Made by a program: the position numbers and the translations under genes. A stretch of DNA of 64,000 nt, from contig JAFWNM010000013.1 of the NCBI GenBank assembly GCA_017510335.1, positions 248,001 through 312,000 on the forward strand. The letters run 5' to 3'. Origin of the DNA: Paracoccaceae bacterium (GTDB lineage: Bacteria > Pseudomonadota > Alphaproteobacteria > Rhodobacterales > Rhodobacteraceae). The notes under the pieces were generated by a model that had not been told where the DNA came from, searched no databases, and saw only the letters and a program-made list of their open reading frames with translations. Position 1 is the first letter of the stretch; the number at the start of each line of letters is the position of its first letter. Positions 1 through 64,000 of the stretch are shown piece after piece.

Positions 1-1
1 A

Positions 2-109
2 GTCATCTCGCGCCAGTTGGAACGCTGGACCGCTGCAGGCATTTTGCAGACAGGCCGGGGCCATGTCACCATCCGCGACCGCAGCGCATTGCAGGCCCTG
101 GCCCAATAA
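2..109 (+). CDS. Crp/Fnr-family transcriptional regulator, C-terminal end (partial)
   Basis: Only the last 35 codons are in the window; the stop is TAA at 107-109. The frame reads as the end of a Crp-type winged helix: a recognition-helix remnant VISRQLERW, then the wing segment ILQTGRGHVTIRD and a final A-L-Q-A-L-A. The pattern S-R-x-L-x-x-W followed by G-R-G-x-x-x-I-x-D is common in Crp/Fnr proteins. The effector domain lies upstream, so the ligand (cAMP, Fe-S cluster, nitric oxide or other) cannot be judged. A perfect palindrome follows 13 bases after the stop. Confidence 0.7.
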   Translation, partial: VISRQLERWTAAGILQTGRGHVTIRDRSALQALAQ

Positions 110-122
110 GCGCGCGCGGTAT

Positions 123-147
123 GTGATCATGTCACAGACATGATCAC
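123..147. promoter_or_regulatory. Perfect 11-bp-arm palindrome, candidate operator
   Basis: GTGATCATGTC, three bases, then its exact reverse complement GACATGATCAC. It lies between the Crp/Fnr stop and the DUF2892 gene. No T-run follows, so a dyad operator fits better than a terminator. The ends GTGATC/GATCAC resemble half-sites of Crp-family proteins. Which regulator binds is inference. Confidence 0.45.
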
Positions 148-197
148 GCCCCCCTGCTACCGTCGCACCATCAAAACACCAAACAGGAGAGCATGTG

Positions 198-401
198 ATG
201 TTGGCACGAAATGTAGGCGGTATTGACCGTATCTTGCGTATTGTCGTGGGGCTGGCCCTGCTTGCGGGGTTTTTCTTGAATTCAGACGCAAGCCTGCGCT
301 GGCTTTATCTGATTGGACTCGTTCCTTTGGCGACCGGCGTTATGCAAACCTGCCCGCTTTATTCGCTGATCGGGCTGAATACTTGTCCGGTCAAGAAATA
401 G
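198..401 (+). CDS. DUF2892 (YgaP-like) small inner-membrane protein
   Basis: A protein of 67 residues with two hydrophobic segments (about 14-31 and 36-52) and an end rich in C-P (TCPLYSLIGLNTCPV). The N-terminus N-V-G-x-x-D-R-x-L-R-I is the hallmark of DUF2892, a two-helix membrane family often found with rhodanese or redox genes. AGGAGA at 184-189 places the start at ATG 198; GTG 195 is an in-frame alternative. It follows a candidate operator and a Crp/Fnr gene, so redox-linked control is possible. The biochemical role of the family is not settled. Confidence 0.8.
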   Translation: MLARNVGGIDRILRIVVGLALLAGFFLNSDASLRWLYLIGLVPLATGVMQTCPLYSLIGLNTCPVKK

Positions 402-512
402 CCCGCAGCAACGCAAATTTGGTGGCAAAACGCAATGCCACCATTTCTTGCATTTTTTCATCAGAAGGGTCTTGCAGCGCCGCGCCGCCTTGGCTAAACA
501 GCGCCACACAGT

Positions 513-587
513 TGGGGTGTAGCCAAGTGGTAAGGCATCGGTTTTTGGTACCGTGTATCGTAGGTTCGAATCCTACCACCCCAGCCA
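513..587 (+). tRNA. tRNA-Gln (anticodon UUG)
   Basis: Acceptor stem TGGGGTG (513-519) pairs with CACCCCA (577-583). The anticodon loop reads TTTTGGT, giving TTG. The T arm is GTAGG-TTCGAAT-CCTAC. CCA is encoded at 585-587. An integrase remnant starts about 190 bases downstream, which suggests the tRNA once served as an attachment site. Confidence 0.95.
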
Positions 588-775
588 GTCTTTCCTAAGT
601 TATTGATATACAATGCGGAATGCGGCCTGATTCCCAGTGACCCCCTGTTTTCGGGGTAACTGCGACACAGGACTGCATCACATCGGTGCATCACAGGGGC
701 AATCATCGCCTCTTGAGCCGCCCCGATCCGCGACAGGCTTTTCGCGCCCTCCGACCTGAACCACAGGGGCGAGAG

Positions 776-1132
776 ATGGCACGGCTCAACCACACCATGC
801 GCAGAGGGGCGGTTTACGTCTGGCGGCGCAGGCTTCCGGCAGGTCACCCGTCTTACAAGGGGAAATACGTGCAGATTTCCTTGCGAACGAAGGAGTTATC
901 CACAGCGGAGGTGCTCGGGCCTCTTGTAAACACGGCTTTCAACGACATTATCAAACCCATGTTGACCGAAGCCATCACCCCTGAAGACGTCAAGACCTAC
1001 CTTGATTCTGTCGTCCAGAGCCACCTTGCGCAGATTGATGCCGCGCGCTGGGCAGTCGCCCCACCGTCACAGCCGCAACGCGCAGGCGACACAGCCATCG
1101 CCAGGGCCGACCCCGACCACCGGTCAGTTTAG
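776..1132 (+). pseudogene. Truncated phage-type integrase, N-terminal part only
   Basis: The frame begins M-A-R-L-N-H-T-M-R-R-G-A-V-Y-V-W-R-R-R-L-P and continues through Y-V-Q-I-S-L-R-T-K-E. This is the usual N-terminal arm of Rhodobacteraceae tyrosine recombinases. It stops after about 118 codons; the last 30 look like shifted low-complexity sequence. No core-binding or catalytic R...HxxR...Y domain follows in any frame. A GAGAG ribosome-binding-like sequence precedes ATG 776. The site just downstream of tRNA-Gln fits a leftover of an excised or decayed island. Family call moderately sure, inactivity sure. Confidence 0.65.
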
Positions 1133-1712
1133 CGCCACGATCCTGAATGTTGTCGATAGGCTTGATAAGGAAGAAAAGTCAGCCCTTATCAACACCAAGA
1201 GAAGCCCGAAGGCTCACGCAAGGCTATCCAGGCAGAAAAGCGAATATCCGGCCCATTGCATCACATGCCTGAACCGCCTGCTTTGTCGGTGCGGTGTCAC
1301 ATCTTTTCGCGCGATGATAGGCGCCGCCCGGGGCATGGTCAGGCCCAAACCGTTGGTCTTGACGTGATGGCGTCCAATGGGTTCGATCCGCGAGGCATAT
1401 TTCAGCCACGCTACCTCGCGGATCAACAGCGTCTGGCGACGTTGGGGGACCGTCCACACCACCAGATTTCAGTGGCCATGAACACTTCGCCCTGAAAACG
1501 CGCAGCAGCAACGGTTTTTGCCGCGCTGCGGCAGGGCCTTTCCCTTTTCGAGTTGCGCAAGATGCATCTTTTCGCATAAGACCCGCATATATCGCATGGA
1601 CCCGGTGCAAGCCCGGGTGGCTCTTCCGGCCGCTGATCCGCCGGATAACCTGAATAAACACCATGAAAACCGGCGCTGTTCCACAGGGTAATGCCGGTCA
1701 GGAACCCATGAC
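1133..1712. other. Gene-free stretch after the integrase remnant
   Basis: Open frames on both strands here are short and match no family I recognise. It probably holds decayed island sequence (to about 1500) and then the promoter and leader of the SulP gene. No clean hairpin terminator or repeat was seen. Confidence 0.5.
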
Positions 1713-3203
1713 ATGATTTCACTTAATGCTTACCGCGCGCAGTGGTTCGGCAATGTACGCGGCGATCTGATCGCTGGGCTTGTTGTGGCCCTTGCGCTTA
1801 TTCCCGAAGCGATTGCCTTTTCCATTATCGCAGGCGTGGACCCCAAAGTGGGGCTTTATGCCAGCTTCTCGATTGCCGTGTTGATTGCCTTCACCGGCGG
1901 CAGGCCGGGCATGATTTCGGCGGCCACAGCGGCTACGGCAGTGCTGATGGTGACGCTGGTGCGCGATTACGGGCTGGAATACCTGCTTGCGGCCACCGTG
2001 CTTGCGGGGCTGTTGCAAATTGGCGCGGGCATCCTGAAGCTGGGCTTCATCATGCGCTATGTGTCGAAATCGGTGATGACGGGGTTTGTGAACGCGCTGG
2101 CCATCCTGATCTTTCTGGCGCAACTGCCCGAACTGGACCCGCGCGAAGTGTCCTGGGTGACCTATGTTCTGGTGGCCGCCGGGCTTGGCATCATCTACGG
2201 GCTACCCATGCTCACCAAGGCCATCCCCTCGCCCTTGGTAACAATTGTGGTGTTGACGATTGTGGCCATCGTGCTGGGGCTGGATGTGCGCACTGTGGGC
2301 GACATGGGCGACTTGCCCGACACATTGCCGGTGTTTCTGATCCCGAACATCCCGCTGACGATTGAGACACTTGTGATCATCTTCCCCTATTCCATGGCCA
2401 TCGCGGTGGTGGGCCTGCTCGAAAGCCTGATGACACAGAACATCGTTGATGATCTGACCGACACCCGCTCTGACCGCAATCAGGAATGTATCGGTCAGGG
2501 CATTTCCAACACGGCCACCGGGTTCATTGGCGGCATGGCGGGCTGTGCCATGATCGGGCAGTCGATCATCAACGTCAAATCCGGCGGGCGGGGGCGCTTG
2601 TCGTGTTTCGCCGCCGGTGTCTACCTGCTGTTCCTCATCCTTGTTCTGGGCGACCTGGTCAGACAGATCCCCATGGCCGCGCTTGTGGCCGTGATGATCA
2701 TGGTGTCGATCGGCACATTCTCATGGTCGTCAATCAAGGCGCTGCGGGTGCATCCGCGTTCCAGTTCCATCGTGATGATCGCCACGGTTGTAACGGTAGT
2801 TTACACCCACAACCTTGCCATCGGTGTGCTGGTGGGCGTGCTGTTGTCGGGCATCTTCTTTGCGGGGAAAATCGCGCAATTGTTCACGATGCGCAGCACC
2901 ATTTCCAACGATGGCAGCGAACGCACCTATATCGTCGAAGGGCAGTTGTTCTATGGCTCGGTCGAGGATTTCATGAATGCGTTTGACTTCCGCGAAACCC
3001 TGGACCGCGTTATTATCGACGTAAGCCGCGCGCATATCTGGGATATATCTTCTGTTCAGGCCTTGGATATGGTCATCCTGAAATTTCGCCGGGACGGCGC
3101 CGAGGTGGACGTCATCGGCATGAATGACGCCACAGAAACCATCGTTGACAAGCTTGCCATCCATGACAAGCCGGGCGCGATGGACAAGTTGATGTCGCAT
3201 TAA
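1713..3203 (+). CDS. SulP-family anion transporter with STAS domain
   Basis: A 496-residue inner-membrane protein. It has about ten to twelve hydrophobic segments between residues 15 and 395, beginning with the SulP signature around [21 protein letters not shown] cytoplasmic STAS domain follows from about residue 402 to the end. SulP proteins carry sulfate, bicarbonate or dicarboxylates; the substrate here cannot be read from sequence. AGGAAC upstream of ATG 1713 supports the start. A universal stress protein gene follows after 12 bases, so the two are probably cotranscribed and may work together, as is often seen for SulP-Usp pairs. Confidence 0.9.
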
Positions 3204-3215
3204 GGGGACCAGAGC

Positions 3216-4079
3216 ATGACCGAACATCCACAGAAAATCGTGGCCCTTGTTGACGGGTCCATCTATTCGGCCAGTGTCTGCGAACATGCTGCCTGGATTT
3301 CACAACGCACCAATGCCCCAGTGGAATTGCTGCATGTTCTGGGCCGCCGCGACGCACCCGAAAAGACGGACTTCTCAGGCGCTATCAAACTGGGCGCGCG
3401 CACTGCACTGCTGGAAGAACTGGCGCAACTGGACGCGCAACGCGCCAGGCTGATCAACCACCGCGGACGCGCCATTTTGGAAGATGCGCGCGCCATTCTG
3501 GACAAGGCAGGTGTCACCGAAATCACCACACGGCTGCGTCAGGGCGACGTGGTCGAAACTGTCAGCGATGTGGAAAAAGACGCCCGCGTGGTGATGGTCG
3601 GCAAACGCGGCGAGGCTGCCGATTTCGCCAAAGGCCATCTGGGGTCCAATCTGGAACGCATTATCCGCGCCAGCACCAGACCTGTCTTCGTGGCCTCGCG
3701 CGCGTTCAGGCCCATCTCCAGGGTGCTCGTGGCCTATGATGGCGGTGTCTCCGCCATGAAGGCGGTCGACCATATCGCGCGCAGCCCGTTGTTTCAGGGC
3801 TTGCATATCCATATCGTGACAGTGGGCACCGCAACACCAGAGGTGAAGAAGGGACTGGAAGACGCAAAAGCCCTGATGTCAGCCGCAGGGCTGGCGGCAG
3901 AAACCTCTGTCATCTCCGGGCAGCCGGAAACGGCCCTTGGCAAACTGATTGACGATGCGCAGATCGACCTGCTGGTAATGGGCGCATACGGGCATTCGCG
4001 CATCCGCACCCTGATCATCGGCTCCACCACCACGGCGATGATCCGCTCTTGCAAGGTGCCTATCGTCTTGCTGCGCTAA
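3216..4079 (+). CDS. Tandem-domain universal stress protein (UspA family)
   Basis: 287 residues forming two Usp folds (about 1-150 and 160-287). The second carries the nucleotide-binding motif G-x-x-G-H-S-x(6)-I-G-S-T-T near residues 257-272. The first has a related G-K-R-G-E-(x)8-L-G-S-N. Such proteins bind ATP or other nucleotides and often control a partner protein. AGGGGACC precedes the start. The position directly behind the SulP gene suggests it tunes that transporter; this is inference from context. Confidence 0.9.
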   Translation: MTEHPQKIVALVDGSIYSASVCEHAAWISQRTNAPVELLHVLGRRDAPEKTDFSGAIKLGARTALLEELAQLDAQRARLINHRGRAILEDARAILDKAGVTEITTRLRQGDVVETVSDVEKDARVVMVGKRGEAADFAKGHLGSNLERIIRASTRPVFVASRAFRPISRVLVAYDGGVSAMKAVDHIARSPLFQGLHIHIVTVGTATPEVKKGLEDAKALMSAAGLAAETSVISGQPETALGKLIDDAQIDLLVMGAYGHSRIRTLIIGSTTTAMIRSCKVPIVLLR

Positions 4080-4080
4080 C

Positions 4081-4123
4081 GCATGTGGCTCAAAAGCGGG
4101 AACCGGTTCTGAGCTTCTGGAAC
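4081..4123. repeat. Dispersed 43-bp intergenic repeat, copy 1
   Basis: This segment matches 15586-15628 with four mismatches in 43 bases. The shared core includes GGGAACCGGTT and TGAGCTTCT. In the second copy the flanks form nested inverted repeats. It is likely a small mobile or palindromic element of this genome. Confidence 0.7.
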
Positions 4124-4286
4124 GCCTTGGCCCATGGCCCTTTCATGCAGGGCGCTTCACCATGCCCCCCGCCCTTTTCGGCACCACTGGGGGCGCGGCC
4201 TGCATCTGCATCCCGTTGCCAAAACCTGGCGTGTCACGCGCACCCTGGCACAATGCCCTTTCATTATGGCCCAAATATCCCCTGAA

Positions 4287-4350
4287 CGGGTTTCTCAAGG
4301 GGGGCTTGCCCCCCTTGAGGCAGGGGGTTTGGGGGGCGGCCGCCCCCCAA
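4287..4350. repeat. GC-rich double-hairpin repeat, copy 1
   Basis: First hairpin: CTCAAGGGGGG (4294-4304), loop CTTG, exact complement at 4309-4319. Second: a 22-bp perfect palindrome at 4329-4350 made of TTGGGGGGCGG and its complement. A related arrangement occurs at 56777-56830. It could act as a terminator for the flanking convergent genes, although no U-run follows. Confidence 0.6.
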
Positions 4351-4418
4351 TTCCCTTTCCCGGACTGACGGCACAGGCGCGCATCCTGCGCAGTGCCGTC
4401 AGCGCAGGCGCAGGTTCG

Positions 4419-5084
4419 TCAATCCTCGAACAGTTCGGATTGACCGCTTTGCGCCGCGTCGTCCTCCTCATCATCGTCATCGCGCGCGCCCCCCTCGCGT
4501 CCGGGCATGGGGCGGCTGTCCAGCAAACCCGCTTCACGCAATTCCCTAAGACCGGGCAGATCGCGCGCGGATTCCAGCCCGAAATGGTCCAGAAACCCGG
4601 GCGTCACAACGAATGTGACAGGTCTTCCCGGGGTCATGCGCCTTCGCCCCAGACGGATCCATTCCAGTTCCAGCAATTGATCGATCGTTCCGCGCGACAG
4701 GGCAACGCCACGGATTTCCTCAATCTCGGCGCGGGTTACGGGCTGATGATAGGCAATAATCGCAAGGGTTTCGATTGCCGCACGCGACAATTTGCGCAAC
4801 TCAACCCGTTCGGATTGCATCAGATACCCCAGATCGGGCGCGGTGCGCAGCGCATAGCCATCGCCCACCCGCACCAAAGTGACCCCCCGCCCCTGATAGC
4901 GCGTGCGCAGATGCGCCAGGGCTTCGGCGGCATCGCACCCATGTGGCAGGCGCGCGGCAATGGCCGCCTGCGACAGCGGTTCCGCGCTGGCAAACAGGAT
5001 CGCTTCGATCATACGCTCCTGTTCGGCCATGGGCGGCGCGGGAAACAGGCTTTTATCGGGCGCGGGGTCTGGCGGGTTTGTCAT
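4419..5084 (-). CDS. scpB: Segregation and condensation protein B (ScpB)
   Basis: 221 residues. ScpB proteins are tandem winged-helix proteins that bind ScpA and the SMC ATPase to form the bacterial condensin. Recognisable stretches are E-A-I-L-F-A-S-A-E-P-L near the start, L-S-R-A-A-I-E-T-L-A-I-I-A-Y-H-Q-P-V-T-R-A-E-I-E in the middle (second winged helix), and G-R-P-V-T-F-V-V-T-P-G-F-L-D-H-F-G-L. The C-terminal tail is acidic (DDDDEEDDA) and probably disordered. It begins nine bases after the scpA stop. Confidence 0.95.
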   Translation of the reverse strand: MTNPPDPAPDKSLFPAPPMAEQERMIEAILFASAEPLSQAAIAARLPHGCDAAEALAHLRTRYQGRGVTLVRVGDGYALRTAPDLGYLMQSERVELRKLSRAAIETLAIIAYHQPVTRAEIEEIRGVALSRGTIDQLLELEWIRLGRRRMTPGRPVTFVVTPGFLDHFGLESARDLPGLRELREAGLLDSRPMPGREGGARDDDDEEDDAAQSGQSELFED

Positions 5085-5093
5085 GATGCGGCC

Positions 5094-5873
5094 CTACTGC
5101 CCTTCCCGCCTGCGCAAATGCAAGGGGGCAAATGTGTCGGACTGGCGCAGCTCGATCTGGCCTTGCTTGGCCAGTTCCAATGTCGCCGCAAATGTCGAGG
5201 CCATGGCCGAGCGCTTGCGCGCAGGCGCCCCGCGCCACCCTTCGGGCAGATAGGCCTGCAGACTTGTCCAATCCACTGCGCCCGGCACCATTTGCAACAA
5301 GCGTTCCAGCGCGGCTTCCAGCGGGTAGATATCTGTTCGGTCAAATGCATAGGGGCGGAACTCGTCGCGGGTGCGCAGCCGCGCATAGGCGCGCATCAGG
5401 TCCAGCAGACTTGCATCAAACACTGTCTTGCGGTTGACCGCCAGGGTCTGGGGATCGCCACGCGCAAAGAAATCCCGCCCCTTCTGGTCGCGTCCCAACA
5501 GGCGCGCGGCCGCTTCGCGCATGGCTTGCAACCGTTCCAGCTGAAAGGCCAGATGCGCGGCCAGTTCTTCGCCGGACGGGCCGTCTTCCGTTGGGTCCGG
5601 CGGCAGCAGCAGGCGCGATTTAAGATAGGCCAGCCAGGCTGCCATCACCAGATAATCAGCGGCCAGTTCAATGCGCAATTCCCGCGCCTTTTCAACGAAA
5701 ACCAGATATTGCTCTGACAGTTGCAACACGGAAATACGGCGCAAATCCACCTTCTGGGTGCGCGACAGCATCAGCAACAGGTCAAGCGGGCCTTCAAACC
5801 CGTCGACATCAACAATCAGCGCCTCGGCTGCGCGCCGTTCGGCAATGCTGTCGTGAACCCAGTCATCTGTCAT
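5094..5873 (-). CDS. scpA: Segregation and condensation protein A (ScpA)
   Basis: 259 residues, the kleisin subunit that bridges SMC heads in condensin. The N-terminal F-E-G-P-L-D-L-L-L-M-L-S-R-T-Q-K-V-D-L-R-R-I-S-V is the classical ScpA opening. It is followed by Y-L-V-M-A-A-W-L-A-Y-L-K-S-R-L-L-L-P. A C-terminal winged-helix region (V-A-T-F-A-A-T-L-E-L-A-type) ends the protein. It lies 9 bases after ribE and 9 before scpB. Related genomes often have nagZ in front; here ribE takes that place. Confidence 0.95.
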   Translation of the reverse strand: MTDDWVHDSIAERRAAEALIVDVDGFEGPLDLLLMLSRTQKVDLRRISVLQLSEQYLVFVEKARELRIELAADYLVMAAWLAYLKSRLLLPPDPTEDGPSGEELAAHLAFQLERLQAMREAAARLLGRDQKGRDFFARGDPQTLAVNRKTVFDASLLDLMRAYARLRTRDEFRPYAFDRTDIYPLEAALERLLQMVPGAVDWTSLQAYLPEGWRGAPARKRSAMASTFAATLELAKQGQIELRQSDTFAPLHLRRREGQ

Positions 5874-5882
5874 CGGCGCAGT

Positions 5883-6497
5883 CTAGGACGCAGTGTCCGC
5901 CCTGTCCATCCTGTCCCAGTCGCGCAGGCGCGCCACATAGCGGGCCATGGTGTCGACTTCCAGATTGATGGCATCGCCAAGCGCGACATCCCCCCATGTC
6001 GTGACCTGTTTCGTATGCGGGATCAGGTTGATCCCGAATTCGGCCCCGTCAACTTCATTTACTGTCAGCGAGGTGCCGTTCAGCGTGACTGACCCTTTGG
6101 GCGCGATGAACCCCGCAAGGCTGCCGGGCGCGCGCAGACGCAGGCGCGTGCTGTCCCCGTCACGTTCCAGCCCCACCACATGGGCCAGCCCGTCCACATG
6201 CCCCGAGACAATATGCCCGCCCAATTCATCGCCCACTTTCAGCGCGCGTTCCAGATTGACGCGGCGGCCGGTTTGCCACTGGCCCAGATTGGTCTTGGCC
6301 ACAGTTTCCGCCGATACCTGCACTTCATACCAGTCCGGTCCCAGCGCCACGACAGTCAGGCACACCCCGTCAGACGCGATGGACGCGCCAAGGTCGATTT
6401 TGCCTGTGTCATAGCGCGTGACAATGCGCGCGCGCAGGTCGCCTTCCTGCACAAGTTCGCTTACAACACCGATATCCGTGATAATCCCTGTGAACAT
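5883..6497 (-). CDS. ribE: Riboflavin synthase, alpha subunit
   Basis: 204 residues. It catalyses dismutation of two 6,7-dimethyl-8-ribityllumazines to riboflavin. Two lumazine-binding repeats are visible: the first starts with the invariant M-F-T-G-I-I, and the second near residue 98 contains G-H-I-V-S-G-H-V-D-G. L-T-V-N-E-V-type strands occur in both halves. I saw no FMN riboswitch in the 184 bases upstream. It is the first gene of a tight ribE-scpA-scpB run. Confidence 0.95.
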   Translation of the reverse strand: MFTGIITDIGVVSELVQEGDLRARIVTRYDTGKIDLGASIASDGVCLTVVALGPDWYEVQVSAETVAKTNLGQWQTGRRVNLERALKVGDELGGHIVSGHVDGLAHVVGLERDGDSTRLRLRAPGSLAGFIAPKGSVTLNGTSLTVNEVDGAEFGINLIPHTKQVTTWGDVALGDAINLEVDTMARYVARLRDWDRMDRADTAS

Positions 6498-6681
6498 GAC
6501 CTGACGCCCCTTTTTGGATTGTGGTGTCTGACGTAAACCGCCCCACCTGCGATAGCAAGCCCGCCACAGTGATGCCGTTTTTGTTAACTATATGGCTGAC
6601 ACTCGGACAGAGCAGGTTTAGGATTTGAAAAAAATTCGGGCGTATCATCGGCATATCAGGTAAATACAGGCGCGGTGTATC

Positions 6682-7971
6682 ATGCGTATTAGTGGCGAGG
6701 GGCGGTGCTTCCTGTTGTTGCAGGGACCACATGGACCATTCTTCAACAGATTGGGCGCAATGCTGTGCCAGACAGGCGCGCAGGTCTGGCGTGTGGGCTT
6801 CAATCAGGGGGATGCCGTGTTCTGGCGCGACAAGGGGCATTACATCCCCTTCACCGCGCCGCCGGAACACTGGCCTGCGCGGTTTCGCGACATTCTGACG
6901 GCCCATAAGGTCACTGATATCGTGCTATATGGCGATGTGCGCCCCCTGCATGCGCAGGCCGTCCAGATAGCGAAGGCGGCGGGCATAACCATCCATGTAT
7001 TTGAAGAAGGGTATTTGCGGCCCTATTGGGTGACCTATGAACGCAACGGGTCAAATGGCAATTCCGCGCTGATGAACATGACCATCCGGTCCATGCGCCG
7101 CGCCCTGCGCAAAAGCGAGTTGGAACTGCCCGACCCGCCAGCGCATTGGGGCGACATGCGCCATCATATCTTCTATGGGGCAGTCTATCATTTTTGCGTG
7201 CTGGCCCTGAACCGGCGCTATCGAAATTTCCGCCCGCATCGTGCGCTGGGTGTCGCGCAGGAATTCGCGCTGTATCTCAAACGCCTGTGGGCCATGCCGC
7301 TGACATCGCTGCAACGCACCATCGCCAGCTGGCGCATTCGCAATGGCGGCTTTCCCTATCATCTGGTGTTGTTGCAACTGGAACATGACAGCAGCTTTCA
7401 GGCGCATAGCCCCTTCACCACCCTCACGGAATTTCTGGAACTGGTCTTTGCTGGCTTTGCCAAGGGCGCGCCACGCCACCACCATCTGGTTATCAAGGCC
7501 CACCCGCTGGAAGATGGGCGCGCCCCGCTGCATGCGTCCATCGTGAAGCTGACACAGGCGCATGGTCTGACGGGGCGCGTGCATTTTGTGCGCGGGGGCA
7601 AGCTTGCGGCCCTTCTGAACCATGCCCGTTCGGCGGTGACGGTCAATTCCACGGCAGCGCAACAGGTTCTGTGGCGGGGCATGCCACTAAAGATTTTCGG
7701 GCGCGCGGTCTATGACAAGCCCGAATTCGTCTCGGATCAGGGTATTGAGGCGTTTTTCACACACCCCGCGCGCCCCGATGCGCGCGCGTATCGCGATTAC
7801 CGGCGTTTCCTGCTGGAAACCTCTCAGGTTCCGGGGGGATACTATTCTTTGCGGGGACGGCGGCAGTTGATGCGACATGTGGTGGATCTGATGCTGGCCC
7901 CTGATGACCCTTATGCAGCGTTGATGCGCGGGGACGCGGCACCACGGCAACAGGTGCGCAAGGCGAAGTAA
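6682..7971 (+). CDS. kpsS: Capsular polysaccharide export protein KpsS-like (Kdo transferase)
   Basis: 429 residues. KpsS-type proteins add the first Kdo residue to lyso-phosphatidylglycerol, building the lipid anchor of group 2 capsules in the cytoplasm. Family features are the opening F-L-L-L-Q-G-P-H-G-P-F-F, then V-F-E-E-G-Y-L-R-P-Y-W-V-T, H-L-V-I-K-A-H-P-L-E-D-G-R, and V-T-V-N-S-T-A-A-Q-Q-V-L near residue 320. The latter two resemble the CMP-Kdo binding segments also seen twice in the downstream kpsC. It heads a three-gene capsule run and diverges from ribE. Confidence 0.85.
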   Translation: MRISGEGRCFLLLQGPHGPFFNRLGAMLCQTGAQVWRVGFNQGDAVFWRDKGHYIPFTAPPEHWPARFRDILTAHKVTDIVLYGDVRPLHAQAVQIAKAAGITIHVFEEGYLRPYWVTYERNGSNGNSALMNMTIRSMRRALRKSELELPDPPAHWGDMRHHIFYGAVYHFCVLALNRRYRNFRPHRALGVAQEFALYLKRLWAMPLTSLQRTIASWRIRNGGFPYHLVLLQLEHDSSFQAHSPFTTLTEFLELVFAGFAKGAPRHHHLVIKAHPLEDGRAPLHASIVKLTQAHGLTGRVHFVRGGKLAALLNHARSAVTVNSTAAQQVLWRGMPLKIFGRAVYDKPEFVSDQGIEAFFTHPARPDARAYRDYRRFLLETSQVPGGYYSLRGRRQLMRHVVDLMLAPDDPYAALMRGDAAPRQQVRKAK

Positions 7972-8066
7972 CGGCCAAGTCATTAAACCACTTGGCGAAA
8001 TCCCACCCAGCCTGTATGCTTCACAGCAATTATCAGAGGCATGTCCTTTTCAAAGGAGCCCGAGCA

Positions 8067-9203
8067 GTGTTTGCTTTGTCTTTCAAATGGGGCCATTCAA
8101 TGGCCCTTCTGGCAGCTTTGGCTGTTGCGTCTTCATGTGGTGTGTCCCGCGACGGTCCGACCATGAACGAAATCTTCGAAGGGTCGGTCATGCGGTCCGG
8201 CGATGCGCATATCATCGGGGTCACCCGACAGGTGGCGCAGGTGGCGAACCGTCCTGCATCATTGGGGTTCAGCCATGCGTTGCGCGCGGGCGCCCTGCTG
8301 GGGGGGGATACAATCCGCCCCGGCGACACGATCCGCCTGAACATATATGAAAACGTGCCCGAAGGGTTGCTGGCCCCCGAAACGGCCAACAATGCCATCA
8401 TTGAAGAATTGCAGGTCGATGATGCGGGGTTCATCTTTGTGCCCTATGCCGGGCGCATTCGCGCGGCAGGCCATTCCCCCGACGCGCTGCGCCGTGTGCT
8501 GACACAGTCACTTGACGAACAGACCCCCGAACCGCAGGTCGTCGTCTCGCGCGAAGCGGGCGATGGCGCAAGCGTTTCGGTCACAGGCGGGGTGAACGTC
8601 CAAGGTGTCTATCCCATCACGCGCGCGACCGGACGGCTAAGTGCAATGGTGGCGCTGGCAGGCGGCATCAACATTCCGCTGGAAACAGCCCAGGTTCTGG
8701 TGACGCGCGGCAACCGTCAGGACAGCGCATGGCTGGAGGATATCTTCGCCAACCCGTCGCTGGATATTGCCCTGCGCGGCGGGGATCGTGTGCTGGTCAA
8801 ACAGGACCAGCGGGCGTTTTCGGTGCTTGGTGCAACCGGCGCATCCAGCCGCATGATCTTTGACACGCAAACCATTTCGGCAATTGACGCGCTGGCCATG
8901 GTTGGCGGTCTGGACCCGCTGCGCGCAGACCCCAAAGGCGTGTTCATCTTCCGCGATGAAGTGCCCGAAGTGGCCAGCGCGATTCTGGGACACCAGAATA
9001 TCGTGACCGACCAGCGTTTCGTCTATGTGCTGGACCTGACAGCGCCCACTGGCATGTTTGACGCGCGCGATTTCAAAATCCGTGATGGGGACACGATTTT
9101 CGTGACCGAAGCCAGTTCCGTTTTGTGGGCACGCCAGATTTCCGCGCTGACCGGGTCGCTGACCGCCACATCTGTCGCACGCAGCACCATTACCGGCGAT
9201 TGA
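8067..9203 (+). CDS. Outer-membrane polysaccharide export lipoprotein (Wza/KpsD, OPX family)
   Basis: 378 residues from GTG 8067, chosen because AAGGAG ends eight bases before it and it gives a clean lipoprotein signal peptide (A-L-A-V-A-S-S-C, lipobox cysteine about residue 23). In-frame upstream starts at 7992 and 8016 would put a polar stretch before the signal. The N-terminal part has the polysaccharide export domain (I-R-P-G-D-T-I-R-L-N-I-Y-E). SLBB-like segments follow, e.g. V-S-V-T-G-G-V-N-V-Q-G-V-Y-P-I. OPX proteins form the outer-membrane pore for capsule. It sits between kpsS and kpsC. Confidence 0.88.
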   Translation: MFALSFKWGHSMALLAALAVASSCGVSRDGPTMNEIFEGSVMRSGDAHIIGVTRQVAQVANRPASLGFSHALRAGALLGGDTIRPGDTIRLNIYENVPEGLLAPETANNAIIEELQVDDAGFIFVPYAGRIRAAGHSPDALRRVLTQSLDEQTPEPQVVVSREAGDGASVSVTGGVNVQGVYPITRATGRLSAMVALAGGINIPLETAQVLVTRGNRQDSAWLEDIFANPSLDIALRGGDRVLVKQDQRAFSVLGATGASSRMIFDTQTISAIDALAMVGGLDPLRADPKGVFIFRDEVPEVASAILGHQNIVTDQRFVYVLDLTAPTGMFDARDFKIRDGDTIFVTEASSVLWARQISALTGSLTATSVARSTITGD

Positions 9204-9207
9204 TCCC

Positions 9208-11211
9208 ATGCGCGCCCCCGGGCCGCAGCATGTCCATGCCTACAGCGGGGGCTTTCTTGGCCCTCGCGCAACAGCGCGGCGCATCCGCAGGATCATGGGG
9301 CTGGCGGGGCTGGCGGTGCGCTTGGGCTGGCCCGACAGCGCCGGACAGGTTGCCGTCTGGGGCCATGCGCCGCGCGCCAGCCGTGGCGAAGCGGTGGCGC
9401 GGCGCACGGGTGCGTCCCTTCTGCGTGTGGAAGATGCCTTCTTGCGCTCGCTTTTCCCCGGCCGCATGGGAGAGCCGCCAATAGGGTTGCTGATAGACCG
9501 CAGCGGGGTGCATTACGACCCGTCGCGCCCCAGCGACCTGGAAACGCTGCTGGCAACCCACCCCTTTGACGACCACGCACTGATTGAACGCGCGCGCCTT
9601 GGCATGGCGCGCATGAAGGCGCTGGGGCTGTGCAAATACAACGCATATGACCCCGACGCCCCAGTTCCCGCGCCGGGCTATGTGCTGGTCGTGGATCAGG
9701 TGCGCAATGATGCCGCGCTGCGCCATGGGGGGCTTTCGGGGGCTGTTTCCGACCATGTATTCCGCGACATGCTGGTGCAGGCGCAACTGGACCACCCCGG
9801 CGCGCGCATTGTCATCAAGACCCATCCCGAAACACTGCACGGGTTTCGTCAGGGCTATTTCGGGCCGCAAGATTGCAACGCGCCCCATATCCGCCTGCTG
9901 GATACGAAGGTGTCAAACTGGCAGCTGCTGGACAGCGCGATTGCCGTTTACACCGTATCATCGCAACTTGGGTTCGAGGCGATTTTTGCAGGCCACAAAC
10001 CCCATGTCTTTGGTCACCCTTTCTATGCAGGGTGGGGCCTGACGCAAGACCAGTCCCCCCATCCGCGCCGCCGCCGCACCCTGACACGCGCGCAGCTTTT
10101 TGCGGGCGCGATGCTGCTTTACCCCACATGGTATGATCCCTGCCGCGACCGGCTGTGCCAGTTTGAAGATGTGGCCGACCATCTGGAAGCGCTGACGCGC
10201 GCGTGGCGCGAAGATCATGCAGGCTATGTCGCGCTGCATATGCGCTTGTGGAAACGCCCCCATCTTCAGGCGTTTTTCGGGCGCTGGACCAGATTGCAGT
10301 TTTCGCGCAACACGGCCACGCCGGTGGCGCGCGCGATGGTCTGGGGCGCGGGGACCGCACCGGAAGGTCCTGTGACCCGCATCGAGGATGGTTTTCTGCG
10401 CTCTCGGGGGTTGGGGGCCGCGCTGACCCCGCCCCTGTCGCTGATTGCCGATGATATGGGCCTGTATTACGACCCGCGCAGCCCGTCGCGGCTGGAACAC
10501 CTGATGGCCTGCCCGCTGCCCCCGGGGGGGGAAGCGCGCGCCCTGCGGCTGATTGCGGAAATTCGCAAGGCGGGGTTAAGCAAATACAACCTGTCGGGCG
10601 ACACCCCTGCCCTGCCTTCGGGCCACCGGATACTGGTGCCCGGTCAGGTCGAAGATGATGCTTCCTTGCGGTTGGGCGCGGGCCGGATCACCACCAATCT
10701 GGATTTGCTGCGCGACGTGCGCAGGCACAACCCCGCCGCGATCATCCTGTATAAGCCCCATCCCGATGTCGAAGCGGGCCTGCGCCCCGGCGCGGTGCCT
10801 GCCGATGCGGCGCTAAGATATGCCGATCTGGTGTTGGACAACGCCGACCCCGCCACGCTGCTGGAACAGGTGCAGGAAGTCTGGACAATGACCTCCACCC
10901 TTGGGCTGGAGGCGCTTTTGCGCGGTGTTCCCGTCACCACAACCGGCGCGCCCTTTTATGCGGGCTGGGGGCTGACGCGCGACCTGGGCCTTGTTCCCGA
11001 ACGCCGACGCGCGCGCCCTGGTCTGTCGGGGTTCGTGCATGCCGCCCTGATTGCCTATCCCAGATATCTGGACCCGCACACGGGCCTGCCCTGTGCGCCG
11101 GAAGTGGCCGTTGAACGGCTGGCGCAAGGCAAGCTGCCCAAAGCCCCCGCCTTACGCATTCTGTCCAAATTGCAGGGCCTGTTTGCCAGCCGCGCGCATC
11201 TTTGGCGTTGA
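9208..11211 (+). CDS. kpsC: Capsular polysaccharide export protein KpsC-like (poly-Kdo linker synthase)
   Basis: 667 residues with an obvious internal duplication. The motif V-E-D-A-F-L-R-S / I-E-D-G-F-L-R-S appears near residues 73 and 393. The pair S-S-Q-L-G-F-E-A / T-S-T-L-G-L-E-A and the strong P-F-Y-A-G-W-G-L-T motif also recur once in each half. KpsC is known to extend the Kdo linker using two transferase modules of different linkage specificity. It starts four bases after the OPX gene. No KpsM/KpsT ABC transporter or capsule polymerase is present in the window. Confidence 0.9.
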   Translation: MRAPGPQHVHAYSGGFLGPRATARRIRRIMGLAGLAVRLGWPDSAGQVAVWGHAPRASRGEAVARRTGASLLRVEDAFLRSLFPGRMGEPPIGLLIDRSGVHYDPSRPSDLETLLATHPFDDHALIERARLGMARMKALGLCKYNAYDPDAPVPAPGYVLVVDQVRNDAALRHGGLSGAVSDHVFRDMLVQAQLDHPGARIVIKTHPETLHGFRQGYFGPQDCNAPHIRLLDTKVSNWQLLDSAIAVYTVSSQLGFEAIFAGHKPHVFGHPFYAGWGLTQDQSPHPRRRRTLTRAQLFAGAMLLYPTWYDPCRDRLCQFEDVADHLEALTRAWREDHAGYVALHMRLWKRPHLQAFFGRWTRLQFSRNTATPVARAMVWGAGTAPEGPVTRIEDGFLRSRGLGAALTPPLSLIADDMGLYYDPRSPSRLEHLMACPLPPGGEARALRLIAEIRKAGLSKYNLSGDTPALPSGHRILVPGQVEDDASLRLGAGRITTNLDLLRDVRRHNPAAIILYKPHPDVEAGLRPGAVPADAALRYADLVLDNADPATLLEQVQEVWTMTSTLGLEALLRGVPVTTTGAPFYAGWGLTRDLGLVPERRRARPGLSGFVHAALIAYPRYLDPHTGLPCAPEVAVERLAQGKLPKAPALRILSKLQGLFASRAHLWR

Positions 11212-11271
11212 CCTTGGGGGGTGGTGGCTTACACCTAGCGGCGCTGCACCCCCTACCGCCAAGAGGACAGT

Positions 11272-12156
11272 TTGACCCACGCCCCCAACCACCCCGTCAA
11301 GGCCGCATTCTGGATGTGCGGGGCCATTGCGTCCTTCATCGCAATGGCAGTGTCGGGCCGTGCCATACAGACAGTGCTGGATTCGTTTGAACTGATGTTC
11401 TGGCGTTCGCTTATCGGGTTCGGAATTGTCTGCGCGGTTGTGATGCTGTCAACGCACTCGCGTATGGGGTTTGGCGCCGCCATCCGCCCGACGCGCCCGG
11501 GGTTGCACCTGACGCGCAACATATTCCATTTTGCCGGACAGAACCTGTGGTTTTACGGTCTGATGGTCATACCGCTGTCGCAACTGGTGGCGCTGGAATT
11601 CACAATGCCCATCTGGGTGGCGCTTCTGGCCCCGCTGGTTCTGGGGGAAATATTCACCAGAAAGCGCCTTTTGGTGGCGCTGTTGGGCTTTGCGGGGGTG
11701 CTGGTTGTGGCGCAACCGGGGGTGCAGGCGCTGAATTCAGGACATCTGGCCGCGATTCTGGCGGCTGTGGGTTTTGCAATGAACCTGCTGCTGACAAAAC
11801 ACATCATGCGCCATGACGGGGTTTTATGCGTGCTGTTCTGGATGACGCTGTTGCAAACACTGTTCGGGCTGGGACTGGCGCAGATTGGCGGGTTCACATG
11901 GCCCCCTGCGGCAATCTGGCCCTGGCTGGCCATTATCGGCATGACGGGGCTAAGCGCACATTATTCGCTGACCACTGCGCTTAGCCTTGCGCCTGCGTCC
12001 ACAGTTGCGCCGATGGAATTCCTGCGCCTGCCGCTGATCGCGCTTGTGGGGGTATGGCTTTACGCCGAAGCGCTTGATCCGCTTGTGTTTGCGGGGGCGG
12101 CCATCATCGTTTTGGCAAACTGGATCAATATCCGGCCTGCGCGCCGCATCGCCTGA
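11272..12156 (+). CDS. DMT-superfamily permease (EamA family)
   Basis: 294 residues, ten hydrophobic segments in two EamA repeats (about 10-135 and 150-288). The repeat junctions show the usual G-E-x-F-T/A-R-K-R and A-P-x-S-T-V-A-P-M-E-F patterns. The start is a TTG at 11272 preceded by AGAGGA; no ATG lies near. Members export metabolites, amino acids or drugs; the substrate is unknown. It follows kpsC after 60 bases but need not belong to the capsule function. Confidence 0.85.
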   Translation: MTHAPNHPVKAAFWMCGAIASFIAMAVSGRAIQTVLDSFELMFWRSLIGFGIVCAVVMLSTHSRMGFGAAIRPTRPGLHLTRNIFHFAGQNLWFYGLMVIPLSQLVALEFTMPIWVALLAPLVLGEIFTRKRLLVALLGFAGVLVVAQPGVQALNSGHLAAILAAVGFAMNLLLTKHIMRHDGVLCVLFWMTLLQTLFGLGLAQIGGFTWPPAAIWPWLAIIGMTGLSAHYSLTTALSLAPASTVAPMEFLRLPLIALVGVWLYAEALDPLVFAGAAIIVLANWINIRPARRIA

Positions 12157-12343
12157 AGGGCCGGCGCGCAACACGCGCCCAAGTGGCGGGTGGGACTACG
12201 CCGCGCGCCCAAATACCCTTGCGTCACACGGATCAGGAAAGCCGAAAAAAAATGTTCAAACATGCCGCACACTATGGTCTATAGGGGGCACCCGCCATGA
12301 ATGGCGCGTGCCTAAATAAAAAAACACACCATGGGAGGAAATC

Positions 12344-13453
12344 ATGGATCGTCGTTCCTTTCTGAAAACCTCAGCACTGGGGGGCAGTGCGGCTGCCGCA
12401 TCGTCACTTGCTGCACCAGCTATTGCGCAGGGCCGGATAACTTGGCGCATGGTCACCACTTGGCCTCGGAACTTTCCCGGTCTGGGAACGGGCGCGCAGC
12501 GCGTGGCCGACCGGATCACTGCAGCCTCGGACGGGGCGCTGACTGTTGAAGTGTTTGCCGCGGGCGAAATGGTGCCCGCACTGCAATCGCTCGATGCCGT
12601 GATCGACGGCTCTGCCGAAATGAGCCACGGTGCGGCCTATTACTGGCAGAACAAATCCGTGGGCCTTTCCTTCTTCACCGGCGTGCCATTCGGGATGACG
12701 TCACGCGAATTGGCAGCATGGATGCGCATTCTGGGTGGTCAGGAACTTTGGGATGAAGTTTATGACCAGTTTGGCCTGCAAGGCTTCATGTCGGGCGATA
12801 CCGGCACGCAAGCTGGCGGCTGGTTCCAGAACGAACTGACAGGCATTGACGACATTCAGGGCATGCGTTTCCGCACCCCCGGTCTGGGCGGTCAGGTCTG
12901 GCAGAAAATGGGCGCAAGCGTCACCAACCTTGCGGGCGGTGAAATTTTTGCAGCCCTGCAATCAGGCGCGCTGGATGCCGCCGAATTCGTAGGCCCGTAT
13001 AATGACCGCGCGCTTGGGTTCCATCAGGTCCGCAAGCATTACTACACATCATCCTTCATTGAACCCGGGCTTGCCACCGAACTGGTTGTTGACAAGGCCA
13101 AATATCAGGAACTGCCTGATAATTTGCAGGCCATCATCCGCGATGCCTGTCAGGCGGAATATGACGAAGTACCGTCTGAATTCTATGCCAACGACCCCAT
13201 CGCGCTGGCTGATATGGTCAACAATCATGGCGTGACCGTGCACCGTGACTGGCCCGAAAGCATTCTGGAAGCAGGCGCGCGCGCCTCGCGTGAATTGCTG
13301 GAGGAAATTCTGGACAGCTCTGACCCGCTTAGCAAACGCGTGGCAGAAAGCTATGTGCAGAACCTGAACCTGTTGCGCACACGGACAGAAAACACCGACC
13401 TGACCTTTGCGCTGGCACGTCAGAAATATTTCGATATTTCCGATCTGGGCTAA
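12344..13453 (+). CDS. TRAP transporter substrate-binding protein (DctP family, TakP-like)
   Basis: 369 residues with a Tat signal peptide (M-D-R-R-S-F-L-K-T-S, hydrophobic stretch, A-P-A-I-A-Q cleavage). The mature part starts I-T-W-R-M-V-T-T-W-P and contains R-F-R-T-P-G-L-G-G at about residue 175, where the DctP carboxylate-binding arginine sits, and the stretch A-L-Q-S-G-A-L-D-A-A-E-F. The closest general type is TakP, which binds 2-oxo acids, so a carboxylate ligand is likely but not proven. GGAGG precedes the start. A hairpin after the gene probably limits read-through to dctQ and dctM. Confidence 0.9.
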   Translation: MDRRSFLKTSALGGSAAAASSLAAPAIAQGRITWRMVTTWPRNFPGLGTGAQRVADRITAASDGALTVEVFAAGEMVPALQSLDAVIDGSAEMSHGAAYYWQNKSVGLSFFTGVPFGMTSRELAAWMRILGGQELWDEVYDQFGLQGFMSGDTGTQAGGWFQNELTGIDDIQGMRFRTPGLGGQVWQKMGASVTNLAGGEIFAALQSGALDAAEFVGPYNDRALGFHQVRKHYYTSSFIEPGLATELVVDKAKYQELPDNLQAIIRDACQAEYDEVPSEFYANDPIALADMVNNHGVTVHRDWPESILEAGARASRELLEEILDSSDPLSKRVAESYVQNLNLLRTRTENTDLTFALARQKYFDISDLG

Positions 13454-13487
13454 GGCGGGACTTGCCTGTTCAGGGTTGAAATGACAC

Positions 13488-13517
13488 ATGGTCCCGACCT
13501 GTTTCGGGGCCATTTTT
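13488..13517 (+). terminator. Attenuator-like hairpin between dctP and dctQ
   Basis: ATGGTCCCGA (13488-13497) pairs with TCGGGGCCAT (13504-13513, one G-U pair) across a six-base loop and is followed by five Ts. Such partial terminators often give more binding protein than membrane subunit. Confidence 0.65.
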
Positions 13518-13548
13518 CCACAACCGCCCTATCCCAACGGAGGATGTC

Positions 13549-14106
13549 GTGACAGCGCTTGCTTATCTGATGCGCCTGATCAACCTGATCAATAAGGCGC
13601 TTGGCAATGTATTCATGTGGCTGGCCGTGGGAATAGTTGTCGTGTGTTTCTGGGTTGTGGTGGAACGCTATCTGTTCAGCACCACGCGCCTGTGGATGCA
13701 GGATCTTTATCCCTGGATGAATGGCGTCATGTTTACGGCTGTGGCGGGCTATGCACTGTATCGCAATGACCATGTGCGGGTTGATATTTTCTACAGGCCC
13801 GCATCCACGTTGCGCAAGGCGTGGCTGGATTTGCTGGGCGTATGTATTTTTCTGCTGCCTTTCGCATGGGTGGTCTGGTCGTATTGCTACACATTTGTAA
13901 TGCGTTCGATCGGGCTTTTGGAGGCCTCCTCGAACCCGGGCGGCATGCAGGGCCTGTTTGTGCTGAAAAGCTTTATTCTGGTTTTCGCGCTGACCATCGG
14001 GTTGCAGGGCATTGCCATGGGCATCCGGTCCATCCTGATCATTGCAGGGCGCGAGGATCTGGTGCCATCTGACTACCGCTACCAATATGACACGGAGCAC
14101 GCCTGA
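13549..14106 (+). CDS. TRAP transporter small permease (DctQ family)
   Basis: 185 residues, four membrane helices. The GTG start at 13549 is supported by CGGAGGA just upstream. The region R-L-W-M-Q-D-L-Y-P-W-M-N-G-V-M-F is typical of the DctQ family member of TakP-type systems (longer than the minimal DctQ). It pairs with the large permease encoded one base later. The substrate follows the binding protein. Confidence 0.9.
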   Translation: MTALAYLMRLINLINKALGNVFMWLAVGIVVVCFWVVVERYLFSTTRLWMQDLYPWMNGVMFTAVAGYALYRNDHVRVDIFYRPASTLRKAWLDLLGVCIFLLPFAWVVWSYCYTFVMRSIGLLEASSNPGGMQGLFVLKSFILVFALTIGLQGIAMGIRSILIIAGREDLVPSDYRYQYDTEHA

Positions 14107-14107
14107 C

Positions 14108-15496
14108 ATGGATCCTGTATTGATTGGCGAAATCCTGGCGGGATTGATGTTCTTCGGGGTTATCGGGTTTTTGCTGCTGGGGTTTCCCGTGGCATTCACG
14201 CTGGCGGGAACGTCGATACTGTTTGCCTATTTGGGGCTGTATTTCGGTGTGTTCGACATGTCGAACCTGCGCGCATTGGCGGGGCGCTACACGGGATACA
14301 TGATCAACGAAGTTCTGGTGGCAGTGCCCTTGTTCATCTTCATGGGGGTCATGCTGGAACGCAGCAATATTGCCGAACAATTGCTGTCCACGATGGGCCG
14401 GCTGTTTGGAGATATGCGCGGGGGCTTGGGTATTTCTGTCATTCTGGTGGGCGCCCTTCTGGCCGCGTCCACGGGCGTGGTGGGGGCAACTGTGGTCACC
14501 ATGGGGCTGATTTCGCTGCCTGCAATGCTGCGCGCAGGGTATGACCCCAAACTGGCCTGCGGGTCCATCTGCGCCTCGGGGACATTGGGCCAGATCATTC
14601 CGCCGTCGACCGTGTTGATTTTCATGGGCGACATGATCGCGGGCATGAATTCCCAGGTTCAGATGAGCCTTGGAAACTTCGCGCCCAAAACCGTGTCAGT
14701 GGGCGACCTGTTTGCGGGCGCGTTCATTCCCGGTCTGGTCATGGTGGCGCTGTATATTCTTTACTTCGTCTTCAAGGCGATTTTCGACCCCGAAAGCTGC
14801 CCTGCAACCCCTGTCCCGCCAGAAGAAAAACAGGGGTTGTGGAAGGAAATCATCACCGCGCTTGTTCCCCCGCTGCTGTTGATCACGTCTGTTCTGGGGT
14901 CCATCCTTGGCGGGATTGCCACCCCCACCGAAGCGGCATCCGTGGGCGCTGTGGGGGCCACGCTTCTGGCGGCGTTGCGCTGGCGGCTGTCGCTGGGCGT
15001 CTTTGTCGAGGTGGCGCGCCGCACTGCGGTCATCACGTCGATGATCTTCGTCATCTTGTTCGGCGCATCGGTCTTTGCCATCGTGTTCCGGCAAATGGGC
15101 GGCGACACGCTGGTTCGGGAATTCCTGACAGCCATGCCCGGCGGCGCCATGGGCGCGATGATCACAGTGATGATCATCATGTTCGTTCTGGGGTTCATTC
15201 TGGACACGTTCGAAATTATTTTCATCGTCCTGCCCATCACCGCGCCCACCCTGCTGTTGTTGGGAATTGACCCTGTGTGGCTGGGCGTCATGATCGGGGT
15301 GAACCTGCAGACATCATTCCTGACCCCGCCCTTCGGATTTTCGCTGTTCTACCTGCGCGGCGTCGCGCCCAATTCCGTCAGCACGGGCATGATCTACAAG
15401 GGGGCGGTTCCGTTCGTGTTGTTGCAGATCACGGCGATTGTGCTGTTGTTCATCTTCCCCGGTCTGGTTTTGTGGTTGCCGTCATTGCTGTTTTAG
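14108..15496 (+). CDS. TRAP transporter large permease (DctM family)
   Basis: 462 residues with about twelve membrane helices, the ion-coupled channel subunit. Features are M-L-E-R-S-x-I-A-E-Q-L-L, the conserved G-S-I-C-A-S-G-T-L-G-Q-I-I-P-P-S near residue 160, and L-T-P-P-F-G-F-S-L-F-Y near the C-terminus. I take ATG 14108, one base after the dctQ stop, instead of an in-frame upstream start that would lie inside dctQ. Confidence 0.92.
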   Translation: MDPVLIGEILAGLMFFGVIGFLLLGFPVAFTLAGTSILFAYLGLYFGVFDMSNLRALAGRYTGYMINEVLVAVPLFIFMGVMLERSNIAEQLLSTMGRLFGDMRGGLGISVILVGALLAASTGVVGATVVTMGLISLPAMLRAGYDPKLACGSICASGTLGQIIPPSTVLIFMGDMIAGMNSQVQMSLGNFAPKTVSVGDLFAGAFIPGLVMVALYILYFVFKAIFDPESCPATPVPPEEKQGLWKEIITALVPPLLLITSVLGSILGGIATPTEAASVGAVGATLLAALRWRLSLGVFVEVARRTAVITSMIFVILFGASVFAIVFRQMGGDTLVREFLTAMPGGAMGAMITVMIIMFVLGFILDTFEIIFIVLPITAPTLLLLGIDPVWLGVMIGVNLQTSFLTPPFGFSLFYLRGVAPNSVSTGMIYKGAVPFVLLQITAIVLLFIFPGLVLWLPSLLF

Positions 15497-15585
15497 GCGT
15501 CGACAGCGCAGCCAAACAGGCTGGCAAGAAGACGCGGGCGGGAATTCCCTGCTTGCGACACGGGGCGGCATGCGTCACTTAGAGA

Positions 15586-15686
15586 GCATGTTGCTCAAAA
15601 GTGGGAACCGGTTTTGAGCTTCTCGAACATGCAAAGCCAATAAGTCAGAGCATGTCGCGTGAATACGAATGAACGCGACATGCTCT
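15586..15686. repeat. Dispersed 43-bp repeat, copy 2, plus adjoining hairpin
   Basis: The first part (15586-15628) repeats 4081-4123. It forms nested inverted repeats: outer GCATGTT/AACATGC and inner CTCAAAA/TTTTGAG. A second hairpin follows: AGAGCATGTCGCGT (15647-15660), 12-base loop, exact complement at 15673-15686. The CATGTCG/CGACATG half recurs at 17824-17844. It may also end dctM transcripts. Confidence 0.7.
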
Positions 15687-15717
15687 AGGCGGCGCACACT
15701 GACCTTTGGACACCATC

Positions 15718-17022
15718 ATGCGTAAACCGTCCCTGATTTCACTTTACCTGGCCCTGTCATGGGTATCGCCGCCACTTTGGGCGCTGGCGCTGCGTTCGCG
15801 CGCAAAACAGGGCAAGGAAGACAGTGCGCGGATGGCGGAAAAATGGGGCCATGCCAGCCAGCCCCGCCCGGCCGGGCCGCTGATCTGGATGCATGGTGTC
15901 AGCGTGGGCGAATCCGTGGCGCTGCTGACGCTGATTTCGCGCTTGCGCACGCACCGGCCTGATGTGACCATTCTTCTGACAACCATCACGCAAGCTTCGG
16001 CGCAGGCGCTGGAAAAGCGCGCGCTGCCAGAAGGCGTGATTCATCAGTATATGCCCGTGGATACACCGGCGGCCGTGCGCCGTTTCATGGACCATTGGCG
16101 CCCCGACCTGACCGCCATTGCCGAGGCCGATCTTTGGCCGCGCATCCTGATGGCCGCCAAGGCGCGCGGCTGTCCAATGATTTTGCTGAACACCCATGTC
16201 ACACCGCGCCGCTACAGGCGCAGGCGCCGCGCCCCCGCGGCCAATGGCTGGCTGATGAACCTGTTTGACGAAATCCATGTGCAAGATGACACGTCCTATA
16301 CGCTGTTCCGCGATCTGGGGGCACCTATGGACAAGCTTCAGGTCACAGGTGTGTTGAAAGCCGCATCTGACCCGTTGCCCGATGTGCCCGCCGAACGCGA
16401 GAAGCTGGACGCAGCCATCGGCGCGCGGCCGCGATGGCTGGCCGCGTCAACCCGCGCAGCAGAAGAAGACCAGCTTTTTGACGCGCATGCACTGGCCTGC
16501 GAAAAGTTGCCGGATCTTCTGATGATCATAGCACCGCGCCAGATGCGCGATGCAGACAAGACCGAAGCCCTGGCGCGCGACCGCTTTGGGGCGGACAGGG
16601 TCGCGCGCCGGTCAAAAGGGGATGCGATCCCCCCCCGGACGCAGGTTTACATTGCTGACAGCATTGGCGAAATGGGATTGTGGTATCGCTTGGCGCCAGT
16701 GGCCTATACAGGCCAGTCCCTTCCGTTGCCCGACAGAATACTGGGCGGCAAGAACCCGTTTGAAGCAGTGGCGCTGGAGTGCATGATCCTGCACGGGCCG
16801 ACTGTCGCCAATTTCCGCGAAGCCTATGACCGGCTGCACGCCGAAGGCGGCGCATTGGAAGTGGCAGACCCCGCCCAGATGGCACAGGCCGTTTGTGACG
16901 CCCAGTCACCCGAATTTCGGGCGCCGTTCATTGCAGGGGCGCACCGGGTGCAGGAACAAAACATGCAGCCCCTGGACAAGGCGCTATCCTCCATTCTGGG
17001 CATGCTGGCGCAAACCCGCTAG
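15718..17022 (+). CDS. waaA: 3-deoxy-D-manno-octulosonic acid transferase (WaaA/KdtA)
   Basis: 434 residues. It transfers Kdo from CMP-Kdo to lipid A precursor at the inner membrane. It has an N-terminal membrane-associated helix and then W-M-H-G-V-S-V-G-E-S-V-A-L near residue 58, holding the catalytic glutamate of family GT30. Later come A-x-A-D-L-W-P-R and, in the C-terminal half, S-L-P-L-P-D-R-I-L-G-G-K-N-P-F-E-A-V-A, the typical nucleotide-binding end. ATG 15718 is taken; a TTG four codons earlier is possible. A nearby capsule locus also uses Kdo. Confidence 0.92.
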   Translation: MRKPSLISLYLALSWVSPPLWALALRSRAKQGKEDSARMAEKWGHASQPRPAGPLIWMHGVSVGESVALLTLISRLRTHRPDVTILLTTITQASAQALEKRALPEGVIHQYMPVDTPAAVRRFMDHWRPDLTAIAEADLWPRILMAAKARGCPMILLNTHVTPRRYRRRRRAPAANGWLMNLFDEIHVQDDTSYTLFRDLGAPMDKLQVTGVLKAASDPLPDVPAEREKLDAAIGARPRWLAASTRAAEEDQLFDAHALACEKLPDLLMIIAPRQMRDADKTEALARDRFGADRVARRSKGDAIPPRTQVYIADSIGEMGLWYRLAPVAYTGQSLPLPDRILGGKNPFEAVALECMILHGPTVANFREAYDRLHAEGGALEVADPAQMAQAVCDAQSPEFRAPFIAGAHRVQEQNMQPLDKALSSILGMLAQTR

Positions 17023-17106
17023 GGTGCCGCGAATTTCGGGTTTTCCCGCTTGGGCGAAGTTGATACACACATCCCAACGCGCGCACATGTAAAGGGATTA
17101 TTGTCC

Positions 17107-17808
17107 ATGGATAAACTTCGCGTCTATATCGGCTGGGATTCGAGAGAGGATATTGCCTATCAGGTCGCCAAACAGTCGCTTGAGAAACACGCCACGATCC
17201 CGGTAGAGGTGGTTCCCATCAAGCTGGATGATCTGGTTGAGCAAGGTCTGTATACCCGCGATATCGACCCGCTGGCGTCAACCGAATTCACCTATTCGCG
17301 ATTCCTTGTGCCGCATCTGGCAGGCTATGACGGCTGGGCCATATTTGTGGATTGCGATTTCCTGTTCTTCGGTGATGTCGCGGAATTGCAGGACTATATG
17401 GACCCCAAATATGCGGTCATGTGTGTCCAGCACGACTACAAACCCAAGGAAACCACAAAGATGGACGGGGTTCCGCAATCGGCCTATCCGCGCAAGAACT
17501 GGTCGTCCTTCATGCTGATGAATTGCGGCCATCCGTCCACGAAGCAACTGACGCCCGAACTGGTGAACCGCGAAAGCGGCGCGTATCTGCACCGCATGCA
17601 ATGGGCGCAGGATGACGAAATCGGCGCATTGCCCACTGGCTGGAACTGGCTGGAAGGCTGGTATGACAAACCGGCGCAAGGGTATCCGCAAGCAGTGCAC
17701 CACACGCGCGGCGGTCCTTGGTTCAAGGAATGGCAAGACGTCGATTATGCTGCGGAATGGCTGGCCGAAGCCGCGGAATACGAAGCCAAAACCCGCACCA
17801 AGGCCTGA
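17107..17808 (+). CDS. Glycosyltransferase with DxD motif (GT8-like fold)
   Basis: 233 residues. The opening L-R-V-Y-I-G-W-D-S-R-E-D-I-A-Y and the central F-V-D-C-D-F-L-F-F (D-C-D at about 80-82, the metal/nucleotide-sugar motif) place it among GT-A transferases common in alphaproteobacterial surface-polysaccharide loci. The start is ATG 17107; TTG 17101 in frame is the alternative, both behind AAAGGGA. It follows waaA by 84 bases, so lipopolysaccharide core modification is possible. The donor and acceptor are not predictable. Confidence 0.75.
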   Translation: MDKLRVYIGWDSREDIAYQVAKQSLEKHATIPVEVVPIKLDDLVEQGLYTRDIDPLASTEFTYSRFLVPHLAGYDGWAIFVDCDFLFFGDVAELQDYMDPKYAVMCVQHDYKPKETTKMDGVPQSAYPRKNWSSFMLMNCGHPSTKQLTPELVNRESGAYLHRMQWAQDDEIGALPTGWNWLEGWYDKPAQGYPQAVHHTRGGPWFKEWQDVDYAAEWLAEAAEYEAKTRTKA

Positions 17809-17854
17809 CTGCAACTTCCAAACCATGTCGCGCAAAACGACATGTGGCACAAAA

Positions 17855-17892
17855 AATCAGGGCGTGGCGCGCTTGCGCGCCACGCCCTGATT
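17855..17892. terminator. Perfect 18-bp inverted repeat, bidirectional terminator or cruciform
   Basis: AATCAGGGCGTGGCGCGC (17855-17872), two bases, then its exact complement to 17892, preceded by an A-run (17851-17856). It lies between convergent genes. In the minus direction the stem is followed by a T-run, so it best serves as terminator for the 17958-18272 gene. A smaller palindrome (17824-17844, CATGTCG/CGACATG) lies next to it. Confidence 0.65.
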
Positions 17893-17957
17893 ACTGGCAC
17901 AGCATGATCCCAGCACGGCGAACTGTTCCGCGCCACACTGGGCCATACGCTGAAGCG

Positions 17958-18272
17958 TCACTGGTTCCAGAACGCCATCAAATCTGCGGCAGTGTCATGG
18001 GGTTGGCCCAGTTTTTGCGCAGCATAGACCTGCGCGCCCACAAGTGCGGCAACACGCCAGGCCTGTTGAACGCGCACGGCCCCTTCCCCTTGCAACTGAT
18101 ACATTCCTTCAATCGCATCGCAGGCCGATGAAATCGCCAGCACCATTTCCAGCGCCGGCGCTGTGGGCCATTGGCCTGCCAGCATTGCGGGAAGGTCATT
18201 TACAGACTGGTCCGAATCCAGAACCGCCTGAGCCGCAGCGTCGGTCATATGCGCAAGAAAGGAACAGGACAT
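17958..18272 (-). CDS. Hypothetical protein, helical
   Basis: 104 residues, rich in alanine, glutamine and valine, and predicted largely helical (V-A-A-L-V-G-A-Q-V-Y-A-A-Q-K-L-G-Q). No motif I recognise, no signal peptide and no clear membrane helix. It looks like a real gene because of host-like codon use and a strong terminator right after it. An alternative start is ATG 18248. It lies downstream of ggpS on the same strand, 163 bases away. Confidence 0.5.
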   Translation of the reverse strand: MSCSFLAHMTDAAAQAVLDSDQSVNDLPAMLAGQWPTAPALEMVLAISSACDAIEGMYQLQGEGAVRVQQAWRVAALVGAQVYAAQKLGQPHDTAADLMAFWNQ

Positions 18273-18435
18273 GATGAATGTGGCACGACCAGTATCGAAA
18301 AGGATATGGCCCCACCCCTGGCGCCACGTCGTGCTATAGCATGGAAGCGCGCGACTGCGTGCAGGAATTTGATGAAACTTTCATCCTATCTGCAATAAGC
18401 TGCCGGTCGCTGCGGGTCTGGTCACAAATGCCGCA

Positions 18436-19962
18436 TCACGCGGCACTTGGTGTGGTGTGGCCGGTGCCAGCGTTGCTGCGGACAATACGCAAGCTTTTGA
18501 AATGGGCGATTTCGCGCTGCGTCCATGTGCCGATATCCCACGCTTTCGCAGATTGGCGCAAGGCTTGCATGCGCGCTTTCGCTTCATCCTCGGTCATGGC
18601 AAGGGCTTGTTCCAGCCCGCTATCCATGGATGCGGCGGAAAACGGATTGACCGGAACCGCCCCGTCCAGCAGCACCGCGCAGCCCGCGAATTCCGACAAC
18701 ACCAAGGCACCGGGTCTTTGCGCGTCGCGCGCGGCACAAAATTCCGATGCAACCAGATTCAACCCATCTGCCAGCGGTGTAATCGAGGTCACATCCGCGG
18801 CCGCATAATAGGCGACCAATTGTTCCAGCGGTATGGCGCGCGAAATCAGGGACACGGGCTGCCAGTCGAAACTGCCATAAGTGCCATTGATTCGCCCTGT
18901 CAGGGATTCAATTTGTTCCTGCACTTCCGCATAGGCGGTCATGTTGCGGTTTGCGCCCACCGAAACAAGCATCAGCCGAACCTTGCCATGCAGGTCGCGG
19001 CGGCGCTGCAGCAAGCGGTCAAACGCTTCAAGTTGCTGGATATTTCCCTTGGTATAATCCGTGCGCGACACAGACAGGACCAGTTTGCAGTCCCCCAGAT
19101 CGGCGCGTATTTCATCAACACGGGTCCGCACATCAGGCATTGTGGCAAGGGTTTCGATATGGTCGAAATTCACGCCCACAGGGTTGGTGTGAATGCGCGT
19201 GCGCTTGCCGCCCACATCCAGTTCCAGCGGAATAAGCCTGTCATTCAACGCACCGCCTGTGGCCAGCATGCGCGGCGGGGTTTCGGCTTCCTCGACCAGT
19301 CGCGCGGCCTTCAGGCTGCGCACCACTGCAGCGAAGTTCTGCGCATAGCGCGGAATGTGGAAGCCCACGGAATCGCAGGCCAGCAAACTGTCGATGATTT
19401 CACCCCGCCACGGCAGAACATTGAACATGTCCGGCCCCGGAAACGGCGTGTGGTGGAAAAAGCAGATTGTCGCATCAGGCTTCAACTGGCGCAAATACCC
19501 CGGCACAAGCCAAAGATTGTAGTCATGTATCCATATCACCGCGTCATCTGTGGCCTGTTCTGCGGCAGCTTCCGCAAAGGCCCAGTTCACGGACCGGAAT
19601 GTGGGCCAGTCCACGGGATCGTAATTATAGCGTTCCTTGAATCCATGCAGGATTGGCCAGAATGCCTCTTTTGAGGTGACATGATAAAAGCTGCTGACCT
19701 GTTCCTTGGTCAATGGCAGACGGCTAACAGTATAGGTGCCGAAACTGTCCGAAATTTCGATCACGGGGTCGAAACCCGGCGCGGATGTATCCTCGCATTC
19801 CTTCCATGCGACCCATGCGCCGCGTTGGGCAGTGCCCAAAAACCCCTTCAGGGTGGGGACAATACCATTCGGGCTGGAATTTTCGCGATACCGGGTTTTT
19901 CCATCCTCGACCACTTCTTCATAAGGTTGACGATGATAGACAATAACAAGATCGGATTTCAT
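18436..19962 (-). CDS. ggpS: Glucosylglycerol-phosphate synthase (GT20 family)
   Basis: 508 residues from ATG 19962, preceded by AAAGGTG. It resembles GgpS more than trehalose-phosphate synthase: the opening V-I-V-Y-H-R-Q-P-Y-E-E-V, S-P-N-G-I-V-P-T-L-K, S-F-Y-H-V-T-S-K-E-A-F-W-P-I-L-H and W-I-H-D-Y-N-L-W-L-V-P are GgpS-like. GT20 donor-site motifs S-R-x-D-Y-T-K-G and L-A-D-G-L-N-L-V-A-S-E are present. It joins ADP-glucose and glycerol 3-phosphate to make the osmolyte precursor. Its ATG overlaps the stop of the phosphatase gene by four bases, pointing to coupled translation. Trehalose-phosphate synthase is the alternative call. Confidence 0.85.
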   Translation of the reverse strand: MKSDLVIVYHRQPYEEVVEDGKTRYRENSSPNGIVPTLKGFLGTAQRGAWVAWKECEDTSAPGFDPVIEISDSFGTYTVSRLPLTKEQVSSFYHVTSKEAFWPILHGFKERYNYDPVDWPTFRSVNWAFAEAAAEQATDDAVIWIHDYNLWLVPGYLRQLKPDATICFFHHTPFPGPDMFNVLPWRGEIIDSLLACDSVGFHIPRYAQNFAAVVRSLKAARLVEEAETPPRMLATGGALNDRLIPLELDVGGKRTRIHTNPVGVNFDHIETLATMPDVRTRVDEIRADLGDCKLVLSVSRTDYTKGNIQQLEAFDRLLQRRRDLHGKVRLMLVSVGANRNMTAYAEVQEQIESLTGRINGTYGSFDWQPVSLISRAIPLEQLVAYYAAADVTSITPLADGLNLVASEFCAARDAQRPGALVLSEFAGCAVLLDGAVPVNPFSAASMDSGLEQALAMTEDEAKARMQALRQSAKAWDIGTWTQREIAHFKSLRIVRSNAGTGHTTPSAA

Positions 19963-20741
19963 GAAGTCACCTTTGGGGGGTTGGGGTGCAGGCTGAAGGC
20001 GGCAATCGCCTCTGCTATGCCGCCAGCGCCGTGTTCGGCACAATGGCGCGCGCGCGGCAGGCCACGGGTGGCGGTCAGCAACTCTGCCTCTGCGCCGCCG
20101 ACAACGGCGCCATGCAGGCCAGTTTGAAACATGGACAAATCGTTCAGCGTATCGCCCGCCACCAGCACCTTATCCGCGGGCAAGCCAAGATGCGCGATCA
20201 GGCGCAACAATGACGGCCCCTTGCTGACACCTTTGGGCAGGATATCCACAAAACACCCATGCGAGATCAGGATATCCACATCCAGCCCGTGCAACACACC
20301 AAGGCTGTCGGGGTCGAACCCTGCGCCATATTCATAGGACAACCGATACCGGAAAGGCGCGGTCTGCAATGTCAGGCCACTGATACCGCGCAACCGGTCC
20401 CTGACAGTTTCGCCATGGTCGCGCCACGCATCGGCAATGGGCGCTTCCAGATCATCAAGCGGCTGCACACGCCCGTCGCTGAAACGCGCAATCGTCGTGC
20501 CGACATCGCCAATCACATATTCAGGTGCCGGAATGTCGCCATTCGCGCACAGCGCGCTGATGAAATCAGGGTCGCGCCCGGTAACGAAGATAAGGCGGGT
20601 GTGCGGGGCATGGGCGCGCAACCAGTCATACAAGGTTTTGCGCGCTGCCGCAGTGCCGCCCAGAAATGTGCCATCCAGATCGGTGGCCAGCACCATGTCG
20701 CATTGCGCAACTGGGTCGCTGTATTTTTGGTTCATTTGCAT
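19959..20741 (-). CDS. HAD-superfamily phosphatase, probable glucosylglycerol 3-phosphatase
   Basis: 260 residues of the Cof/sucrose-phosphatase type (HAD subfamily IIB). Motif I is A-T-D-L-D-G-T-F-L-G (residues about 19-28), motif II V-T-G-R-D, motif III the lysine in L-P-K-G-V-S-K-G, and motif IV G-D-T-L-N-D-L. In some halophilic bacteria a HAD domain of this kind is fused in front of GgpS. Here the two are separate genes in the same order with a four-base overlap, which supports dephosphorylation of glucosylglycerol phosphate as the job. Trehalose-6-phosphatase is less likely. Confidence 0.8.
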   Translation of the reverse strand: MQMNQKYSDPVAQCDMVLATDLDGTFLGGTAAARKTLYDWLRAHAPHTRLIFVTGRDPDFISALCANGDIPAPEYVIGDVGTTIARFSDGRVQPLDDLEAPIADAWRDHGETVRDRLRGISGLTLQTAPFRYRLSYEYGAGFDPDSLGVLHGLDVDILISHGCFVDILPKGVSKGPSLLRLIAHLGLPADKVLVAGDTLNDLSMFQTGLHGAVVGGAEAELLTATRGLPRARHCAEHGAGGIAEAIAAFSLHPNPPKVTS

Positions 20742-20810
20742 GGGTTAAAACATGTGGGGCGGCGGCAGGGATTGCCACAAACCAACGCGATTAATATGCA
20801 ACTTCAGCAG

Positions 20811-20844
20811 AAAAAACAAAAACCGCCCAAAAAATGGGCGGTTT
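20811..20844 (-). terminator. Rho-independent terminator of the cold-shock gene
   Basis: AAACCGCCC (20820-20828) and GGGCGGTTT (20836-20844) form a stem. On the minus strand a T-rich run follows (A-run 20811-20822 on the plus strand). It lies 36 bases after the cold-shock gene stop. Confidence 0.85.
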
Positions 20845-20879
20845 CAGAGGCGATGTGCCTAAAACTTGGCGATTGTGGC

Positions 20880-21086
20880 TTATGCCAGCGCCAGATTCGA
20901 AGCAGATTCACGGCCATCGCGGCTTTTTTCCAGATCGAAGGTCACTTTCTGACCATCTTCCAGACCGCGCAGACCTGCCCGCTCAACAGCCGAGATGTGA
21001 ACAAAAATGTCTTTTGCTCCGCCTTCAGGCTGGATGAAACCGTAACCTTTGGTGGCGTTGAACCATTTCACTGTGCCATTGGCCAT
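20880..21086 (-). CDS. Cold-shock protein, CspA family
   Basis: 68 residues forming one OB-fold cold-shock domain. The opening is M-A-N-G-T-V-K-W-F-N, RNP1 is K-G-Y-G-F-I and RNP2 is D-I-F-V-H-I. It binds single-stranded RNA and DNA and melts RNA structure. The start is ATG 21086 behind AGGAGA; a longer in-frame extension upstream is noncoding leader. The 165-base gap in front probably contains the structured leader typical of such genes. Confidence 0.95.
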   Translation of the reverse strand: MANGTVKWFNATKGYGFIQPEGGAKDIFVHISAVERAGLRGLEDGQKVTFDLEKSRDGRESASNLALA

Positions 21087-21251
21087 GGTGATGTCTCCTA
21101 GTAAGTATGCTGCCCACGACATGCGGCAGCCCGGCTCAGTCAGTGCAAGATCGAAGTGACTGTGGCCGAGGTCGGAGAACAGTGGTCGATAGTGGTAACG
21201 TCGCGCAGATATTTTGCGGGATTCGCGCTGAAAATGCAACTGAAATCGCAG

Positions 21252-22232
21252 CTATAGCTGTGAAATCCGTCTGGCCATATCCAGCATGCGGCATGAAAAC
21301 CCCCATTCATTGTCATACCAGCCAAAGACACGCAGCATCCCGCCATTGGTTATCTGGGTTTCAGGCAGCGCCATGACGACGCTTTCGGGACGGGCGCGCA
21401 GGTCGGTGGAAACCAGCGGCTTTTCTGTCCAGCCGATGACCCCGCCCGCACTGCGCAACACATCGTTCACCTGCGCCAGCGTGGCCGGACGCGCCAGCAT
21501 GACAGCCAGATCCACCGCCGAAACGGACGCTGTGGGCACGCGCACCGCCGCCCCCAGCAACCGGCCCGTCAATTGCGGCAACACATGTTCCACCAGTCGC
21601 TGTGCGCTGGTGGTTGTGGGCACCATGGACAGCGCGGCCGCCCGCGACCGTGCCGGGTCCCCGCGCGGCGCGTCAACGCTGGGCTGGCTGCCAGTGTAGC
21701 AATGCACTGTTGTCATGAACCCGGTCTGTATGCCCCAATGGTCATCCAGCAATTTGGCAAGGGGGGCCAGCGCGTTGGTGGTGCAAGATGCGTTCGAAAT
21801 CAGGGTATGGTCGGGCATCAGCACGCTGTCATTTGCCCCCAGAACCACAGTGACCTGTGCCGCACTGGACGGGCCAGACACAAGAACACGGCGCGCACCT
21901 GCGCGCAGTCCCCTGCGGGCAACATCCACCGTGTCGGCATGGCCTGTGCATTCCATAACAAGATCGACATCCGCCAAATCGACATCGGACAGGTCGGCGG
22001 CATGGGTCAGGCGCAGGCTGCGACCGGCAACGATCAAGTGCCCGTCCTGCAAGGCCACGTCCCCCTGAAACGGCCCGAAAACCGAATCATATTCAAACAG
22101 ATAGGCGCAATCGGCAGCACTGGCGATATCATTGACAGCAACAATCTGGATATCCGGCCAGCCGCCTTGCAGCCAGGCCCGCACCACTGTGCGCCCGATG
22201 CGCCCAAACCCGTTTATCGCCACCGTGAGCAT
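21252..22232 (-). CDS. Glyceraldehyde-3-phosphate dehydrogenase family protein
   Basis: 326 residues from ATG 22232 (L-T-V-A-I-N-G-F-G-R-I-G-R, the Rossmann nucleotide site). The catalytic cysteine lies in S-N-A-S-C-T-T-N-A-L-A-P near residue 147 and the partner histidine in V-H-C-Y-T-G-S-Q. The C-terminal W-Y-D-N-E-W-G-F-S is canonical. Usual enzymes have T-T-N-C-L-A-P; here the second cysteine is alanine. It stands alone, not with pgk or tkt, so it could be an auxiliary GAPDH or erythrose-4-phosphate dehydrogenase. A longer frame to 22370 exists, but its extra residues are not family-like. Confidence 0.88.
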   Translation of the reverse strand: MLTVAINGFGRIGRTVVRAWLQGGWPDIQIVAVNDIASAADCAYLFEYDSVFGPFQGDVALQDGHLIVAGRSLRLTHAADLSDVDLADVDLVMECTGHADTVDVARRGLRAGARRVLVSGPSSAAQVTVVLGANDSVLMPDHTLISNASCTTNALAPLAKLLDDHWGIQTGFMTTVHCYTGSQPSVDAPRGDPARSRAAALSMVPTTTSAQRLVEHVLPQLTGRLLGAAVRVPTASVSAVDLAVMLARPATLAQVNDVLRSAGGVIGWTEKPLVSTDLRARPESVVMALPETQITNGGMLRVFGWYDNEWGFSCRMLDMARRISQL

Positions 22233-22453
22233 CGACAGGCCCCCTGCCCCGATTCCAAGATACAGGTGCGCAGTTGTGCCGAAAACCTGTCGGGTTGCAA
22301 GCGCAACACCCGCCACCCCAACAGAAAACAGCCTTTTCCGATGATAATAATCAGGATTTGACAAAGCCAAGTATTTTTGTCATCTATTATGCCAACAGCC
22401 AGCCCAAAGGTCAGCAAACGTGCGAACCCCACCACACCAGAAAGGCCCCGCGC

Positions 22454-22615
22454 ATGAATGCGATAACCCGTTTCGACCCGCACCCAACCCAGACGCCGCC
22501 TGTCCATGACGTCTATGCCCTGACACGCGGCGGGACGCTTGCCCAGATTGTTCTGGACGGCAAGACTTATCAACTGCGCATTACCCGCGCCGGAAAACTG
22601 ATCCTGACCAAATAG
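22454..22615 (+). CDS. hemP: Hemin uptake protein HemP
   Basis: 53 residues. The C-terminal half I-V-L-D-G-K-T-Y-Q-L-R-I-T-R-A-G-K-L-I-L-T-K is diagnostic of HemP, a small protein tied to heme and iron uptake. The start ATG 22454 gives the usual length. The upstream region (22340-22390) is AT-rich, with GATAATAATC reminiscent of half a Fur-type iron box; this is suggestive only. No hmu genes are next to it. Confidence 0.88.
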   Translation: MNAITRFDPHPTQTPPVHDVYALTRGGTLAQIVLDGKTYQLRITRAGKLILTK

Positions 22616-22642
22616 AAACGGGGGCCACGCAGGCCCCCGTTT
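22616..22642. terminator. Bidirectional hairpin terminator between hemP and aapP
   Basis: AAACGGGGGCC (22616-22626) and GGCCCCCGTTT (22632-22642) enclose a five-base loop between the two convergent stops. The following T-run is short. Confidence 0.75.
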
Positions 22643-22661
22643 CCTTGCGCTGTCTGCGGCA

Positions 22662-23465
22662 TCAATGCCCCAGAATCTGGCTTAGGAACAGCTTTGTCCG
22701 GTCTGATCTGGGGTTGTTGAAAAACTCGCGCGGTTCATTCTGTTCCACGATCTGCCCTTGATCCATGAAGATGACGCGGTTTGCCACAGCCTGCGCAAAG
22801 CCCATTTCATGGGTCACGCACAGCATGGTCATGCCTTCTTCGGCCAGCGCGATCATGGTATCCAGAACTTCCTTGATCATTTCAGGGTCCAGCGCTGATG
22901 TGGGTTCGTCAAACAGCATGATCCGCGGCTTCATGCACAGCGACCGCGCAATGGCGACGCGCTGCTGCTGGCCCCCGGACAACTGGCCGGGATATTTCAG
23001 CGCCTGTTCGGGAATCTTGACCTTCTCCAGAAAATGCATGGCAATTTCCTCGGCCTCGCGCTTGGGGGTCTTGCGCACCCAGATCGGCGCAAGGGTGCAG
23101 TTTTCCAAGATCGTCAGATGAGGAAACAAGTTGAAATGCTGGAACACCATGCCGACTTCGGACCTGACCTTGTCGATATTCTTAAGGTCCCCTGTCAGTT
23201 CGGTGCCGTCAACAATGATCTGCCCGGCCTGATGTTCCTCCAGCCGGTTGATGCAGCGGATCAGCGTGGATTTGCCCGACCCGGACGGCCCGCAAATGAC
23301 GATCCGTTCGCCACGGTTGACGGTCATATCAATGTCGCGCAGCACATGGAACGTGCCATACCATTTGTTCATGCCGGTAATCTGAATCGCCACCTCGTCG
23401 CTGATCTGCATCTGGCTGGCGTTGATTTCACGATCCACCGGGATTTCGATTTTTGTTTCGGTCAT
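22662..23465 (-). CDS. aapP: L-amino acid ABC transporter, ATP-binding protein AapP
   Basis: 267 residues. Walker [10 protein letters not shown], signature L-S-G-G-Q-Q-Q-R and Walker [14 protein letters not shown] identify an ABC ATPase. The region [14 protein letters not shown] is typical of the polar amino acid uptake subfamily. It is the last gene of aapJQMP and powers the AapQM channel. The start follows the aapM stop by 13 bases. Confidence 0.95.
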
Positions 23466-23478
23466 GATGCGACCCCTT

Positions 23479-24777
23479 TTACCTGTGATCCGTTTTCAGC
23501 TTGCGTTCCAGATACATGGAATAGCGCGACATGCCGAAGCAGAAGATGAAGAACAAAGCCCCGATGAAGATGAACAATTCCCAATAGATGCCGTTCCAGT
23601 TGGTATCGGCGCGAATGGCATTGGACAGGCCGATGGGGTCCAGCAACCCAATAAAGACAACCAGCGTCGTGTCCTTGAACAAGCCAATGAAAGTGTTCAC
23701 AATTCCGGGGATCGAGATTTTCAGCGCCTGCGGCATGATGATCAGGCGCTGCGCCTTCCAGTAATCCAGCCCCAGTGCATCCGCAGCCTCGTATTGGCCC
23801 TTTGGCAAGGCGGCAAGCCCGCCGCGAATGACCTCGGCCATATAGGCGGATGCAAACAGCGTCACCATGATGATCACGCGCAAGATCAGGTCAAAGGCGG
23901 TGCCCGGCGGCAGAAAATAGTTCAACAGCAATGATGCGGTGAACAACAGCGTGATCAACGGCACCCCGCGGATGAATTCGATCACCATCACACAGACGGA
24001 TTTCAGAAACACCATGTCGGACTGTCGCCCCAGCGCCAGCAGAATACCAATAGGCAGGGACAATGAAATGCCAGTCACCCCGATGACCAGCGAAATCAGG
24101 AACCCGCCAAACCTGTCAGAGCGCACGAATTCCAGCCCGATCGGCGCAACCGATGTCAATGCGGCGGTAAATTCCCCCGCAAACAGCACCCACCACAGCA
24201 CCGGCACAACAATTGCCCCGGTTATGGCGACAAGCGGTGCGATCCTGGCCAGAATGCGATAGGCAACATACCCCAAGGCAAAGCCCAGTATCACCGAGAT
24301 TGGCAACCAGACAGACCCGCCCCACAGCAGATGATAGGCGACAAACGGGTAGAATGCGGAAAAGCCCAGCAATTTGCGCGGCAGCTGGCTGAACAGGACA
24401 GGGGCCAAAGCGACAAACAGCAAGATCAGCGACAACACAGGGCGCCAGTAATGCTGCGGCGGGTAGAAACCGAACAGCAACTGGTGCCACCTGTCCCGGA
24501 TCACGGCAAAACACGCCCCGCTTGCACCATCCAGCACTTCGCGGCATTCGCGCAGGGATTGCGCATTCCAAACGGTATTCAACAACCATGGCCCGATGGC
24601 CGAAAGCAGATACCAGATTGCCAGCAAGGATATTACAGTCAGGACTGTATTCAACCAGCCGGAAAACAGGTTCTCGCGCAGCCATTTGACTGCACCTTTT
24701 TCGGCAATGGGGGCCGGTTTTTCAGGCAGCATGCTTTCGCGCACATAGGCGACGGTCTGTGCGTGGGTGTCGCTCAT
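23479..24777 (-). CDS. aapM: L-amino acid ABC transporter permease AapM
   Basis: 432 residues, longer than most amino acid permeases because of an N-terminal part with several extra membrane helices, as in AapM. The C-terminal half carries the permease EAA motif region ([18 protein letters not shown]). It forms the inner-membrane channel with AapQ. It starts two bases after the aapQ stop. Confidence 0.93.
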
Positions 24778-24779
24778 GA

Positions 24780-26051
24780 CTATCGCTCCTTCAGTTTGAC
24801 ACGGGAATTATAGACATTCATCGCCCCTGAAATGGTCAGGCTGATGGCAAGATAGATCAGCATCATCAACAGCATGCCTTCCAACTCTCGTCCGGTCTGG
24901 TTGATGGTGATACCGCCCAATGTGGACCGCAAATCCATATAACCCACTGCCAGACCCAGCGACGTGTTCTTGGTGATGTTCAGGTATTGCGAAATCAGGG
25001 GCGGGATGATCACGCGCAGCGCTTGCGGCAGAATGACCAGCCGCATGGTTTTGCCCGGCTGCATTCCAAGGGCAAAGGCGGCTTCAGTCTGGCCCTTGGA
25101 AATTGCCAGAATGCCCGCGCGCACGTTTTCGGCAACGAAAGCGCCAGTGTAAATGCCAAGGCCCAGCCACATCGCAATCAGCGAATTGCGCAAATATGTT
25201 CCACCCGCAAAATTGAACCCGCGCAGTTCGGGGTATTCAAGATGCGCGCCAAGCGCAACGAAGATAACAACAACCGGCCCCAACAGAACAAGAATGCTTT
25301 TCCACCATGTTTTCGGGCGAATTCCGGTCGCGTTCTGAACAGCGGTGGCATGCTGCAGAAGGCGCTTGTTGGCGTAAACACCGGCAACCAGAACGACCAG
25401 CACCAGCAGCCAGTTCAACGAGGGGGCAATAGGGCCAAGCTGCAAATCGCCAAGATCGCGCAGGAACTGGATAGAAGGGATATAAACACCGCGATTGGTA
25501 ATTGCGACAGAATCGGCGAACAGCATGCTGGCGGCGGGGTCATCGCCGCGAAACGCACTGGGCGCGGGCATGGCCTCGGACATGATTGCGCCGAAAATAA
25601 GGATCCACAAAAGTGTGGGAATGTTGCGGAACACTTCGATGTAGACGGTCATCAAACGCCCAACGATCCAGTTATTGGACAACCGCAAGACGCCCGCAAT
25701 CACCCCCAGAACTGTCGCCAGGGCGCAGGCCATGACCGCAAGAATGATGGTGTTCAAAAACCCCACCAAGGCCGCACGTCCATGTGTCATCTGGCTGTTA
25801 TATTCAATCGGGCGCTGGTTGATGTCATATCCTGCGGGTGCATTCAGAAACGCGAAGCTGAAATCACGCCCCAGCGCGCGCAGGTTGTTGACGGTGTTAT
25901 CAATCAGCCACGCCGCGCCCAGCATCAGCGCGAACAGGAAAAACACCTGAATTGTGATGGACCGATAGCGCTGGTCATACAGCAGCATGCTGGGCCGGAA
26001 GGCCCGCTTGGGGGCAGATGTCGCGCTGCGCACATCGTCGGAGATGGACAT
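24780..26051 (-). CDS. aapQ: L-amino acid ABC transporter permease AapQ
   Basis: 423 residues. The first hydrophobic helices are followed by a long periplasmic segment, then the transmembrane domain. The EAA loop reads I-S-K-G-Q-T-E-A-A-F-A-L-G-M near residue 325. The protein partners AapM. A hairpin separates it from aapJ, so its expression is probably lower than that of the binding protein. Confidence 0.93.
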   Translation of the reverse strand: MSISDDVRSATSAPKRAFRPSMLLYDQRYRSITIQVFFLFALMLGAAWLIDNTVNNLRALGRDFSFAFLNAPAGYDINQRPIEYNSQMTHGRAALVGFLNTIILAVMACALATVLGVIAGVLRLSNNWIVGRLMTVYIEVFRNIPTLLWILIFGAIMSEAMPAPSAFRGDDPAASMLFADSVAITNRGVYIPSIQFLRDLGDLQLGPIAPSLNWLLVLVVLVAGVYANKRLLQHATAVQNATGIRPKTWWKSILVLLGPVVVIFVALGAHLEYPELRGFNFAGGTYLRNSLIAMWLGLGIYTGAFVAENVRAGILAISKGQTEAAFALGMQPGKTMRLVILPQALRVIIPPLISQYLNITKNTSLGLAVGYMDLRSTLGGITINQTGRELEGMLLMMLIYLAISLTISGAMNVYNSRVKLKER

Positions 26052-26129
26052 GATATACTCCTGACCTTGGCTGCGACGATCAGTGCGGCCAAAGCATGCT
26101 CAGTAAACAATACGGATTGGTGAATAAAA

Positions 26130-26156
26130 AAACGCGCGCCACAGGGGCGCGCGTTT
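26130..26156 (-). terminator. Hairpin between aapJ and aapQ (attenuator)
   Basis: AAACGCGCGCC (26130-26140) pairs with GGCGCGCGTTT (26146-26156). On the minus strand seven Ts follow. It lies 10 bases after the aapJ stop and fits partial termination that favours the binding protein. Confidence 0.8.
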
Positions 26157-26165
26157 CATATCCTT

Positions 26166-27185
26166 TTAGCGGAAAGGCGGTGCGTAAAGCAGGCCACCTT
26201 GCGTCCACTGTGCGTTCAGACCACGCGCCAGACCGATGGGCGTTTGCTCGCCAATCGTGGCCGAGAAAATCTCGCCATAGTTGCCAGCCGCCGCAATTGC
26301 GCGAACGGCCCATTCGCTGTCCAGACCGAACATCGCGCCCAGATCCCCTTCGGCCCCCAGCAGACGGTTGATTTCGGGGTTGTCCGTGCCAGCCTTCATT
26401 TCGTCGATATTGGCAGATGTCACGCCCAGTTCTTCGGCTGCGATCAGGGCAAACAACGTCCAGCGGGTGATATCTGCCCACTGGTCATCGCCATGACGCA
26501 CTGCTGGCCCAAGCGGTTCCTTGGAAATGACTTCCGGCAGGATGACATGATCGGACGGGTTCGCAAACGACGCCCGCGTTGCCGCCAGACCGGACACATC
26601 CGTGGTATACACGTCACATGCACCAGCAAGGTATTGTTGCTGCGCTTCTGCGTTGGTTTCGATCGGCACTGGTTCATAGGCCATGCCGTTGACGCGGAAA
26701 TAATCCGCAAGGTTCAACTCGGTCGTGGTGCCGGTCTGGATGCACACAGTCGCGCCGTCCAGTTCCAGCGCCGAACTGACACCCAGTTCGCGCGTCACCA
26801 TGAAGCCCTGACCGTCATAGTAGTTGGTCCCGACAAAGGTGAAGTTCAGGTCAACATCGCGCGAGAAGGTCCAGGTCGTGTTCCGTGCCAGAATATCGAC
26901 TTCGCCAGAGGCAAGCGCCGAAAACCGGGTTTGTCCGGTTGTCGGAACGAAATTCACCGCCATCGGGTCATTGAGCTCAGCCGCAGCTACCGCGCGGCAA
27001 TAGTCCACATCGAAACCTTGCCACACGCCGTTGCCATCGGGGGCAGAAAACCCTGCAAGCCCGGTGGAAACACCACAGTTCAGTTCCCCGCGGGATTGAA
27101 CTGTTTCCAGCGTGGATTGCGCCTGTGCCAGGCCTGCAATAAGCGACGTCGCGGCAATAGTGCCGAGGAATACGGATTTCTTCAT
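26166..27185 (-). CDS. aapJ: Periplasmic L-amino acid-binding protein AapJ
   Basis: 339 residues with a Sec signal peptide (K-K-S-V-F-L-G-T-I-A-A-T-S-L-I-A-G-L-A-Q-A). The mature protein has R-G-E-L-N-C-G-V-S-T-G-L-A-G-F, G-F-D-V-D-Y-C-R-A-V-A-A-A and the region P-E-V-I-S-K-E-P-L-G-P-A-V-R, typical of AapJ/BztA general amino acid binders. It is the first gene of the transporter operon. AGAGG precedes the start. The 265 bases upstream, to the tRNA, should hold the promoter; I could not assign boxes. Confidence 0.95.
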   Translation of the reverse strand: MKKSVFLGTIAATSLIAGLAQAQSTLETVQSRGELNCGVSTGLAGFSAPDGNGVWQGFDVDYCRAVAAAELNDPMAVNFVPTTGQTRFSALASGEVDILARNTTWTFSRDVDLNFTFVGTNYYDGQGFMVTRELGVSSALELDGATVCIQTGTTTELNLADYFRVNGMAYEPVPIETNAEAQQQYLAGACDVYTTDVSGLAATRASFANPSDHVILPEVISKEPLGPAVRHGDDQWADITRWTLFALIAAEELGVTSANIDEMKAGTDNPEINRLLGAEGDLGAMFGLDSEWAVRAIAAAGNYGEIFSATIGEQTPIGLARGLNAQWTQGGLLYAPPFR

Positions 27186-27450
27186 GTTTACCTCTCTGTT
27201 GTCGCCGCCTTGGCGGCGGTCTGTCCCCCATTTGTCAGGGGGGTACGGTGTTCAGCCATGACGGCCTTTCACTATCGGCAAGTTTGCGCCGATAATCGCA
27301 AATCGGTCAAGCCTGTAAATGCGTATATGCCAGCAATTCAGACCAACTGCCTTGAAACAGCCTGCTTTGCAGGCCAATGTGCGGCACCCCTTCCCAAAAT
27401 GCACATCATTCGATCTAAACGCGGCATTTCATCACGGCGAGAGGGGAATT

Positions 27451-27527
27451 TGGTAGGCCCGGAGGGACTCGAACCCCCAACCAAAGCGTTATGAGCGCTC
27501 TGCTCTAACCAATTGAGCTACAGGCCC
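27451..27527 (-). tRNA. tRNA with CAU anticodon (probably tRNA-Ile2, else tRNA-Met)
   Basis: Read on the minus strand the acceptor GGGCCTG pairs with CGGGCCT (first pair G-U), then ACCA. The anticodon stem-loop GCGCT-CATAA-CGC gives CAT. The stem and loop sequence fits the Ile2 type, whose C is turned into lysidine, better than elongator Met, but sequence alone does not settle this. Confidence 0.9.
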
Positions 27528-27656
27528 GCCTGGGCGCGTTGCTACGCAGAATGCGCGCGCTGGTCAAGCACCCTGTTGCACATCGGATCGGTTGCCCTGC
27601 GACGCGCAATCGGGTATCGCGCGCAGCATAGTGTCTTGCTGCAAAGGGCTGCGATC

Positions 27657-28703
27657 ATGTCAGAAGGAAAGAACGGGCTAAGCTATGCCCAGGCTGGTGT
27701 CGATATTGACGCAGGCAATGCCCTGGTCGAGGCCATCAAGCCCGCAGCAAAGGCAACTGCGCGCGCGGGCGTCATGTCCGGCCTTGGGGGGTTTGGCGCG
27801 CTGTTCGACCTGAAAGCGGCCGGGTATAGTGACCCTGTGCTGGTGGCGGCAACAGACGGGGTGGGCACCAAGCTGCGCATCGCCATCGACACCGGCCATC
27901 TGGACACGATCGGCATTGATCTGGTCGCCATGTGCGTCAATGATCTGGTGTGTCAGGGCGCGGAACCGCTGTTCTTTCTGGATTATTTCGCAACCGGCAA
28001 GCTGGATGTCGCGGATGCCACGCGAATCATTACCGGCATTGCGACAGGTTGTCAGGCGTCGGGCTGTGCGCTGATTGGCGGGGAAACCGCCGAAATGCCC
28101 GGCATGTATGATGCCAAGGATTTCGATCTAGCCGGCTTTGCCGTGGGGGCCATGGAACGCGGGACAGAATTGCCCGCAGGGGTTGGCGCGGGCGATGTGC
28201 TGTTGGGGCTTGCGTCGGACGGGGTGCATTCCAATGGCTACAGCCTTGTGCGCAAGGTTGTGGACCATGCCGGCCTGAACTGGGACAGCCCCGCCCCCTT
28301 CGGCGCGGACACCATGGGCGCGCATTTGCTGGCGCCCACACGGCTGTATGTCAAACCCGCATTGGCGGCCATCCGCGCGGGCGGGGTGCATGCCCTTGCC
28401 CATATCACAGGCGGCGGCCTGACCGAAAACCTGCCGCGCGTCCTGCCCGAAGGAATGGGTGCGGATATCGATCTGGGCACATGGTCCCTGCCGCCGGTTT
28501 TTGGCTGGCTGGCAGAAGCGGGCGGGTTGGAGCAATCCGAGATGCTGAAAACCTTTAATGCGGGGATCGGCATGGTGCTGGTGGTCGCTGCCGACCGCGC
28601 AGATGCACTGTCAGAATTGCTGACGCAATCGGGCGAAACAGTGTCGCGTATCGGCAAAGTCACCGAAGGGGCCGGCATCCGCTACAGCGGACAACTTGCA
28701 TGA
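27657..28703 (+). CDS. purM: Phosphoribosylformylglycinamidine cyclo-ligase (AIR synthase)
   Basis: 348 residues. It closes the imidazole ring of purines using ATP. Motifs are [12 protein letters not shown], the long [14 protein letters not shown] (nucleotide site), [19 protein letters not shown] and [12 protein letters not shown] 27657 is supported by AAAGGG and alignment with the family start. It overlaps purN by four bases (ATGA). Confidence 0.96.
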
Positions 28704-29293
28704 GTTTGCGCGTTGCGATCCTGATTTCAGGGTCGGGGTCCAATATGGTGGCACTTGCGCAATCCATGCAAGGCGACCATCCCGCGCGCCCCTGTCTGGT
28801 TTTGTCCAATGATCCTGCTGCCACGGGCCTGAGCAAGGCGCGCGCCATGGGCATTCCCGCAGCCGCCGTGGACCACCGCCCTTTTGGCCGAGACCGCGCC
28901 GCATTCGAGGACGCGCTGATGCGCCCGCTGCTGGAAGCGCAACCCGATATCGTGGCACTGGCAGGCTTCATGCGCGTCCTGACCCCTGAATTCGTGGCGC
29001 GGTTCGAAGGGCGCATGCTGAATATCCACCCGTCCCTGTTGCCAAAATACAAAGGGTTGAACACCCATGCGCGCGCCATTGCCGCAGGCGACAGCGAAGC
29101 GGGATGCACGGTGCATGAAGTGACCGCCGCACTGGATGACGGGCCGATCCTGGGCCAGGCGCGCGTGCCTGTTCTGCCAGATGACACCCCCGACACCCTG
29201 GCGGCGCGTGTCCTGCCCATGGAACACCGGCTGTATCCGGCGGTTTTGCGCCGTGTCGCCATGGGCGCGCGTGGCATACTTACCCTGCGCTAA
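28700..29293 (+). CDS. purN: Phosphoribosylglycinamide formyltransferase
   Basis: 197 residues. It transfers a formyl group from 10-formyl-tetrahydrofolate to GAR. Visible are the opening [18 protein letters not shown], and [16 protein letters not shown] with the catalytic N, H and nearby D (in L-D-D-G-P-I-L). Its end overlaps the convergent DUF2799 gene by 14 bases. Confidence 0.96.
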
Positions 29294-29864
29294 ACTGCGC
29301 GCGGAACGCCCTGACCTCTCTCTCCACTCGGGACAGGGCTGCGCGTTCGAACCCAAGGTCCAGTTGCAAACGCAGCAATTCGGACTGGTTATTATGCAGT
29401 TCCGCACGCAGGCCCGCATTGTCAGTGGCCGCCAATGCTGCGACTATTACATGATTTCTTTCGCGCAAGCCGCTCATTTCATTCAAAATGCTTTGAATGC
29501 GCACGCGTTGGGCATGCTCCCTAAGGCCAAGCGCGTGCCCTTGGTCAAACCCTGCCGCCAATGCTGCCGGGCACAGGTTGCGGTTGATGCGCCCGCCCTG
29601 CCCCTCTGACAGTCCTGACAAGGGCGTGCAGAACCGCTGCAAGCCTTGGTCATACCCCCGCTGCCATTCGCTGCGCTGCGGGGTCACGTCCACTTTTGCG
29701 CATTGGCGCACATGCCGGTCAAACTGCGCGTCGGCGCGTTCGCCTGCCGCACCGTCGCGCAGCCCGATGGCGGCCCAGTCCCCTTGCAAGCATTCCTCGC
29801 GGCTGATCGACGCACAAGATGCCAGCACGGCAAATGCCAGAACCGGCAGCACAGCGCCCTTCAT
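29280..29864 (-). CDS. DUF2799 family lipoprotein
   Basis: 194 residues. A lipoprotein signal peptide (V-L-A-F-A-V-L-A-S-C, lipobox cysteine at residue 17) is followed by E-C-L-Q-G-D-W-A-A-I-G-L-R-D-G-A-A-G and W-Q-R-G-Y-D-Q-G-L, the DUF2799 signature. The C-terminal third is a likely coiled coil rich in L, E and R. The function of the family is unknown. It overlaps rlmB upstream by four bases and purN at the 3' end. Confidence 0.85.
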   Translation of the reverse strand: MKGAVLPVLAFAVLASCASISREECLQGDWAAIGLRDGAAGERADAQFDRHVRQCAKVDVTPQRSEWQRGYDQGLQRFCTPLSGLSEGQGGRINRNLCPAALAAGFDQGHALGLREHAQRVRIQSILNEMSGLRERNHVIVAALAATDNAGLRAELHNNQSELLRLQLDLGFERAALSRVEREVRAFRAQFSAG

Positions 29865-30655
29865 GACATCGCGCCCGGTTGCGCCAGACTGGCCGCATAC
29901 AGCCCCACCGCGGCCGCATTCGACACATTCAGCGACCCGAAATCCGCTGCCGCCGGAATACGCGCGATATAATCACAGGTTTCCCGCGTTTTATCGCGCA
30001 ATCCCGGCCCTTCGGCCCCCAGAACCAACCCCACCGGCCCGCGCGGCACCGCCGCCAGTGTTTGGCCCAGGGTTAATGGCCCATCCCCGTCCAGACCGAT
30101 CAGGATATACCCCATGTCTTTCAGGCTCTCCATCTCCTCGGCCAGATTGCGCACGCGCAAATAGGGCTGACGCTCCAACGCGCCGCTTGCGGTTTTGGCC
30201 AATGCGCCGGTTTCGGGGGCGGCATGGCGCTGGGTGGCCATTACGGCGCGCGCGCCAAACACTTCGGCAGACCGCAAAATCGCGCCTACATTATGCGGGT
30301 CGCTGACGCGGTCCAGAATCACCACCAGACCGGCCCCGTCCACAGGCGCGCAGCGCTCCGCACTCGTTCCCCAATCCAGCGCGCGAACCTCCAGTGCGGC
30401 GCCCTGATGCACGGAATCAGCGCTGATCGGGGCAGTAAACTTGCGCGCGTCACACAGCTCCGGCGTCATGCCACTGGCGGCAATCGCATCTTCCAGCTTT
30501 TGCGCGGCGTTCAATGTCACCACAAGACGCAGTTTTTCGCGCAGCGGGTTCATCAGCGCATCGCGCACCGCATGCAGGCCAAACAACCAAAGCGTCTCTG
30601 CCCGCGCCGCGCGCCGCGCCTTTTCCTTGTCGATAACCCAATCGGGTTTCTTCAT
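29861..30655 (-). CDS. rlmB: 23S rRNA 2'-O-methyltransferase, TrmH/RlmB family
   Basis: 264 residues. An N-terminal substrate-binding domain (L-F-G-L-H-A-V-R-D-A-L) is followed by a SPOUT knot. Motif 1 is N-V-G-A-I-L-R-S-A-E-V-F-G-A, motif 2 L-V-L-G-A-E-G-P-G-L-R, and motif 3 A-D-F-G-S-L-N-V-S-N-A-A-A-V. It methylates a 23S rRNA guanosine (G2251 in E. coli). A different RNA target within the family cannot be excluded. Confidence 0.92.
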   Translation of the reverse strand: MKKPDWVIDKEKARRAARAETLWLFGLHAVRDALMNPLREKLRLVVTLNAAQKLEDAIAASGMTPELCDARKFTAPISADSVHQGAALEVRALDWGTSAERCAPVDGAGLVVILDRVSDPHNVGAILRSAEVFGARAVMATQRHAAPETGALAKTASGALERQPYLRVRNLAEEMESLKDMGYILIGLDGDGPLTLGQTLAAVPRGPVGLVLGAEGPGLRDKTRETCDYIARIPAAADFGSLNVSNAAAVGLYAASLAQPGAMS

Positions 30656-30820
30656 GCCTTGCCCCCAGTTCGGTCGCGTATCACGGGTGAATCATTCTTG
30701 ACCATGCGCAGCCGGACGCGCGGGATCAACCCCCAAAGCATGGACACAAATAATCTGTGCTAACATGTAGTTTCGACCCTTGACGCTGCTTCGGCCCTTC
30801 GGTATCGAAGCGCCACATTA

Positions 30821-30904
30821 GGGCGACGAGCTGCAAGGTGCGGCAGCGGACTGTAACTCCGCCGGGGAGACCCACGCCTGGTTCGATTCCAGGGTCGCCC
30901 ACCA
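30821..30904 (+). tRNA. tRNA-Tyr (anticodon GUA)
   Basis: 84 bases, class II with a long variable arm. The acceptor GGGCGAC pairs with GTCGCCC (30894-30900) and CCA is encoded. The anticodon loop is CTGTAAC. The T arm is CCTGG-TTCGATT-CCAGG. Its last 14 bases are the left attachment site of the element that follows, and the tRNA stays intact after integration. Confidence 0.95.
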
Positions 30905-30907
30905 TTT
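30891..30907. repeat. Left attachment site core (attL), in tRNA-Tyr
   Basis: AGGGTCGCCCACCATTT, covering the 3' end of tRNA-Tyr. The identical sequence is at 40668-40684. Confidence 0.85.
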
Positions 30908-31136
30908 TCATTCCTAAGTGCTTGAAAGTGTTGGTTTTTCTGAAAACTTCTGACACGCATACGCCCTTTAGTCTGCCCTTATGGCGTTACTGCAAAGCAA
31001 CACCACGAAAGGCGATTTGGCTGCCAAGCTGGTTGTATCGTGCGAGAAAAGCTCGCGAAGCCAACCACTAAATTTTGAAAGTTGAGCAAAATCGCTACGC
31101 TTTTGCTTTCTAAGCAGCGGCATTTGTAGCGCTAGA

Positions 31137-31499
31137 CTAGCGGCAAGTGATTTCCAACTGATCGAAAATACCCTGAAAGCGGCTAAGTGAATAGCCTTCA
31201 ACGGCTGTGCCGTTGTCAACTCGCATCACCGTCACGAAGATCGGTTCTCCGCCCAACATGATCTCTCGCGTAGGGTGAACCTCGTAAGCTTCGCCGAGTT
31301 GCACGATCAATGCCCGGAACGGATAATTCCACGGGTTGACAGCGGTCATGTGCGAAACAACGCATCCAAGCGTGTCATCAAGCGAACTTGTCGAAAGGAA
31401 ACTAACGCGGGGTGGATCATTCCTGCCCGTGACAGCGGTAGCGCAAGCGGAAACCGCTAACAAAGTAGAGGCGATAATTGCTTTCTGTAGCATTTGCAT
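31137..31499 (-). CDS. Small putative lipoprotein (element cargo)
   Basis: 120 residues with a lipoprotein signal (I-I-A-S-T-L-L-A-V-S-A-C, cysteine about residue 19). The mature part is about 100 residues with no known motif. AAGGGGA in front of ATG 31499 supports the start. It is AT-richer than its neighbours, as is the 230-base noncoding stretch between it and the tRNA. It sits at the distal end of the element, where satellites and prophages often carry accessory genes. An exclusion, immunity or fitness role is possible but not shown. Confidence 0.6.
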   Translation of the reverse strand: MQMLQKAIIASTLLAVSACATAVTGRNDPPRVSFLSTSSLDDTLGCVVSHMTAVNPWNYPFRALIVQLGEAYEVHPTREIMLGGEPIFVTVMRVDNGTAVEGYSLSRFQGIFDQLEITCR

Positions 31500-31571
31500 G
31501 CGAGTCCCCTTTCAATCTCTTTTGCCGCGAAACCAAACCCCATTCAACCTTCTGTTGTCAGCAGCGGTGAA

Positions 31572-31778
31572 TCAAGCGGCTTTCGAAGCTATCCGAAACC
31601 GTTTCGGCCTATATGCGCGCAACACGGCTTGCGGCTCAACCTGCGCTAGGTGACAGACTGCCACAAAGTCGCGTGAGCCTATCCATGCCGTATCCTTTGG
31701 CGTTGCCCCCTTCGCCGCGTCATGCAGGCCAGCGACTAGCACCGCCCGCCATAGGTGCAAGTCAGCATTCTGCGTCAT
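31572..31778 (-). CDS. Small phage-type protein of unknown function
   Basis: 68 residues from ATG 31778, which has GGGGGA just upstream; a longer frame to 31859 has no ribosome site. The pattern L-W-R-A-V-L-V-A-G-L-H-D-A ... W-I-G-S-R-D-F ... V-L-R-A-Y is one I associate with short proteins in Rhodobacteraceae prophage regions. It may bind DNA, but no defined domain is visible. Confidence 0.55.
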   Translation of the reverse strand: MTQNADLHLWRAVLVAGLHDAAKGATPKDTAWIGSRDFVAVCHLAQVEPQAVLRAYRPKRFRIASKAA

Positions 31779-31934
31779 CTGATCCCCCATTGCAGAAAGG
31801 GCAGGCCCGAAAGCCTGCCCGAATGACGCCACGCCCGCAAAGAAAAAACAGGGCCGCATCTTGTCGGGGTTCTGTCGTGACCTTCCGACTATACCGGGCC
31901 GCTTTGTGCTGATTTCCGGGCGCGGCCTGCCCTT

Positions 31935-32567
31935 TCAAGCTGCGTCGTGCGCTAAGCGCGTGGATGCCTGCGCGGCCTCGGATCGAATGCCCGCAATCTG
32001 GTGACGCAATTCATGGGCGCGTGCTGCCGCCGCCTGATCAGCCAACCATTGCTGATAGCGCGCCTCGCCTGCTTCCGCCTCGGCAAGCTGCGCCTCAAGC
32101 TGCGCCAAAGCATCAGGCGCGTTGTCTACCATTGCGCGCAGGCTTGCCACGCGGCGGGCCTCATCGCGGGCCATTGCCGCCGCCTTCCGGCTATCCAGCT
32201 TACGCAGAACGCCACGCAAGTGGCAGGATTCCACAATCAGCGTTGCACGCTGCGCGACGGCAGGCGATGCCGGGGCAGTGCCGGAAAGTCCGAGTGCATC
32301 CCAGCGCCAGTTTACATGCCGGGCGGTGCGGAAAAATTCCGTCCGTAGCCGTTCGCGCTCTGCTTCTGTTGGCGTGCGCGTAGTGTCCGTGCCGTTGAGC
32401 ATCCAGCCAAGGTCACGCAGGCGCAGGATTGCATCATCACGGCTGCGCGGGCCGGTCATCGCGCGGTTATAGTCATCACGGGCAAGCGGCCAATCTGGCG
32501 TATTTTCCGGGTCGGCCCAAAGTTCCGACGGGTCAAGCACCATTGTAAGGTCGATTTGCTGGGTCAT
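31935..32567 (-). CDS. Phage-type hypothetical protein with C-terminal coiled coil
   Basis: 210 residues. The N-terminal half is mixed (L-T-M-V-L-D-P-S-E-L-W-A-D-P). The C-terminal half from about residue 120 is a long alanine-, glutamate- and arginine-rich helix likely to form a coiled coil. GGAGG at proper distance precedes ATG 32567. It starts three bases after the stop of the 32571-32936 gene, so the two are cotranscribed with terL. Function unknown. Confidence 0.6.
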   Translation of the reverse strand: MTQQIDLTMVLDPSELWADPENTPDWPLARDDYNRAMTGPRSRDDAILRLRDLGWMLNGTDTTRTPTEAERERLRTEFFRTARHVNWRWDALGLSGTAPASPAVAQRATLIVESCHLRGVLRKLDSRKAAAMARDEARRVASLRAMVDNAPDALAQLEAQLAEAEAGEARYQQWLADQAAAARAHELRHQIAGIRSEAAQASTRLAHDAA

Positions 32568-32570
32568 CGG

Positions 32571-32936
32571 TTAAGCCTCCGCTTTCGGTAGAAGGTAGCC
32601 GCCCGCGCCATGCGCAGCGGCGGTCGGTGTCGTGTCTGGGGTATCTGCACGGGGCAGAAGATACCCACCAACGCGCGCAACGGCGGGCTGCGCGGGCCGG
32701 GTATCATCATCAGCGCGGGGCAGTTTGTAGCCGCTCAACCGCGCCGGACCTGTTGGCGCAGCATTGGCGACGGGCGCAGGCTGTCCGGGTCGCGCGCCCA
32801 AGATAACAGGCGCGGCCATGTTTGTGGCAGGCCGGGCATTGTGGGCAGATGCAGGGGCAGTGCCGATATTCACCAGAAGGCGGGCCAAGCGGTCAACAGC
32901 GGCTTCAATCGTCGGGGTTATACTGGGGTTTGCCAT
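32571..32936 (-). CDS. Hypothetical protein with three GYxLPxA repeats
   Basis: 121 residues, proline- and alanine-rich, probably disordered after residue 30. Three copies of a short motif occur in the C-terminal half: S-G-Y-K-L-P-R-A-D, G-G-Y-L-L-P-R-A-D and G-G-Y-L-L-P-K-A-E, spaced about 22-26 residues apart, the last at the very end. GAGGAA precedes the start, which lies inside the last codons of terL. The repeats look like docking peptides for a partner; this is inference. Confidence 0.6.
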   Translation of the reverse strand: MANPSITPTIEAAVDRLARLLVNIGTAPASAHNARPATNMAAPVILGARPGQPAPVANAAPTGPARLSGYKLPRADDDTRPAQPAVARVGGYLLPRADTPDTTPTAAAHGAGGYLLPKAEA

Positions 32937-34360
32937 GATAATTCCTCTGTCAGTCGGGCAAGGTTGTCGGTCGTTTTTCGGGTCAGTATCCAGCCGGTGG
33001 CATTTTTCCGGGTCAGGGACGCCACGGCCCCCGCAACAGCGTTTGCACGGTCATCATGCGCGCCCGGTGCATGGTCGATTGTATCCCGCCCGCTGCGACT
33101 GGTGCGACGTTCCAGCCCTGCGAATTGACGGGCGGTGATCTGGCAAGGTGGCAGTTCAACGCGCCCTGAATTCAGCGCCGCAAGGAATTCCAGATAAAGC
33201 GCGCTTCGGTCCTGTTCGCTTACTTCGTATTTGATTCCATGTTTCTGGAATTCATCGCGCGGCCATCGCCCCGCATATCGGTCGCCCGATATAGCCTTGA
33301 TCCCGTATCGGGTCAGCACTTGCGCGAATTCTGCCACGATCCCGGCGGGTGATCCCTTGCGGCCTGTCACCAGATCAATAATAGCCGTGTCACCTTCGCG
33401 GTGTGCAATCGACATTGTGAATTCATCCGCGCCGCCGCCTGCCGGGTCAACAAAGGCGACATAGGAAAGCCCCCGCTGCGCTGGCAGTTCTAAAGGCTTG
33501 GGCCGGGTGCATTGTGCGATAAGGTCAACATCCAGAAAGCTGGCAATGTCTGATCTGAATTCGGCAAGGTATTCGGCGCGCGCGGCCTCTGGATCGTCGC
33601 GCATGGCGTCATCAACAACCGATTGCGGCAATAGCGGGTTCATGGTCCGACTTGGGGCTTGTGCCACCAGAACGCGGCTTTCCCCGTCATCTGCGAAGGC
33701 CCGCTTGAACGTATCCCACAAAACCCCGCGCTTTGCGTAGGGCGATGACAGGGCAATCAACCGCCCGCCCAAAGTCGCAAGGGCTGGACGTATTGCCGCG
33801 ATGATTTCACGGTCAGGGCTTGCCCCGTCAACATGCCAGAACGCGATTTCATCGCAGATACACGCGGCCAGCGTATAGCCCCGGACAGATCTGTGTGACG
33901 CGGTGGTGATCTCGATGACGCAACGGTTATTCAGTTCGATCTGTTCCGAGTTCTCGCGCAGCACCATGCGCCGCAGCATCGGGTTTTCATTCATCAACCC
34001 GCTTGTGTAGCGCATGACGGCGCGCGCCTGTTTCCGGTCAGCAGCGATAACCATAACAGTGGCAACCTCGCCGGGTGCCAGCTTGGCGCGGTAATCTTGA
34101 AACGCTGCAAGATACACGGCCAGAAAGGCCGCTGCATGGGATTTGCCGCCCCTGCGCCCGATTGCCAGCCATAGTTCAAGGAAAGCCCCCTGTGGCGTGT
34201 CTGCGCGGCCTGTAAGCGCCTTGAACGTGTCCAGTTCGGTGGCGTCCAGTTCCAGACCGTAAAAGCCCGAAAGCAACGCCCGCCATGCGGTGAAGGATTG
34301 CCCCCCGAAAACATCGCCAAACAAGGCCGGGTCTGTCATCGCTTGGCGTATGTCGATCAT
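32918..34360 (-). CDS. Phage terminase large subunit (ATPase-nuclease)
   Basis: 480 residues from ATG 34360. The packaging ATPase has Walker A G-R-R-G-G-K-S (68-74) and Walker B C-I-C-D-E (168-171), followed by coupling motif L-S-S-P. The nuclease domain shows V-D-P-A-G (D305), S-G-D-R-Y (D360) and H-D-D-R-A-N-A (D436-437), the three acidic clusters of the RNase H-like fold. All catalytic residues are present, so the enzyme looks functional. The start overlaps the preceding micro-ORF by four bases. No portal gene follows, which is unusual for a phage genome. Confidence 0.9.
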   Translation of the reverse strand: MIDIRQAMTDPALFGDVFGGQSFTAWRALLSGFYGLELDATELDTFKALTGRADTPQGAFLELWLAIGRRGGKSHAAAFLAVYLAAFQDYRAKLAPGEVATVMVIAADRKQARAVMRYTSGLMNENPMLRRMVLRENSEQIELNNRCVIEITTASHRSVRGYTLAACICDEIAFWHVDGASPDREIIAAIRPALATLGGRLIALSSPYAKRGVLWDTFKRAFADDGESRVLVAQAPSRTMNPLLPQSVVDDAMRDDPEAARAEYLAEFRSDIASFLDVDLIAQCTRPKPLELPAQRGLSYVAFVDPAGGGADEFTMSIAHREGDTAIIDLVTGRKGSPAGIVAEFAQVLTRYGIKAISGDRYAGRWPRDEFQKHGIKYEVSEQDRSALYLEFLAALNSGRVELPPCQITARQFAGLERRTSRSGRDTIDHAPGAHDDRANAVAGAVASLTRKNATGWILTRKTTDNLARLTEELSWQTPV

Positions 34361-34458
34361 GCCAGCCCCCAAGCGACAAGGGCCAGCACATAGCAGGCAA
34401 GGCCAAGTGACAGGGCAAGCGCCGGGTCGCGGGTCAGGACATAGGCAAGGGTAATCAT
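34357..34458 (-). CDS. Micro-ORF, single-span hydrophobic peptide
   Basis: 33 codons giving M-I-T-L-A-Y-V-L-T-R-D followed by a hydrophobic helix to the end. AAGGGGG lies before ATG 34458. The stop overlaps the terL start in ATGA. It overlaps the previous micro-ORF in the same way. It could be a small membrane peptide or only a translational coupler. Confidence 0.5.
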   Translation of the reverse strand: MITLAYVLTRDPALALSLGLACYVLALVAWGLA

Positions 34459-34595
34459 GCGCGCCCCCTTACCGCCTGCGCCAGATCGGCCAGCAGGGCA
34501 AGCGCCGCGCCTGTCGATAGCGCCACCTGCGCCACCTCTTGCCCATTGCGCCAAATATGCAGAACAGGGCCGGGTCTGATCGTCACCAGCATCAT
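34455..34595 (-). CDS. Micro-ORF, 46 residues
   Basis: It starts M-M-L-V-T-I-R-P-G-P-V-L-H and is rich in A, L and V without a clear membrane helix. AGGGGC lies upstream of ATG 34595. It shares ATGA overlaps with both neighbours, which is the main evidence that it is translated. No family recognised. Confidence 0.5.
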   Translation of the reverse strand: MMLVTIRPGPVLHIWRNGQEVAQVALSTGAALALLADLAQAVRGRA

Positions 34596-34783
34596 GGCGC
34601 GCGCCCCTCTTGCTTATCCAGCACCAGCAGCGCGGCCCGCATGTCAGAACGCAACAGCGCCGCCTGTGAAGGTGTCAGGGTGCAGGCCATCGCTTTTGCG
34701 GGTGTCGATAAGGTCAGGGTCAGAACGCGCCCTGTAGGTGCTACTGTGACGCGCGCAGACTGTGGCGTAATCGCTTCAACCAT
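34592..34783 (-). CDS. Small hypothetical protein, 63 residues
   Basis: 63 residues with a predicted beta-rich start (A-R-V-T-V-A-P-T-G-R-V-L-T-L-T-L) and a helical end. It overlaps the end of the terminase-small-like gene by 8 bases and the next micro-ORF by four. No family recognised. Confidence 0.55.
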   Translation of the reverse strand: MVEAITPQSARVTVAPTGRVLTLTLSTPAKAMACTLTPSQAALLRSDMRAALLVLDKQEGRAP

Positions 34784-35183
34784 TGGCCCGCGCCTTCCCT
34801 GCGATGTAGTCTTGAAGGCTTGTCACGTCGCGCGCCTTACGCTCTAGCCCAAGATCGGCCAGCAGACGGCGCAGCGCATTGGCGATTGTGGCATATCGGC
34901 TTGCGTCAAAGTCCTGCCCTTGTGCCAGTTCTGTTTCCCGTTCTTCACACCAGCAGGCCAGCGTTGCAGCGCGCGCGATTAGGTGGCGTTGTGCCTCTGT
35001 AAGATCGCCGCCTAGATCGCTTTCAATCGTGGCGGTAATCTCTCGGAACCTGCGCGCCATCATGCTACGCCCATCAACCCCGGCCAATACTATGGCCCCG
35101 GTCCCTTTGCGGGTGCTGAATTGTGGCGGTGGTGGTGCTTTGCCCATGCTACGCTTTGCCTTGTCTATGCCCTGCGCGCCCAT
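34776..35183 (-). CDS. Putative terminase small subunit-like protein
   Basis: 135 residues. After a basic tail, residues 38-110 form helices (S-M-M-A-R-R-F-R-E-I, L-T-E-A-Q-R-H-L-I-A-R-A-A-T-L-A, Y-A-T-I-A-N-A-L-R-R-L-L-A-D-L-G-L-E-R-K-A-R-D-V). This pattern recurs next to terminase genes in alphaproteobacterial prophages. A DNA-recognition role for the packaging motor is inferred from place and size. ATG 35147 is an alternative start. It is the first gene after the iteron array. Confidence 0.6.
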   Translation of the reverse strand: MGAQGIDKAKRSMGKAPPPPQFSTRKGTGAIVLAGVDGRSMMARRFREITATIESDLGGDLTEAQRHLIARAATLACWCEERETELAQGQDFDASRYATIANALRRLLADLGLERKARDVTSLQDYIAGKARANG

Positions 35184-35562
35184 TTAAGGGCAGGTTATAG
35201 GTGGGATTGATAAAGAATAGCACTATAAGTCGCTGTAATCACTATTTCATTCTGTTACATCGGGCGCAGTAATAGGAACCGAACCGCCTTCCAGCCATCG
35301 ACCGGACAGAAAAACCCCGCGAAAGGGCGATATGTTTGGCGGGATATAGCGGCTATTGTTCAACAGCAATCGCTTGGGGTGATCTTGCTTTCCAGTAAAG
35401 CGCAATCCCCTTTTCCAAGGGCGCGCGCCCGCCCCAAGGGGCGCAGCAACCCTTAGGGGGTGTGGGGGATATACTGGAACAGGGGTTGGAAGGGGGTTGG
35501 AATAGGGGTTGGAACATACTTTGGAACCGGGTTGGAACAGGGGTTGGAAGGGGGTTGGAAGG
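35184..35562. other. Intergenic region with AT-rich tract and iteron array, candidate origin
   Basis: No gene. On the terminase side an AT-rich tract lies at about 35208-35265, with GATAAAGAATAG and CACTATAAG. A short GC dyad (CGCCCC/GGGGCG) lies at about 35430-35443. The repeat array occupies 35470-35560. Iterons beside an AT-rich tract and a replication gene are the usual parts of a replication origin. The region must also carry the promoter for the terminase operon. Confidence 0.6.
35470..35560. repeat. Helically phased decamer array (iterons)
   Basis: Exact GGGGTTGGAA starts at 35482, 35493, 35505, 35540 and 35551. CGGGTTGGAA starts at 35528, with another copy at 35581 inside the end of the replication gene. 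Degenerate copies start at 35470 and 35517. The steps between the eight starts from 35470 to 35551 are 12, 11, 12, 12, 11, 12 and 11 bases, about one DNA turn each, so all sites face one side of the helix. The array ends two bases from the stop of the replication gene. Confidence 0.85.
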
Positions 35563-37860
35563 TCATTTTTCCCCCTGTTCCGGGTTGGAAGTATCAGGGA
35601 AAGTCAGGAAGGAACGCGGCTTGGAAGGTGGCCCATCGGTGGCAATCTTGATCTTGCCATCGGTCAGCAGACAATCCATTGCCGCCTTGAACGCTTTCTT
35701 TGTGCAACCCTCGCCTTGCGGGTGCTGTGCGAATAGGTTTGGCGCATAGGTTGGCCCGCCTGCATGATTGACGCGCCGCCCCTGATCGGTGAATTCGCGT
35801 AGCAGCTTCAGGAAAACCCGCTCGGCCTTGGCGCTGGCCGCAACGCGGTCAAGCCCCGTGACGGGTGCATCTGCCACGAAAACACCGTTCTGCCATGTGA
35901 GGGCGATTTCTGCGCCTGTGCGGCTGTAATTGGCCTTCATGGTGCGCAACAAGCGCGCGTCCGGGTTCGGCTCATATCCATCTTGCACAACGCGGCTAAG
36001 GTATAGGCGCGACCGAACCGAATTGTTCCAGCCTGTCGAACCGCTTGTTCCGCTGCCCGAATTCAGGCCAGACAAGGAAGGGTGTGCAAGCATGACAACT
36101 GCGCATTCATGCCTGATCGCCAAGCCCCGCAACATGCCGATGAATTGCCGCGCCTGCGCCCTGTCGTTTTCATTACCGGGGAAGTAATCGGCCAGCGTAT
36201 CCAACACCAGCAGGTCCGGGCGGTCACGCTGTAGCAGTTCCTCGATAGCGTCTAGCAGGCCGGTTGCTTCCAGCGTGCCGCCCTTTGCAAGTGTCGCCAA
36301 TAGCGCATCCTCGCCCGCAAGGCTGCGAAGGGTCAGGGCTTCCAGATCGGCCAGGGTGACGCCCTCGGCCTGCACAATATCCGCAAGCCTTCGGTGCAGT
36401 TCCGCCTTGTCATCTTCTGCCGAAAGGTAAACCGCTTTGCCCGGTCGGACTGCAAAGCCAAGCCATGCGCGTTCTAGGGCAGTGCTGGCCGCAAGCTGTA
36501 AGGCGCAAAGGCTTTTACCTGTGCCACCATCGCCCCCGAATAGGGTCACGGTATTGGACGGGATAAGATCGCGCACATGCCACGCGCGCTCTGGCACGGG
36601 CTGGCCGTCCAGATCACAAGCCCGGAAAACCCCGGCTCTGAAGCTGGCAACCTGCGCGGCACGCTTTGCCCTTTCCTCATCCTCTTTTTTCTGTGCCGGG
36701 TCTGAATTGGCTTTGGGTGCGCTGTATGCGTCCAAGGGTGGCAAAGGTGGCATGTCATCCATTGGCTTTTCCCATGCGTTCTGTGGCGCGCTGTGCTGCC
36801 CTGTGGCGGGCACTTCGTGCCTCGGACGATCAAGCCCCGCTTCCAACGCATAGGCCCGCACTGCGCCCTTAAAGTCGCCCCCATGTTCAAAGTGACAGAA
36901 CAGGTCGAAAGCATCCCCAAAGCGGTGGCCGCTTTTCGTTGCTTGCCCGATTTCCTGCGCGTGATCGCTGCCCGAAAGACTGATCCAGAATTCGCCGCAA
37001 TCGCGTGTTGCATAGCTGCCCGAGGACTGAAACGGACTGCGCCAATCGTTAGTCGATCCCGCTTGCGAATAGCCATAGCGCGCTAACAGATCGGCCACTG
37101 TATGCCCTGCGTTGAAGTGATCCACGGGCGACACGTCATCGCCCTGCACCGTAGCCTTGCGCTGCGCTGCGCGCCGCTCTCTGGCCTCTTGCGCCTCTTG
37201 TGCTGCCCTTGCCCTGTCGGCGGCTATGCCTGCCCGCTGCACCATGATCGCGCAATCTGGCGTCAATTCCAAAAGGCCCGCGCCCTTGTGGATTGCGTGC
37301 TGATAGAATTCGCCCCTGTTTGGCAGACAGACGGGCTGCGCTGGACGTGACAAAGCCCGGTCAGGGATTAGGACGCCTTCGCTTGCTTGTTCCAGCAGGT
37401 CAAAAAATGCGTTTTGCACGTCTGCGAATTCAGCCCCCGGAACATCTGATTTCAAAGGAACAAGCGCGCGCCATTTTCTATTCGTTTCGACTGCGCCCCG
37501 GCTTGAATAGATCAAGCGCGCTGCATCCCCGATGACCTCGGACAATGCCGCGTCAACCTCGGACAGGTCCAGATTGTTTTCGTCAACATCAAGGGTCAGC
37601 CATCGGAAAGCCCCGCGCGCCCTTTGCACCTCATGGGTTCGCGCGTCATGTTCTGCATAGGTTGACGGGATAAACCATTGCCCGCGCTCTTTCGGCACGC
37701 TTGGCGGGTTCAACACCATCTTTGCAATCTCTTGCCCGGTGATCGTCTGATATGGCTTCCCCGCGCTTTCGTGCGGGTTCGGCCTGCCATCGGAAAGGGT
37801 CAAGGCGCGCGTGTCGCTTTGCCCGTATCCCGTCACAAAGGCGGGTTTTTCGTTCTGCAT
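35563..37860 (-). CDS. Primase/helicase-like replication protein with RepA-type ATPase
   Basis: 765 residues. The N-terminal 220 residues resemble a primase-type region (F-R-W-L-T-L-D-V-D-E-N-N and L-I-Y-S-S-R-G-A with downstream basic R-K-W-R-A-L-V-P-L). A linker rich in charged residues follows (about 220-400). The C-terminal RecA-like ATPase has Walker A G-G-D-G-G-T-G-K-S-L at about 440 and Walker B L-L-V-L-D-T-L near 530, as in RepA/AAA_25 helicases. A winged-helix-like tail closes the protein. CGAGG precedes the start. The iterons at its 3' end are the natural binding sites. Confidence 0.82.
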   Translation of the reverse strand: MQNEKPAFVTGYGQSDTRALTLSDGRPNPHESAGKPYQTITGQEIAKMVLNPPSVPKERGQWFIPSTYAEHDARTHEVQRARGAFRWLTLDVDENNLDLSEVDAALSEVIGDAARLIYSSRGAVETNRKWRALVPLKSDVPGAEFADVQNAFFDLLEQASEGVLIPDRALSRPAQPVCLPNRGEFYQHAIHKGAGLLELTPDCAIMVQRAGIAADRARAAQEAQEARERRAAQRKATVQGDDVSPVDHFNAGHTVADLLARYGYSQAGSTNDWRSPFQSSGSYATRDCGEFWISLSGSDHAQEIGQATKSGHRFGDAFDLFCHFEHGGDFKGAVRAYALEAGLDRPRHEVPATGQHSAPQNAWEKPMDDMPPLPPLDAYSAPKANSDPAQKKEDEERAKRAAQVASFRAGVFRACDLDGQPVPERAWHVRDLIPSNTVTLFGGDGGTGKSLCALQLAASTALERAWLGFAVRPGKAVYLSAEDDKAELHRRLADIVQAEGVTLADLEALTLRSLAGEDALLATLAKGGTLEATGLLDAIEELLQRDRPDLLVLDTLADYFPGNENDRAQARQFIGMLRGLAIRHECAVVMLAHPSLSGLNSGSGTSGSTGWNNSVRSRLYLSRVVQDGYEPNPDARLLRTMKANYSRTGAEIALTWQNGVFVADAPVTGLDRVAASAKAERVFLKLLREFTDQGRRVNHAGGPTYAPNLFAQHPQGEGCTKKAFKAAMDCLLTDGKIKIATDGPPSKPRSFLTFPDTSNPEQGEK

Positions 37861-37961
37861 CGTATAGCCTCGAACATTTGCCCAAGGCGCAGCAGCGTGC
37901 TATTATTCAGGCAATCCGCATTGCCTATCTTAGCCCGTCCGCGCGCCAATCGCGGGCGGGA

Positions 37962-38162
37962 TTATTTTTGAAGGATCGCGGGTTCTGGCGTCCCTGTCGG
38001 GTCCAGATTGCAAGCCGTTTGCAGGTCATCCAGCGCGGCCAGCAGGTGCCTTGCAAGGTCAGGGTGATCTTCTGCCCTGTCGCAAAGTAGCTGCACCAGC
38101 GCGGCGCTATGGCCTGCGCAACGGGTCATCAAGGGGCGGGTGAATTCGCGTTGCCAGTTCAT
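37962..38162 (-). CDS. Small hypothetical protein, 66 residues
   Basis: It starts M-N-W-Q-R-E-F-T-R-P-L at ATG 38162, which shares one base with the stop of the AlpA-like gene (TGATG). The rest is helical with several H, C and D residues (L-C-D-R-A-E-D-H-P-D-L-A-R-H-L-L). No known family. The tight link to AlpA suggests they act together or are only cotranscribed. Confidence 0.55.
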   Translation of the reverse strand: MNWQREFTRPLMTRCAGHSAALVQLLCDRAEDHPDLARHLLAALDDLQTACNLDPTGTPEPAILQK

Positions 38163-38410
38163 CACGCGGCCCCCTGCATTGCCTGCGCGGCTTCCCACGC
38201 TTCCAGATCGGATAAGCGCCAATAATTTAGGCGATTGATCTGCATAGGGGCAGGAAACCCCAAGTCAGGATCGCGCACCCAACGCCACAAGGTGACGTGG
38301 CTTTTCTGGTAACGCGCTTGCACCTGTGGCCCTGTTAGGAATGTTTGGCGCGGGTCATGCCCATGCGTTGCCTTGAAGGCTGCGCGGGAAAGTTCGGTCT
38401 GTGTTTGCAT
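38162..38410 (-). CDS. AlpA-like helix-turn-helix regulator/excisionase
   Basis: 82 residues. From about residue 24 it reads F-L-T-G-P-Q-V-Q-A-R-Y-Q-K-S-H-V-T-L-W-R-W-V-R-D-P-D-L-G-F-P-A-P, a short MerR/AlpA-like winged helix. It then has R-L-N-Y-W-R-L-S-D-L-E-A-W, the usual closing part. AlpA proteins switch excision and early gene expression in P4 and in Gram-negative phage-inducible islands. AGAGGAA supports the start. Confidence 0.8.
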   Translation of the reverse strand: MQTQTELSRAAFKATHGHDPRQTFLTGPQVQARYQKSHVTLWRWVRDPDLGFPAPMQINRLNYWRLSDLEAWEAAQAMQGAA

Positions 38411-38472
38411 TTCATTTCCTCTCTTGGAAGGTCATGAGTGCAAACTGCCAGCCTATTTAGGGCTGCGGTGCT

Positions 38473-39168
38473 TCATAGAATGGACGATCTTTCAGCCGGA
38501 ACGATCAAAGTTGCGGTGGCAAAGGTTGTATGGTCGCGCCAAGCATCAACAATGCGGATTGCGTCCCGGCACGCTTTCCATACCCAATCCTCGGAAAAAG
38601 CAAGTTCGCGCATTGTGCGCAAGGGAAGGTCAATCCCTTCCAAGCCGGGACAGATCGCCGCCCTTGCCGCTTTCGGAAAGATCGGCAAGGCAAGCCACAT
38701 GGGAATGACGGGCCGCGCCTCATAGAAAGCCCGCCGCGCGTTCTTGTCGGGTGTCGCTTGTCTGTGTCCATTTGGCCAGACCGTTTCGAAAGTGTCAGGG
38801 GCGGTCGCGGCGTCATAATCGACACGGCCCGCCGGGACCGTTGCTAGATCGCAGGCGGCGTTTATCGAAAGCCCGCTGTCCAGATGTTTCAGCCAAACCC
38901 AAGCGCCAAACGCCCGGCGTTCCGCCCGTATCAACCCACGCCGCACTACGCTTTCCGCTTTACCTTTCTTGAAGCGCCGCAACAGCTCGGGCGCATGCCT
39001 GCCCTGCGCTTTATGGACATATGCCGCAAAAGCTTCGTGCAAATCCTGCCGTGCCTGCGCCTCGCCTTCCGCAGAGTAGGCAAGCCATGCGATGTAAAGC
39101 CACGCGCAAGGCAAGGGATTGTCAGGGCAGAAGGGCATTTCAAATTCCGCAAATCCTGCGGCCATCAT
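38473..39168 (-). CDS. Hypothetical protein coupled to the integrase
   Basis: 231 residues. Its ATG overlaps the integrase stop (ATGA). The sequence is tryptophan- and alanine-rich with a basic helix (L-L-R-R-F-K-K-G-K-A-E) around residue 65. Two segments look helical, including F-G-A-W-V-W-L-K-H-L near residue 90. No catalytic motif or membrane span stands out. It is a good candidate for an element-specific function because it is full length and lies between two control genes. Confidence 0.6.
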   Translation of the reverse strand: MMAAGFAEFEMPFCPDNPLPCAWLYIAWLAYSAEGEAQARQDLHEAFAAYVHKAQGRHAPELLRRFKKGKAESVVRRGLIRAERRAFGAWVWLKHLDSGLSINAACDLATVPAGRVDYDAATAPDTFETVWPNGHRQATPDKNARRAFYEARPVIPMWLALPIFPKAARAAICPGLEGIDLPLRTMRELAFSEDWVWKACRDAIRIVDAWRDHTTFATATLIVPAERSSIL

Positions 39169-40523
39169 CCCCGCGCCCCCTGTAGCTGGACAACCTTTGC
39201 AGGTTTACGCCCTGCCAAGAATTCGCCCCATGCCGCCATCATTGCGCGCCGCTTCTCTACCTGATCGGCGCGATTGTATGCCTGTGCAACTTTCGACCCA
39301 ACTTTGTGGAACAACGCGACTTCGGCCAAGTCCCCGTCAAAATTGGTGCGCTCTGCAATCCATGTTCTAAACGTGCTGCGCAACCCATGCGGAACCGCCT
39401 GTTCCCCCGTCTTGGCGTCCACATAGCCCTTGCCGCCTGTTTTCTGATCGGCCTCATGGATAACGCGCATCATCTTGCCCAAGGTGGCGTCAGACAACGC
39501 GCCGCCCTTTGGTGCCCAGAATACAAGGTCGGAACCGTCCAGCCTTGGCAAGGCTTCCAGCAGGGCAAGCATGGGTTCTGTCAGGGGAATACGCCGTGCG
39601 GTTTCTTTGTCAGGTATCTTTGACGCTTGCCGCCCCGGCTGGATTGTCCAGACCTTTGCGGCCACGTCGATTTCGCCCCAAGTCGCAAAACGGATCGCGC
39701 CGGATCGGGTCGCGGTCATTGCCTGAAACGCCAACGCCTGCGCGCCCATGCCATCGCGCGTCTGTAGCGCCTGCCACCAGCGCGACACGTCATCAAGCTG
39801 CAACGCGGGGTAATTCTCGCCCCCTGCCACCTTGGACGGTGCAGGCAATACCATGTCCAGATTGCCACGCCAGCGCGCGGGATTGTCGCCTGTGCGGTAG
39901 CCCTGCACGGTGGCCCATGCCAGCACCTTTTCGACACGTTCCCGAACCTTTACGCCCGTGACGTTCTTTTCATCCCAAAGCGGGGTCAGAACGCGCAGCA
40001 CGTCCTGCAATCCAATGTCCTGCACGGCCATCTTGCCCAGATCGGGCAAAGCATAAAGTTCAACCGTGCGCTGCCATTGTTCGCGGTATTTGTCTGTGCT
40101 GAATTCCTTGATCTTCTGCGCCGCGAATTTTTGCCACGCTTCTGCAAAGGTCATCCCCCTGCGCTGCGCCGCAATAAGCGCCGCCTGTGTGGCCTTTCTC
40201 TCTGCTATGGGGTCAACGCCCCGCAACAGCATGTCCTTGGCCTCTCTGGCCCTGTCACGCGCTGCGCCAAGCAAAACATCGGGATAAGCCCCCAAGCCAA
40301 TTTCGCGTTTCTTGCGCCCGCGCTGGATCGTGCCATCTGATAAGCGTGATTCGGTCCAGTCGCCGTATCGGGTGCGCAACACCCAAGACTTAGCCCCGCT
40401 AGGCCATATCTGGATATGCAGGCCCGACACGCCCCCCACGGCCACTTTGACAGGCTTTTCGCCGCCGGGGTGCTTTAGGTTCTTGATCTGCGCCGGGGTA
40501 AGTTCTTTTGCTCTCGGTGGCAT
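39165..40523 (-). CDS. int: Tyrosine integrase, P4/DUF4102 type
   Basis: 452 residues. The N-terminal arm-binding domain (L-T-P-A-Q-I-K-N-L and I-G-L-G-A-Y-P-D-V) is the DUF4102 type of tRNA-targeting integrases. A SAM-like core-binding domain follows. Catalytic residues are R273 (T-A-T-R-S-G-A-I-R), H379 and R382 (H-G-L-R), H406 and Y416 (A-Y-N-R-A). All are present, so it should be active. It begins about 145 bases from attR, the usual position for an integrase. Confidence 0.93.
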   Translation of the reverse strand: MPPRAKELTPAQIKNLKHPGGEKPVKVAVGGVSGLHIQIWPSGAKSWVLRTRYGDWTESRLSDGTIQRGRKKREIGLGAYPDVLLGAARDRAREAKDMLLRGVDPIAERKATQAALIAAQRRGMTFAEAWQKFAAQKIKEFSTDKYREQWQRTVELYALPDLGKMAVQDIGLQDVLRVLTPLWDEKNVTGVKVRERVEKVLAWATVQGYRTGDNPARWRGNLDMVLPAPSKVAGGENYPALQLDDVSRWWQALQTRDGMGAQALAFQAMTATRSGAIRFATWGEIDVAAKVWTIQPGRQASKIPDKETARRIPLTEPMLALLEALPRLDGSDLVFWAPKGGALSDATLGKMMRVIHEADQKTGGKGYVDAKTGEQAVPHGLRSTFRTWIAERTNFDGDLAEVALFHKVGSKVAQAYNRADQVEKRRAMMAAWGEFLAGRKPAKVVQLQGARG

Positions 40524-40551
40524 ATCGGCCCGCCCTTCATTCTGCCCTTAG

Positions 40552-40569
40552 TTACGTTCTGTAACGTAA
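40552..40569. promoter_or_regulatory. Dyad upstream of the integrase, candidate operator
   Basis: TTACGTT and AACGTAA flank a four-base centre, 29 bases before the integrase start. It could be an AlpA or repressor site; this is inference. Confidence 0.4.
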
Positions 40570-40667
40570 TGGCATGAAAGGCGATGAACAAGTGAAAACC
40601 ACTATTTTCCAATAAAACAAGGCGCTGCGCAACATGGCGCAACGCCCTGAAATGTCAGGTTGGGTCT

Positions 40668-40684
40668 AGGGTCGCCCACCATTT
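40668..40684. repeat. Right attachment site core (attR)
   Basis: AGGGTCGCCCACCATTT, identical to 30891-30907. The next base differs (C here, T at the tRNA), which sets the right limit of the repeat. Confidence 0.85.
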
Positions 40685-40704
40685 CCCCATGCAAACCAAC
40701 CGGC

Positions 40705-40730
40705 AACGCGCGTTACACCGCGCGTTTTTT
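40705..40730 (+). terminator. Rho-independent terminator, probably that of the original tRNA-Tyr
   Basis: AACGCGCG (40705-40712), loop TTACAC, CGCGCGTT (40719-40726), then a run of Ts to 40730. It lies 20 bases after attR on the plus strand, exactly where tRNA-Tyr would have ended before the element inserted. Confidence 0.7.
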
Positions 40731-40893
40731 GCATGTGCGGCCCTTTTCGTGCATGTTGACGGACAAACCGGCAAGGGTTGGGACCAACAAGGTTCCGCTT
40801 TTGGGGTGGATGCGACCGCATCCATTCGCGCGCATCGCAACATTATGGAACGCCATCCCAAATAGTCGCACAAAACGACACAATATTCTTATT

Positions 40894-40924
40894 GATTCTG
40901 GATAATTGCCTTAATATCAGAATC
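40894..40924. promoter_or_regulatory. Dyad in front of the cys operon
   Basis: GATTCTG (40894-40900) and CAGAATC (40918-40924) are inverted around 17 AT-rich bases, 35 bases before cysG. A sulfur-responsive regulator (CysB- or Rrf2-like) is a plausible binder, not shown. Confidence 0.45.
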
Positions 40925-40959
40925 TTGTTCTAACTCGCCCTAGAAACAAGAGGCGAGTC

Positions 40960-42348
40960 ATGCAGCATTTTCCTATCTTTCTTGATACCGCACAGGCCGA
41001 TATCGCCGTTATCGGCAATGGAGAGGCGGCCCTTGCAAAGCTGCGCCTGTTGTTCAAGACGCAGGCGCGGATCACGGTGTTCGCCCCGACACCGGAACCC
41101 GACCTGGCGCAGGCCGTTCATGCACATGGCCACAGCCTGATCCACCGCGCGCCGCAGGCGCAGGATCTGGCCGGTATGCGTCTGGTCTACAGCGCCACGG
41201 AAGATGACACGCTTGAAAGGGCGAATGCCGCGCTTGGGCGGTCTGTGGGGGCCTTGGTCAATATCGTGGACAATCTGGCAGGTAGTGATTTCATCACGCC
41301 CGCCATGGTGGACCGCGATCCCGTTGTGGTGGCCATTGGCACCGAAGGGGCGGCCCCGGTTCTGGCGCGTGCCATCAAGAAAGACATGGAAGACCGCCTG
41401 CCCGCAGGGTTGGGCAAGCTGGCGCAGGCAGGCAAGGCGTTTCGTCCCCATGCAGACGCGCTGCCCCGTGGCCGCGCCCGGCGCGATTTCTGGGCAGAAT
41501 ATTATCTGCAGGCCGGGCCGGACCTGATGGCGCACCCTGATGACCAAAGCCTGCAAAGCGCGTTATTTGCGCTGCGCGACAAGCACCTTGGGGTGAATGG
41601 CGCAACCGGGCGTGTCGACCTTGTGGGCGCTGGCCCCGGCGACCCGGAACTGATGACCCTGCGCGCGCGCCGCCTGCTGGACCGCGCCGACGTGGTCATT
41701 CATGACCGTCTGGTGACCCCGGCGGTTCTGGAACTTGCGCGGCGCGAAGCGGTGTTCATTGCCGTGGGCAAGGAAGGGTTCGGCCCCTCTACCCCGCAAG
41801 CGCAGATCAACGCGCTGATGGTTGACCATGCCCGGCAGGGCGCGCATGTCGTGCGCCTGAAAGGGGGCGATGCCGCCATTTTTGCGCGCCTTGACGAAGA
41901 AACCGATGCGCTGGATGCAGCGGGTATTGACTGGGGCGTAACACCCGGCATTACAGCGGCCAGCGCCGCCGCTGCTGCAATCGGGCGCAGCCTGACACGG
42001 CGCGGGCGCAACACCGACCTGCATATCCTGACTGCCCATGACAAGGATGGCATCGCTGATCTGGATTGGGCCGCACTGGCCCGCCCCGGCGCTGTTGCCG
42101 CCATCTATATGGGCAAACGCGCGGCCCGTGTCATACAGGGGCGGTTGCTGATGCAGGGCGCTGATGCTGCCACGCCGGTAACATTGGTCGAGAATGCGTC
42201 GCATGCCGTCCAGACAGTGACGCCGTGCAGGTTGGACACGCTGGCGCAAACTGTGCAGGCGCTGCAAGGGCCAGTTGTCATGTTGCTGGGCCTGACACCT
42301 GCGCGCGCGGCCAATGTGCTGCCCGACCTGCTTGAAGCGAGGGCCTGA
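40960..42348 (+). CDS. cysG: Siroheme synthase (CysG)
   Basis: 462 residues. The N-terminal part (1-205) is a precorrin-2 dehydrogenase/ferrochelatase (A-V-I-G-N-G-E-A-A-L-A-K-L-R, NAD site; the usual G-G-G is G-N-G). The C-terminal part (215-462) is the uroporphyrinogen III methyltransferase (V-D-L-V-G-A-G-P-G-D-P-E-L-M-T-L-R-A, V-V-R-L-K-G-G-D-A). It makes the siroheme needed by the sulfite reductase two genes on. AGAGGCGAG precedes ATG. Confidence 0.95.
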   Translation: MQHFPIFLDTAQADIAVIGNGEAALAKLRLLFKTQARITVFAPTPEPDLAQAVHAHGHSLIHRAPQAQDLAGMRLVYSATEDDTLERANAALGRSVGALVNIVDNLAGSDFITPAMVDRDPVVVAIGTEGAAPVLARAIKKDMEDRLPAGLGKLAQAGKAFRPHADALPRGRARRDFWAEYYLQAGPDLMAHPDDQSLQSALFALRDKHLGVNGATGRVDLVGAGPGDPELMTLRARRLLDRADVVIHDRLVTPAVLELARREAVFIAVGKEGFGPSTPQAQINALMVDHARQGAHVVRLKGGDAAIFARLDEETDALDAAGIDWGVTPGITAASAAAAAIGRSLTRRGRNTDLHILTAHDKDGIADLDWAALARPGAVAAIYMGKRAARVIQGRLLMQGADAATPVTLVENASHAVQTVTPCRLDTLAQTVQALQGPVVMLLGLTPARAANVLPDLLEARA

Positions 42349-42349
42349 C

Positions 42350-42649
42350 ATGACACAAAGCCAGCTTGTAAAAGTCATAACCGCCAATGCCTTGTTGGAA
42401 GGCGATGTTGTCTGGCTGGACGCCAATGGCGGCTGGACGCGGGATTTGCAAACTGCAAAAGTGTTCAGTGACCCCGCACAGGCACAGGACGCGCTGCACC
42501 ACGCTAGCCAGCGCCATGATCAGGTTGTGGGGTGTTATCTGGCCGATATGCGCCTTGGCCCCGCCGGCATTGAGCCTGCGCATTTCCGAGAGGACTTCCG
42601 CCGTCGTGGCCCGTCCAACTATGCCCATGGCAAGCAATCGCAAGGATAA
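42350..42649 (+). CDS. DUF2849 protein of the sulfur operon
   Basis: 99 residues. L-V-K-V-I-T-A-N-A-L-L-E-G-D-V-V-W-L-D and F-R-E-D-F-R-R-R-G-P-S-N-Y match DUF2849, found almost always between cysG and cysI in alphaproteobacteria. Its function is unknown; an assembly or electron-transfer helper is possible. It begins one base after the cysG stop. Confidence 0.85.
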   Translation: MTQSQLVKVITANALLEGDVVWLDANGGWTRDLQTAKVFSDPAQAQDALHHASQRHDQVVGCYLADMRLGPAGIEPAHFREDFRRRGPSNYAHGKQSQG

Positions 42650-42654
42650 GCATC

Positions 42655-44322
42655 ATGTATCAGTATGATGAATTCGACCGCGCCTTCATTACCGAACGCA
42701 ACCGCCAGTTCCGCGAACAGGTGGACCGCCGCATCGATGGCAGCCTGACAGAAGAAGAATTCCGCCCCCTGCGGCTGATGAACGGCCTGTATCTGCAACT
42801 GCACGCCTATATGCTGCGGGTGGCTATCCCCTATGGCACGCTGAATTCTGCGCAGCTGCGCCAGCTTGCTATGATCGCCACACGCTGGGACAAGGGCTAT
42901 GGCCATTTCACCACGCGCCAGAACATACAGTATAACTGGCCGCGCCTGAACGATGTGCCCGATATTCTGGACGCACTGGCGCAAGTGGGGCTGCATGCCA
43001 TCCAGACATCGGGCAACACCATCCGCAATGTCACATCCGACCAGTTCGCCGCCGCCGCCGCGGACGAGATTGAGGACCCCCGCCCCTATGCCGAACTGAT
43101 CCGGCAATGGTCCACGGACCACCCCGAATTCCAGTTCCTGCCCCGCAAGTTCAAGATCGCCATCACCGGCAGCCCCAATGACCGCACTGTAACCAAGGCG
43201 CATGATATCGGCCTGCGCATGCTGCAGCGCGACGGCCAGACCGGGTTCGAGGTGATTGTGGGTGGCGGGCTTGGGCGCACACCGATGATTGGCAAGGTGA
43301 TCCGCGATTTCCTGCCCGTGGCGGATTTGCTGCCATATCTGGAAGCGATTGTCGGCACCTATAACCTGCTGGGGCGGCGCGACAACAAATACAAGGCCCG
43401 CATCAAGATTACCGTGCATGAAAACCGGCTGGAGAATGTGCGCGATATGGTGGAAGCGCAGTTTGCCAAAATCGCCCCGCAATTCGATGGGGACGCGACT
43501 GCCCAGCATCTGGCACAGTTGAAACGCCAGTTCGCCGCGCCAGACCTGCCCCCCCGCGATGATGCCCCCTACCACGCTGCGCGCGGGAGTGACGCGGTGT
43601 TTCGCGCATGGTCTGATACAAACCTGCACCCGCACCGCGTGGCAGGCTACAGCATTGTCACCATCAGCCTGAAGCCCCATGGCGGCACACCGGGCGACGC
43701 CACAGATGCGCAGATGCAGCTGATTGCCGATCTGGCCGACCACTACGCGCAAGGCGAAATCCGCGTCAGCCATGAACAGAACCTTGTTCTGCCCCATGTC
43801 GCCCTTGCCGACCTGCCCGCACTGCACAGGGCACTGCGCCGCGCAGGGCTTGCCACTGCAAATGTCGGGCTGGCGTCTGATATCATCGCCTGCCCGGGCA
43901 TGGATTACTGTGCCCTTGCCACAGCGCGGTCCATTCCCGTGGCGCAGGAAATCGCGCAGCACCTTGATGCACTGAAGCTGGAACATGACATTGGCCCGCT
44001 GAAGATCAAGATTTCGGGCTGCATTAATGCATGCGGGCACCACCATGTCGGCCATATCGGCATTCTGGGGCTGGACCGCGCAGGGGTTGAAAACTACCAG
44101 ATCACTCTTGGCGGGGACGGCACCGAAGACGCCGTCATTGGCACGCGCACGGGACCGGGGTTTGCCTATGACCAGATCGTGCCCGCGATTGAACGGATTT
44201 TGCGCGCCTATCTGGCCCTGCGCCACGACCGCGCGGAAACCTTTTTGCAGGCGTATCGTAGGTTGGGCGCAGCCCCGTTCAAAGACGCGCTTTATCATGC
44301 GGAGCAGGTCGATGCCGCATGA
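42655..44322 (+). CDS. cysI: Sulfite reductase hemoprotein (nitrite/sulfite reductase family)
   Basis: 555 residues with two ferredoxin-like half domains and two siroheme-type repeats. The [4Fe-4S]-siroheme cysteines appear as C-P-G-M-D-Y-C and G-C-I-N-A-C-G, C-x5-C and C-x3-C. Substrate-site arginines lie in R-Q-N-I-Q-Y near residue 87. It reduces sulfite to sulfide; a nitrite role is less likely given the cysH partner. No flavoprotein subunit gene is present, so electrons presumably come from ferredoxin. Its end overlaps cysH by 11 bases. Confidence 0.92.
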   Translation: MYQYDEFDRAFITERNRQFREQVDRRIDGSLTEEEFRPLRLMNGLYLQLHAYMLRVAIPYGTLNSAQLRQLAMIATRWDKGYGHFTTRQNIQYNWPRLNDVPDILDALAQVGLHAIQTSGNTIRNVTSDQFAAAAADEIEDPRPYAELIRQWSTDHPEFQFLPRKFKIAITGSPNDRTVTKAHDIGLRMLQRDGQTGFEVIVGGGLGRTPMIGKVIRDFLPVADLLPYLEAIVGTYNLLGRRDNKYKARIKITVHENRLENVRDMVEAQFAKIAPQFDGDATAQHLAQLKRQFAAPDLPPRDDAPYHAARGSDAVFRAWSDTNLHPHRVAGYSIVTISLKPHGGTPGDATDAQMQLIADLADHYAQGEIRVSHEQNLVLPHVALADLPALHRALRRAGLATANVGLASDIIACPGMDYCALATARSIPVAQEIAQHLDALKLEHDIGPLKIKISGCINACGHHHVGHIGILGLDRAGVENYQITLGGDGTEDAVIGTRTGPGFAYDQIVPAIERILRAYLALRHDRAETFLQAYRRLGAAPFKDALYHAEQVDAA

Positions 44323-45016
44323 CCTGACCGCGCTGAACACACGGTTTGAACACAGCGCCGAAGCGGGGTTGCGCTTTGGCCTGTCAGGGGCGCTGGGGCG
44401 CGTGGCGCTGGTGTCCAGTTTCGGGGCGGAATCGGCGGTGTTGCTGCATATGGTGTCGCAAATTGCGCCGGACACCCCGGTTCTGTTCATCGATTCCCTG
44501 ATGCTGTTTCCCGAAACACTGGCCTATCAGCAGGACCTTGCGGCGCGGCTGAATTTGCGTGACTTGCGCATCATCACGGCGGACCGCGCGGACCTGTTCC
44601 AGCGCGACCCCGACAATCTGCTGCACCGCGCGGACCCTGATGCATGCTGCGCCTTGCGCAAATCCCGGCCACTGGAACAGGCCCTGCAGGGGTTTGATGG
44701 CTGGATCACGGGACGCAAGCAGTTTCAGGCGGCAACCCGCACCCATTTGCAGATGTTTGAACGCGATGACACGCATCTGAAACTCAATCCGCTTGCGGCA
44801 TGGGACCGGACCGATCTGGCGGCCTATATGGACCGCTTCGACCTGCCGCGTCATCCGCTGGTGGCGCAGGGCTATCTGTCCATCGGCTGTGCGCCGTGCA
44901 CAGCCCCCGTGGCCACAGGCGAAGACCCGCGTGCCGGGCGCTGGCGCGGACAGGACAAGGTAGAATGCGGAATTCATATCGCAAATGGGCGCGTTGTAAG
45001 AAGGCAGGCATCATGA
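44312..45016 (+). CDS. cysH: Adenylylsulfate (APS) reductase, assimilatory
   Basis: 234 residues. The PP-loop region reads V-S-S-F-G-A-E-S-A-V-L-L. Cysteine pairs D-A-C-C-A-L-R-K and I-G-C-A-P-C-T bind a [4Fe-4S] cluster, marking APS rather than PAPS reductase. The catalytic cysteine is in the C-terminal E-C-G-I-H. It reduces APS to sulfite with thioredoxin. ATG 44312 overlaps the cysI stop, and the end overlaps the DUF934 gene (ATGA). Confidence 0.94.
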   Translation: MPHDLTALNTRFEHSAEAGLRFGLSGALGRVALVSSFGAESAVLLHMVSQIAPDTPVLFIDSLMLFPETLAYQQDLAARLNLRDLRIITADRADLFQRDPDNLLHRADPDACCALRKSRPLEQALQGFDGWITGRKQFQAATRTHLQMFERDDTHLKLNPLAAWDRTDLAAYMDRFDLPRHPLVAQGYLSIGCAPCTAPVATGEDPRAGRWRGQDKVECGIHIANGRVVRRQAS

Positions 45017-45390
45017 CAGTCATTGTTACCGATACCGGGTTTGACCCCGAAACATTCAACGGTCCATGGACGGACCTGCCATCGGATGCAGATGACACCG
45101 CATTGCGCGATGCCGTGGCACAGCGCCAGCCAGTCCGCATCCACTTTCCCGCCTTCAGTGACGGGCGCGGGTTCACCCTTGCAGCGCGGTTGCGGCGCAT
45201 GGGGTTTACAGGGCGGTTGCGCGCGCAAGGGCATGTGATCGCGGACCAATACGCCATGGCCCGCCGTTCCGGTTTTGACGAGGTGGAAATCAGCGCCGAT
45301 CTGGCCGCGCGCCAGCCAGAGGCGCAATGGCTTTCGCGGGCAAACTGGCGAGCGCATGATTATCGCAGCGCGCTGCGCCGCACCGGCTGA
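45013..45390 (+). CDS. DUF934 protein of the sulfur operon
   Basis: 125 residues. F-P-A-F-S-D-G-R-G-F-T-L-A-A-R-L-R and G-H-V-I-A-D-Q-Y are the DUF934 signature. The family nearly always lies beside cysH or cysI, and its biochemical role is not settled. It is the last gene of the operon, followed by a strong terminator. Confidence 0.9.
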   Translation: MTVIVTDTGFDPETFNGPWTDLPSDADDTALRDAVAQRQPVRIHFPAFSDGRGFTLAARLRRMGFTGRLRAQGHVIADQYAMARRSGFDEVEISADLAARQPEAQWLSRANWRAHDYRSALRRTG

Positions 45391-45413
45391 GCGACACCCG
45401 CCGGTAGATACAA

Positions 45414-45443
45414 AAAAGGCCCCGAATTTCTTCGGGGCCTTTT
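45414..45443. terminator. Bidirectional terminator between the cys operon and rpsA
   Basis: AAAAGGCCCCGAA (45414-45426), loop TTTC, TTCGGGGCCTTTT (45431-45443). Both ends have a T-run in reading direction, fitting convergent transcription. Confidence 0.9.
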
Positions 45444-45470
45444 CAATTCGATTGTCGATACCGACCGGAC

Positions 45471-47150
45471 TTAGCTGCGGTCTTTCAGGGCTGCGCCCAG
45501 AATGTCGCCCAGCGATGCGCCAGCATCAGAAGACCCGTATTGTTCCACGGCTTCTTTTTCTTCCGCAATCTCGCGGGCTTTGATCGACAGACCAATGCGG
45601 CGGGTCTTGCTGTCCACAGACGTGACGCGCGCATCAACCTTGTCGCCGACCTGGAAGCGCTCGGGGCGCTGGTCTGCACGCTCAAGGGCCAGATCCGACC
45701 GCCGGATGAAGGATTTCATGTTGTTGAATTCAACTTCAATCCCGCCTTCTTCGATGGCGCTGACAGTGCAGGTCAGGATCGAGCCGCGTTTCACACCTTC
45801 GACCGCATCAGTGAAGCTGTCGTTTTCCATTGCCTTGATGGACAGGGAGATGCGCTCTTTCTCGACATCGACATCTGCCACAACGGCCTGAACCGTGTCG
45901 CCTTTGCGGAAGTCCTGAATGGCTTCTTCGCCACGCTGGTCCCAGCTGATGTCGGACAGGTGAACCATGCCGTCGATATCGCCTTCCAGACCAACAAACA
46001 GACCGAATTCGGTGATATTCTTGATTTCACCTTCAATCTGGGTGCCGGCAGGATGGGTTTCGGCAAACACTTCCCACGGGTTGCGCAAGGTTTGCTTCAG
46101 GCCCAGCGACACGCGGCGCTTGTCACCGTCGATTTCCAGAACCATGACATCGACTTCCTGGCTGGTCGAAACGATCTTGCCGGGATGCACGTTCTTCTTG
46201 GTCCAGGACATTTCGGAAACGTGAACCAGACCTTCAACACCGGCTTCCAGCTCAACAAATGCGCCGTAATCGGTAATGTTGGTCACGCGGCCCTGATGCA
46301 CGGAACCCAGCGGGTATTTCGCGCCAACCGAATCCCATGGATCGGCTTGCAGCTGCTTGATACCAAGGCTGATGCGGTGGGTGTCCTTGTTGATCTTGAT
46401 GACCTGCACCTTGATCGTTTCACCAATGGTGACAACTTCGGACGGGTGGTTGACGCGGCGCCATGCCATGTCGGTGACGTGCAGCAGGCCATCAACGCCG
46501 CCCAGATCAACAAACGCACCGTATTCGGTGATGTTCTTGACCACACCATCTGCGATCTGGCCTTCGGCCAGTTTGGCGATGACTTCGGCGCGCTGCTCGG
46601 CGCGGCTTTCTTCCAGAATGGCACGACGCGACACAACGATATTGCCACGGCGACGGTCCATTTTCAGAATCTGGAATGGCTGCTTCAGGCCCATCAGCGG
46701 GCCAGCATCGCGCACGGGGCGCACATCGACCTGGCTGCCGGGCAGGAACGCCACAGCACCGCCCAGATCGACAGTGAAGCCCCCCTTGACGCGGCCAAAG
46801 ATCGCGCCTTCGACGCGGTCCTGGTCGGCATAGGCTTTTTCCAGACGGTCCCAGGCCGCTTCGCGGCGGGCCTTTTCGCGGCTGATGACGGCTTCACCGC
46901 GGGCGTTTTCGACACGCTCAAGGTAAACCTCGACATCATCGCCAACAGCCACTTGCGGGGCTTCGCCGGGGCTTGCAAATTCTTTCAGTTCGACGCGGCC
47001 TTCCATCTTGTAGCCTACGTCGATAATGGCCTGACCTGCCTCGATGGCGATCACACGGCCAGTGACAACACTGCCTTCGGCAGGGGTGTCCATTTCGAGG
47101 CTTTCAGCGAGCATTGCCTCGAATTCTTCCATGGTTGCTTTAGCGCACAT
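45471..47150 (-). CDS. rpsA: 30S ribosomal protein S1
   Basis: 559 residues with six S1 OB-fold repeats. Repeats 3-6 show the strong G-x-V-x-x-I-T-x-Y/F-G-A/L-F-V-x-L pattern (N-I-T-E-Y-G-A-F-V-D-L, N-I-T-D-Y-G-A-F-V-E-L, N-I-T-E-F-G-L-F-V-G-L), followed by H-V-S-E-M-S-W or H-L-S-D-I-S-W. It brings mRNA to the 30S subunit. AAAGGAACC lies before ATG 47150. The 284 bases upstream hold its promoter; I could not place boxes with confidence. cmk, its usual neighbour, is not adjacent. Confidence 0.97.
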   Translation of the reverse strand: MCAKATMEEFEAMLAESLEMDTPAEGSVVTGRVIAIEAGQAIIDVGYKMEGRVELKEFASPGEAPQVAVGDDVEVYLERVENARGEAVISREKARREAAWDRLEKAYADQDRVEGAIFGRVKGGFTVDLGGAVAFLPGSQVDVRPVRDAGPLMGLKQPFQILKMDRRRGNIVVSRRAILEESRAEQRAEVIAKLAEGQIADGVVKNITEYGAFVDLGGVDGLLHVTDMAWRRVNHPSEVVTIGETIKVQVIKINKDTHRISLGIKQLQADPWDSVGAKYPLGSVHQGRVTNITDYGAFVELEAGVEGLVHVSEMSWTKKNVHPGKIVSTSQEVDVMVLEIDGDKRRVSLGLKQTLRNPWEVFAETHPAGTQIEGEIKNITEFGLFVGLEGDIDGMVHLSDISWDQRGEEAIQDFRKGDTVQAVVADVDVEKERISLSIKAMENDSFTDAVEGVKRGSILTCTVSAIEEGGIEVEFNNMKSFIRRSDLALERADQRPERFQVGDKVDARVTSVDSKTRRIGLSIKAREIAEEKEAVEQYGSSDAGASLGDILGAALKDRS

Positions 47151-47434
47151 TCAGATATGGTTCCTTTTTCATCATGTTTCTGGCCTGACGGTTGACTCCG
47201 CCGGTCTTTGGACTGGGATCACGAAGACCACACCAAGGCTGCTTCTGAACACGCAACAAACACAAAGGGTCGCGGCTTGCGCCCGACCCTGCCTGTTCAG
47301 AATGTGACCTTCGGTCTTCTTGATTGCGGGTTTCCTAGCGCCAGCATCGCGTTTACGCAAGCGCGGAATGCCCCCCGAAGGCAAAACAAGTGGCGTTTTG
47401 CCGCTTTTTCAACGACTCTGCGGTGCGAATTCCG

Positions 47435-48211
47435 TCATTCCTGCGCCAACAGGGCCTTCACACGCTGCGCTTCCTGCGCCATGCCCCATGGCGGGTTCAG
47501 CACCACCAGCCCCGCGCCCACCATGCGGTGCCCCTTGCGCACAGGCGCAAAGCCGATCTCGAACACTGCCGCATCCGGGTGGTCTTGCCCGATGCGCGCC
47601 AGCATCGGCCCATGCAGCCCGGCCTGAAGCACCGGATACCACAGCATCAGCACACCCACATTCCACTTGCGCCGCAGATCGCCCAGCAGCTTGGGCAAGC
47701 GGGCGTAATCCTCCTTCACCTCGTAGGAGGGGTCAATCATCAGCACCCCGCGCCGGGGCGTGGGCGGGCAAATTGACAGCGCCATGTCCAGCCCGTCTTC
47801 TTGGCGCAAATGCGCACCCGAACCCGCCATGTGCATGCGCAACGCAGCAAATTCGCGCGGGTGCAGTTCGGCCAAGGTCAGGCTGTCTTGCGCGCGCAAC
47901 AGGCGCGCGGCAATCAGCGGGGACCCGGGATAGGCCGCGCCCCCGTGCTGCGCACGAATGGCATTCAGCGCGACACTATAGGGATGGTCCGGGGCAAAAC
48001 GCGCCTGCATGCGCGCGATCCCGGCCGCAGCTTCGCCGGTTTTCAGCGCTTCGGGGGCATCGAGCGCATACAACCCCCGCCCCGCATGCGTTTCAATATA
48101 GCTTAGCGGTTTATCCTTGGCTGTCAGATAGGCCAGCACCCACGCCAGAAGCGCGTGTTTCTGGACATCCGCCAGATTTCCGGCATGGTAGATATGTTGA
48201 TAGGACAGCAT
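47435..48211 (-). CDS. rlmJ: 23S rRNA (adenine-N6) methyltransferase RlmJ
   Basis: 258 residues from ATG 48211 (L-S-Y-Q-H-I-Y-H-A-G-N-L-A-D-V-Q-K-H, the invariant RlmJ start). Y-I-E-T-H-A-G-R-G-L-Y starts the SAM site, and the catalytic motif IV is M-I-D-P-S-Y-E. RlmJ methylates A2030 of 23S rRNA. AAGG precedes the start. A longer frame to 48307 is basic and unlike the family. Confidence 0.94.
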   Translation of the reverse strand: MLSYQHIYHAGNLADVQKHALLAWVLAYLTAKDKPLSYIETHAGRGLYALDAPEALKTGEAAAGIARMQARFAPDHPYSVALNAIRAQHGGAAYPGSPLIAARLLRAQDSLTLAELHPREFAALRMHMAGSGAHLRQEDGLDMALSICPPTPRRGVLMIDPSYEVKEDYARLPKLLGDLRRKWNVGVLMLWYPVLQAGLHGPMLARIGQDHPDAAVFEIGFAPVRKGHRMVGAGLVVLNPPWGMAQEAQRVKALLAQE

Positions 48212-48310
48212 GGCCTTGTCTTGCACTGAATTGGGGGCGCCTTCAATGGCGCAGCGGCGCGCGCGCCGCAATTTCCGCCCGCGCGCCCCCAACCGTCGCC
48301 CTGTCACACA

Positions 48311-49165
48311 TCAGTCACCATGGGAAACACAGTTGTCCTGCACCCCGCGACAGCCCAGAAAAATCCCGCTCATGCCGTTGTTTTCATTCACCCCAATGTC
48401 GAATGTGCCTGCCACTTCATTGGCTTGCGGACCGTAAAAAGCCCCCTGCGCACTGCCGCCCGCCAACTGGCTGTTGAAGGTGAATGTGCTTGCATCTGTC
48501 GTGGCGAACTGGCCGGTCTGGCGGTCAATTGTCACATTGTTGAACCCTGCGCGCACTTCCGTGGTGGTATCGCGCAAGGTGCCCGTCATGCTGCCCGACA
48601 ACACACCGCCGTCAAAATTGACCGTCATGGCAATGCCCCCTTCGGCAATACCGCCCTGTCCGCCGACAATGGCACCGGCCATGAAATGCCCGCGATAATC
48701 CTGCACCCCCTGCGGCAAGGCGGGGCGTGTGGCCACACTGCCGGGCGCAGAATGATAGATGCGATGATAAGACTGTGAAATCTGCCCATCCACAGCGTGA
48801 TCCAGCCGCAAACTGCCCGCATAGGCATATTCGCCTGCCATGCGCCCTTCCAATGTGCCGGTTTCCAACGTTCCCGCCGGCCCGCCAGCCACGCGGCAGC
48901 TTGCGCCAGAGTAATCCTCGCAAATCACGATGGCATCTTTCAGAAAACCGTCTTCAAACTGAAATTGCACTTCGCCGGACTCGCGCAAACTGACGAACAC
49001 GCGCGACGCGTCGCCTTGCGCCCCGACACCCTGACTTAAAACACTTGTGAAGCTGCGTGTCACTACGGGCGCGCCACCGCCACCGCCGCCACTGTCCCCA
49101 CCGCTACATGCTGCAATGAAAAACGCTGCCCCCAACAGGGCCGCGCCTGAAATCACTTTGCTCAT
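48311..49165 (-). CDS. TbpB-like surface lipoprotein
   Basis: 284 residues from ATG 49165 with GAGG in front. The signal peptide ends A-F-F-I-A-A-C-S with a lipobox cysteine at residue 20, then a glycine linker. The C-terminal 130 residues read as an eight-strand barrel of the transferrin-binding-protein-B type: G-G-I-A-M-T-V-N-F-D-G-G-V-L-S-G-S-M-T and G-A-F-Y-G-P-Q-A-N-E-V-A-G-T-F. Proteins with this barrel often reach the cell surface through a SLAM translocon. No SLAM or TonB receptor gene is near, so ligand and export route are open. Confidence 0.75.
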   Translation of the reverse strand: MSKVISGAALLGAAFFIAACSGGDSGGGGGGAPVVTRSFTSVLSQGVGAQGDASRVFVSLRESGEVQFQFEDGFLKDAIVICEDYSGASCRVAGGPAGTLETGTLEGRMAGEYAYAGSLRLDHAVDGQISQSYHRIYHSAPGSVATRPALPQGVQDYRGHFMAGAIVGGQGGIAEGGIAMTVNFDGGVLSGSMTGTLRDTTTEVRAGFNNVTIDRQTGQFATTDASTFTFNSQLAGGSAQGAFYGPQANEVAGTFDIGVNENNGMSGIFLGCRGVQDNCVSHGD

Positions 49166-49332
49166 AATCTGCCTCACTCGAAAAACCGCATCTTTTGCGC
49201 GGATTAAGGACAGAATCAGCATATCAGCGGGCAAAGTCAACAAGAACGGGCAACGCCACAGCGCGGTGTTGCAAGGACGACTCAGCTATTCAGGGGGGAA
49301 CAAATGCCGCCAGCCCCTGCAGTGACCAGGGG

Positions 49333-50559
49333 TTAGCGTATCTCGCTTTGTGCAGGGCGCAGCGCCAGCCAGATCAAGGCCCCGCCCGCCAGCACCAAGA
49401 AGGGCAGCATCGCCATATTGACCAGTTGCCAGCCGGTTTCCGTTGTACCCCCTGAACAATTCATCAAGGACCCCGAACTCAGGGACGCCAGAAACACACC
49501 CCCGAAAACGATCATGTCGTTCAGGCCCTGAACCCGACCGCGTTCTTCCACCGAATAGGATGCCGTCAACATGGATGTCGCGCCAATGAAGCCGAAATTC
49601 CAGCCCACGCCCAGCAGGATAAGCGCCAGGTAGAACTGCTCCAACTCCACGCCCGACATGGCCACTGCCCCTGCCCCCCCAAGGATGACAAGCCCCAGCC
49701 CCACGATATTGCGCGCCCCGAACCTTGCAATCAGATGGCCCGTAAAGAAGGACGGCGCATACATGGCCAGCACATGCGCCGAAACGATATTGGCCGCATC
49801 CGCAGTGCCGAACCCGCAGCCCACAACCGCCAACGGTGTGGACGTCATGACCAGATTCATCAACGCATAAGCCACTGTGCCGCAAATGATGGCCACGGCA
49901 ATGACCGGCGTTTGCAGCATTTCACGCCGTGAACGGCCTTGCGGCAGGCTAAGGTCGGGTTTGGCAGGGGTCGGAATATCCAGCAGGCTTAGCAGCGCCA
50001 TGCCCGCAAGGTTCAGCAAGATAACGCCAAGATAGGTGGCCAGAAACGGCACGGGCATCGCCTCGGCGGTGAAGGACACCAGTTGCGGGCCAAAGACTGC
50101 CGACAAAAGCCCTCCCGCCATGACATAGGAAATGGCCTTGGGGCGGAATTCGGGGCTGGCCGTGTCGGTTGCCGCAAAGCGGTAGAACCCGTTTGCCGAC
50201 ATATAAACCCCGGTCAGCAAGGACCCCAGCAGAAACAGCGTGAAACTGCCCAGCATCAGCGCATAGGCCCCGATGGCCGCACCCACGGCCCCTGCCCCGC
50301 AAGCAACCCAGAACCCCGCACGCCGCCCGTAAGCTTGCATGAACCCCGACAGTGGTGTGGCCGTCAGCATGGACCCCAGCACGATCAGCGAGATGGGCAA
50401 TGTGGCCCAGCACGGGTTGGGTGCCAGCATTTGCCCCGCCAGCCCGCCAATGATGAAAATCACCGGAAGCTGTGCGCCCACGACCGCTTGCGCGGCCACA
50501 AGCACGATTACATTGCGCTTGGCGCGGGCATCATCATGGGTTGCAATCATGTCTGTCAT
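49333..50559 (-). CDS. MFS transporter
   Basis: 408 residues from ATG 50559 with about twelve membrane helices. The loop after helix 2 reads G-F-M-Q-A-Y-G-R-R-A-G-F, an MFS loop 2-3 motif (G-x-x-x-D/Y-R-x-G-R-type). A central cytoplasmic loop lies around S-L-P-Q-G-R-S-R-R-E. Substrate unknown. The upstream in-frame extension to 50661 overlaps the divergent glycosylase gene and is not used. Confidence 0.85.
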   Translation of the reverse strand: MTDMIATHDDARAKRNVIVLVAAQAVVGAQLPVIFIIGGLAGQMLAPNPCWATLPISLIVLGSMLTATPLSGFMQAYGRRAGFWVACGAGAVGAAIGAYALMLGSFTLFLLGSLLTGVYMSANGFYRFAATDTASPEFRPKAISYVMAGGLLSAVFGPQLVSFTAEAMPVPFLATYLGVILLNLAGMALLSLLDIPTPAKPDLSLPQGRSRREMLQTPVIAVAIICGTVAYALMNLVMTSTPLAVVGCGFGTADAANIVSAHVLAMYAPSFFTGHLIARFGARNIVGLGLVILGGAGAVAMSGVELEQFYLALILLGVGWNFGFIGATSMLTASYSVEERGRVQGLNDMIVFGGVFLASLSSGSLMNCSGGTTETGWQLVNMAMLPFLVLAGGALIWLALRPAQSEIR

Positions 50560-50609
50560 ACGCGCAGGATTAGCCAATCGCTGTGCCAAGGAAAAGGGGA
50601 ATTTTACAT

Positions 50610-51269
50610 GTGCACCAGTTTGTCGCGCAGGGCGTGCTGATGGTCGGGCGTATTCTGACATCTGATGACTGCATGGCCGAAGGGGCCGCCTGGCTGGCAG
50701 AAGCGGAGCCGCGCTTTGCCCACGCGCTGGCGCTGACCGGCACGCCCCCCCTGCGCAGGCGGGATGACGGGTTTGCGCAATTGCTGTCCGCGATTGTCAG
50801 CCAACAGGTCAGCACCCATGCCGCACGCGCCATCTGGGGCCGGATGGAAGATGCAGGCCTGACCACGCCCGCCGCCGTTCTGGCCGCAGATGATGCGATG
50901 CTGCGCGCGCCGGGCCTGTCGGGGCAGAAAATGCGCTATGCCCGCGCGCTGGCCAGTGCGGGCATTGATTTCGACGCCCTGCGCACCCTGCCCGACACCG
51001 AGGTGACCCGCATTCTGGTCGAGGTGCCGGGCATTGGCCGCTGGACAGCGGAAATATACGCCATGTTCAGCCTTGGGCGCGCAGATGTGTTTGCCCCTGC
51101 CGATCTGGCCTTGCAGGAATCCGCGCGCCGCCTGTTCGGGCTGCAGGACCGCCCGCGAGAGGCCGCCTTGCGCACCATGGCAGACGCATGGTCGCCCTGG
51201 CGCACAGTTGCAGCGGGGCTGCTATGGGCTTATTACCGCGTGGAAACCGACAGGGAAGGCATTTTATGA
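50610..51269 (+). CDS. DNA-3-methyladenine glycosylase II (AlkA/HhH-GPD type)
   Basis: 219 residues from GTG 50610 (AAAAGGGG upstream); ATG 50640 is the alternative. The helix-hairpin-helix V-P-G-I-G-R-W-T-A-E is followed at 17-18 residues by the catalytic aspartate in F-A-P-A-D-L-A-L. It removes alkylated bases from DNA. There is no iron-sulfur loop, which argues for AlkA rather than MutY or Nth. Its stop overlaps the esterase start (ATGA), so the two are coupled. Confidence 0.9.
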   Translation: MHQFVAQGVLMVGRILTSDDCMAEGAAWLAEAEPRFAHALALTGTPPLRRRDDGFAQLLSAIVSQQVSTHAARAIWGRMEDAGLTTPAAVLAADDAMLRAPGLSGQKMRYARALASAGIDFDALRTLPDTEVTRILVEVPGIGRWTAEIYAMFSLGRADVFAPADLALQESARRLFGLQDRPREAALRTMADAWSPWRTVAAGLLWAYYRVETDREGIL

Positions 51270-51928
51270 CCCGTATTCTGACATCTGCCCGCAAGGGCGC
51301 ACCCAAGGGGCAGGCAAAATCCGCCGTGATTTTCGTGCATGGTTATGGCGCGGATGGCGCCGACCTGCTGGGGCTGGCCGACCCGTTGGGGCCACATATG
51401 CCCCACACGGCCTTTTATGCGCCCAACGCGCCCGAACGCTGCACCGGCAACCCGATGGGGTTTCAATGGTTCCCCATTCCATGGCTGGACGGATCATCAG
51501 AAGAAGCGGCACTTACAGGACTGGAAGCGGCCGCAAACGATCTGGATGCCTTCATCGATCAGGTGCTGGCCGATGAAGGGCTGGAACCGGGCGCGCTGGC
51601 GCTGGTGGGGTTTTCCCAAGGCACGATGATCAGCCTGCATGTCGCCCCGCGCCGCAAGGACGCGCTGGGGGGGATCGTGGGGTTTTCGGGGCGGCTGATG
51701 CAGCCTGAACATCTGGCTGATGACGCGCAGTCTTACCCGCCTGTCCTGCTGGTGCATGGCGATCAGGACGAAATCGTGCCCCCGCAGTCACTGTCCGACG
51801 CCGCAGACGCCCTGACAGCGGCAGGGTTTGAAACCTATGCGCATGTGTCCAAAGGCACCGGCCACGGCATCGCCCATGACGGTCTGTCCCTCGCGCTGTC
51901 GTTCTTGCGCGACAAACTGCCTGGGTAA
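51266..51928 (+). CDS. Phospholipase/carboxylesterase (alpha/beta hydrolase)
   Basis: 220 residues. The nucleophile elbow is G-F-S-Q-G-T (serine about residue 117). The oxyanion region is F-V-H-G-Y-G-A-D-G. The aspartate lies in V-H-G-D-Q-D-E-I-V-P and the histidine in G-T-G-H-G-I, completing the triad. It matches the carboxylesterase 2/acyl-protein thioesterase type. Substrate not known. Confidence 0.92.
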   Translation: MTRILTSARKGAPKGQAKSAVIFVHGYGADGADLLGLADPLGPHMPHTAFYAPNAPERCTGNPMGFQWFPIPWLDGSSEEAALTGLEAAANDLDAFIDQVLADEGLEPGALALVGFSQGTMISLHVAPRRKDALGGIVGFSGRLMQPEHLADDAQSYPPVLLVHGDQDEIVPPQSLSDAADALTAAGFETYAHVSKGTGHGIAHDGLSLALSFLRDKLPG

Positions 51929-51962
51929 CAGCAGTCGCGGGGAATACGGCCCGCGCCACAGG

Positions 51963-52112
51963 TCGGGCCGTGGTCTGCCGGTCCGGCGTGGGAGGCGTTC
52001 ACTTTATGCTGGCGGCATATTCCGGCATCAAAGGTTTGGCGTGTCGCTGGCAAAATCAGCAGGCCGCGGGACGGCCCACCGATGGCGCGGGCCACCTACG
52101 GCCTTGGCTCCG
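51963..52112. repeat. Dispersed 150-bp repeat, copy 1
   Basis: Related to 59189-59330. A 47-base core (52060-52106) matches 59272-59318 at 44 positions. A second conserved patch near the left end reads GGTCTGC...TCCGGCG. It lies between a plus-strand and a minus-strand gene end. Confidence 0.7.
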
Positions 52113-52142
52113 TGCTTTTGGGTGCTCTAAGGGGTGCTGGGG

Positions 52143-53960
52143 TCAGGATTGAGGTTTCGCGGGGGGCTTGTAGGTATCGGGATTTTCCCGCCATTTGCGC
52201 CATTCTCTCGGAAAGGAATTTTTTCCGATGTGTATTTTTAATTTATCTAGTGGCCAATTAGGAGGGCGCTCCAGCCCTTTTGGTAACTCGACACTGGCAT
52301 CACCAAATGCAACAGAAACCTGCTCTTGTGTCACGGACGCGCTAGTTAAATTTACATTCGCAAATGCTGCTCCCTCTAACTTCGCTCCTCTAAAATAGGT
52401 TTGATCATCTATCTGTACTCGCCGGAGATAGACCCTTTCCATTCCAGTGTCGGAAAAATCGGCTTTTCTGATATCCGCATCAGTTAGTTTAACCCCCTCC
52501 ATTCGCGCAACCGAACAATCAACGCCGGCCATCCTTGCTCGCCAAAAACTTGTTCCTTGCAATCGGGCTAGCGTAAAATCTGCGCCCTCAACAAGCGCTC
52601 CAACAAGGCTCGCGCCTTCCATCCGGGATTCGTATAAATTTGCGCCTTGAATGAACGCGTCCCGCAAATTGACACCTTGCATCTCTACCCCCATGAGATC
52701 AGCTCCTTGTAAATGAGCTTTCTTAAATGCCGCACCTTGCAAATGCGCGGGCCCGATCTTCGTTCCAGTCAGGTGAGCTTCATCAAAGTCAGCACCTTTC
52801 ATCTGCGCCCATCGAAGATTGGCTCCCTCTAACCTAGCATTCTCAAAAAGAGCCCCCGAAAACACAGCGTCTGATCCGTCGAATTGCTTCGATGACAAAT
52901 CTGCTCGTTGCAGATTTGCCCCGCGCAGGTCTAGTCGATAGCCCTGATAGGCATCTAGTGTTTCGCGCCAAGCTTGTAGCCGTCGAAAATAAGTGTCGAG
53001 TTCCGTTTCGCTCAGAGCTTCATCATCAGGCTCCAATGTCAACTCTGGACATGGAAGATCAAAGGGCCAGACTGTATCGGAACTGGCCGGATATGGCCAA
53101 GCTGCCTCAACCTGACGCTGCATTGTATTTCGTCGTCCAATTACGCTCAGGGCCAACTGAACATCAACGCGAAGTTTAGGTAACGTTTCAATCCACTCCT
53201 GAATCTTTCCAGAAACAAACCTACAATGGAAATCCAGCTTGCTGAGATGATCATCGCGCATTTTTGCTGTGGCGTCATTCTCGAGTGGAGACCAATCTTG
53301 CTTTGTGTAGTTTCGGGGCTTCTGATCATTGGAGTTCTCACGTATATAGGCACACAGAATTTCCATCACCCGCACATGATCGCGGCCCTTGTCGTGGCGC
53401 GTCGAATCCTGCGCGATGCGTTCCAGTGACAGGATCGCGCCAATGCGGACTTCGATATTGGGGGCGCTTAGCGTAACCTCTTCCCAAGGCTCAACTAAAA
53501 CATCATCCCCATCAACATATGAGAACTCATCGCCCTTGAATACGAAAAGGCGTTCGACCTCTTCATACCCTTCCGGCCGCTTTGTGCGAATTGATATATT
53601 TCTACCAAGCTGCCTAACTTCTTTCTCCGCCCCCAACTGCTCCACCGCTTTGTTGATGCGGTCGGTCATGTGGCCTTCTTTCTGGAACATCACGGTCTGG
53701 TGTTTCAGCACCGTCCCCCAGATGACAAAAGGCGCACCCAGCAGGGCCACGACAAGGCCGCCGACGCCCAGCGACACCTCTCCGCCCCAGAACACTGTGC
53801 GGCCCAGCACAACGAAGGCACACCCGAGCGCCAGAACAAACAGCACGGCCACAACCACGGTCAGAAGCGGCCCCAAATGCCGCGCCACGCGCCAGTTCGG
53901 TGCATTGCTTACCCCAAGCCAGTCGGTCAGGGTGACATTAGGTCTGGTATCTTTGCTCAT
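52143..53960 (-). CDS. Membrane-anchored pentapeptide-repeat protein
   Basis: 605 residues. Two membrane helices (about 29-53 and 60-82) are followed by a cytoplasmic part with R-I-G-A-I-L-S-L-E-R-I-A-Q-D-S. From about 343 to 540 a quadrilateral beta-helix of pentapeptides A-(D/N/x)-L-x-G occurs (L-R-G-A-N-L-Q-R-A-D-L, L-E-G-A-N-L-R-W-A-Q-M). It ends with T-Q-E-Q-V-S-V-A-F-G-D-A, a stretch common in the family. The first 110 codons are GC-rich like the host; the rest is visibly AT-richer, which suggests a mosaic origin. Function unknown; gyrase mimicry is known for some repeats but not implied here. Confidence 0.85.
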   Translation of the reverse strand: MSKDTRPNVTLTDWLGVSNAPNWRVARHLGPLLTVVVAVLFVLALGCAFVVLGRTVFWGGEVSLGVGGLVVALLGAPFVIWGTVLKHQTVMFQKEGHMTDRINKAVEQLGAEKEVRQLGRNISIRTKRPEGYEEVERLFVFKGDEFSYVDGDDVLVEPWEEVTLSAPNIEVRIGAILSLERIAQDSTRHDKGRDHVRVMEILCAYIRENSNDQKPRNYTKQDWSPLENDATAKMRDDHLSKLDFHCRFVSGKIQEWIETLPKLRVDVQLALSVIGRRNTMQRQVEAAWPYPASSDTVWPFDLPCPELTLEPDDEALSETELDTYFRRLQAWRETLDAYQGYRLDLRGANLQRADLSSKQFDGSDAVFSGALFENARLEGANLRWAQMKGADFDEAHLTGTKIGPAHLQGAAFKKAHLQGADLMGVEMQGVNLRDAFIQGANLYESRMEGASLVGALVEGADFTLARLQGTSFWRARMAGVDCSVARMEGVKLTDADIRKADFSDTGMERVYLRRVQIDDQTYFRGAKLEGAAFANVNLTSASVTQEQVSVAFGDASVELPKGLERPPNWPLDKLKIHIGKNSFPREWRKWRENPDTYKPPAKPQS

Positions 53961-54025
53961 CGAAAATCCCGCCGCTGCAATCGCGCCAGCCTATGCCAGC
54001 GCAGGGGGCGGGGCAAGCGCGGGGG

Positions 54026-54724
54026 TCAGGGGGTGACGACTGCGCCTGCGTCAAGGCGCACCACGCGGTCCATGCGGGCGGCAAGGTCCATGTTATGGGT
54101 CGCAATCAGCGCCGACAGGCCGGTGTCGCGCACCAGTGTCACCAATGCGCCAAACACCTGATCGGATGTTTCGGGATCCAGATTGCCCGTGGGTTCGTCG
54201 GCCAGCAACAGGCTGGGTTCATTGGCCAATGCGCGGCAGAACGCCACGCGCTGCTGTTCGCCCCCCGACAGGGCTGCGGGGCGGTGGTCGGCGCGCGGCC
54301 CCACGCCCACACGCTCCAGCAGGTCGCGCGCGCGGGCATGGGCCAGCGCTTTGGGCACACCATTGGCCAGTTGCGGCAAAACGATATTCTCCAACGCCGA
54401 AAACTCCGGCAACAGATGGTGGAACTGATAGATGAACCCCACTTGCCCGCGCCGCGCCGCTGTGCGCGCGTGATCGCCCAGCCGTGTCATATCAGCGCCG
54501 TCAATGACCACCGCGCCTGTGTCGGGCGTGTCCAGAAGGCCCGCGATATGCAACAGCGTGGATTTCCCCGCCCCCGAGGGCGCGACCAGGGCCACCACCT
54601 CGCCCCGGTCCAGCGACAGGGTTGCGCCGCGCAGCACGGCCACTTCATTGGGGCGGCCCGCGTTATAGGTCTTGGTGATGTCGCGCAGCGACAGGGCCTG
54701 ATCATTCATAGCGCAATGCCTCAA
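54026..54724 (-). CDS. lolD: Lipoprotein-releasing ABC transporter ATP-binding protein LolD
   Basis: 232 residues. Walker A is A-P-S-G-A-G-K-S-T, the signature L-S-G-G-E-Q-Q-R, and Walker [13 protein letters not shown]. It powers removal of lipoproteins from the inner membrane to LolA. Its start overlaps the end of lolC/E by 23 bases. Confidence 0.93.
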
Positions 54725-55988
54725 CCGGGTTCATGCGTGCGGCGCGGCGCGCAGGGAAAATGGTGACGATAAACGACAGCGACAGCGACAGGCCCACGGC
54801 CTTGAGCACATCTTCCAGCCGCAATTGTGCAGGCAGCGCATAGATGCCGCGAATGGACGGGTCCCAGACCCCCCCGCCGGCAACATAGTTCACAAAGCTG
54901 AAAATCGTGTCGATATAGATCGCAAACAGGCACCCCAGCACCACACCGGCCGCAGTGCCCAGCACACCGACAGACGCCCCGCAAATGAAAAACACCCGCA
55001 ACACCGACCCTTCCGACAGGCCCATGGTGCGCAAGATGCCAATGTCGCGGCCCTTGTTCTTGACCAGCATGATCAGCCCCGAAATGATATTCATCGCCGC
55101 AATCAGCACCAGAATGGACAGGATGACGAACATCACGTTGTCTTCCACATCCAGCGCGCGCAGGAATGACCCCGCGGAGTCGCGCCATGTCCACAGCATG
55201 ACACGTTCGCCACCCGCGCGCAGCAGGTCCAGACGCATGCCATCAATCTGGTCGGGATTGGCGACCATCACTTCCAGCTCATCCGCCACACCGTCGCGGT
55301 TGAAATAGGTCTGCGCTTCGTCAAAGGGCATATACAGCCGCGTGCGGTCAATGTCATAGCGTCCGGCGGTAAAGATATAGACCACCTCATAGGCGGAAAT
55401 GCGCGGGCTGGTGCCAAAGGCCGTGCGCACCCCGTCAGGCGAGATGACGCGCACCGTATCGCCAAGCGCCACGTTCAGTTCCCGCGCCACCCCCGACCCG
55501 ATGGCCACCCCTTCGGGGAAACGATCTATGTCGCCAAGCGCCTGTGTCGGGTCGGCCACGCGGGGAATGGTGCGCAAATCATCATGCGAGATGCCAAACA
55601 CCTCTACGCCGGTATTGCGCCCATGCGCCGACACCATGACCTGCCCTTTGATCAGGGGGGCCACGCGGGTGACACCGCGCACAGCGGCAATGCGTTCGGC
55701 CATGTCCTGATAGTCGTCAATGACGCGACTGGTGCGCCCTGAATCGTCCACATGCACGGAAGAATAGACCGTCACATGCGCGTTGGCCCCCAGAATGGTG
55801 TCCACAAATTCCGCCCGAAACCCCGACCGCACCGAAAGTGTGGCAATCAGCGCGAACACTGCCAACATGATGCCAAGGAACGAAATGACGGTCATGGCAC
55901 TGACGCCGCCCTCGGCGCGGCGCGCGCGCAAATAGCGCCATGCTATCATCCATTCAAACGGGGCGAAGGGGGCGGTATGTCCGGTCAT
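54702..55988 (-). CDS. lolC: Lipoprotein-releasing system membrane protein LolC/LolE
   Basis: 428 residues, four membrane helices with a large periplasmic domain between the first and second. The opening [14 protein letters not shown] and the central [24 protein letters not shown] are hallmarks. A single such gene beside lolD suggests a homodimer, as usual in alphaproteobacteria. Confidence 0.93.
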
Positions 55989-56099
55989 GCGGCGTCCTGC
56001 TGCGAAGTTGAGGCAACCTCATAGGATTGACGCCCAAGGTCAAGCCCAAAGCAGTGCAGGCTCACATCTCGGTGACGTTGCAGCGCGCGCGGGGCGGCG

Positions 56100-56666
56100 T
56101 CACAGCCGTGGCGCGTGGTGCAGGATGACGGGCACGACCAGGTCTTCCTCATCCAGCAGATGGCGGTTCAGGAAACGCTCGAACCCGTCCAGCTGCGCCA
56201 GCATGCGCGCGCCATTGGCGCGTGTGTCGGCGTTCTTGTCACCAAGGGCGCGCAAATGCGTGTTGGCCGCATCGGTCAGCGCCGCCAGTTCGCTGTCCAG
56301 CGCGTGGTGGTCGGCATCCAGCAGGTCGAACCCTTTGGCAAGGCGCGGTTCTGCCGCCGACAGGGCGGGGAAATAATGCGCATCCTCGATCTGGTGGTGG
56401 CCATGCAATTCATTGATCAGGAACCCGCCCAGACGCGCCGTTTGCTGGCCATGCGCACGCGCGTCGCGCCCCTTGTCCAAAAAGGTGCGTGTGTCGGCCT
56501 GCCACTGCCCCAAGGCCTGCCGGAACATCATATGGCGTTCCAGCCAGAAACGGGTCAAACCGTCGAAATTCCGGTGGCTTTGCCAGATGTCGCGCGGGTA
56601 TTGCTCCAGCAATATCCGCAGGGCATCGGGCAGGCCGTCACGCCGGGTCAGGTCAGTTTTGGTCAT
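56100..56666 (-). CDS. Hemerythrin-like HHE-domain protein
   Basis: 188 residues, four-helix bundle. Likely iron ligands are the histidine of S-H-R-N-F-D (about 31), H-G-H-H-Q-I-E-D-A-H (about 89-98), D-A-D-H-H-A-L-D (about 120) and N-R-H-L-L-D-E-E-D (about 170). Such proteins bind oxygen, nitric oxide or iron. It lies between proS and lolC on the same strand, and the proS-lolC pair is usually closer in relatives. No signal peptide. Confidence 0.85.
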   Translation of the reverse strand: MTKTDLTRRDGLPDALRILLEQYPRDIWQSHRNFDGLTRFWLERHMMFRQALGQWQADTRTFLDKGRDARAHGQQTARLGGFLINELHGHHQIEDAHYFPALSAAEPRLAKGFDLLDADHHALDSELAALTDAANTHLRALGDKNADTRANGARMLAQLDGFERFLNRHLLDEEDLVVPVILHHAPRL

Positions 56667-56776
56667 GCGTCACTCCGTTTGCACCGGAAGGTAACGGTGT
56701 GGCTGCGATGGTCAATCGGTTAAGCTGTGCGCGGATGCAGGGGGATTGTGCCGCCATCGCACATTGACGCCGACAC

Positions 56777-56830
56777 CGGGTTTCCCAAGGGGGGGCACCC
56801 CCCTTGGGGCGGGTTTGGGCTGCGGCCCAT
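56777..56830. repeat. GC-rich hairpin repeat, copy 2
   Basis: CGGGTTTCCCAAGGGGGG, a C-rich mirror and GGGTTTGGGCTGCGGCC follow the same order as at 4287-4340. It lies downstream of proS and may serve as its terminator. Confidence 0.55.
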
Positions 56831-56871
56831 GCGCGCGAAGGGGGGTCGATCCCCCCGCCGCGCGCGCCTTT

Positions 56872-58215
56872 TCACATATGCGCCGCGTAAATCTGCGCCA
56901 GCCGGTCAATGGCTGCCTCTGGTGTCAGTTCCTCGGACTCGCCAGTGCGGCGGCTGGTCAGTTCGACCACGCCCTTGGCCAGCCCGCGCGGCCCGACTGT
57001 CAGCCGCCATGGCAGGCCAATCAGGTCCATTGTGGCAAATTTCGCGCCTGCGCGTTCGGCGCGGTCATCATAAAGCGGCTCCAACCCGCGCGCCACAAGC
57101 GCGTTATACAGCGCCTCACAGGCCGTATCTGCATCCGCATCGCCTTGCTTCAGGTTCACGATGGCGGCGTGGAACGGCGTAACCCCTTCGGGCCAGATGA
57201 TGCCGCGTTCGTCATGGTTGGCCTCGATAATGGCGCCCAGCAGGCGGGACACGCCTATGCCATGGCTGCCCATATGCACAGGCGTGCGCGCACCATCGGG
57301 GCCAACGACCGTCGCGCCCATGGCGTCGGAATATTTGGTGCCGAAATAGAAGATCTGCCCGACTTCGATGCCGCGCGCGGTCCGGCGGCGCGCTTCGGGC
57401 ACCTGGTCGTTAAACACGCCTTCATCATGGGTTTCATCGGTGCGCGCATAGCGGCTGGTGAATTCTTCCAGCACGGCCTGACATTCCGGCACAGAGTCAT
57501 AATCCACCACGCGATCCCCGAACTTCAGATCGGTGATTTCGCTGTCATAAAACACTTCCGACTCGCCGGTTTCAGCCAGAACAAGGAATTCATGCGTGTA
57601 ATCGCCGCCAATCGGCCCGCCATCGGCGCGCATCGGGATGGCTTGCAGGCCCATGCGTTCATAACTGCGCAGATAGCTGACCAGATGACGGTTATAGGCG
57701 TGCAGCGCCGCGTCCTTGTCCAGATCGAAATTATAGCCGTCTTTCATCAGGAACTCGCGCCCACGCATCACACCGAAACGCGGGCGGATTTCGTCGCGGA
57801 ACTTCCACTGGATATGATACAGCGTCAGTGGCAGGTCCTTGTAGCTGTTCACATGGGCGCGGAAAATATCGGTGATCAGTTCCTCATTGGTCGGGCCATA
57901 CAGCATGTCGCGCCCGTGGCGGTCCTTGATGCGCAGCATTTCCTCGCCGTAATCATCATAACGCCCGCTCTCGCGCCACAGATCCGCCGATTGCAGCGTC
58001 GGCATCAGCATGGGAATATGGCCCGCGCGCATTTGTTCTTCATGCACGATCTGCTCAATCCGGCGCAGCACCTTGAAGCCCAGGGGCAACCACGAATAAA
58101 TGCCTGCCGCTGCCTGCTTGATCATGCCCGCGCGCAACATCAGACGGTGGCTGACGATCTGCGCCTCGGAGGGGGTTTCTTTCAGGACAGGCAGGAAATA
58201 GCGGCTCAGGCGCAT
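56872..58215 (-). CDS. proS: Prolyl-tRNA synthetase (short bacterial type)
   Basis: 447 residues from ATG 58215 ([17 protein letters not shown], the usual alphaproteobacterial start). Class II motif 2 has [17 protein letters not shown] and motif 3 G-I-G-V-S-R-L. The editing insertion of longer ProRS is absent, as expected for this type. A longer frame to 58377 is not family-like. Confidence 0.95.
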
Positions 58216-58430
58216 CGGGGGCCTCACTCGGGGTTGGGTTTTCCAGACGGGTTTAGGCGAGACTGCGCGCGGGGGCAAGGTGGCGTTGGAACCTGCGCGA
58301 TGCCATGGCGGCAAATATTGCTGGTATTTGCGCAACGGCGCAGGGGCGCGCACAGCCTCGTGACTTGATTTGTGCATCCCTTTTGCGCCATATCCGTTTC
58401 AAATATTGAATATGTCCAAAGAGGCCTGAA

Positions 58431-59033
58431 ATGACGAAATCCCCCCTGACCCGCCGCAGCGTTTTGTCAACAGCAGGCGCATTTGCGCTTGGCACTTTGG
58501 CAATGCCATCTGTCCTGCGCGCCCAGACCCAAGCGGATTTTGAGGCGGAATCAAATGTCCGCACCGCCAGCCGCAATGTCATGGGCTTTCGCAACCATCA
58601 TTGGCGCGACCATTTCCAGAACCTGCGCAACGGTGCAATCCTGTGTGACACCTATTCGCGGGCGTTGCATTACTGGTCGGAAGATGAAAGCATCTATCTG
58701 GCCCATCCCTGTTCCGTCCCCATGACCGAGGATTTCACCCGCCGCGGCTATACCGAAGTGACGCTGAAGCGGTTTGAACCGACATGGATTCCCACCCCCA
58801 ACATGCGCGAACGCGACCCTTCGCTGCCTGCGCGCGTCGAAGGGGACGATCCGACCAACCCGCTGGGCACGCGTGCCATGAACCTGAGCTGGCAGTATTA
58901 CCGCATCCACGGCATAGACAACCCCGCAAAGATCGGGCGCCGCGCGTCGAACGGGTGTTTTGGCATGCTCAACCCGCATGTCGAGAACCTGTTTGAACTG
59001 GTCAAGATCGGCACACAGGTCCGCGTGATCTGA
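58431..59033 (+). CDS. L,D-transpeptidase (YkuD family), Tat-exported
   Basis: 200 residues. Twin-arginine signal L-T-R-R-S-V-L-S-T-A-G with A-R-A-type cleavage near residue 31. The catalytic region reads Y-R-I-H-G-I-D then, 12 residues on, R-A-S-N-G-C-F-G-M, the H...S-x-G-C motif of YkuD enzymes. It forms 3-3 crosslinks in peptidoglycan or ties proteins to it. Export in folded form through Tat is seen in related proteins. A strong terminator follows. Confidence 0.92.
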   Translation: MTKSPLTRRSVLSTAGAFALGTLAMPSVLRAQTQADFEAESNVRTASRNVMGFRNHHWRDHFQNLRNGAILCDTYSRALHYWSEDESIYLAHPCSVPMTEDFTRRGYTEVTLKRFEPTWIPTPNMRERDPSLPARVEGDDPTNPLGTRAMNLSWQYYRIHGIDNPAKIGRRASNGCFGMLNPHVENLFELVKIGTQVRVI

Positions 59034-59055
59034 TCTGGCCTTGGGGCCACAACGC

Positions 59056-59086
59056 AAAAGCCCGCCAAACTGGCGGGCTTTTTGTT
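59056..59086 (+). terminator. Rho-independent terminator after the L,D-transpeptidase gene
   Basis: AAAAGCCCGCCA (59056-59067), three bases, TGGCGGGCTTTT (59071-59082) and further Ts. Confidence 0.9.
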
Positions 59087-59188
59087 TTGCATAAGGATAC
59101 GGGATCAGACTGATTTCATGACGCCACAAGGTTAAACACTGCTGGCCTTTTTCGGACATTCGCACTTGGATGAAGCCCGCGCTCTCAG

Positions 59189-59330
59189 CGGGCCGGGGTC
59201 TGCAAATCCGGCGCTTTGTCCAAGCGGCATAGTCCTGAGATCAAAGGCTTGGCACCGCTTCAGGTTATCGACAGGCCGCGGGACGGCCCGCCGATGGCGT
59301 GGGCCACCTGCGGCCTTGATTCCGCACTGG
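59189..59330. repeat. Dispersed 150-bp repeat, copy 2
   Basis: Partner of 51963-52112. The 47-base core at 59272-59318 differs at three positions, and both copies lie between convergent genes. Confidence 0.7.
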
Positions 59331-59395
59331 GCCATTTCCGCCACCGCCGCCCCCGTCAGCCCAGACCCTGCCAGCGCTTGCGGCGCGCTACAGTC

Positions 59396-60433
59396 CTAGC
59401 GCCCCCGCGACCGGATCAGCCCCACAATCTCGCGGGTCTGGTCCAGAATGGGTTCCGCAATCGCATGCGCACGATCTGCCCCATTGCCCAGAATGCGGTC
59501 AATCTCGGCCACGTCCTGCATCAGACGCGCCATTTCGGCATTGATGGGCGACAGCTTCGCCACGGCCAGATCGGCCAATGCGGGTTTGAACACACCGAAC
59601 CCCTGCCCGCCAAATTGCGCCAGAACCTGCGCAGGCGCGATATCGTCAAGGGCTGCGTAGATATTCACCAGATTGCGCGCCTCTGCCCGCCCGTCCAGCC
59701 CGTCCAGCGTCTCTGGCAGCGGTTCGGGGTCGGTGCGCGCCTTGCGGAATTTCGCGGCAATCGCATCCGCATCATCGGTCAGGTTGATGCGCGACTGGTC
59801 GGACGGGTCGGATTTCGACATTTTCTTCGTGCCATCGCGCAAGGACATGACACGCGTTGCCGCCCCTTCGATCACGGGTTCGACAATGGGAAAGAAATCA
59901 ACCCCGTAATCATGGTTGAACTTGATGGCGATGTCGCGCGTCAGTTCCAGATGCTGTTTCTGATCTTCGCCCACAGGAACATGGGTGGCATGATAAGCCA
60001 TGATATCAGCCGCCATCAGACTGGGATAGGCGAACAGCCCCACGCTGGCTTCTTCGGCGTGCTTGCCGGCCTTGTCCTTGAACTGGGTCATCCGCCGCAA
60101 CCAGCCCATGCGCGCGACACAGTTGAAAATCCAGGCCAGTTCGGCATGCGCGGGCACCTGGCTTTGGTTAAACAGAACCGAACGCGCCGGGTCAATTCCG
60201 GACGCAATGAACCCCGCAGCCAGTTCGCGCGTGGCGTGGCGCAGCTTTTCAGGGTCTTGCCAGACCGTCATCGCATGCAGATCGACAATGCAATACACAG
60301 TTTGCGTGCCTTCATTCTGGGCCACGGCAAAGCGTTTGAGCGCGCCAAGATAATTGCCCAGCGTCAACCCGCCCGATGGCTGGATCCCGGAAAATACCCG
60401 CTTGGGAAAAACTTTGGCCGGGGCGTCGGACAT
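59396..60433 (-). CDS. trpS: Tryptophanyl-tRNA synthetase
   Basis: 345 residues from ATG 60433. The class I signature appears as [14 protein letters not shown] (HIGH equivalent G-N-Y) and [22 protein letters not shown] is also typical. In many relatives trpS lies beside murJ and glnD as here, though now with a rhomboid-like gene in between. Confidence 0.95.
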
Positions 60434-60510
60434 GTGATGGCTCCATGCTGGAAAAGTGGATGCGCTTGGATTAGCCTTCGGCTTCGTGAAGGTCAACCAA
60501 GGCACGCATA

Positions 60511-61182
60511 ATGGATACGGCCCCTGCCCCCACATCAGCCATCGCACCACTGCCCTGGGCAGTCTGGTTGCTGGTTCTGGCGATCAGCGCGGTGGAACTG
60601 GTGCTGTGGGCGGGCGCGCATGGTCTGGTCAACGCGGCAGGCGCGGCGGGATGGCGCGCGCAGGCCCTTGCATGGGCAGGCGTAAACCCCGCGTTACAAG
60701 GCTGGATGGTCGATAGCGGGCAGGCCCCCGCGCGCCATGTGTTGCGCTATCTGGTGTTCGGGTTCGTGCATATGGGGCCGGTTCAGGCGCTTCTGGTGGT
60801 CGCAATCACTGCGGCCTTGGGGAAATATTGCGCCGAACGGCTGGGCTCGGCGCGGGTTTTGCTGGTGCTGGCCGTTGCTCAGGCCACAGGCGGCGTGGCT
60901 TTTGGGGGGGTGGGGGATGCGGGCGCATGGCTGATCGGCGGGTATCCGATTATCTTCGCGCTGGCGGGCATATACGCCGCGCTGGTGCGCGACACCGCCC
61001 CCGACCGGCGGGCGCTTGTGGTGGCGCTGGCACTGCCCGTCGTCCTGGTGGTGGCCCGGCTGGCGCTGGCCGCCATCATGGGGGGTATGGACTGGATTGC
61101 CGATGTGGTGGCCTGCGCAACTGCCTTCGTGTTGGTGCCTGTCGTGCGACAGGGTTTACTGGTCCGGTTGCGCAGGCGCTGA
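60511..61182 (+). CDS. Rhomboid-like membrane protein, probably not a protease
   Basis: 223 residues with about six hydrophobic segments. The layout recalls rhomboid proteins: [13 protein letters not shown] before helix 3 and [13 protein letters not shown] where active enzymes have G-x-S-G. The nucleophile serine is missing, and the last helices lack the partner histidine. It would then be a pseudoprotease. It overlaps the convergent murJ end by 27 bases. Confidence in the fold is moderate. Confidence 0.6.
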
Positions 61183-62718
61183 ACGGCGCAACGCGCCACG
61201 CAGGTCCGACAGGTTGAACGCGCCAGTCACATGACCAACCGCGAAATAGGCGCCGGCGCCGCCCGCAACCATGGCCAGAAGCGCCACATAGCGCAGCCCC
61301 GATTGCACCAGAAACGGCGACAATACCAGATGCAACCCGTGCAGCACCCCGCCCATGATCACCGATGCAAGCACGATGCGCCACATCCGCGCCTTCATCT
61401 GCGCATCCAACTGCGCGGCGCGTCCCATGCTGCGCGAGCCGCGCCACAGCTGCCACACCATGACCCAGGCCGCAACACTTGTTGCCAGCGCTGCGGCAAC
61501 GAACCCCATGAAAGGCATCAACCCGATGGCCACAAGCGCATTCACGCCCATGGACACCAGCGCATAGCGAAAGGGACGTTTTGTGTCATGGCGCGCATAA
61601 TACAGCGGCTGCAGCACCTTTTGCAGCACAAAGGCAGGAAGGCCCAGCGCATAGACCCCCAATGCCAGCGCCGTGGCATCCGTATCTGCAGCCGTCCAGG
61701 CACCGCGCCCGAACAGCACTGACACAATCGGCGCGGCAATCACCATCAGCGCAACCGCAGAAGGCAGCGTCAGAAACAACGAAAATTCCAGGCCCCGGTT
61801 GAAACTGTGCTGGCCCGCCCCTTCATCGCCGGCGCGCAACCGGCGTGACAGTTCGGGCAACAAAACCACCCCTACCGCAATGCCCACAACCCCCAGCGGC
61901 AACTGATACAGCCTGTCGGCCATGAACAGCCATGTCACCGCGTTTTCGGTGAAACTGGCCACCTGACGCCCCACAATCAGGTTTATCTGCACCACGCCAC
62001 CGGCCAGAACCGCAGGGGCCGCGATAATGGCCAGGCGTTTCAGTTCCGGTGTCAGGCGCGGGCGACGGAACCGCATGGCAAACCCTGCGCGCCGCACCGC
62101 AACCCACAACAACGCAAGCTGCACCACCCCCGCAACCGGCACTGACCATGACAGCGTCAGGCCCATATTCCACCCTGCCCGGTCCGCCAGCAGCAGCGCC
62201 AGAACGAAAACAACGTTCAGCAAAACAGGCGCGGCCGCAGCCGCTGTAAAGCGGCCAACCGCGTTCAGCATCCCCGACAACAAGGCCGTCAGCGAGATGA
62301 AGAAAATATAGGGAAACGCGATCCGCCCGAACAGCACGGCCATATCGAACCGTTCATCCTGTGCAAACCCCGCCACCATGCCCCAAATCAAGAAGGGCAT
62401 CACAATCACCGCAAGGGTCGAAAACACCAGCAACACTGCCGCCATGCCCCAAAACGCGTCCCGCGCGAAGCTTTCGGCGTCTTCGCGGGCTTCGTGCTTC
62501 TTGGCGAAAATCGGCACGAAGGCGAAATTGAACGCGCCTTCGGCAAAAAACCGGCGGAACATGTTTGGCAAGGAAAAGGCCGCGAAAAACGCATCTGTGA
62601 CCGGCCCGGCCCCCAGATAGGCCGCAATCATCACATCGCGCACGAACCCGAACACGCGGCTTAGCAATGTCCAAAGCCCCACCGTCAGGAACCCCGCCAC
62701 CAGACGGCTGCGCGCCAT
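61156..62718 (-). CDS. murJ: Lipid II flippase MurJ (MviN)
   Basis: 520 residues with about 14 membrane helices. F-G-F-V-R-D-V-M-I-A-A-Y-L-G-A-G-P-V-T-D-A-F and F-R-R-F-F-A-E-G-A-F-N-F-A-F-V-P are strongly conserved MurJ N-terminal motifs. It flips the cell-wall precursor lipid II. Its ATG shares one base with the glnD stop (TGATG), so translation is coupled. Confidence 0.95.
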   Translation of the reverse strand: MARSRLVAGFLTVGLWTLLSRVFGFVRDVMIAAYLGAGPVTDAFFAAFSLPNMFRRFFAEGAFNFAFVPIFAKKHEAREDAESFARDAFWGMAAVLLVFSTLAVIVMPFLIWGMVAGFAQDERFDMAVLFGRIAFPYIFFISLTALLSGMLNAVGRFTAAAAAPVLLNVVFVLALLLADRAGWNMGLTLSWSVPVAGVVQLALLWVAVRRAGFAMRFRRPRLTPELKRLAIIAAPAVLAGGVVQINLIVGRQVASFTENAVTWLFMADRLYQLPLGVVGIAVGVVLLPELSRRLRAGDEGAGQHSFNRGLEFSLFLTLPSAVALMVIAAPIVSVLFGRGAWTAADTDATALALGVYALGLPAFVLQKVLQPLYYARHDTKRPFRYALVSMGVNALVAIGLMPFMGFVAAALATSVAAWVMVWQLWRGSRSMGRAAQLDAQMKARMWRIVLASVIMGGVLHGLHLVLSPFLVQSGLRYVALLAMVAGGAGAYFAVGHVTGAFNLSDLRGALRRSAPAQPDQ

Positions 62719-64000
62719 CAGCCCGCCGCCCGTTCCGCACCTGCCGCAATCGCGGCGCGCAGCTTGCGTTCCAGCGCTTCCTGACGGGATTTGGTGTGCA
62801 GTTTCAACCCGAACATATCCTTGACATAGAACGTATCGACCACCTGCACCCCGAAGGTTGCGATTACGGCGCTGGCAATGGTGATATTGGCATCCGCAAG
62901 GGTGCGCGTCAGGTCATGCAGCAGGCCGGGGCGGTCGCGTGTGTCCACTTCGATGATGGTGTAGATTTCCGACCCTTCATTATCAAAGCTGATATGCGTG
63001 GGCACGCGGAACGCGCGGTCGCGCTTCTTGACCTTGTCGCGCCCTGCCAGTTCGCGCGCGGCAACCACTTCGCCAGCGAAGGTGCGTTCGATCATCTTGC
63101 GCAGGCGCGGCAGGCGGTCCGCCTCGTAGGGGTGTCCTTCGGCATCCTGTATCCAGAACGCCGCCGTGGCATAACCGTCTTTGGTTGTATAGGTGCGCGC
63201 GTCCACAATATTGGCCCCCACCAGCGCCAATGCCCCCGCAAAACGCGAGAAAATACCGGGATGGTCGGACAGCACGAAACACGCGCGCGTGGCGTCGCGT
63301 TCAGGTTCGGGGTGCAGGTCAATGCTGATGGCGTCGGGCTTGATGTCGCGCAGCATATGCGCAAACACCACATGCGTGGGCGTTGGCAACCCCTGCCAAT
63401 AGGGGTCGTAATGGCGGCCCACCTCATGGCGCAATTCCGCGCGCGGCCAATCCTCCAGCGCGCTGCGCAAGGCGCGCTTGGCCTCGTCTGAACGGTTCTC
63501 GCGGTTCAGTTCTTCCAGACCGTTTTCCAGCGCATTCGCAGTTTCGCGGTACAGCTGGCGCAGCAACATCGCCTTCCAGTTATTCCATGTTCCCGGCCCC
63601 ACCCCGCGAATGTCACACACTGTCAGCACAGTCAGCAGGTCCAGCCGTTCACGGGTTTTGACCAGTTTGGCGAAATCGCGCACAGTGCGCGGGTCCGAAA
63701 TGTCACGTTTTTGCGCAGTATCGGCCATCAGCAGATGATAGCGCACCAGCCATTCCACAGTTTCGCATTCAAGCTTTTTCAAGCCAAGGCGCGGGGCGAC
63801 CTTGCGCGCAAGCTGCGCGCCCAGAACCGAATGGTCCTCTGGTCGGCCCTTGCCTATATCATGCAGCAGCAAGGCCACATAAATGACCTTGCGATTCACC
63901 CCTTCCTTCAAAATCCGAGAGGCGACGGGCAGTTCCTCGATCAATTCGCCGCGTTCGATCTGCGCAAGCGTGCTGATCACCTGAATGGTGTGTTCGTCCA
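62718..64000 (-). CDS. glnD: PII uridylyltransferase GlnD, C-terminal part (5' end outside window)
   Basis: About 427 codons are visible; the frame stays open to the window end with D-E-H-T-I-Q-V-I-S. Present are the HD domain (L-L-L-H-D-I-G-K-G-R-P-E-D-H-S), which removes UMP from PII, and two ACT domains (S-D-H-P-G-I-F-S-R-F-A-G-A-L-A and V-D-T-R-D-R-P-G-L-L-H-D-L-T) that sense glutamine. The nucleotidyltransferase domain lies outside. GlnD controls nitrogen signalling through PII. Confidence 0.95.
   Translation of the reverse strand, partial: DEHTIQVISTLAQIERGELIEELPVASRILKEGVNRKVIYVALLLHDIGKGRPEDHSVLGAQLARKVAPRLGLKKLECETVEWLVRYHLLMADTAQKRDISDPRTVRDFAKLVKTRERLDLLTVLTVCDIRGVGPGTWNNWKAMLLRQLYRETANALENGLEELNRENRSDEAKRALRSALEDWPRAELRHEVGRHYDPYWQGLPTPTHVVFAHMLRDIKPDAISIDLHPEPERDATRACFVLSDHPGIFSRFAGALALVGANIVDARTYTTKDGYATAAFWIQDAEGHPYEADRLPRLRKMIERTFAGEVVAARELAGRDKVKKRDRAFRVPTHISFDNEGSEIYTIIEVDTRDRPGLLHDLTRTLADANITIASAVIATFGVQVVDTFYVKDMFGLKLHTKSRQEALERKLRAAIAAGAERAAG

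Follow-up and report, generated by a model that had tools for sequence, protein, structure and literature searches.

A compact tRNA-integrated element with its own terminase, probably a phage satellite that borrows its portal

An integrated element of 9.8 kb from a Paracoccaceae bacterium is best explained as a phage satellite which carries its own terminase together with swappable size-setting parts and borrows the portal of a helper, a reading that we hold with good but not full confidence. The DNA analysed (GCA_017510335.1, contig JAFWNM010000013.1, positions 248,001-312,000 of the forward strand; 64,000 nt) is referred to as the window, and the element occupies window positions 30891-40684. 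It corresponds to a phage satellite in the general sense, being integrative and having replication and packaging functions with an incomplete set of particle genes.

Architecture of the element

A preliminary description of this DNA had reported a compact element with att repeats at tRNA-Tyr, an integrase, an AlpA-like protein, a replication protein, a TerS-like protein and an intact large terminase subunit (TerL), all of which were found again. The 17-bp repeats named there stood out against 27 other windows at the same locus, which reached 11 bp at most. The one-way gene order was likewise seen, as all called genes of the element lie on the minus strand. Their order is int, the 231-aa gene, the AlpA-like gene, a small gene, rep, the TerS-like gene, the 46-aa gene, terL and the genes for the 121-, 210-, 95- and 120-aa proteins, followed by the tRNA gene.

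30821-30904, plus strand: tRNA-Tyr (GTA), integration target, 3′ end part of the att repeat (ARAGORN)
30891-30907: att repeat, tRNA-end copy, identical over 17 bp to 40668-40684
30973-30981 (plus), 35185-35193 (minus) and 40542-40550 (plus): 9-mer CTGCCCTTA, near both ends and just before terS
31137-31499, minus strand: 120-aa protein whose start looks like that of a lipoprotein (by eye), unmatched in 12 other loci
31572-31859, minus strand: small protein, 95 aa, matches in five of 12 other loci
31935-32567, minus strand: slot protein 2, 210 aa, with homologues at four further loci
32571-32936, minus strand: slot protein 1, 121 aa, no Pfam or PHROG family and no match in 12 other loci
32918-34372, minus strand: TerL, 484 aa, intact (PHROG, 1.8e-25; invariant motifs)
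34455-34595, minus strand: small conserved protein, 46 aa (comparison with other loci)
34776-35183, minus strand: TerS-like protein, 135 aa as called (fold match only)
35185-35365: conserved non-coding block before terS, putative cis element
35234-35256, minus strand: core of this block, AACNGAATGAAATANTGANNACA
35475-35560: iteron-like repeats TGGAACAGGGGTTGGAA... at the end of rep, candidate origin
35563-37860, minus strand: replication protein, 765 aa, AAA_25/RepA-type helicase domain (Pfam/PHROG)
37962-38162, minus strand: small conserved protein, 66 aa, ORF up to 86 aa (comparison with other loci)
38162-38410, minus strand: AlpA/excisionase-like HTH protein, 82 aa (PHROG 4745, 7.9e-8; PHROG 66, 3.4e-5)
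38473-39168, minus strand: variable gene after int, 231 aa, candidate accessory gene, no family
39165-40523, minus strand: tyrosine integrase, 452 aa (Pfam/PHROG)
40668-40684: att repeat, integrase-end copy, identical over 17 bp to 30891-30907

The catalytic completeness claimed for TerL was upheld, and dN/dS values of 0.14-0.21 (five copies) demonstrated that TerL is under purifying selection. Values for TerS were 0.12-0.17 (three copies). The TerS-like protein matches HK97 TerS in fold, on which alone its identity is based, and its true start is probably further in than called. The AlpA match was weak, and Pfam HTH_17 stayed below the cut-off. The 231-aa gene had neither a family match nor a counterpart in 12 other loci, and in relatives its position is occupied by other genes.

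In Pfam and PHROG searches of 12 of the 13 window proteins, no head, tail or lysis gene besides TerL was recognised, and portal, coat, protease and connectors gave no match. HNH-type matches were absent among the window proteins scanned, and the names P4 alpha primase, Sid, Psu and Delta did not occur among the Pfam and PHROG match names. From its position, slot protein 2 is a candidate capsid-size or assembly factor. An imperfect 55-nt direct repeat (71%) lies just inside both ends (30962-31016 and 40531-40585), and positions 30964-31018 share 95% identity with sequence at the corresponding end of a second copy in the same genome.

Distribution and integration sites of the family

The second copy resides at tRNA-Glu and its TerL is 80% identical. 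Altogether, eight TerL copies were detected in six of 38 genomes of the same genus. Seven of the eight have both ends, each with a 15-58 bp repeat at a tRNA gene (four at Tyr, one at Glu and two at different Gly sites), and measure 8.5-10.9 kb. Among 295 sampled genomes of the bacterial family, seven gave any match and the genome of origin alone exceeded 30% identity, which indicates that the element family is rare or patchy.

A TerL-guided scan of one genome per species for 84,980 species revealed 74 loci, five of them genus copies again (L040, L041, L042, L052 and L099). This number is a lower bound because the scan used two peptide patterns. Thirty loci belong to Rhodobacterales and 16 to Gammaproteobacteria (e.g. 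Marinobacter, Halomonas and Alteromonas), the rest including Rhizobiales, Acidobacteria and Nitrospira. The family spans Alphaproteobacteria and Gammaproteobacteria, and TerL relatives beyond these are more distant.

With nine viral contigs, the window, the second own copy and G299 added, 86 loci were examined. An integrase gene (>250 aa) upstream of TerL and in the same direction was present in 39, while many others are cut by contig ends. A tRNA gene lies at most 10 kb downstream in 30 of the 39 integrase-bearing loci and was not found in nine. All 30 tRNA-linked elements display a 12-63 bp repeat overlapping the tRNA gene and the DNA before int, longer than in every control window in 29 cases and tied in L041 (17 vs 17); in some elements it is located inside the tRNA gene and not at its end. 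These elements of 6.4-16.0 kb use nine tRNA types (Tyr, Gly, Glu, Arg, Asn, Cys, Ser, Leu and Pro). The core order of the family is int, variable gene, AlpA, rep, TerS, TerL, a slot of varying content and the tRNA. Furthermore, the two flanks joined directly, as at an empty site, are matched at 74% identity in the genus genomes G322 and G327, and G295 is consistent with this. A rearranged layout was observed in L050 and L066, where int is at the opposite end in reverse direction and the tRNA on the far side.

The idea of a lone wrecked prophage was rejected on account of the second own copy, the eight genus copies, the recurring layout and the selection acting on TerL. Relatives combining portal, head and tail genes with the same ends, which the preliminary description had named as the sign of a deleted prophage, were not found among the relatives examined.

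Variable gene content of the slot after TerL

The slot, which extends from TerL to the tRNA, differs in content among loci. Fourteen loci encode a 220-266 aa protein, which was modelled for one member as entirely helical, and five including the window encode another family of 210-232 aa. A scaffold-like protein accompanied by a Gp13-like coat protein is present in seven loci and an HK97-type coat protein in five, as judged by clusters and profile matches (L083 by cluster only), so that a major coat protein follows terL in 12 loci in total. Ten loci have a tape-measure protein (L003, L005, L012, L004, L048, L074, L098, L051, L054 and L088), a few a head protease, and L003 a baseplate hub. In compact elements the tape-measure genes were located at 12208-15060 (L048), 13595-15076 (L051), 13159-14835 (L054) and 12876-15200 (L098). 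Their products could set the length of a borrowed tail.

Pfam analysis covered 140 slot proteins (≥60 aa) of 40 loci, a set that leaves out the window, the second own copy and G299. It gave 19 families in total; coat, scaffold, protease and tape-measure families were among them, as were two HNH types, matched by two proteins of relatives. No portal or connector was found among these 140 proteins. For 13 of the 40 loci the right border was placed manually, and host genes may lie within it. PHROGs gave the same picture among the matches listed (25 of 112 families), which included a tail-fibre family in two slot proteins. The result on the portal covers the 40 loci; another 35 lie outside it, and for those 25 of 129 families are listed. 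The preliminary description had proposed to test whether relatives always lack head genes. Coat proteins in 12 loci show that they do not, while absence of a portal fits the tested set of 140 slot proteins. Its interpretation stood in part: the integrative element belongs to a real family, but this family does include head genes, and tape-measure genes as well.

A terminase normally adjoins head genes, and isolated head or tail genes occur in relatives, as might be left by a prophage that was stripped of structural genes in this strain and is decaying. This explanation is largely refuted and very improbable. Thirty elements, distributed over nine tRNA types, share the compact layout, purifying selection acts on TerL, TerS and Int, all three of which are intact, one genome carries two different copies, and no portal was detected among the 140 slot proteins.

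In a TerL tree of 73 rows, Rhodobacterales and gammaproteobacterial rows form a clade of 40 (support 99/97). Three portal-bearing viral contigs, L006 and L114 (profile matches) and L115 (by cluster), all fall outside this clade. In L006 (13144-15888) a phage portal fused to a topoisomerase IB-like domain adjoins a TerL that is 42% identical to that of the window, and the TerL genes of L007-L011 show 41-42% identity.

Coat presence changed nine times on the tree (38 scored rows; shuffled mean 9.8; 104 of 300 shuffles as low). Five slot types, one of them loosely labelled, required 18 changes compared to a shuffled mean of 21.9 (six of 300 shuffles as low), indicating that the slot is partly inherited with much exchange. 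The presence of two Pfam coat families and their scatter on the tree resemble repeated gain or exchange. A reduced capsid-forming satellite, still mobile, whose ancestors had a whole head module of coat, portal and connectors and lost parts of it, would account for the scaffold and coat, protease, tape-measure or baseplate hub kept in some relatives, and slot types less scattered than chance agree with partial inheritance. However, its coats would have to come from two scattered Pfam families, and no portal-bearing intermediate was seen among the 140 slot proteins. We regard this history as unlikely.

Conserved non-coding sequences and the role of the terminase

The conserved block before terS may represent a packaging site or a promoter. 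A 24-nt motif before terS scored high in 10 of 21 Rhodobacterales elements (log-likelihood 151.9 vs 75-82 in shuffles), and the signal was weak in 13 gammaproteobacterial elements (82 vs 64-70). With up to two mismatches, the 38 whole genus genomes contained four sites, all four before terS in an element, while the reversed pattern as a control gave none in these genomes. The 9-mer CTGCCCTTA was seen 14 times in 30 elements (2.2 expected) and twice in the flanks (2.3 expected). It occupies three corresponding places in the window element, the second own copy and L041, and is a candidate regulator or integrase-arm site. By eye, the iterons beside rep vary from element to element. The Roseobacter phages PV211010-PV211014 (29-33 kb) encode a replication protein about 34% identical to that of the element, a likeness that might reflect gene exchange with helpers.

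TerS and TerL might instead act as an interference weapon that cleaves or diverts the DNA of the helper or obstructs its portals, the element itself being packaged by the helper terminase. Satellites of other families interfere with helper packaging according to the part of PMC5052747 available to us, and slot coat and tape-measure proteins could be poisons. Against this, TerL is accompanied by TerS and, in part of the family, also by the conserved block preceding terS, a linkage that a unit for recognition and packaging would be expected to show. A weapon is distinctly unlikely.

Portal genes in carrier genomes

The genome of origin encodes one PF04860 portal and one PF05065 coat protein, the two families searched. 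For these families the only locus is a GTA-like cluster (L120, contig C36, 55-13910), whose gene order resembles that of the Rhodobacterales gene transfer agent. Among five further carrier genomes, a single PF04860 portal was present in four and none in the fifth. No helper emerged from these searches, and with the portal and coat of the two families in the own genome confined to this cluster, an incoming phage is suggested as helper. The same finding would be in line with an element riding in gene transfer agent particles of its host. Such heads hold only about 4 kb, less than the size of the element, and relatives live in Gammaproteobacteria, which to our knowledge lack the Rhodobacterales-type agent. 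The chance of such a ride is negligible.

Discussion

The element resembles PICIs as a small integrated satellite with an integrase, an AlpA-like regulator, its own replication protein and, like pac SaPIs, its own TerS. In contrast to PICI/SaPI TerS, which works with helper TerL in the account available from PMC5052747, the family carries TerL too and thus does not rely on that of a helper. With capsid-forming PICIs it shares TerS (by fold only) and TerL and, in some relatives, coat and protease. These satellites encode coat, protease, portal, connectors and HNH, as far as PMC10690885 was available, whereas no portal or connector was present in the slots scanned. The element fits neither definition.

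The Streptomyces phage satellites Mulch and Flayer also possess both terminase subunits; in the available sections of PMC10690885 they have, in addition, portal, coat and scaffold genes and lack a recognised primase. PICMIs are likewise small marine satellites without capsid-remodelling genes. They are integrated at fis in Vibrionaceae and no terS homologue was found in them, according to the excerpt of PMC10803314, while our element is located at tRNA-Tyr. VEIMEs and tycheposons are marine elements proposed as satellites (PMC10803314 and PMC11389934, in part), and tycheposons border tRNA genes (PMC10872708, in part). A motor combined with exchanged size-setting parts and no portal was not seen in the classes compared, in the portions available of PMC10690885, PMC5052747, PMC10803314, PMC4936722, PMC11389934 and PMC12595487, a comparison that stands apart from VEIMEs and tycheposons.

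In the satellite reading, the element would reside in tRNA-Tyr until the integrase and the AlpA-like protein cut it out, and replication would start at the iterons beside rep. Upon infection by a helper phage, it would make its own TerS-TerL motor, which would select satellite DNA at a site near terS and dock on portals of helper-made procapsids. The slot proteins (121 and 210 aa here; coat, scaffold or tape-measure proteins in relatives) would fit the helper particle to the small genome, most likely by changing its size. The element probably spreads in shells that other viruses produce and that it fills with its own DNA.

More tentatively, and with somewhat less than even confidence, these elements may constitute a widespread undescribed satellite family which has a motor without a portal. 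TerS and TerL would stay fixed while the slot is swapped between coat and scaffold, coat, tape-measure or helical assembly proteins. Such satellites would supply the parts that set the size of the head and, in some, the length of the tail, and borrow the rest, their motor docking on foreign portals.

Of greater interest is that the family departs from a general absence of head genes: the motor is fixed, presumed size-setting parts are exchanged and no portal occurs in the tested set. As described in the source parts available, the compared satellites either contribute a small subunit with which they take over the helper motor, or construct a complete head. If the reading is true, a family that retains its motor and exchanges only the parts that set size would represent a third strategy, which would allow one to ask how strictly a terminase must match its portal, and whether a satellite coat or tape-measure protein re-sizes the head or tail of the helper.
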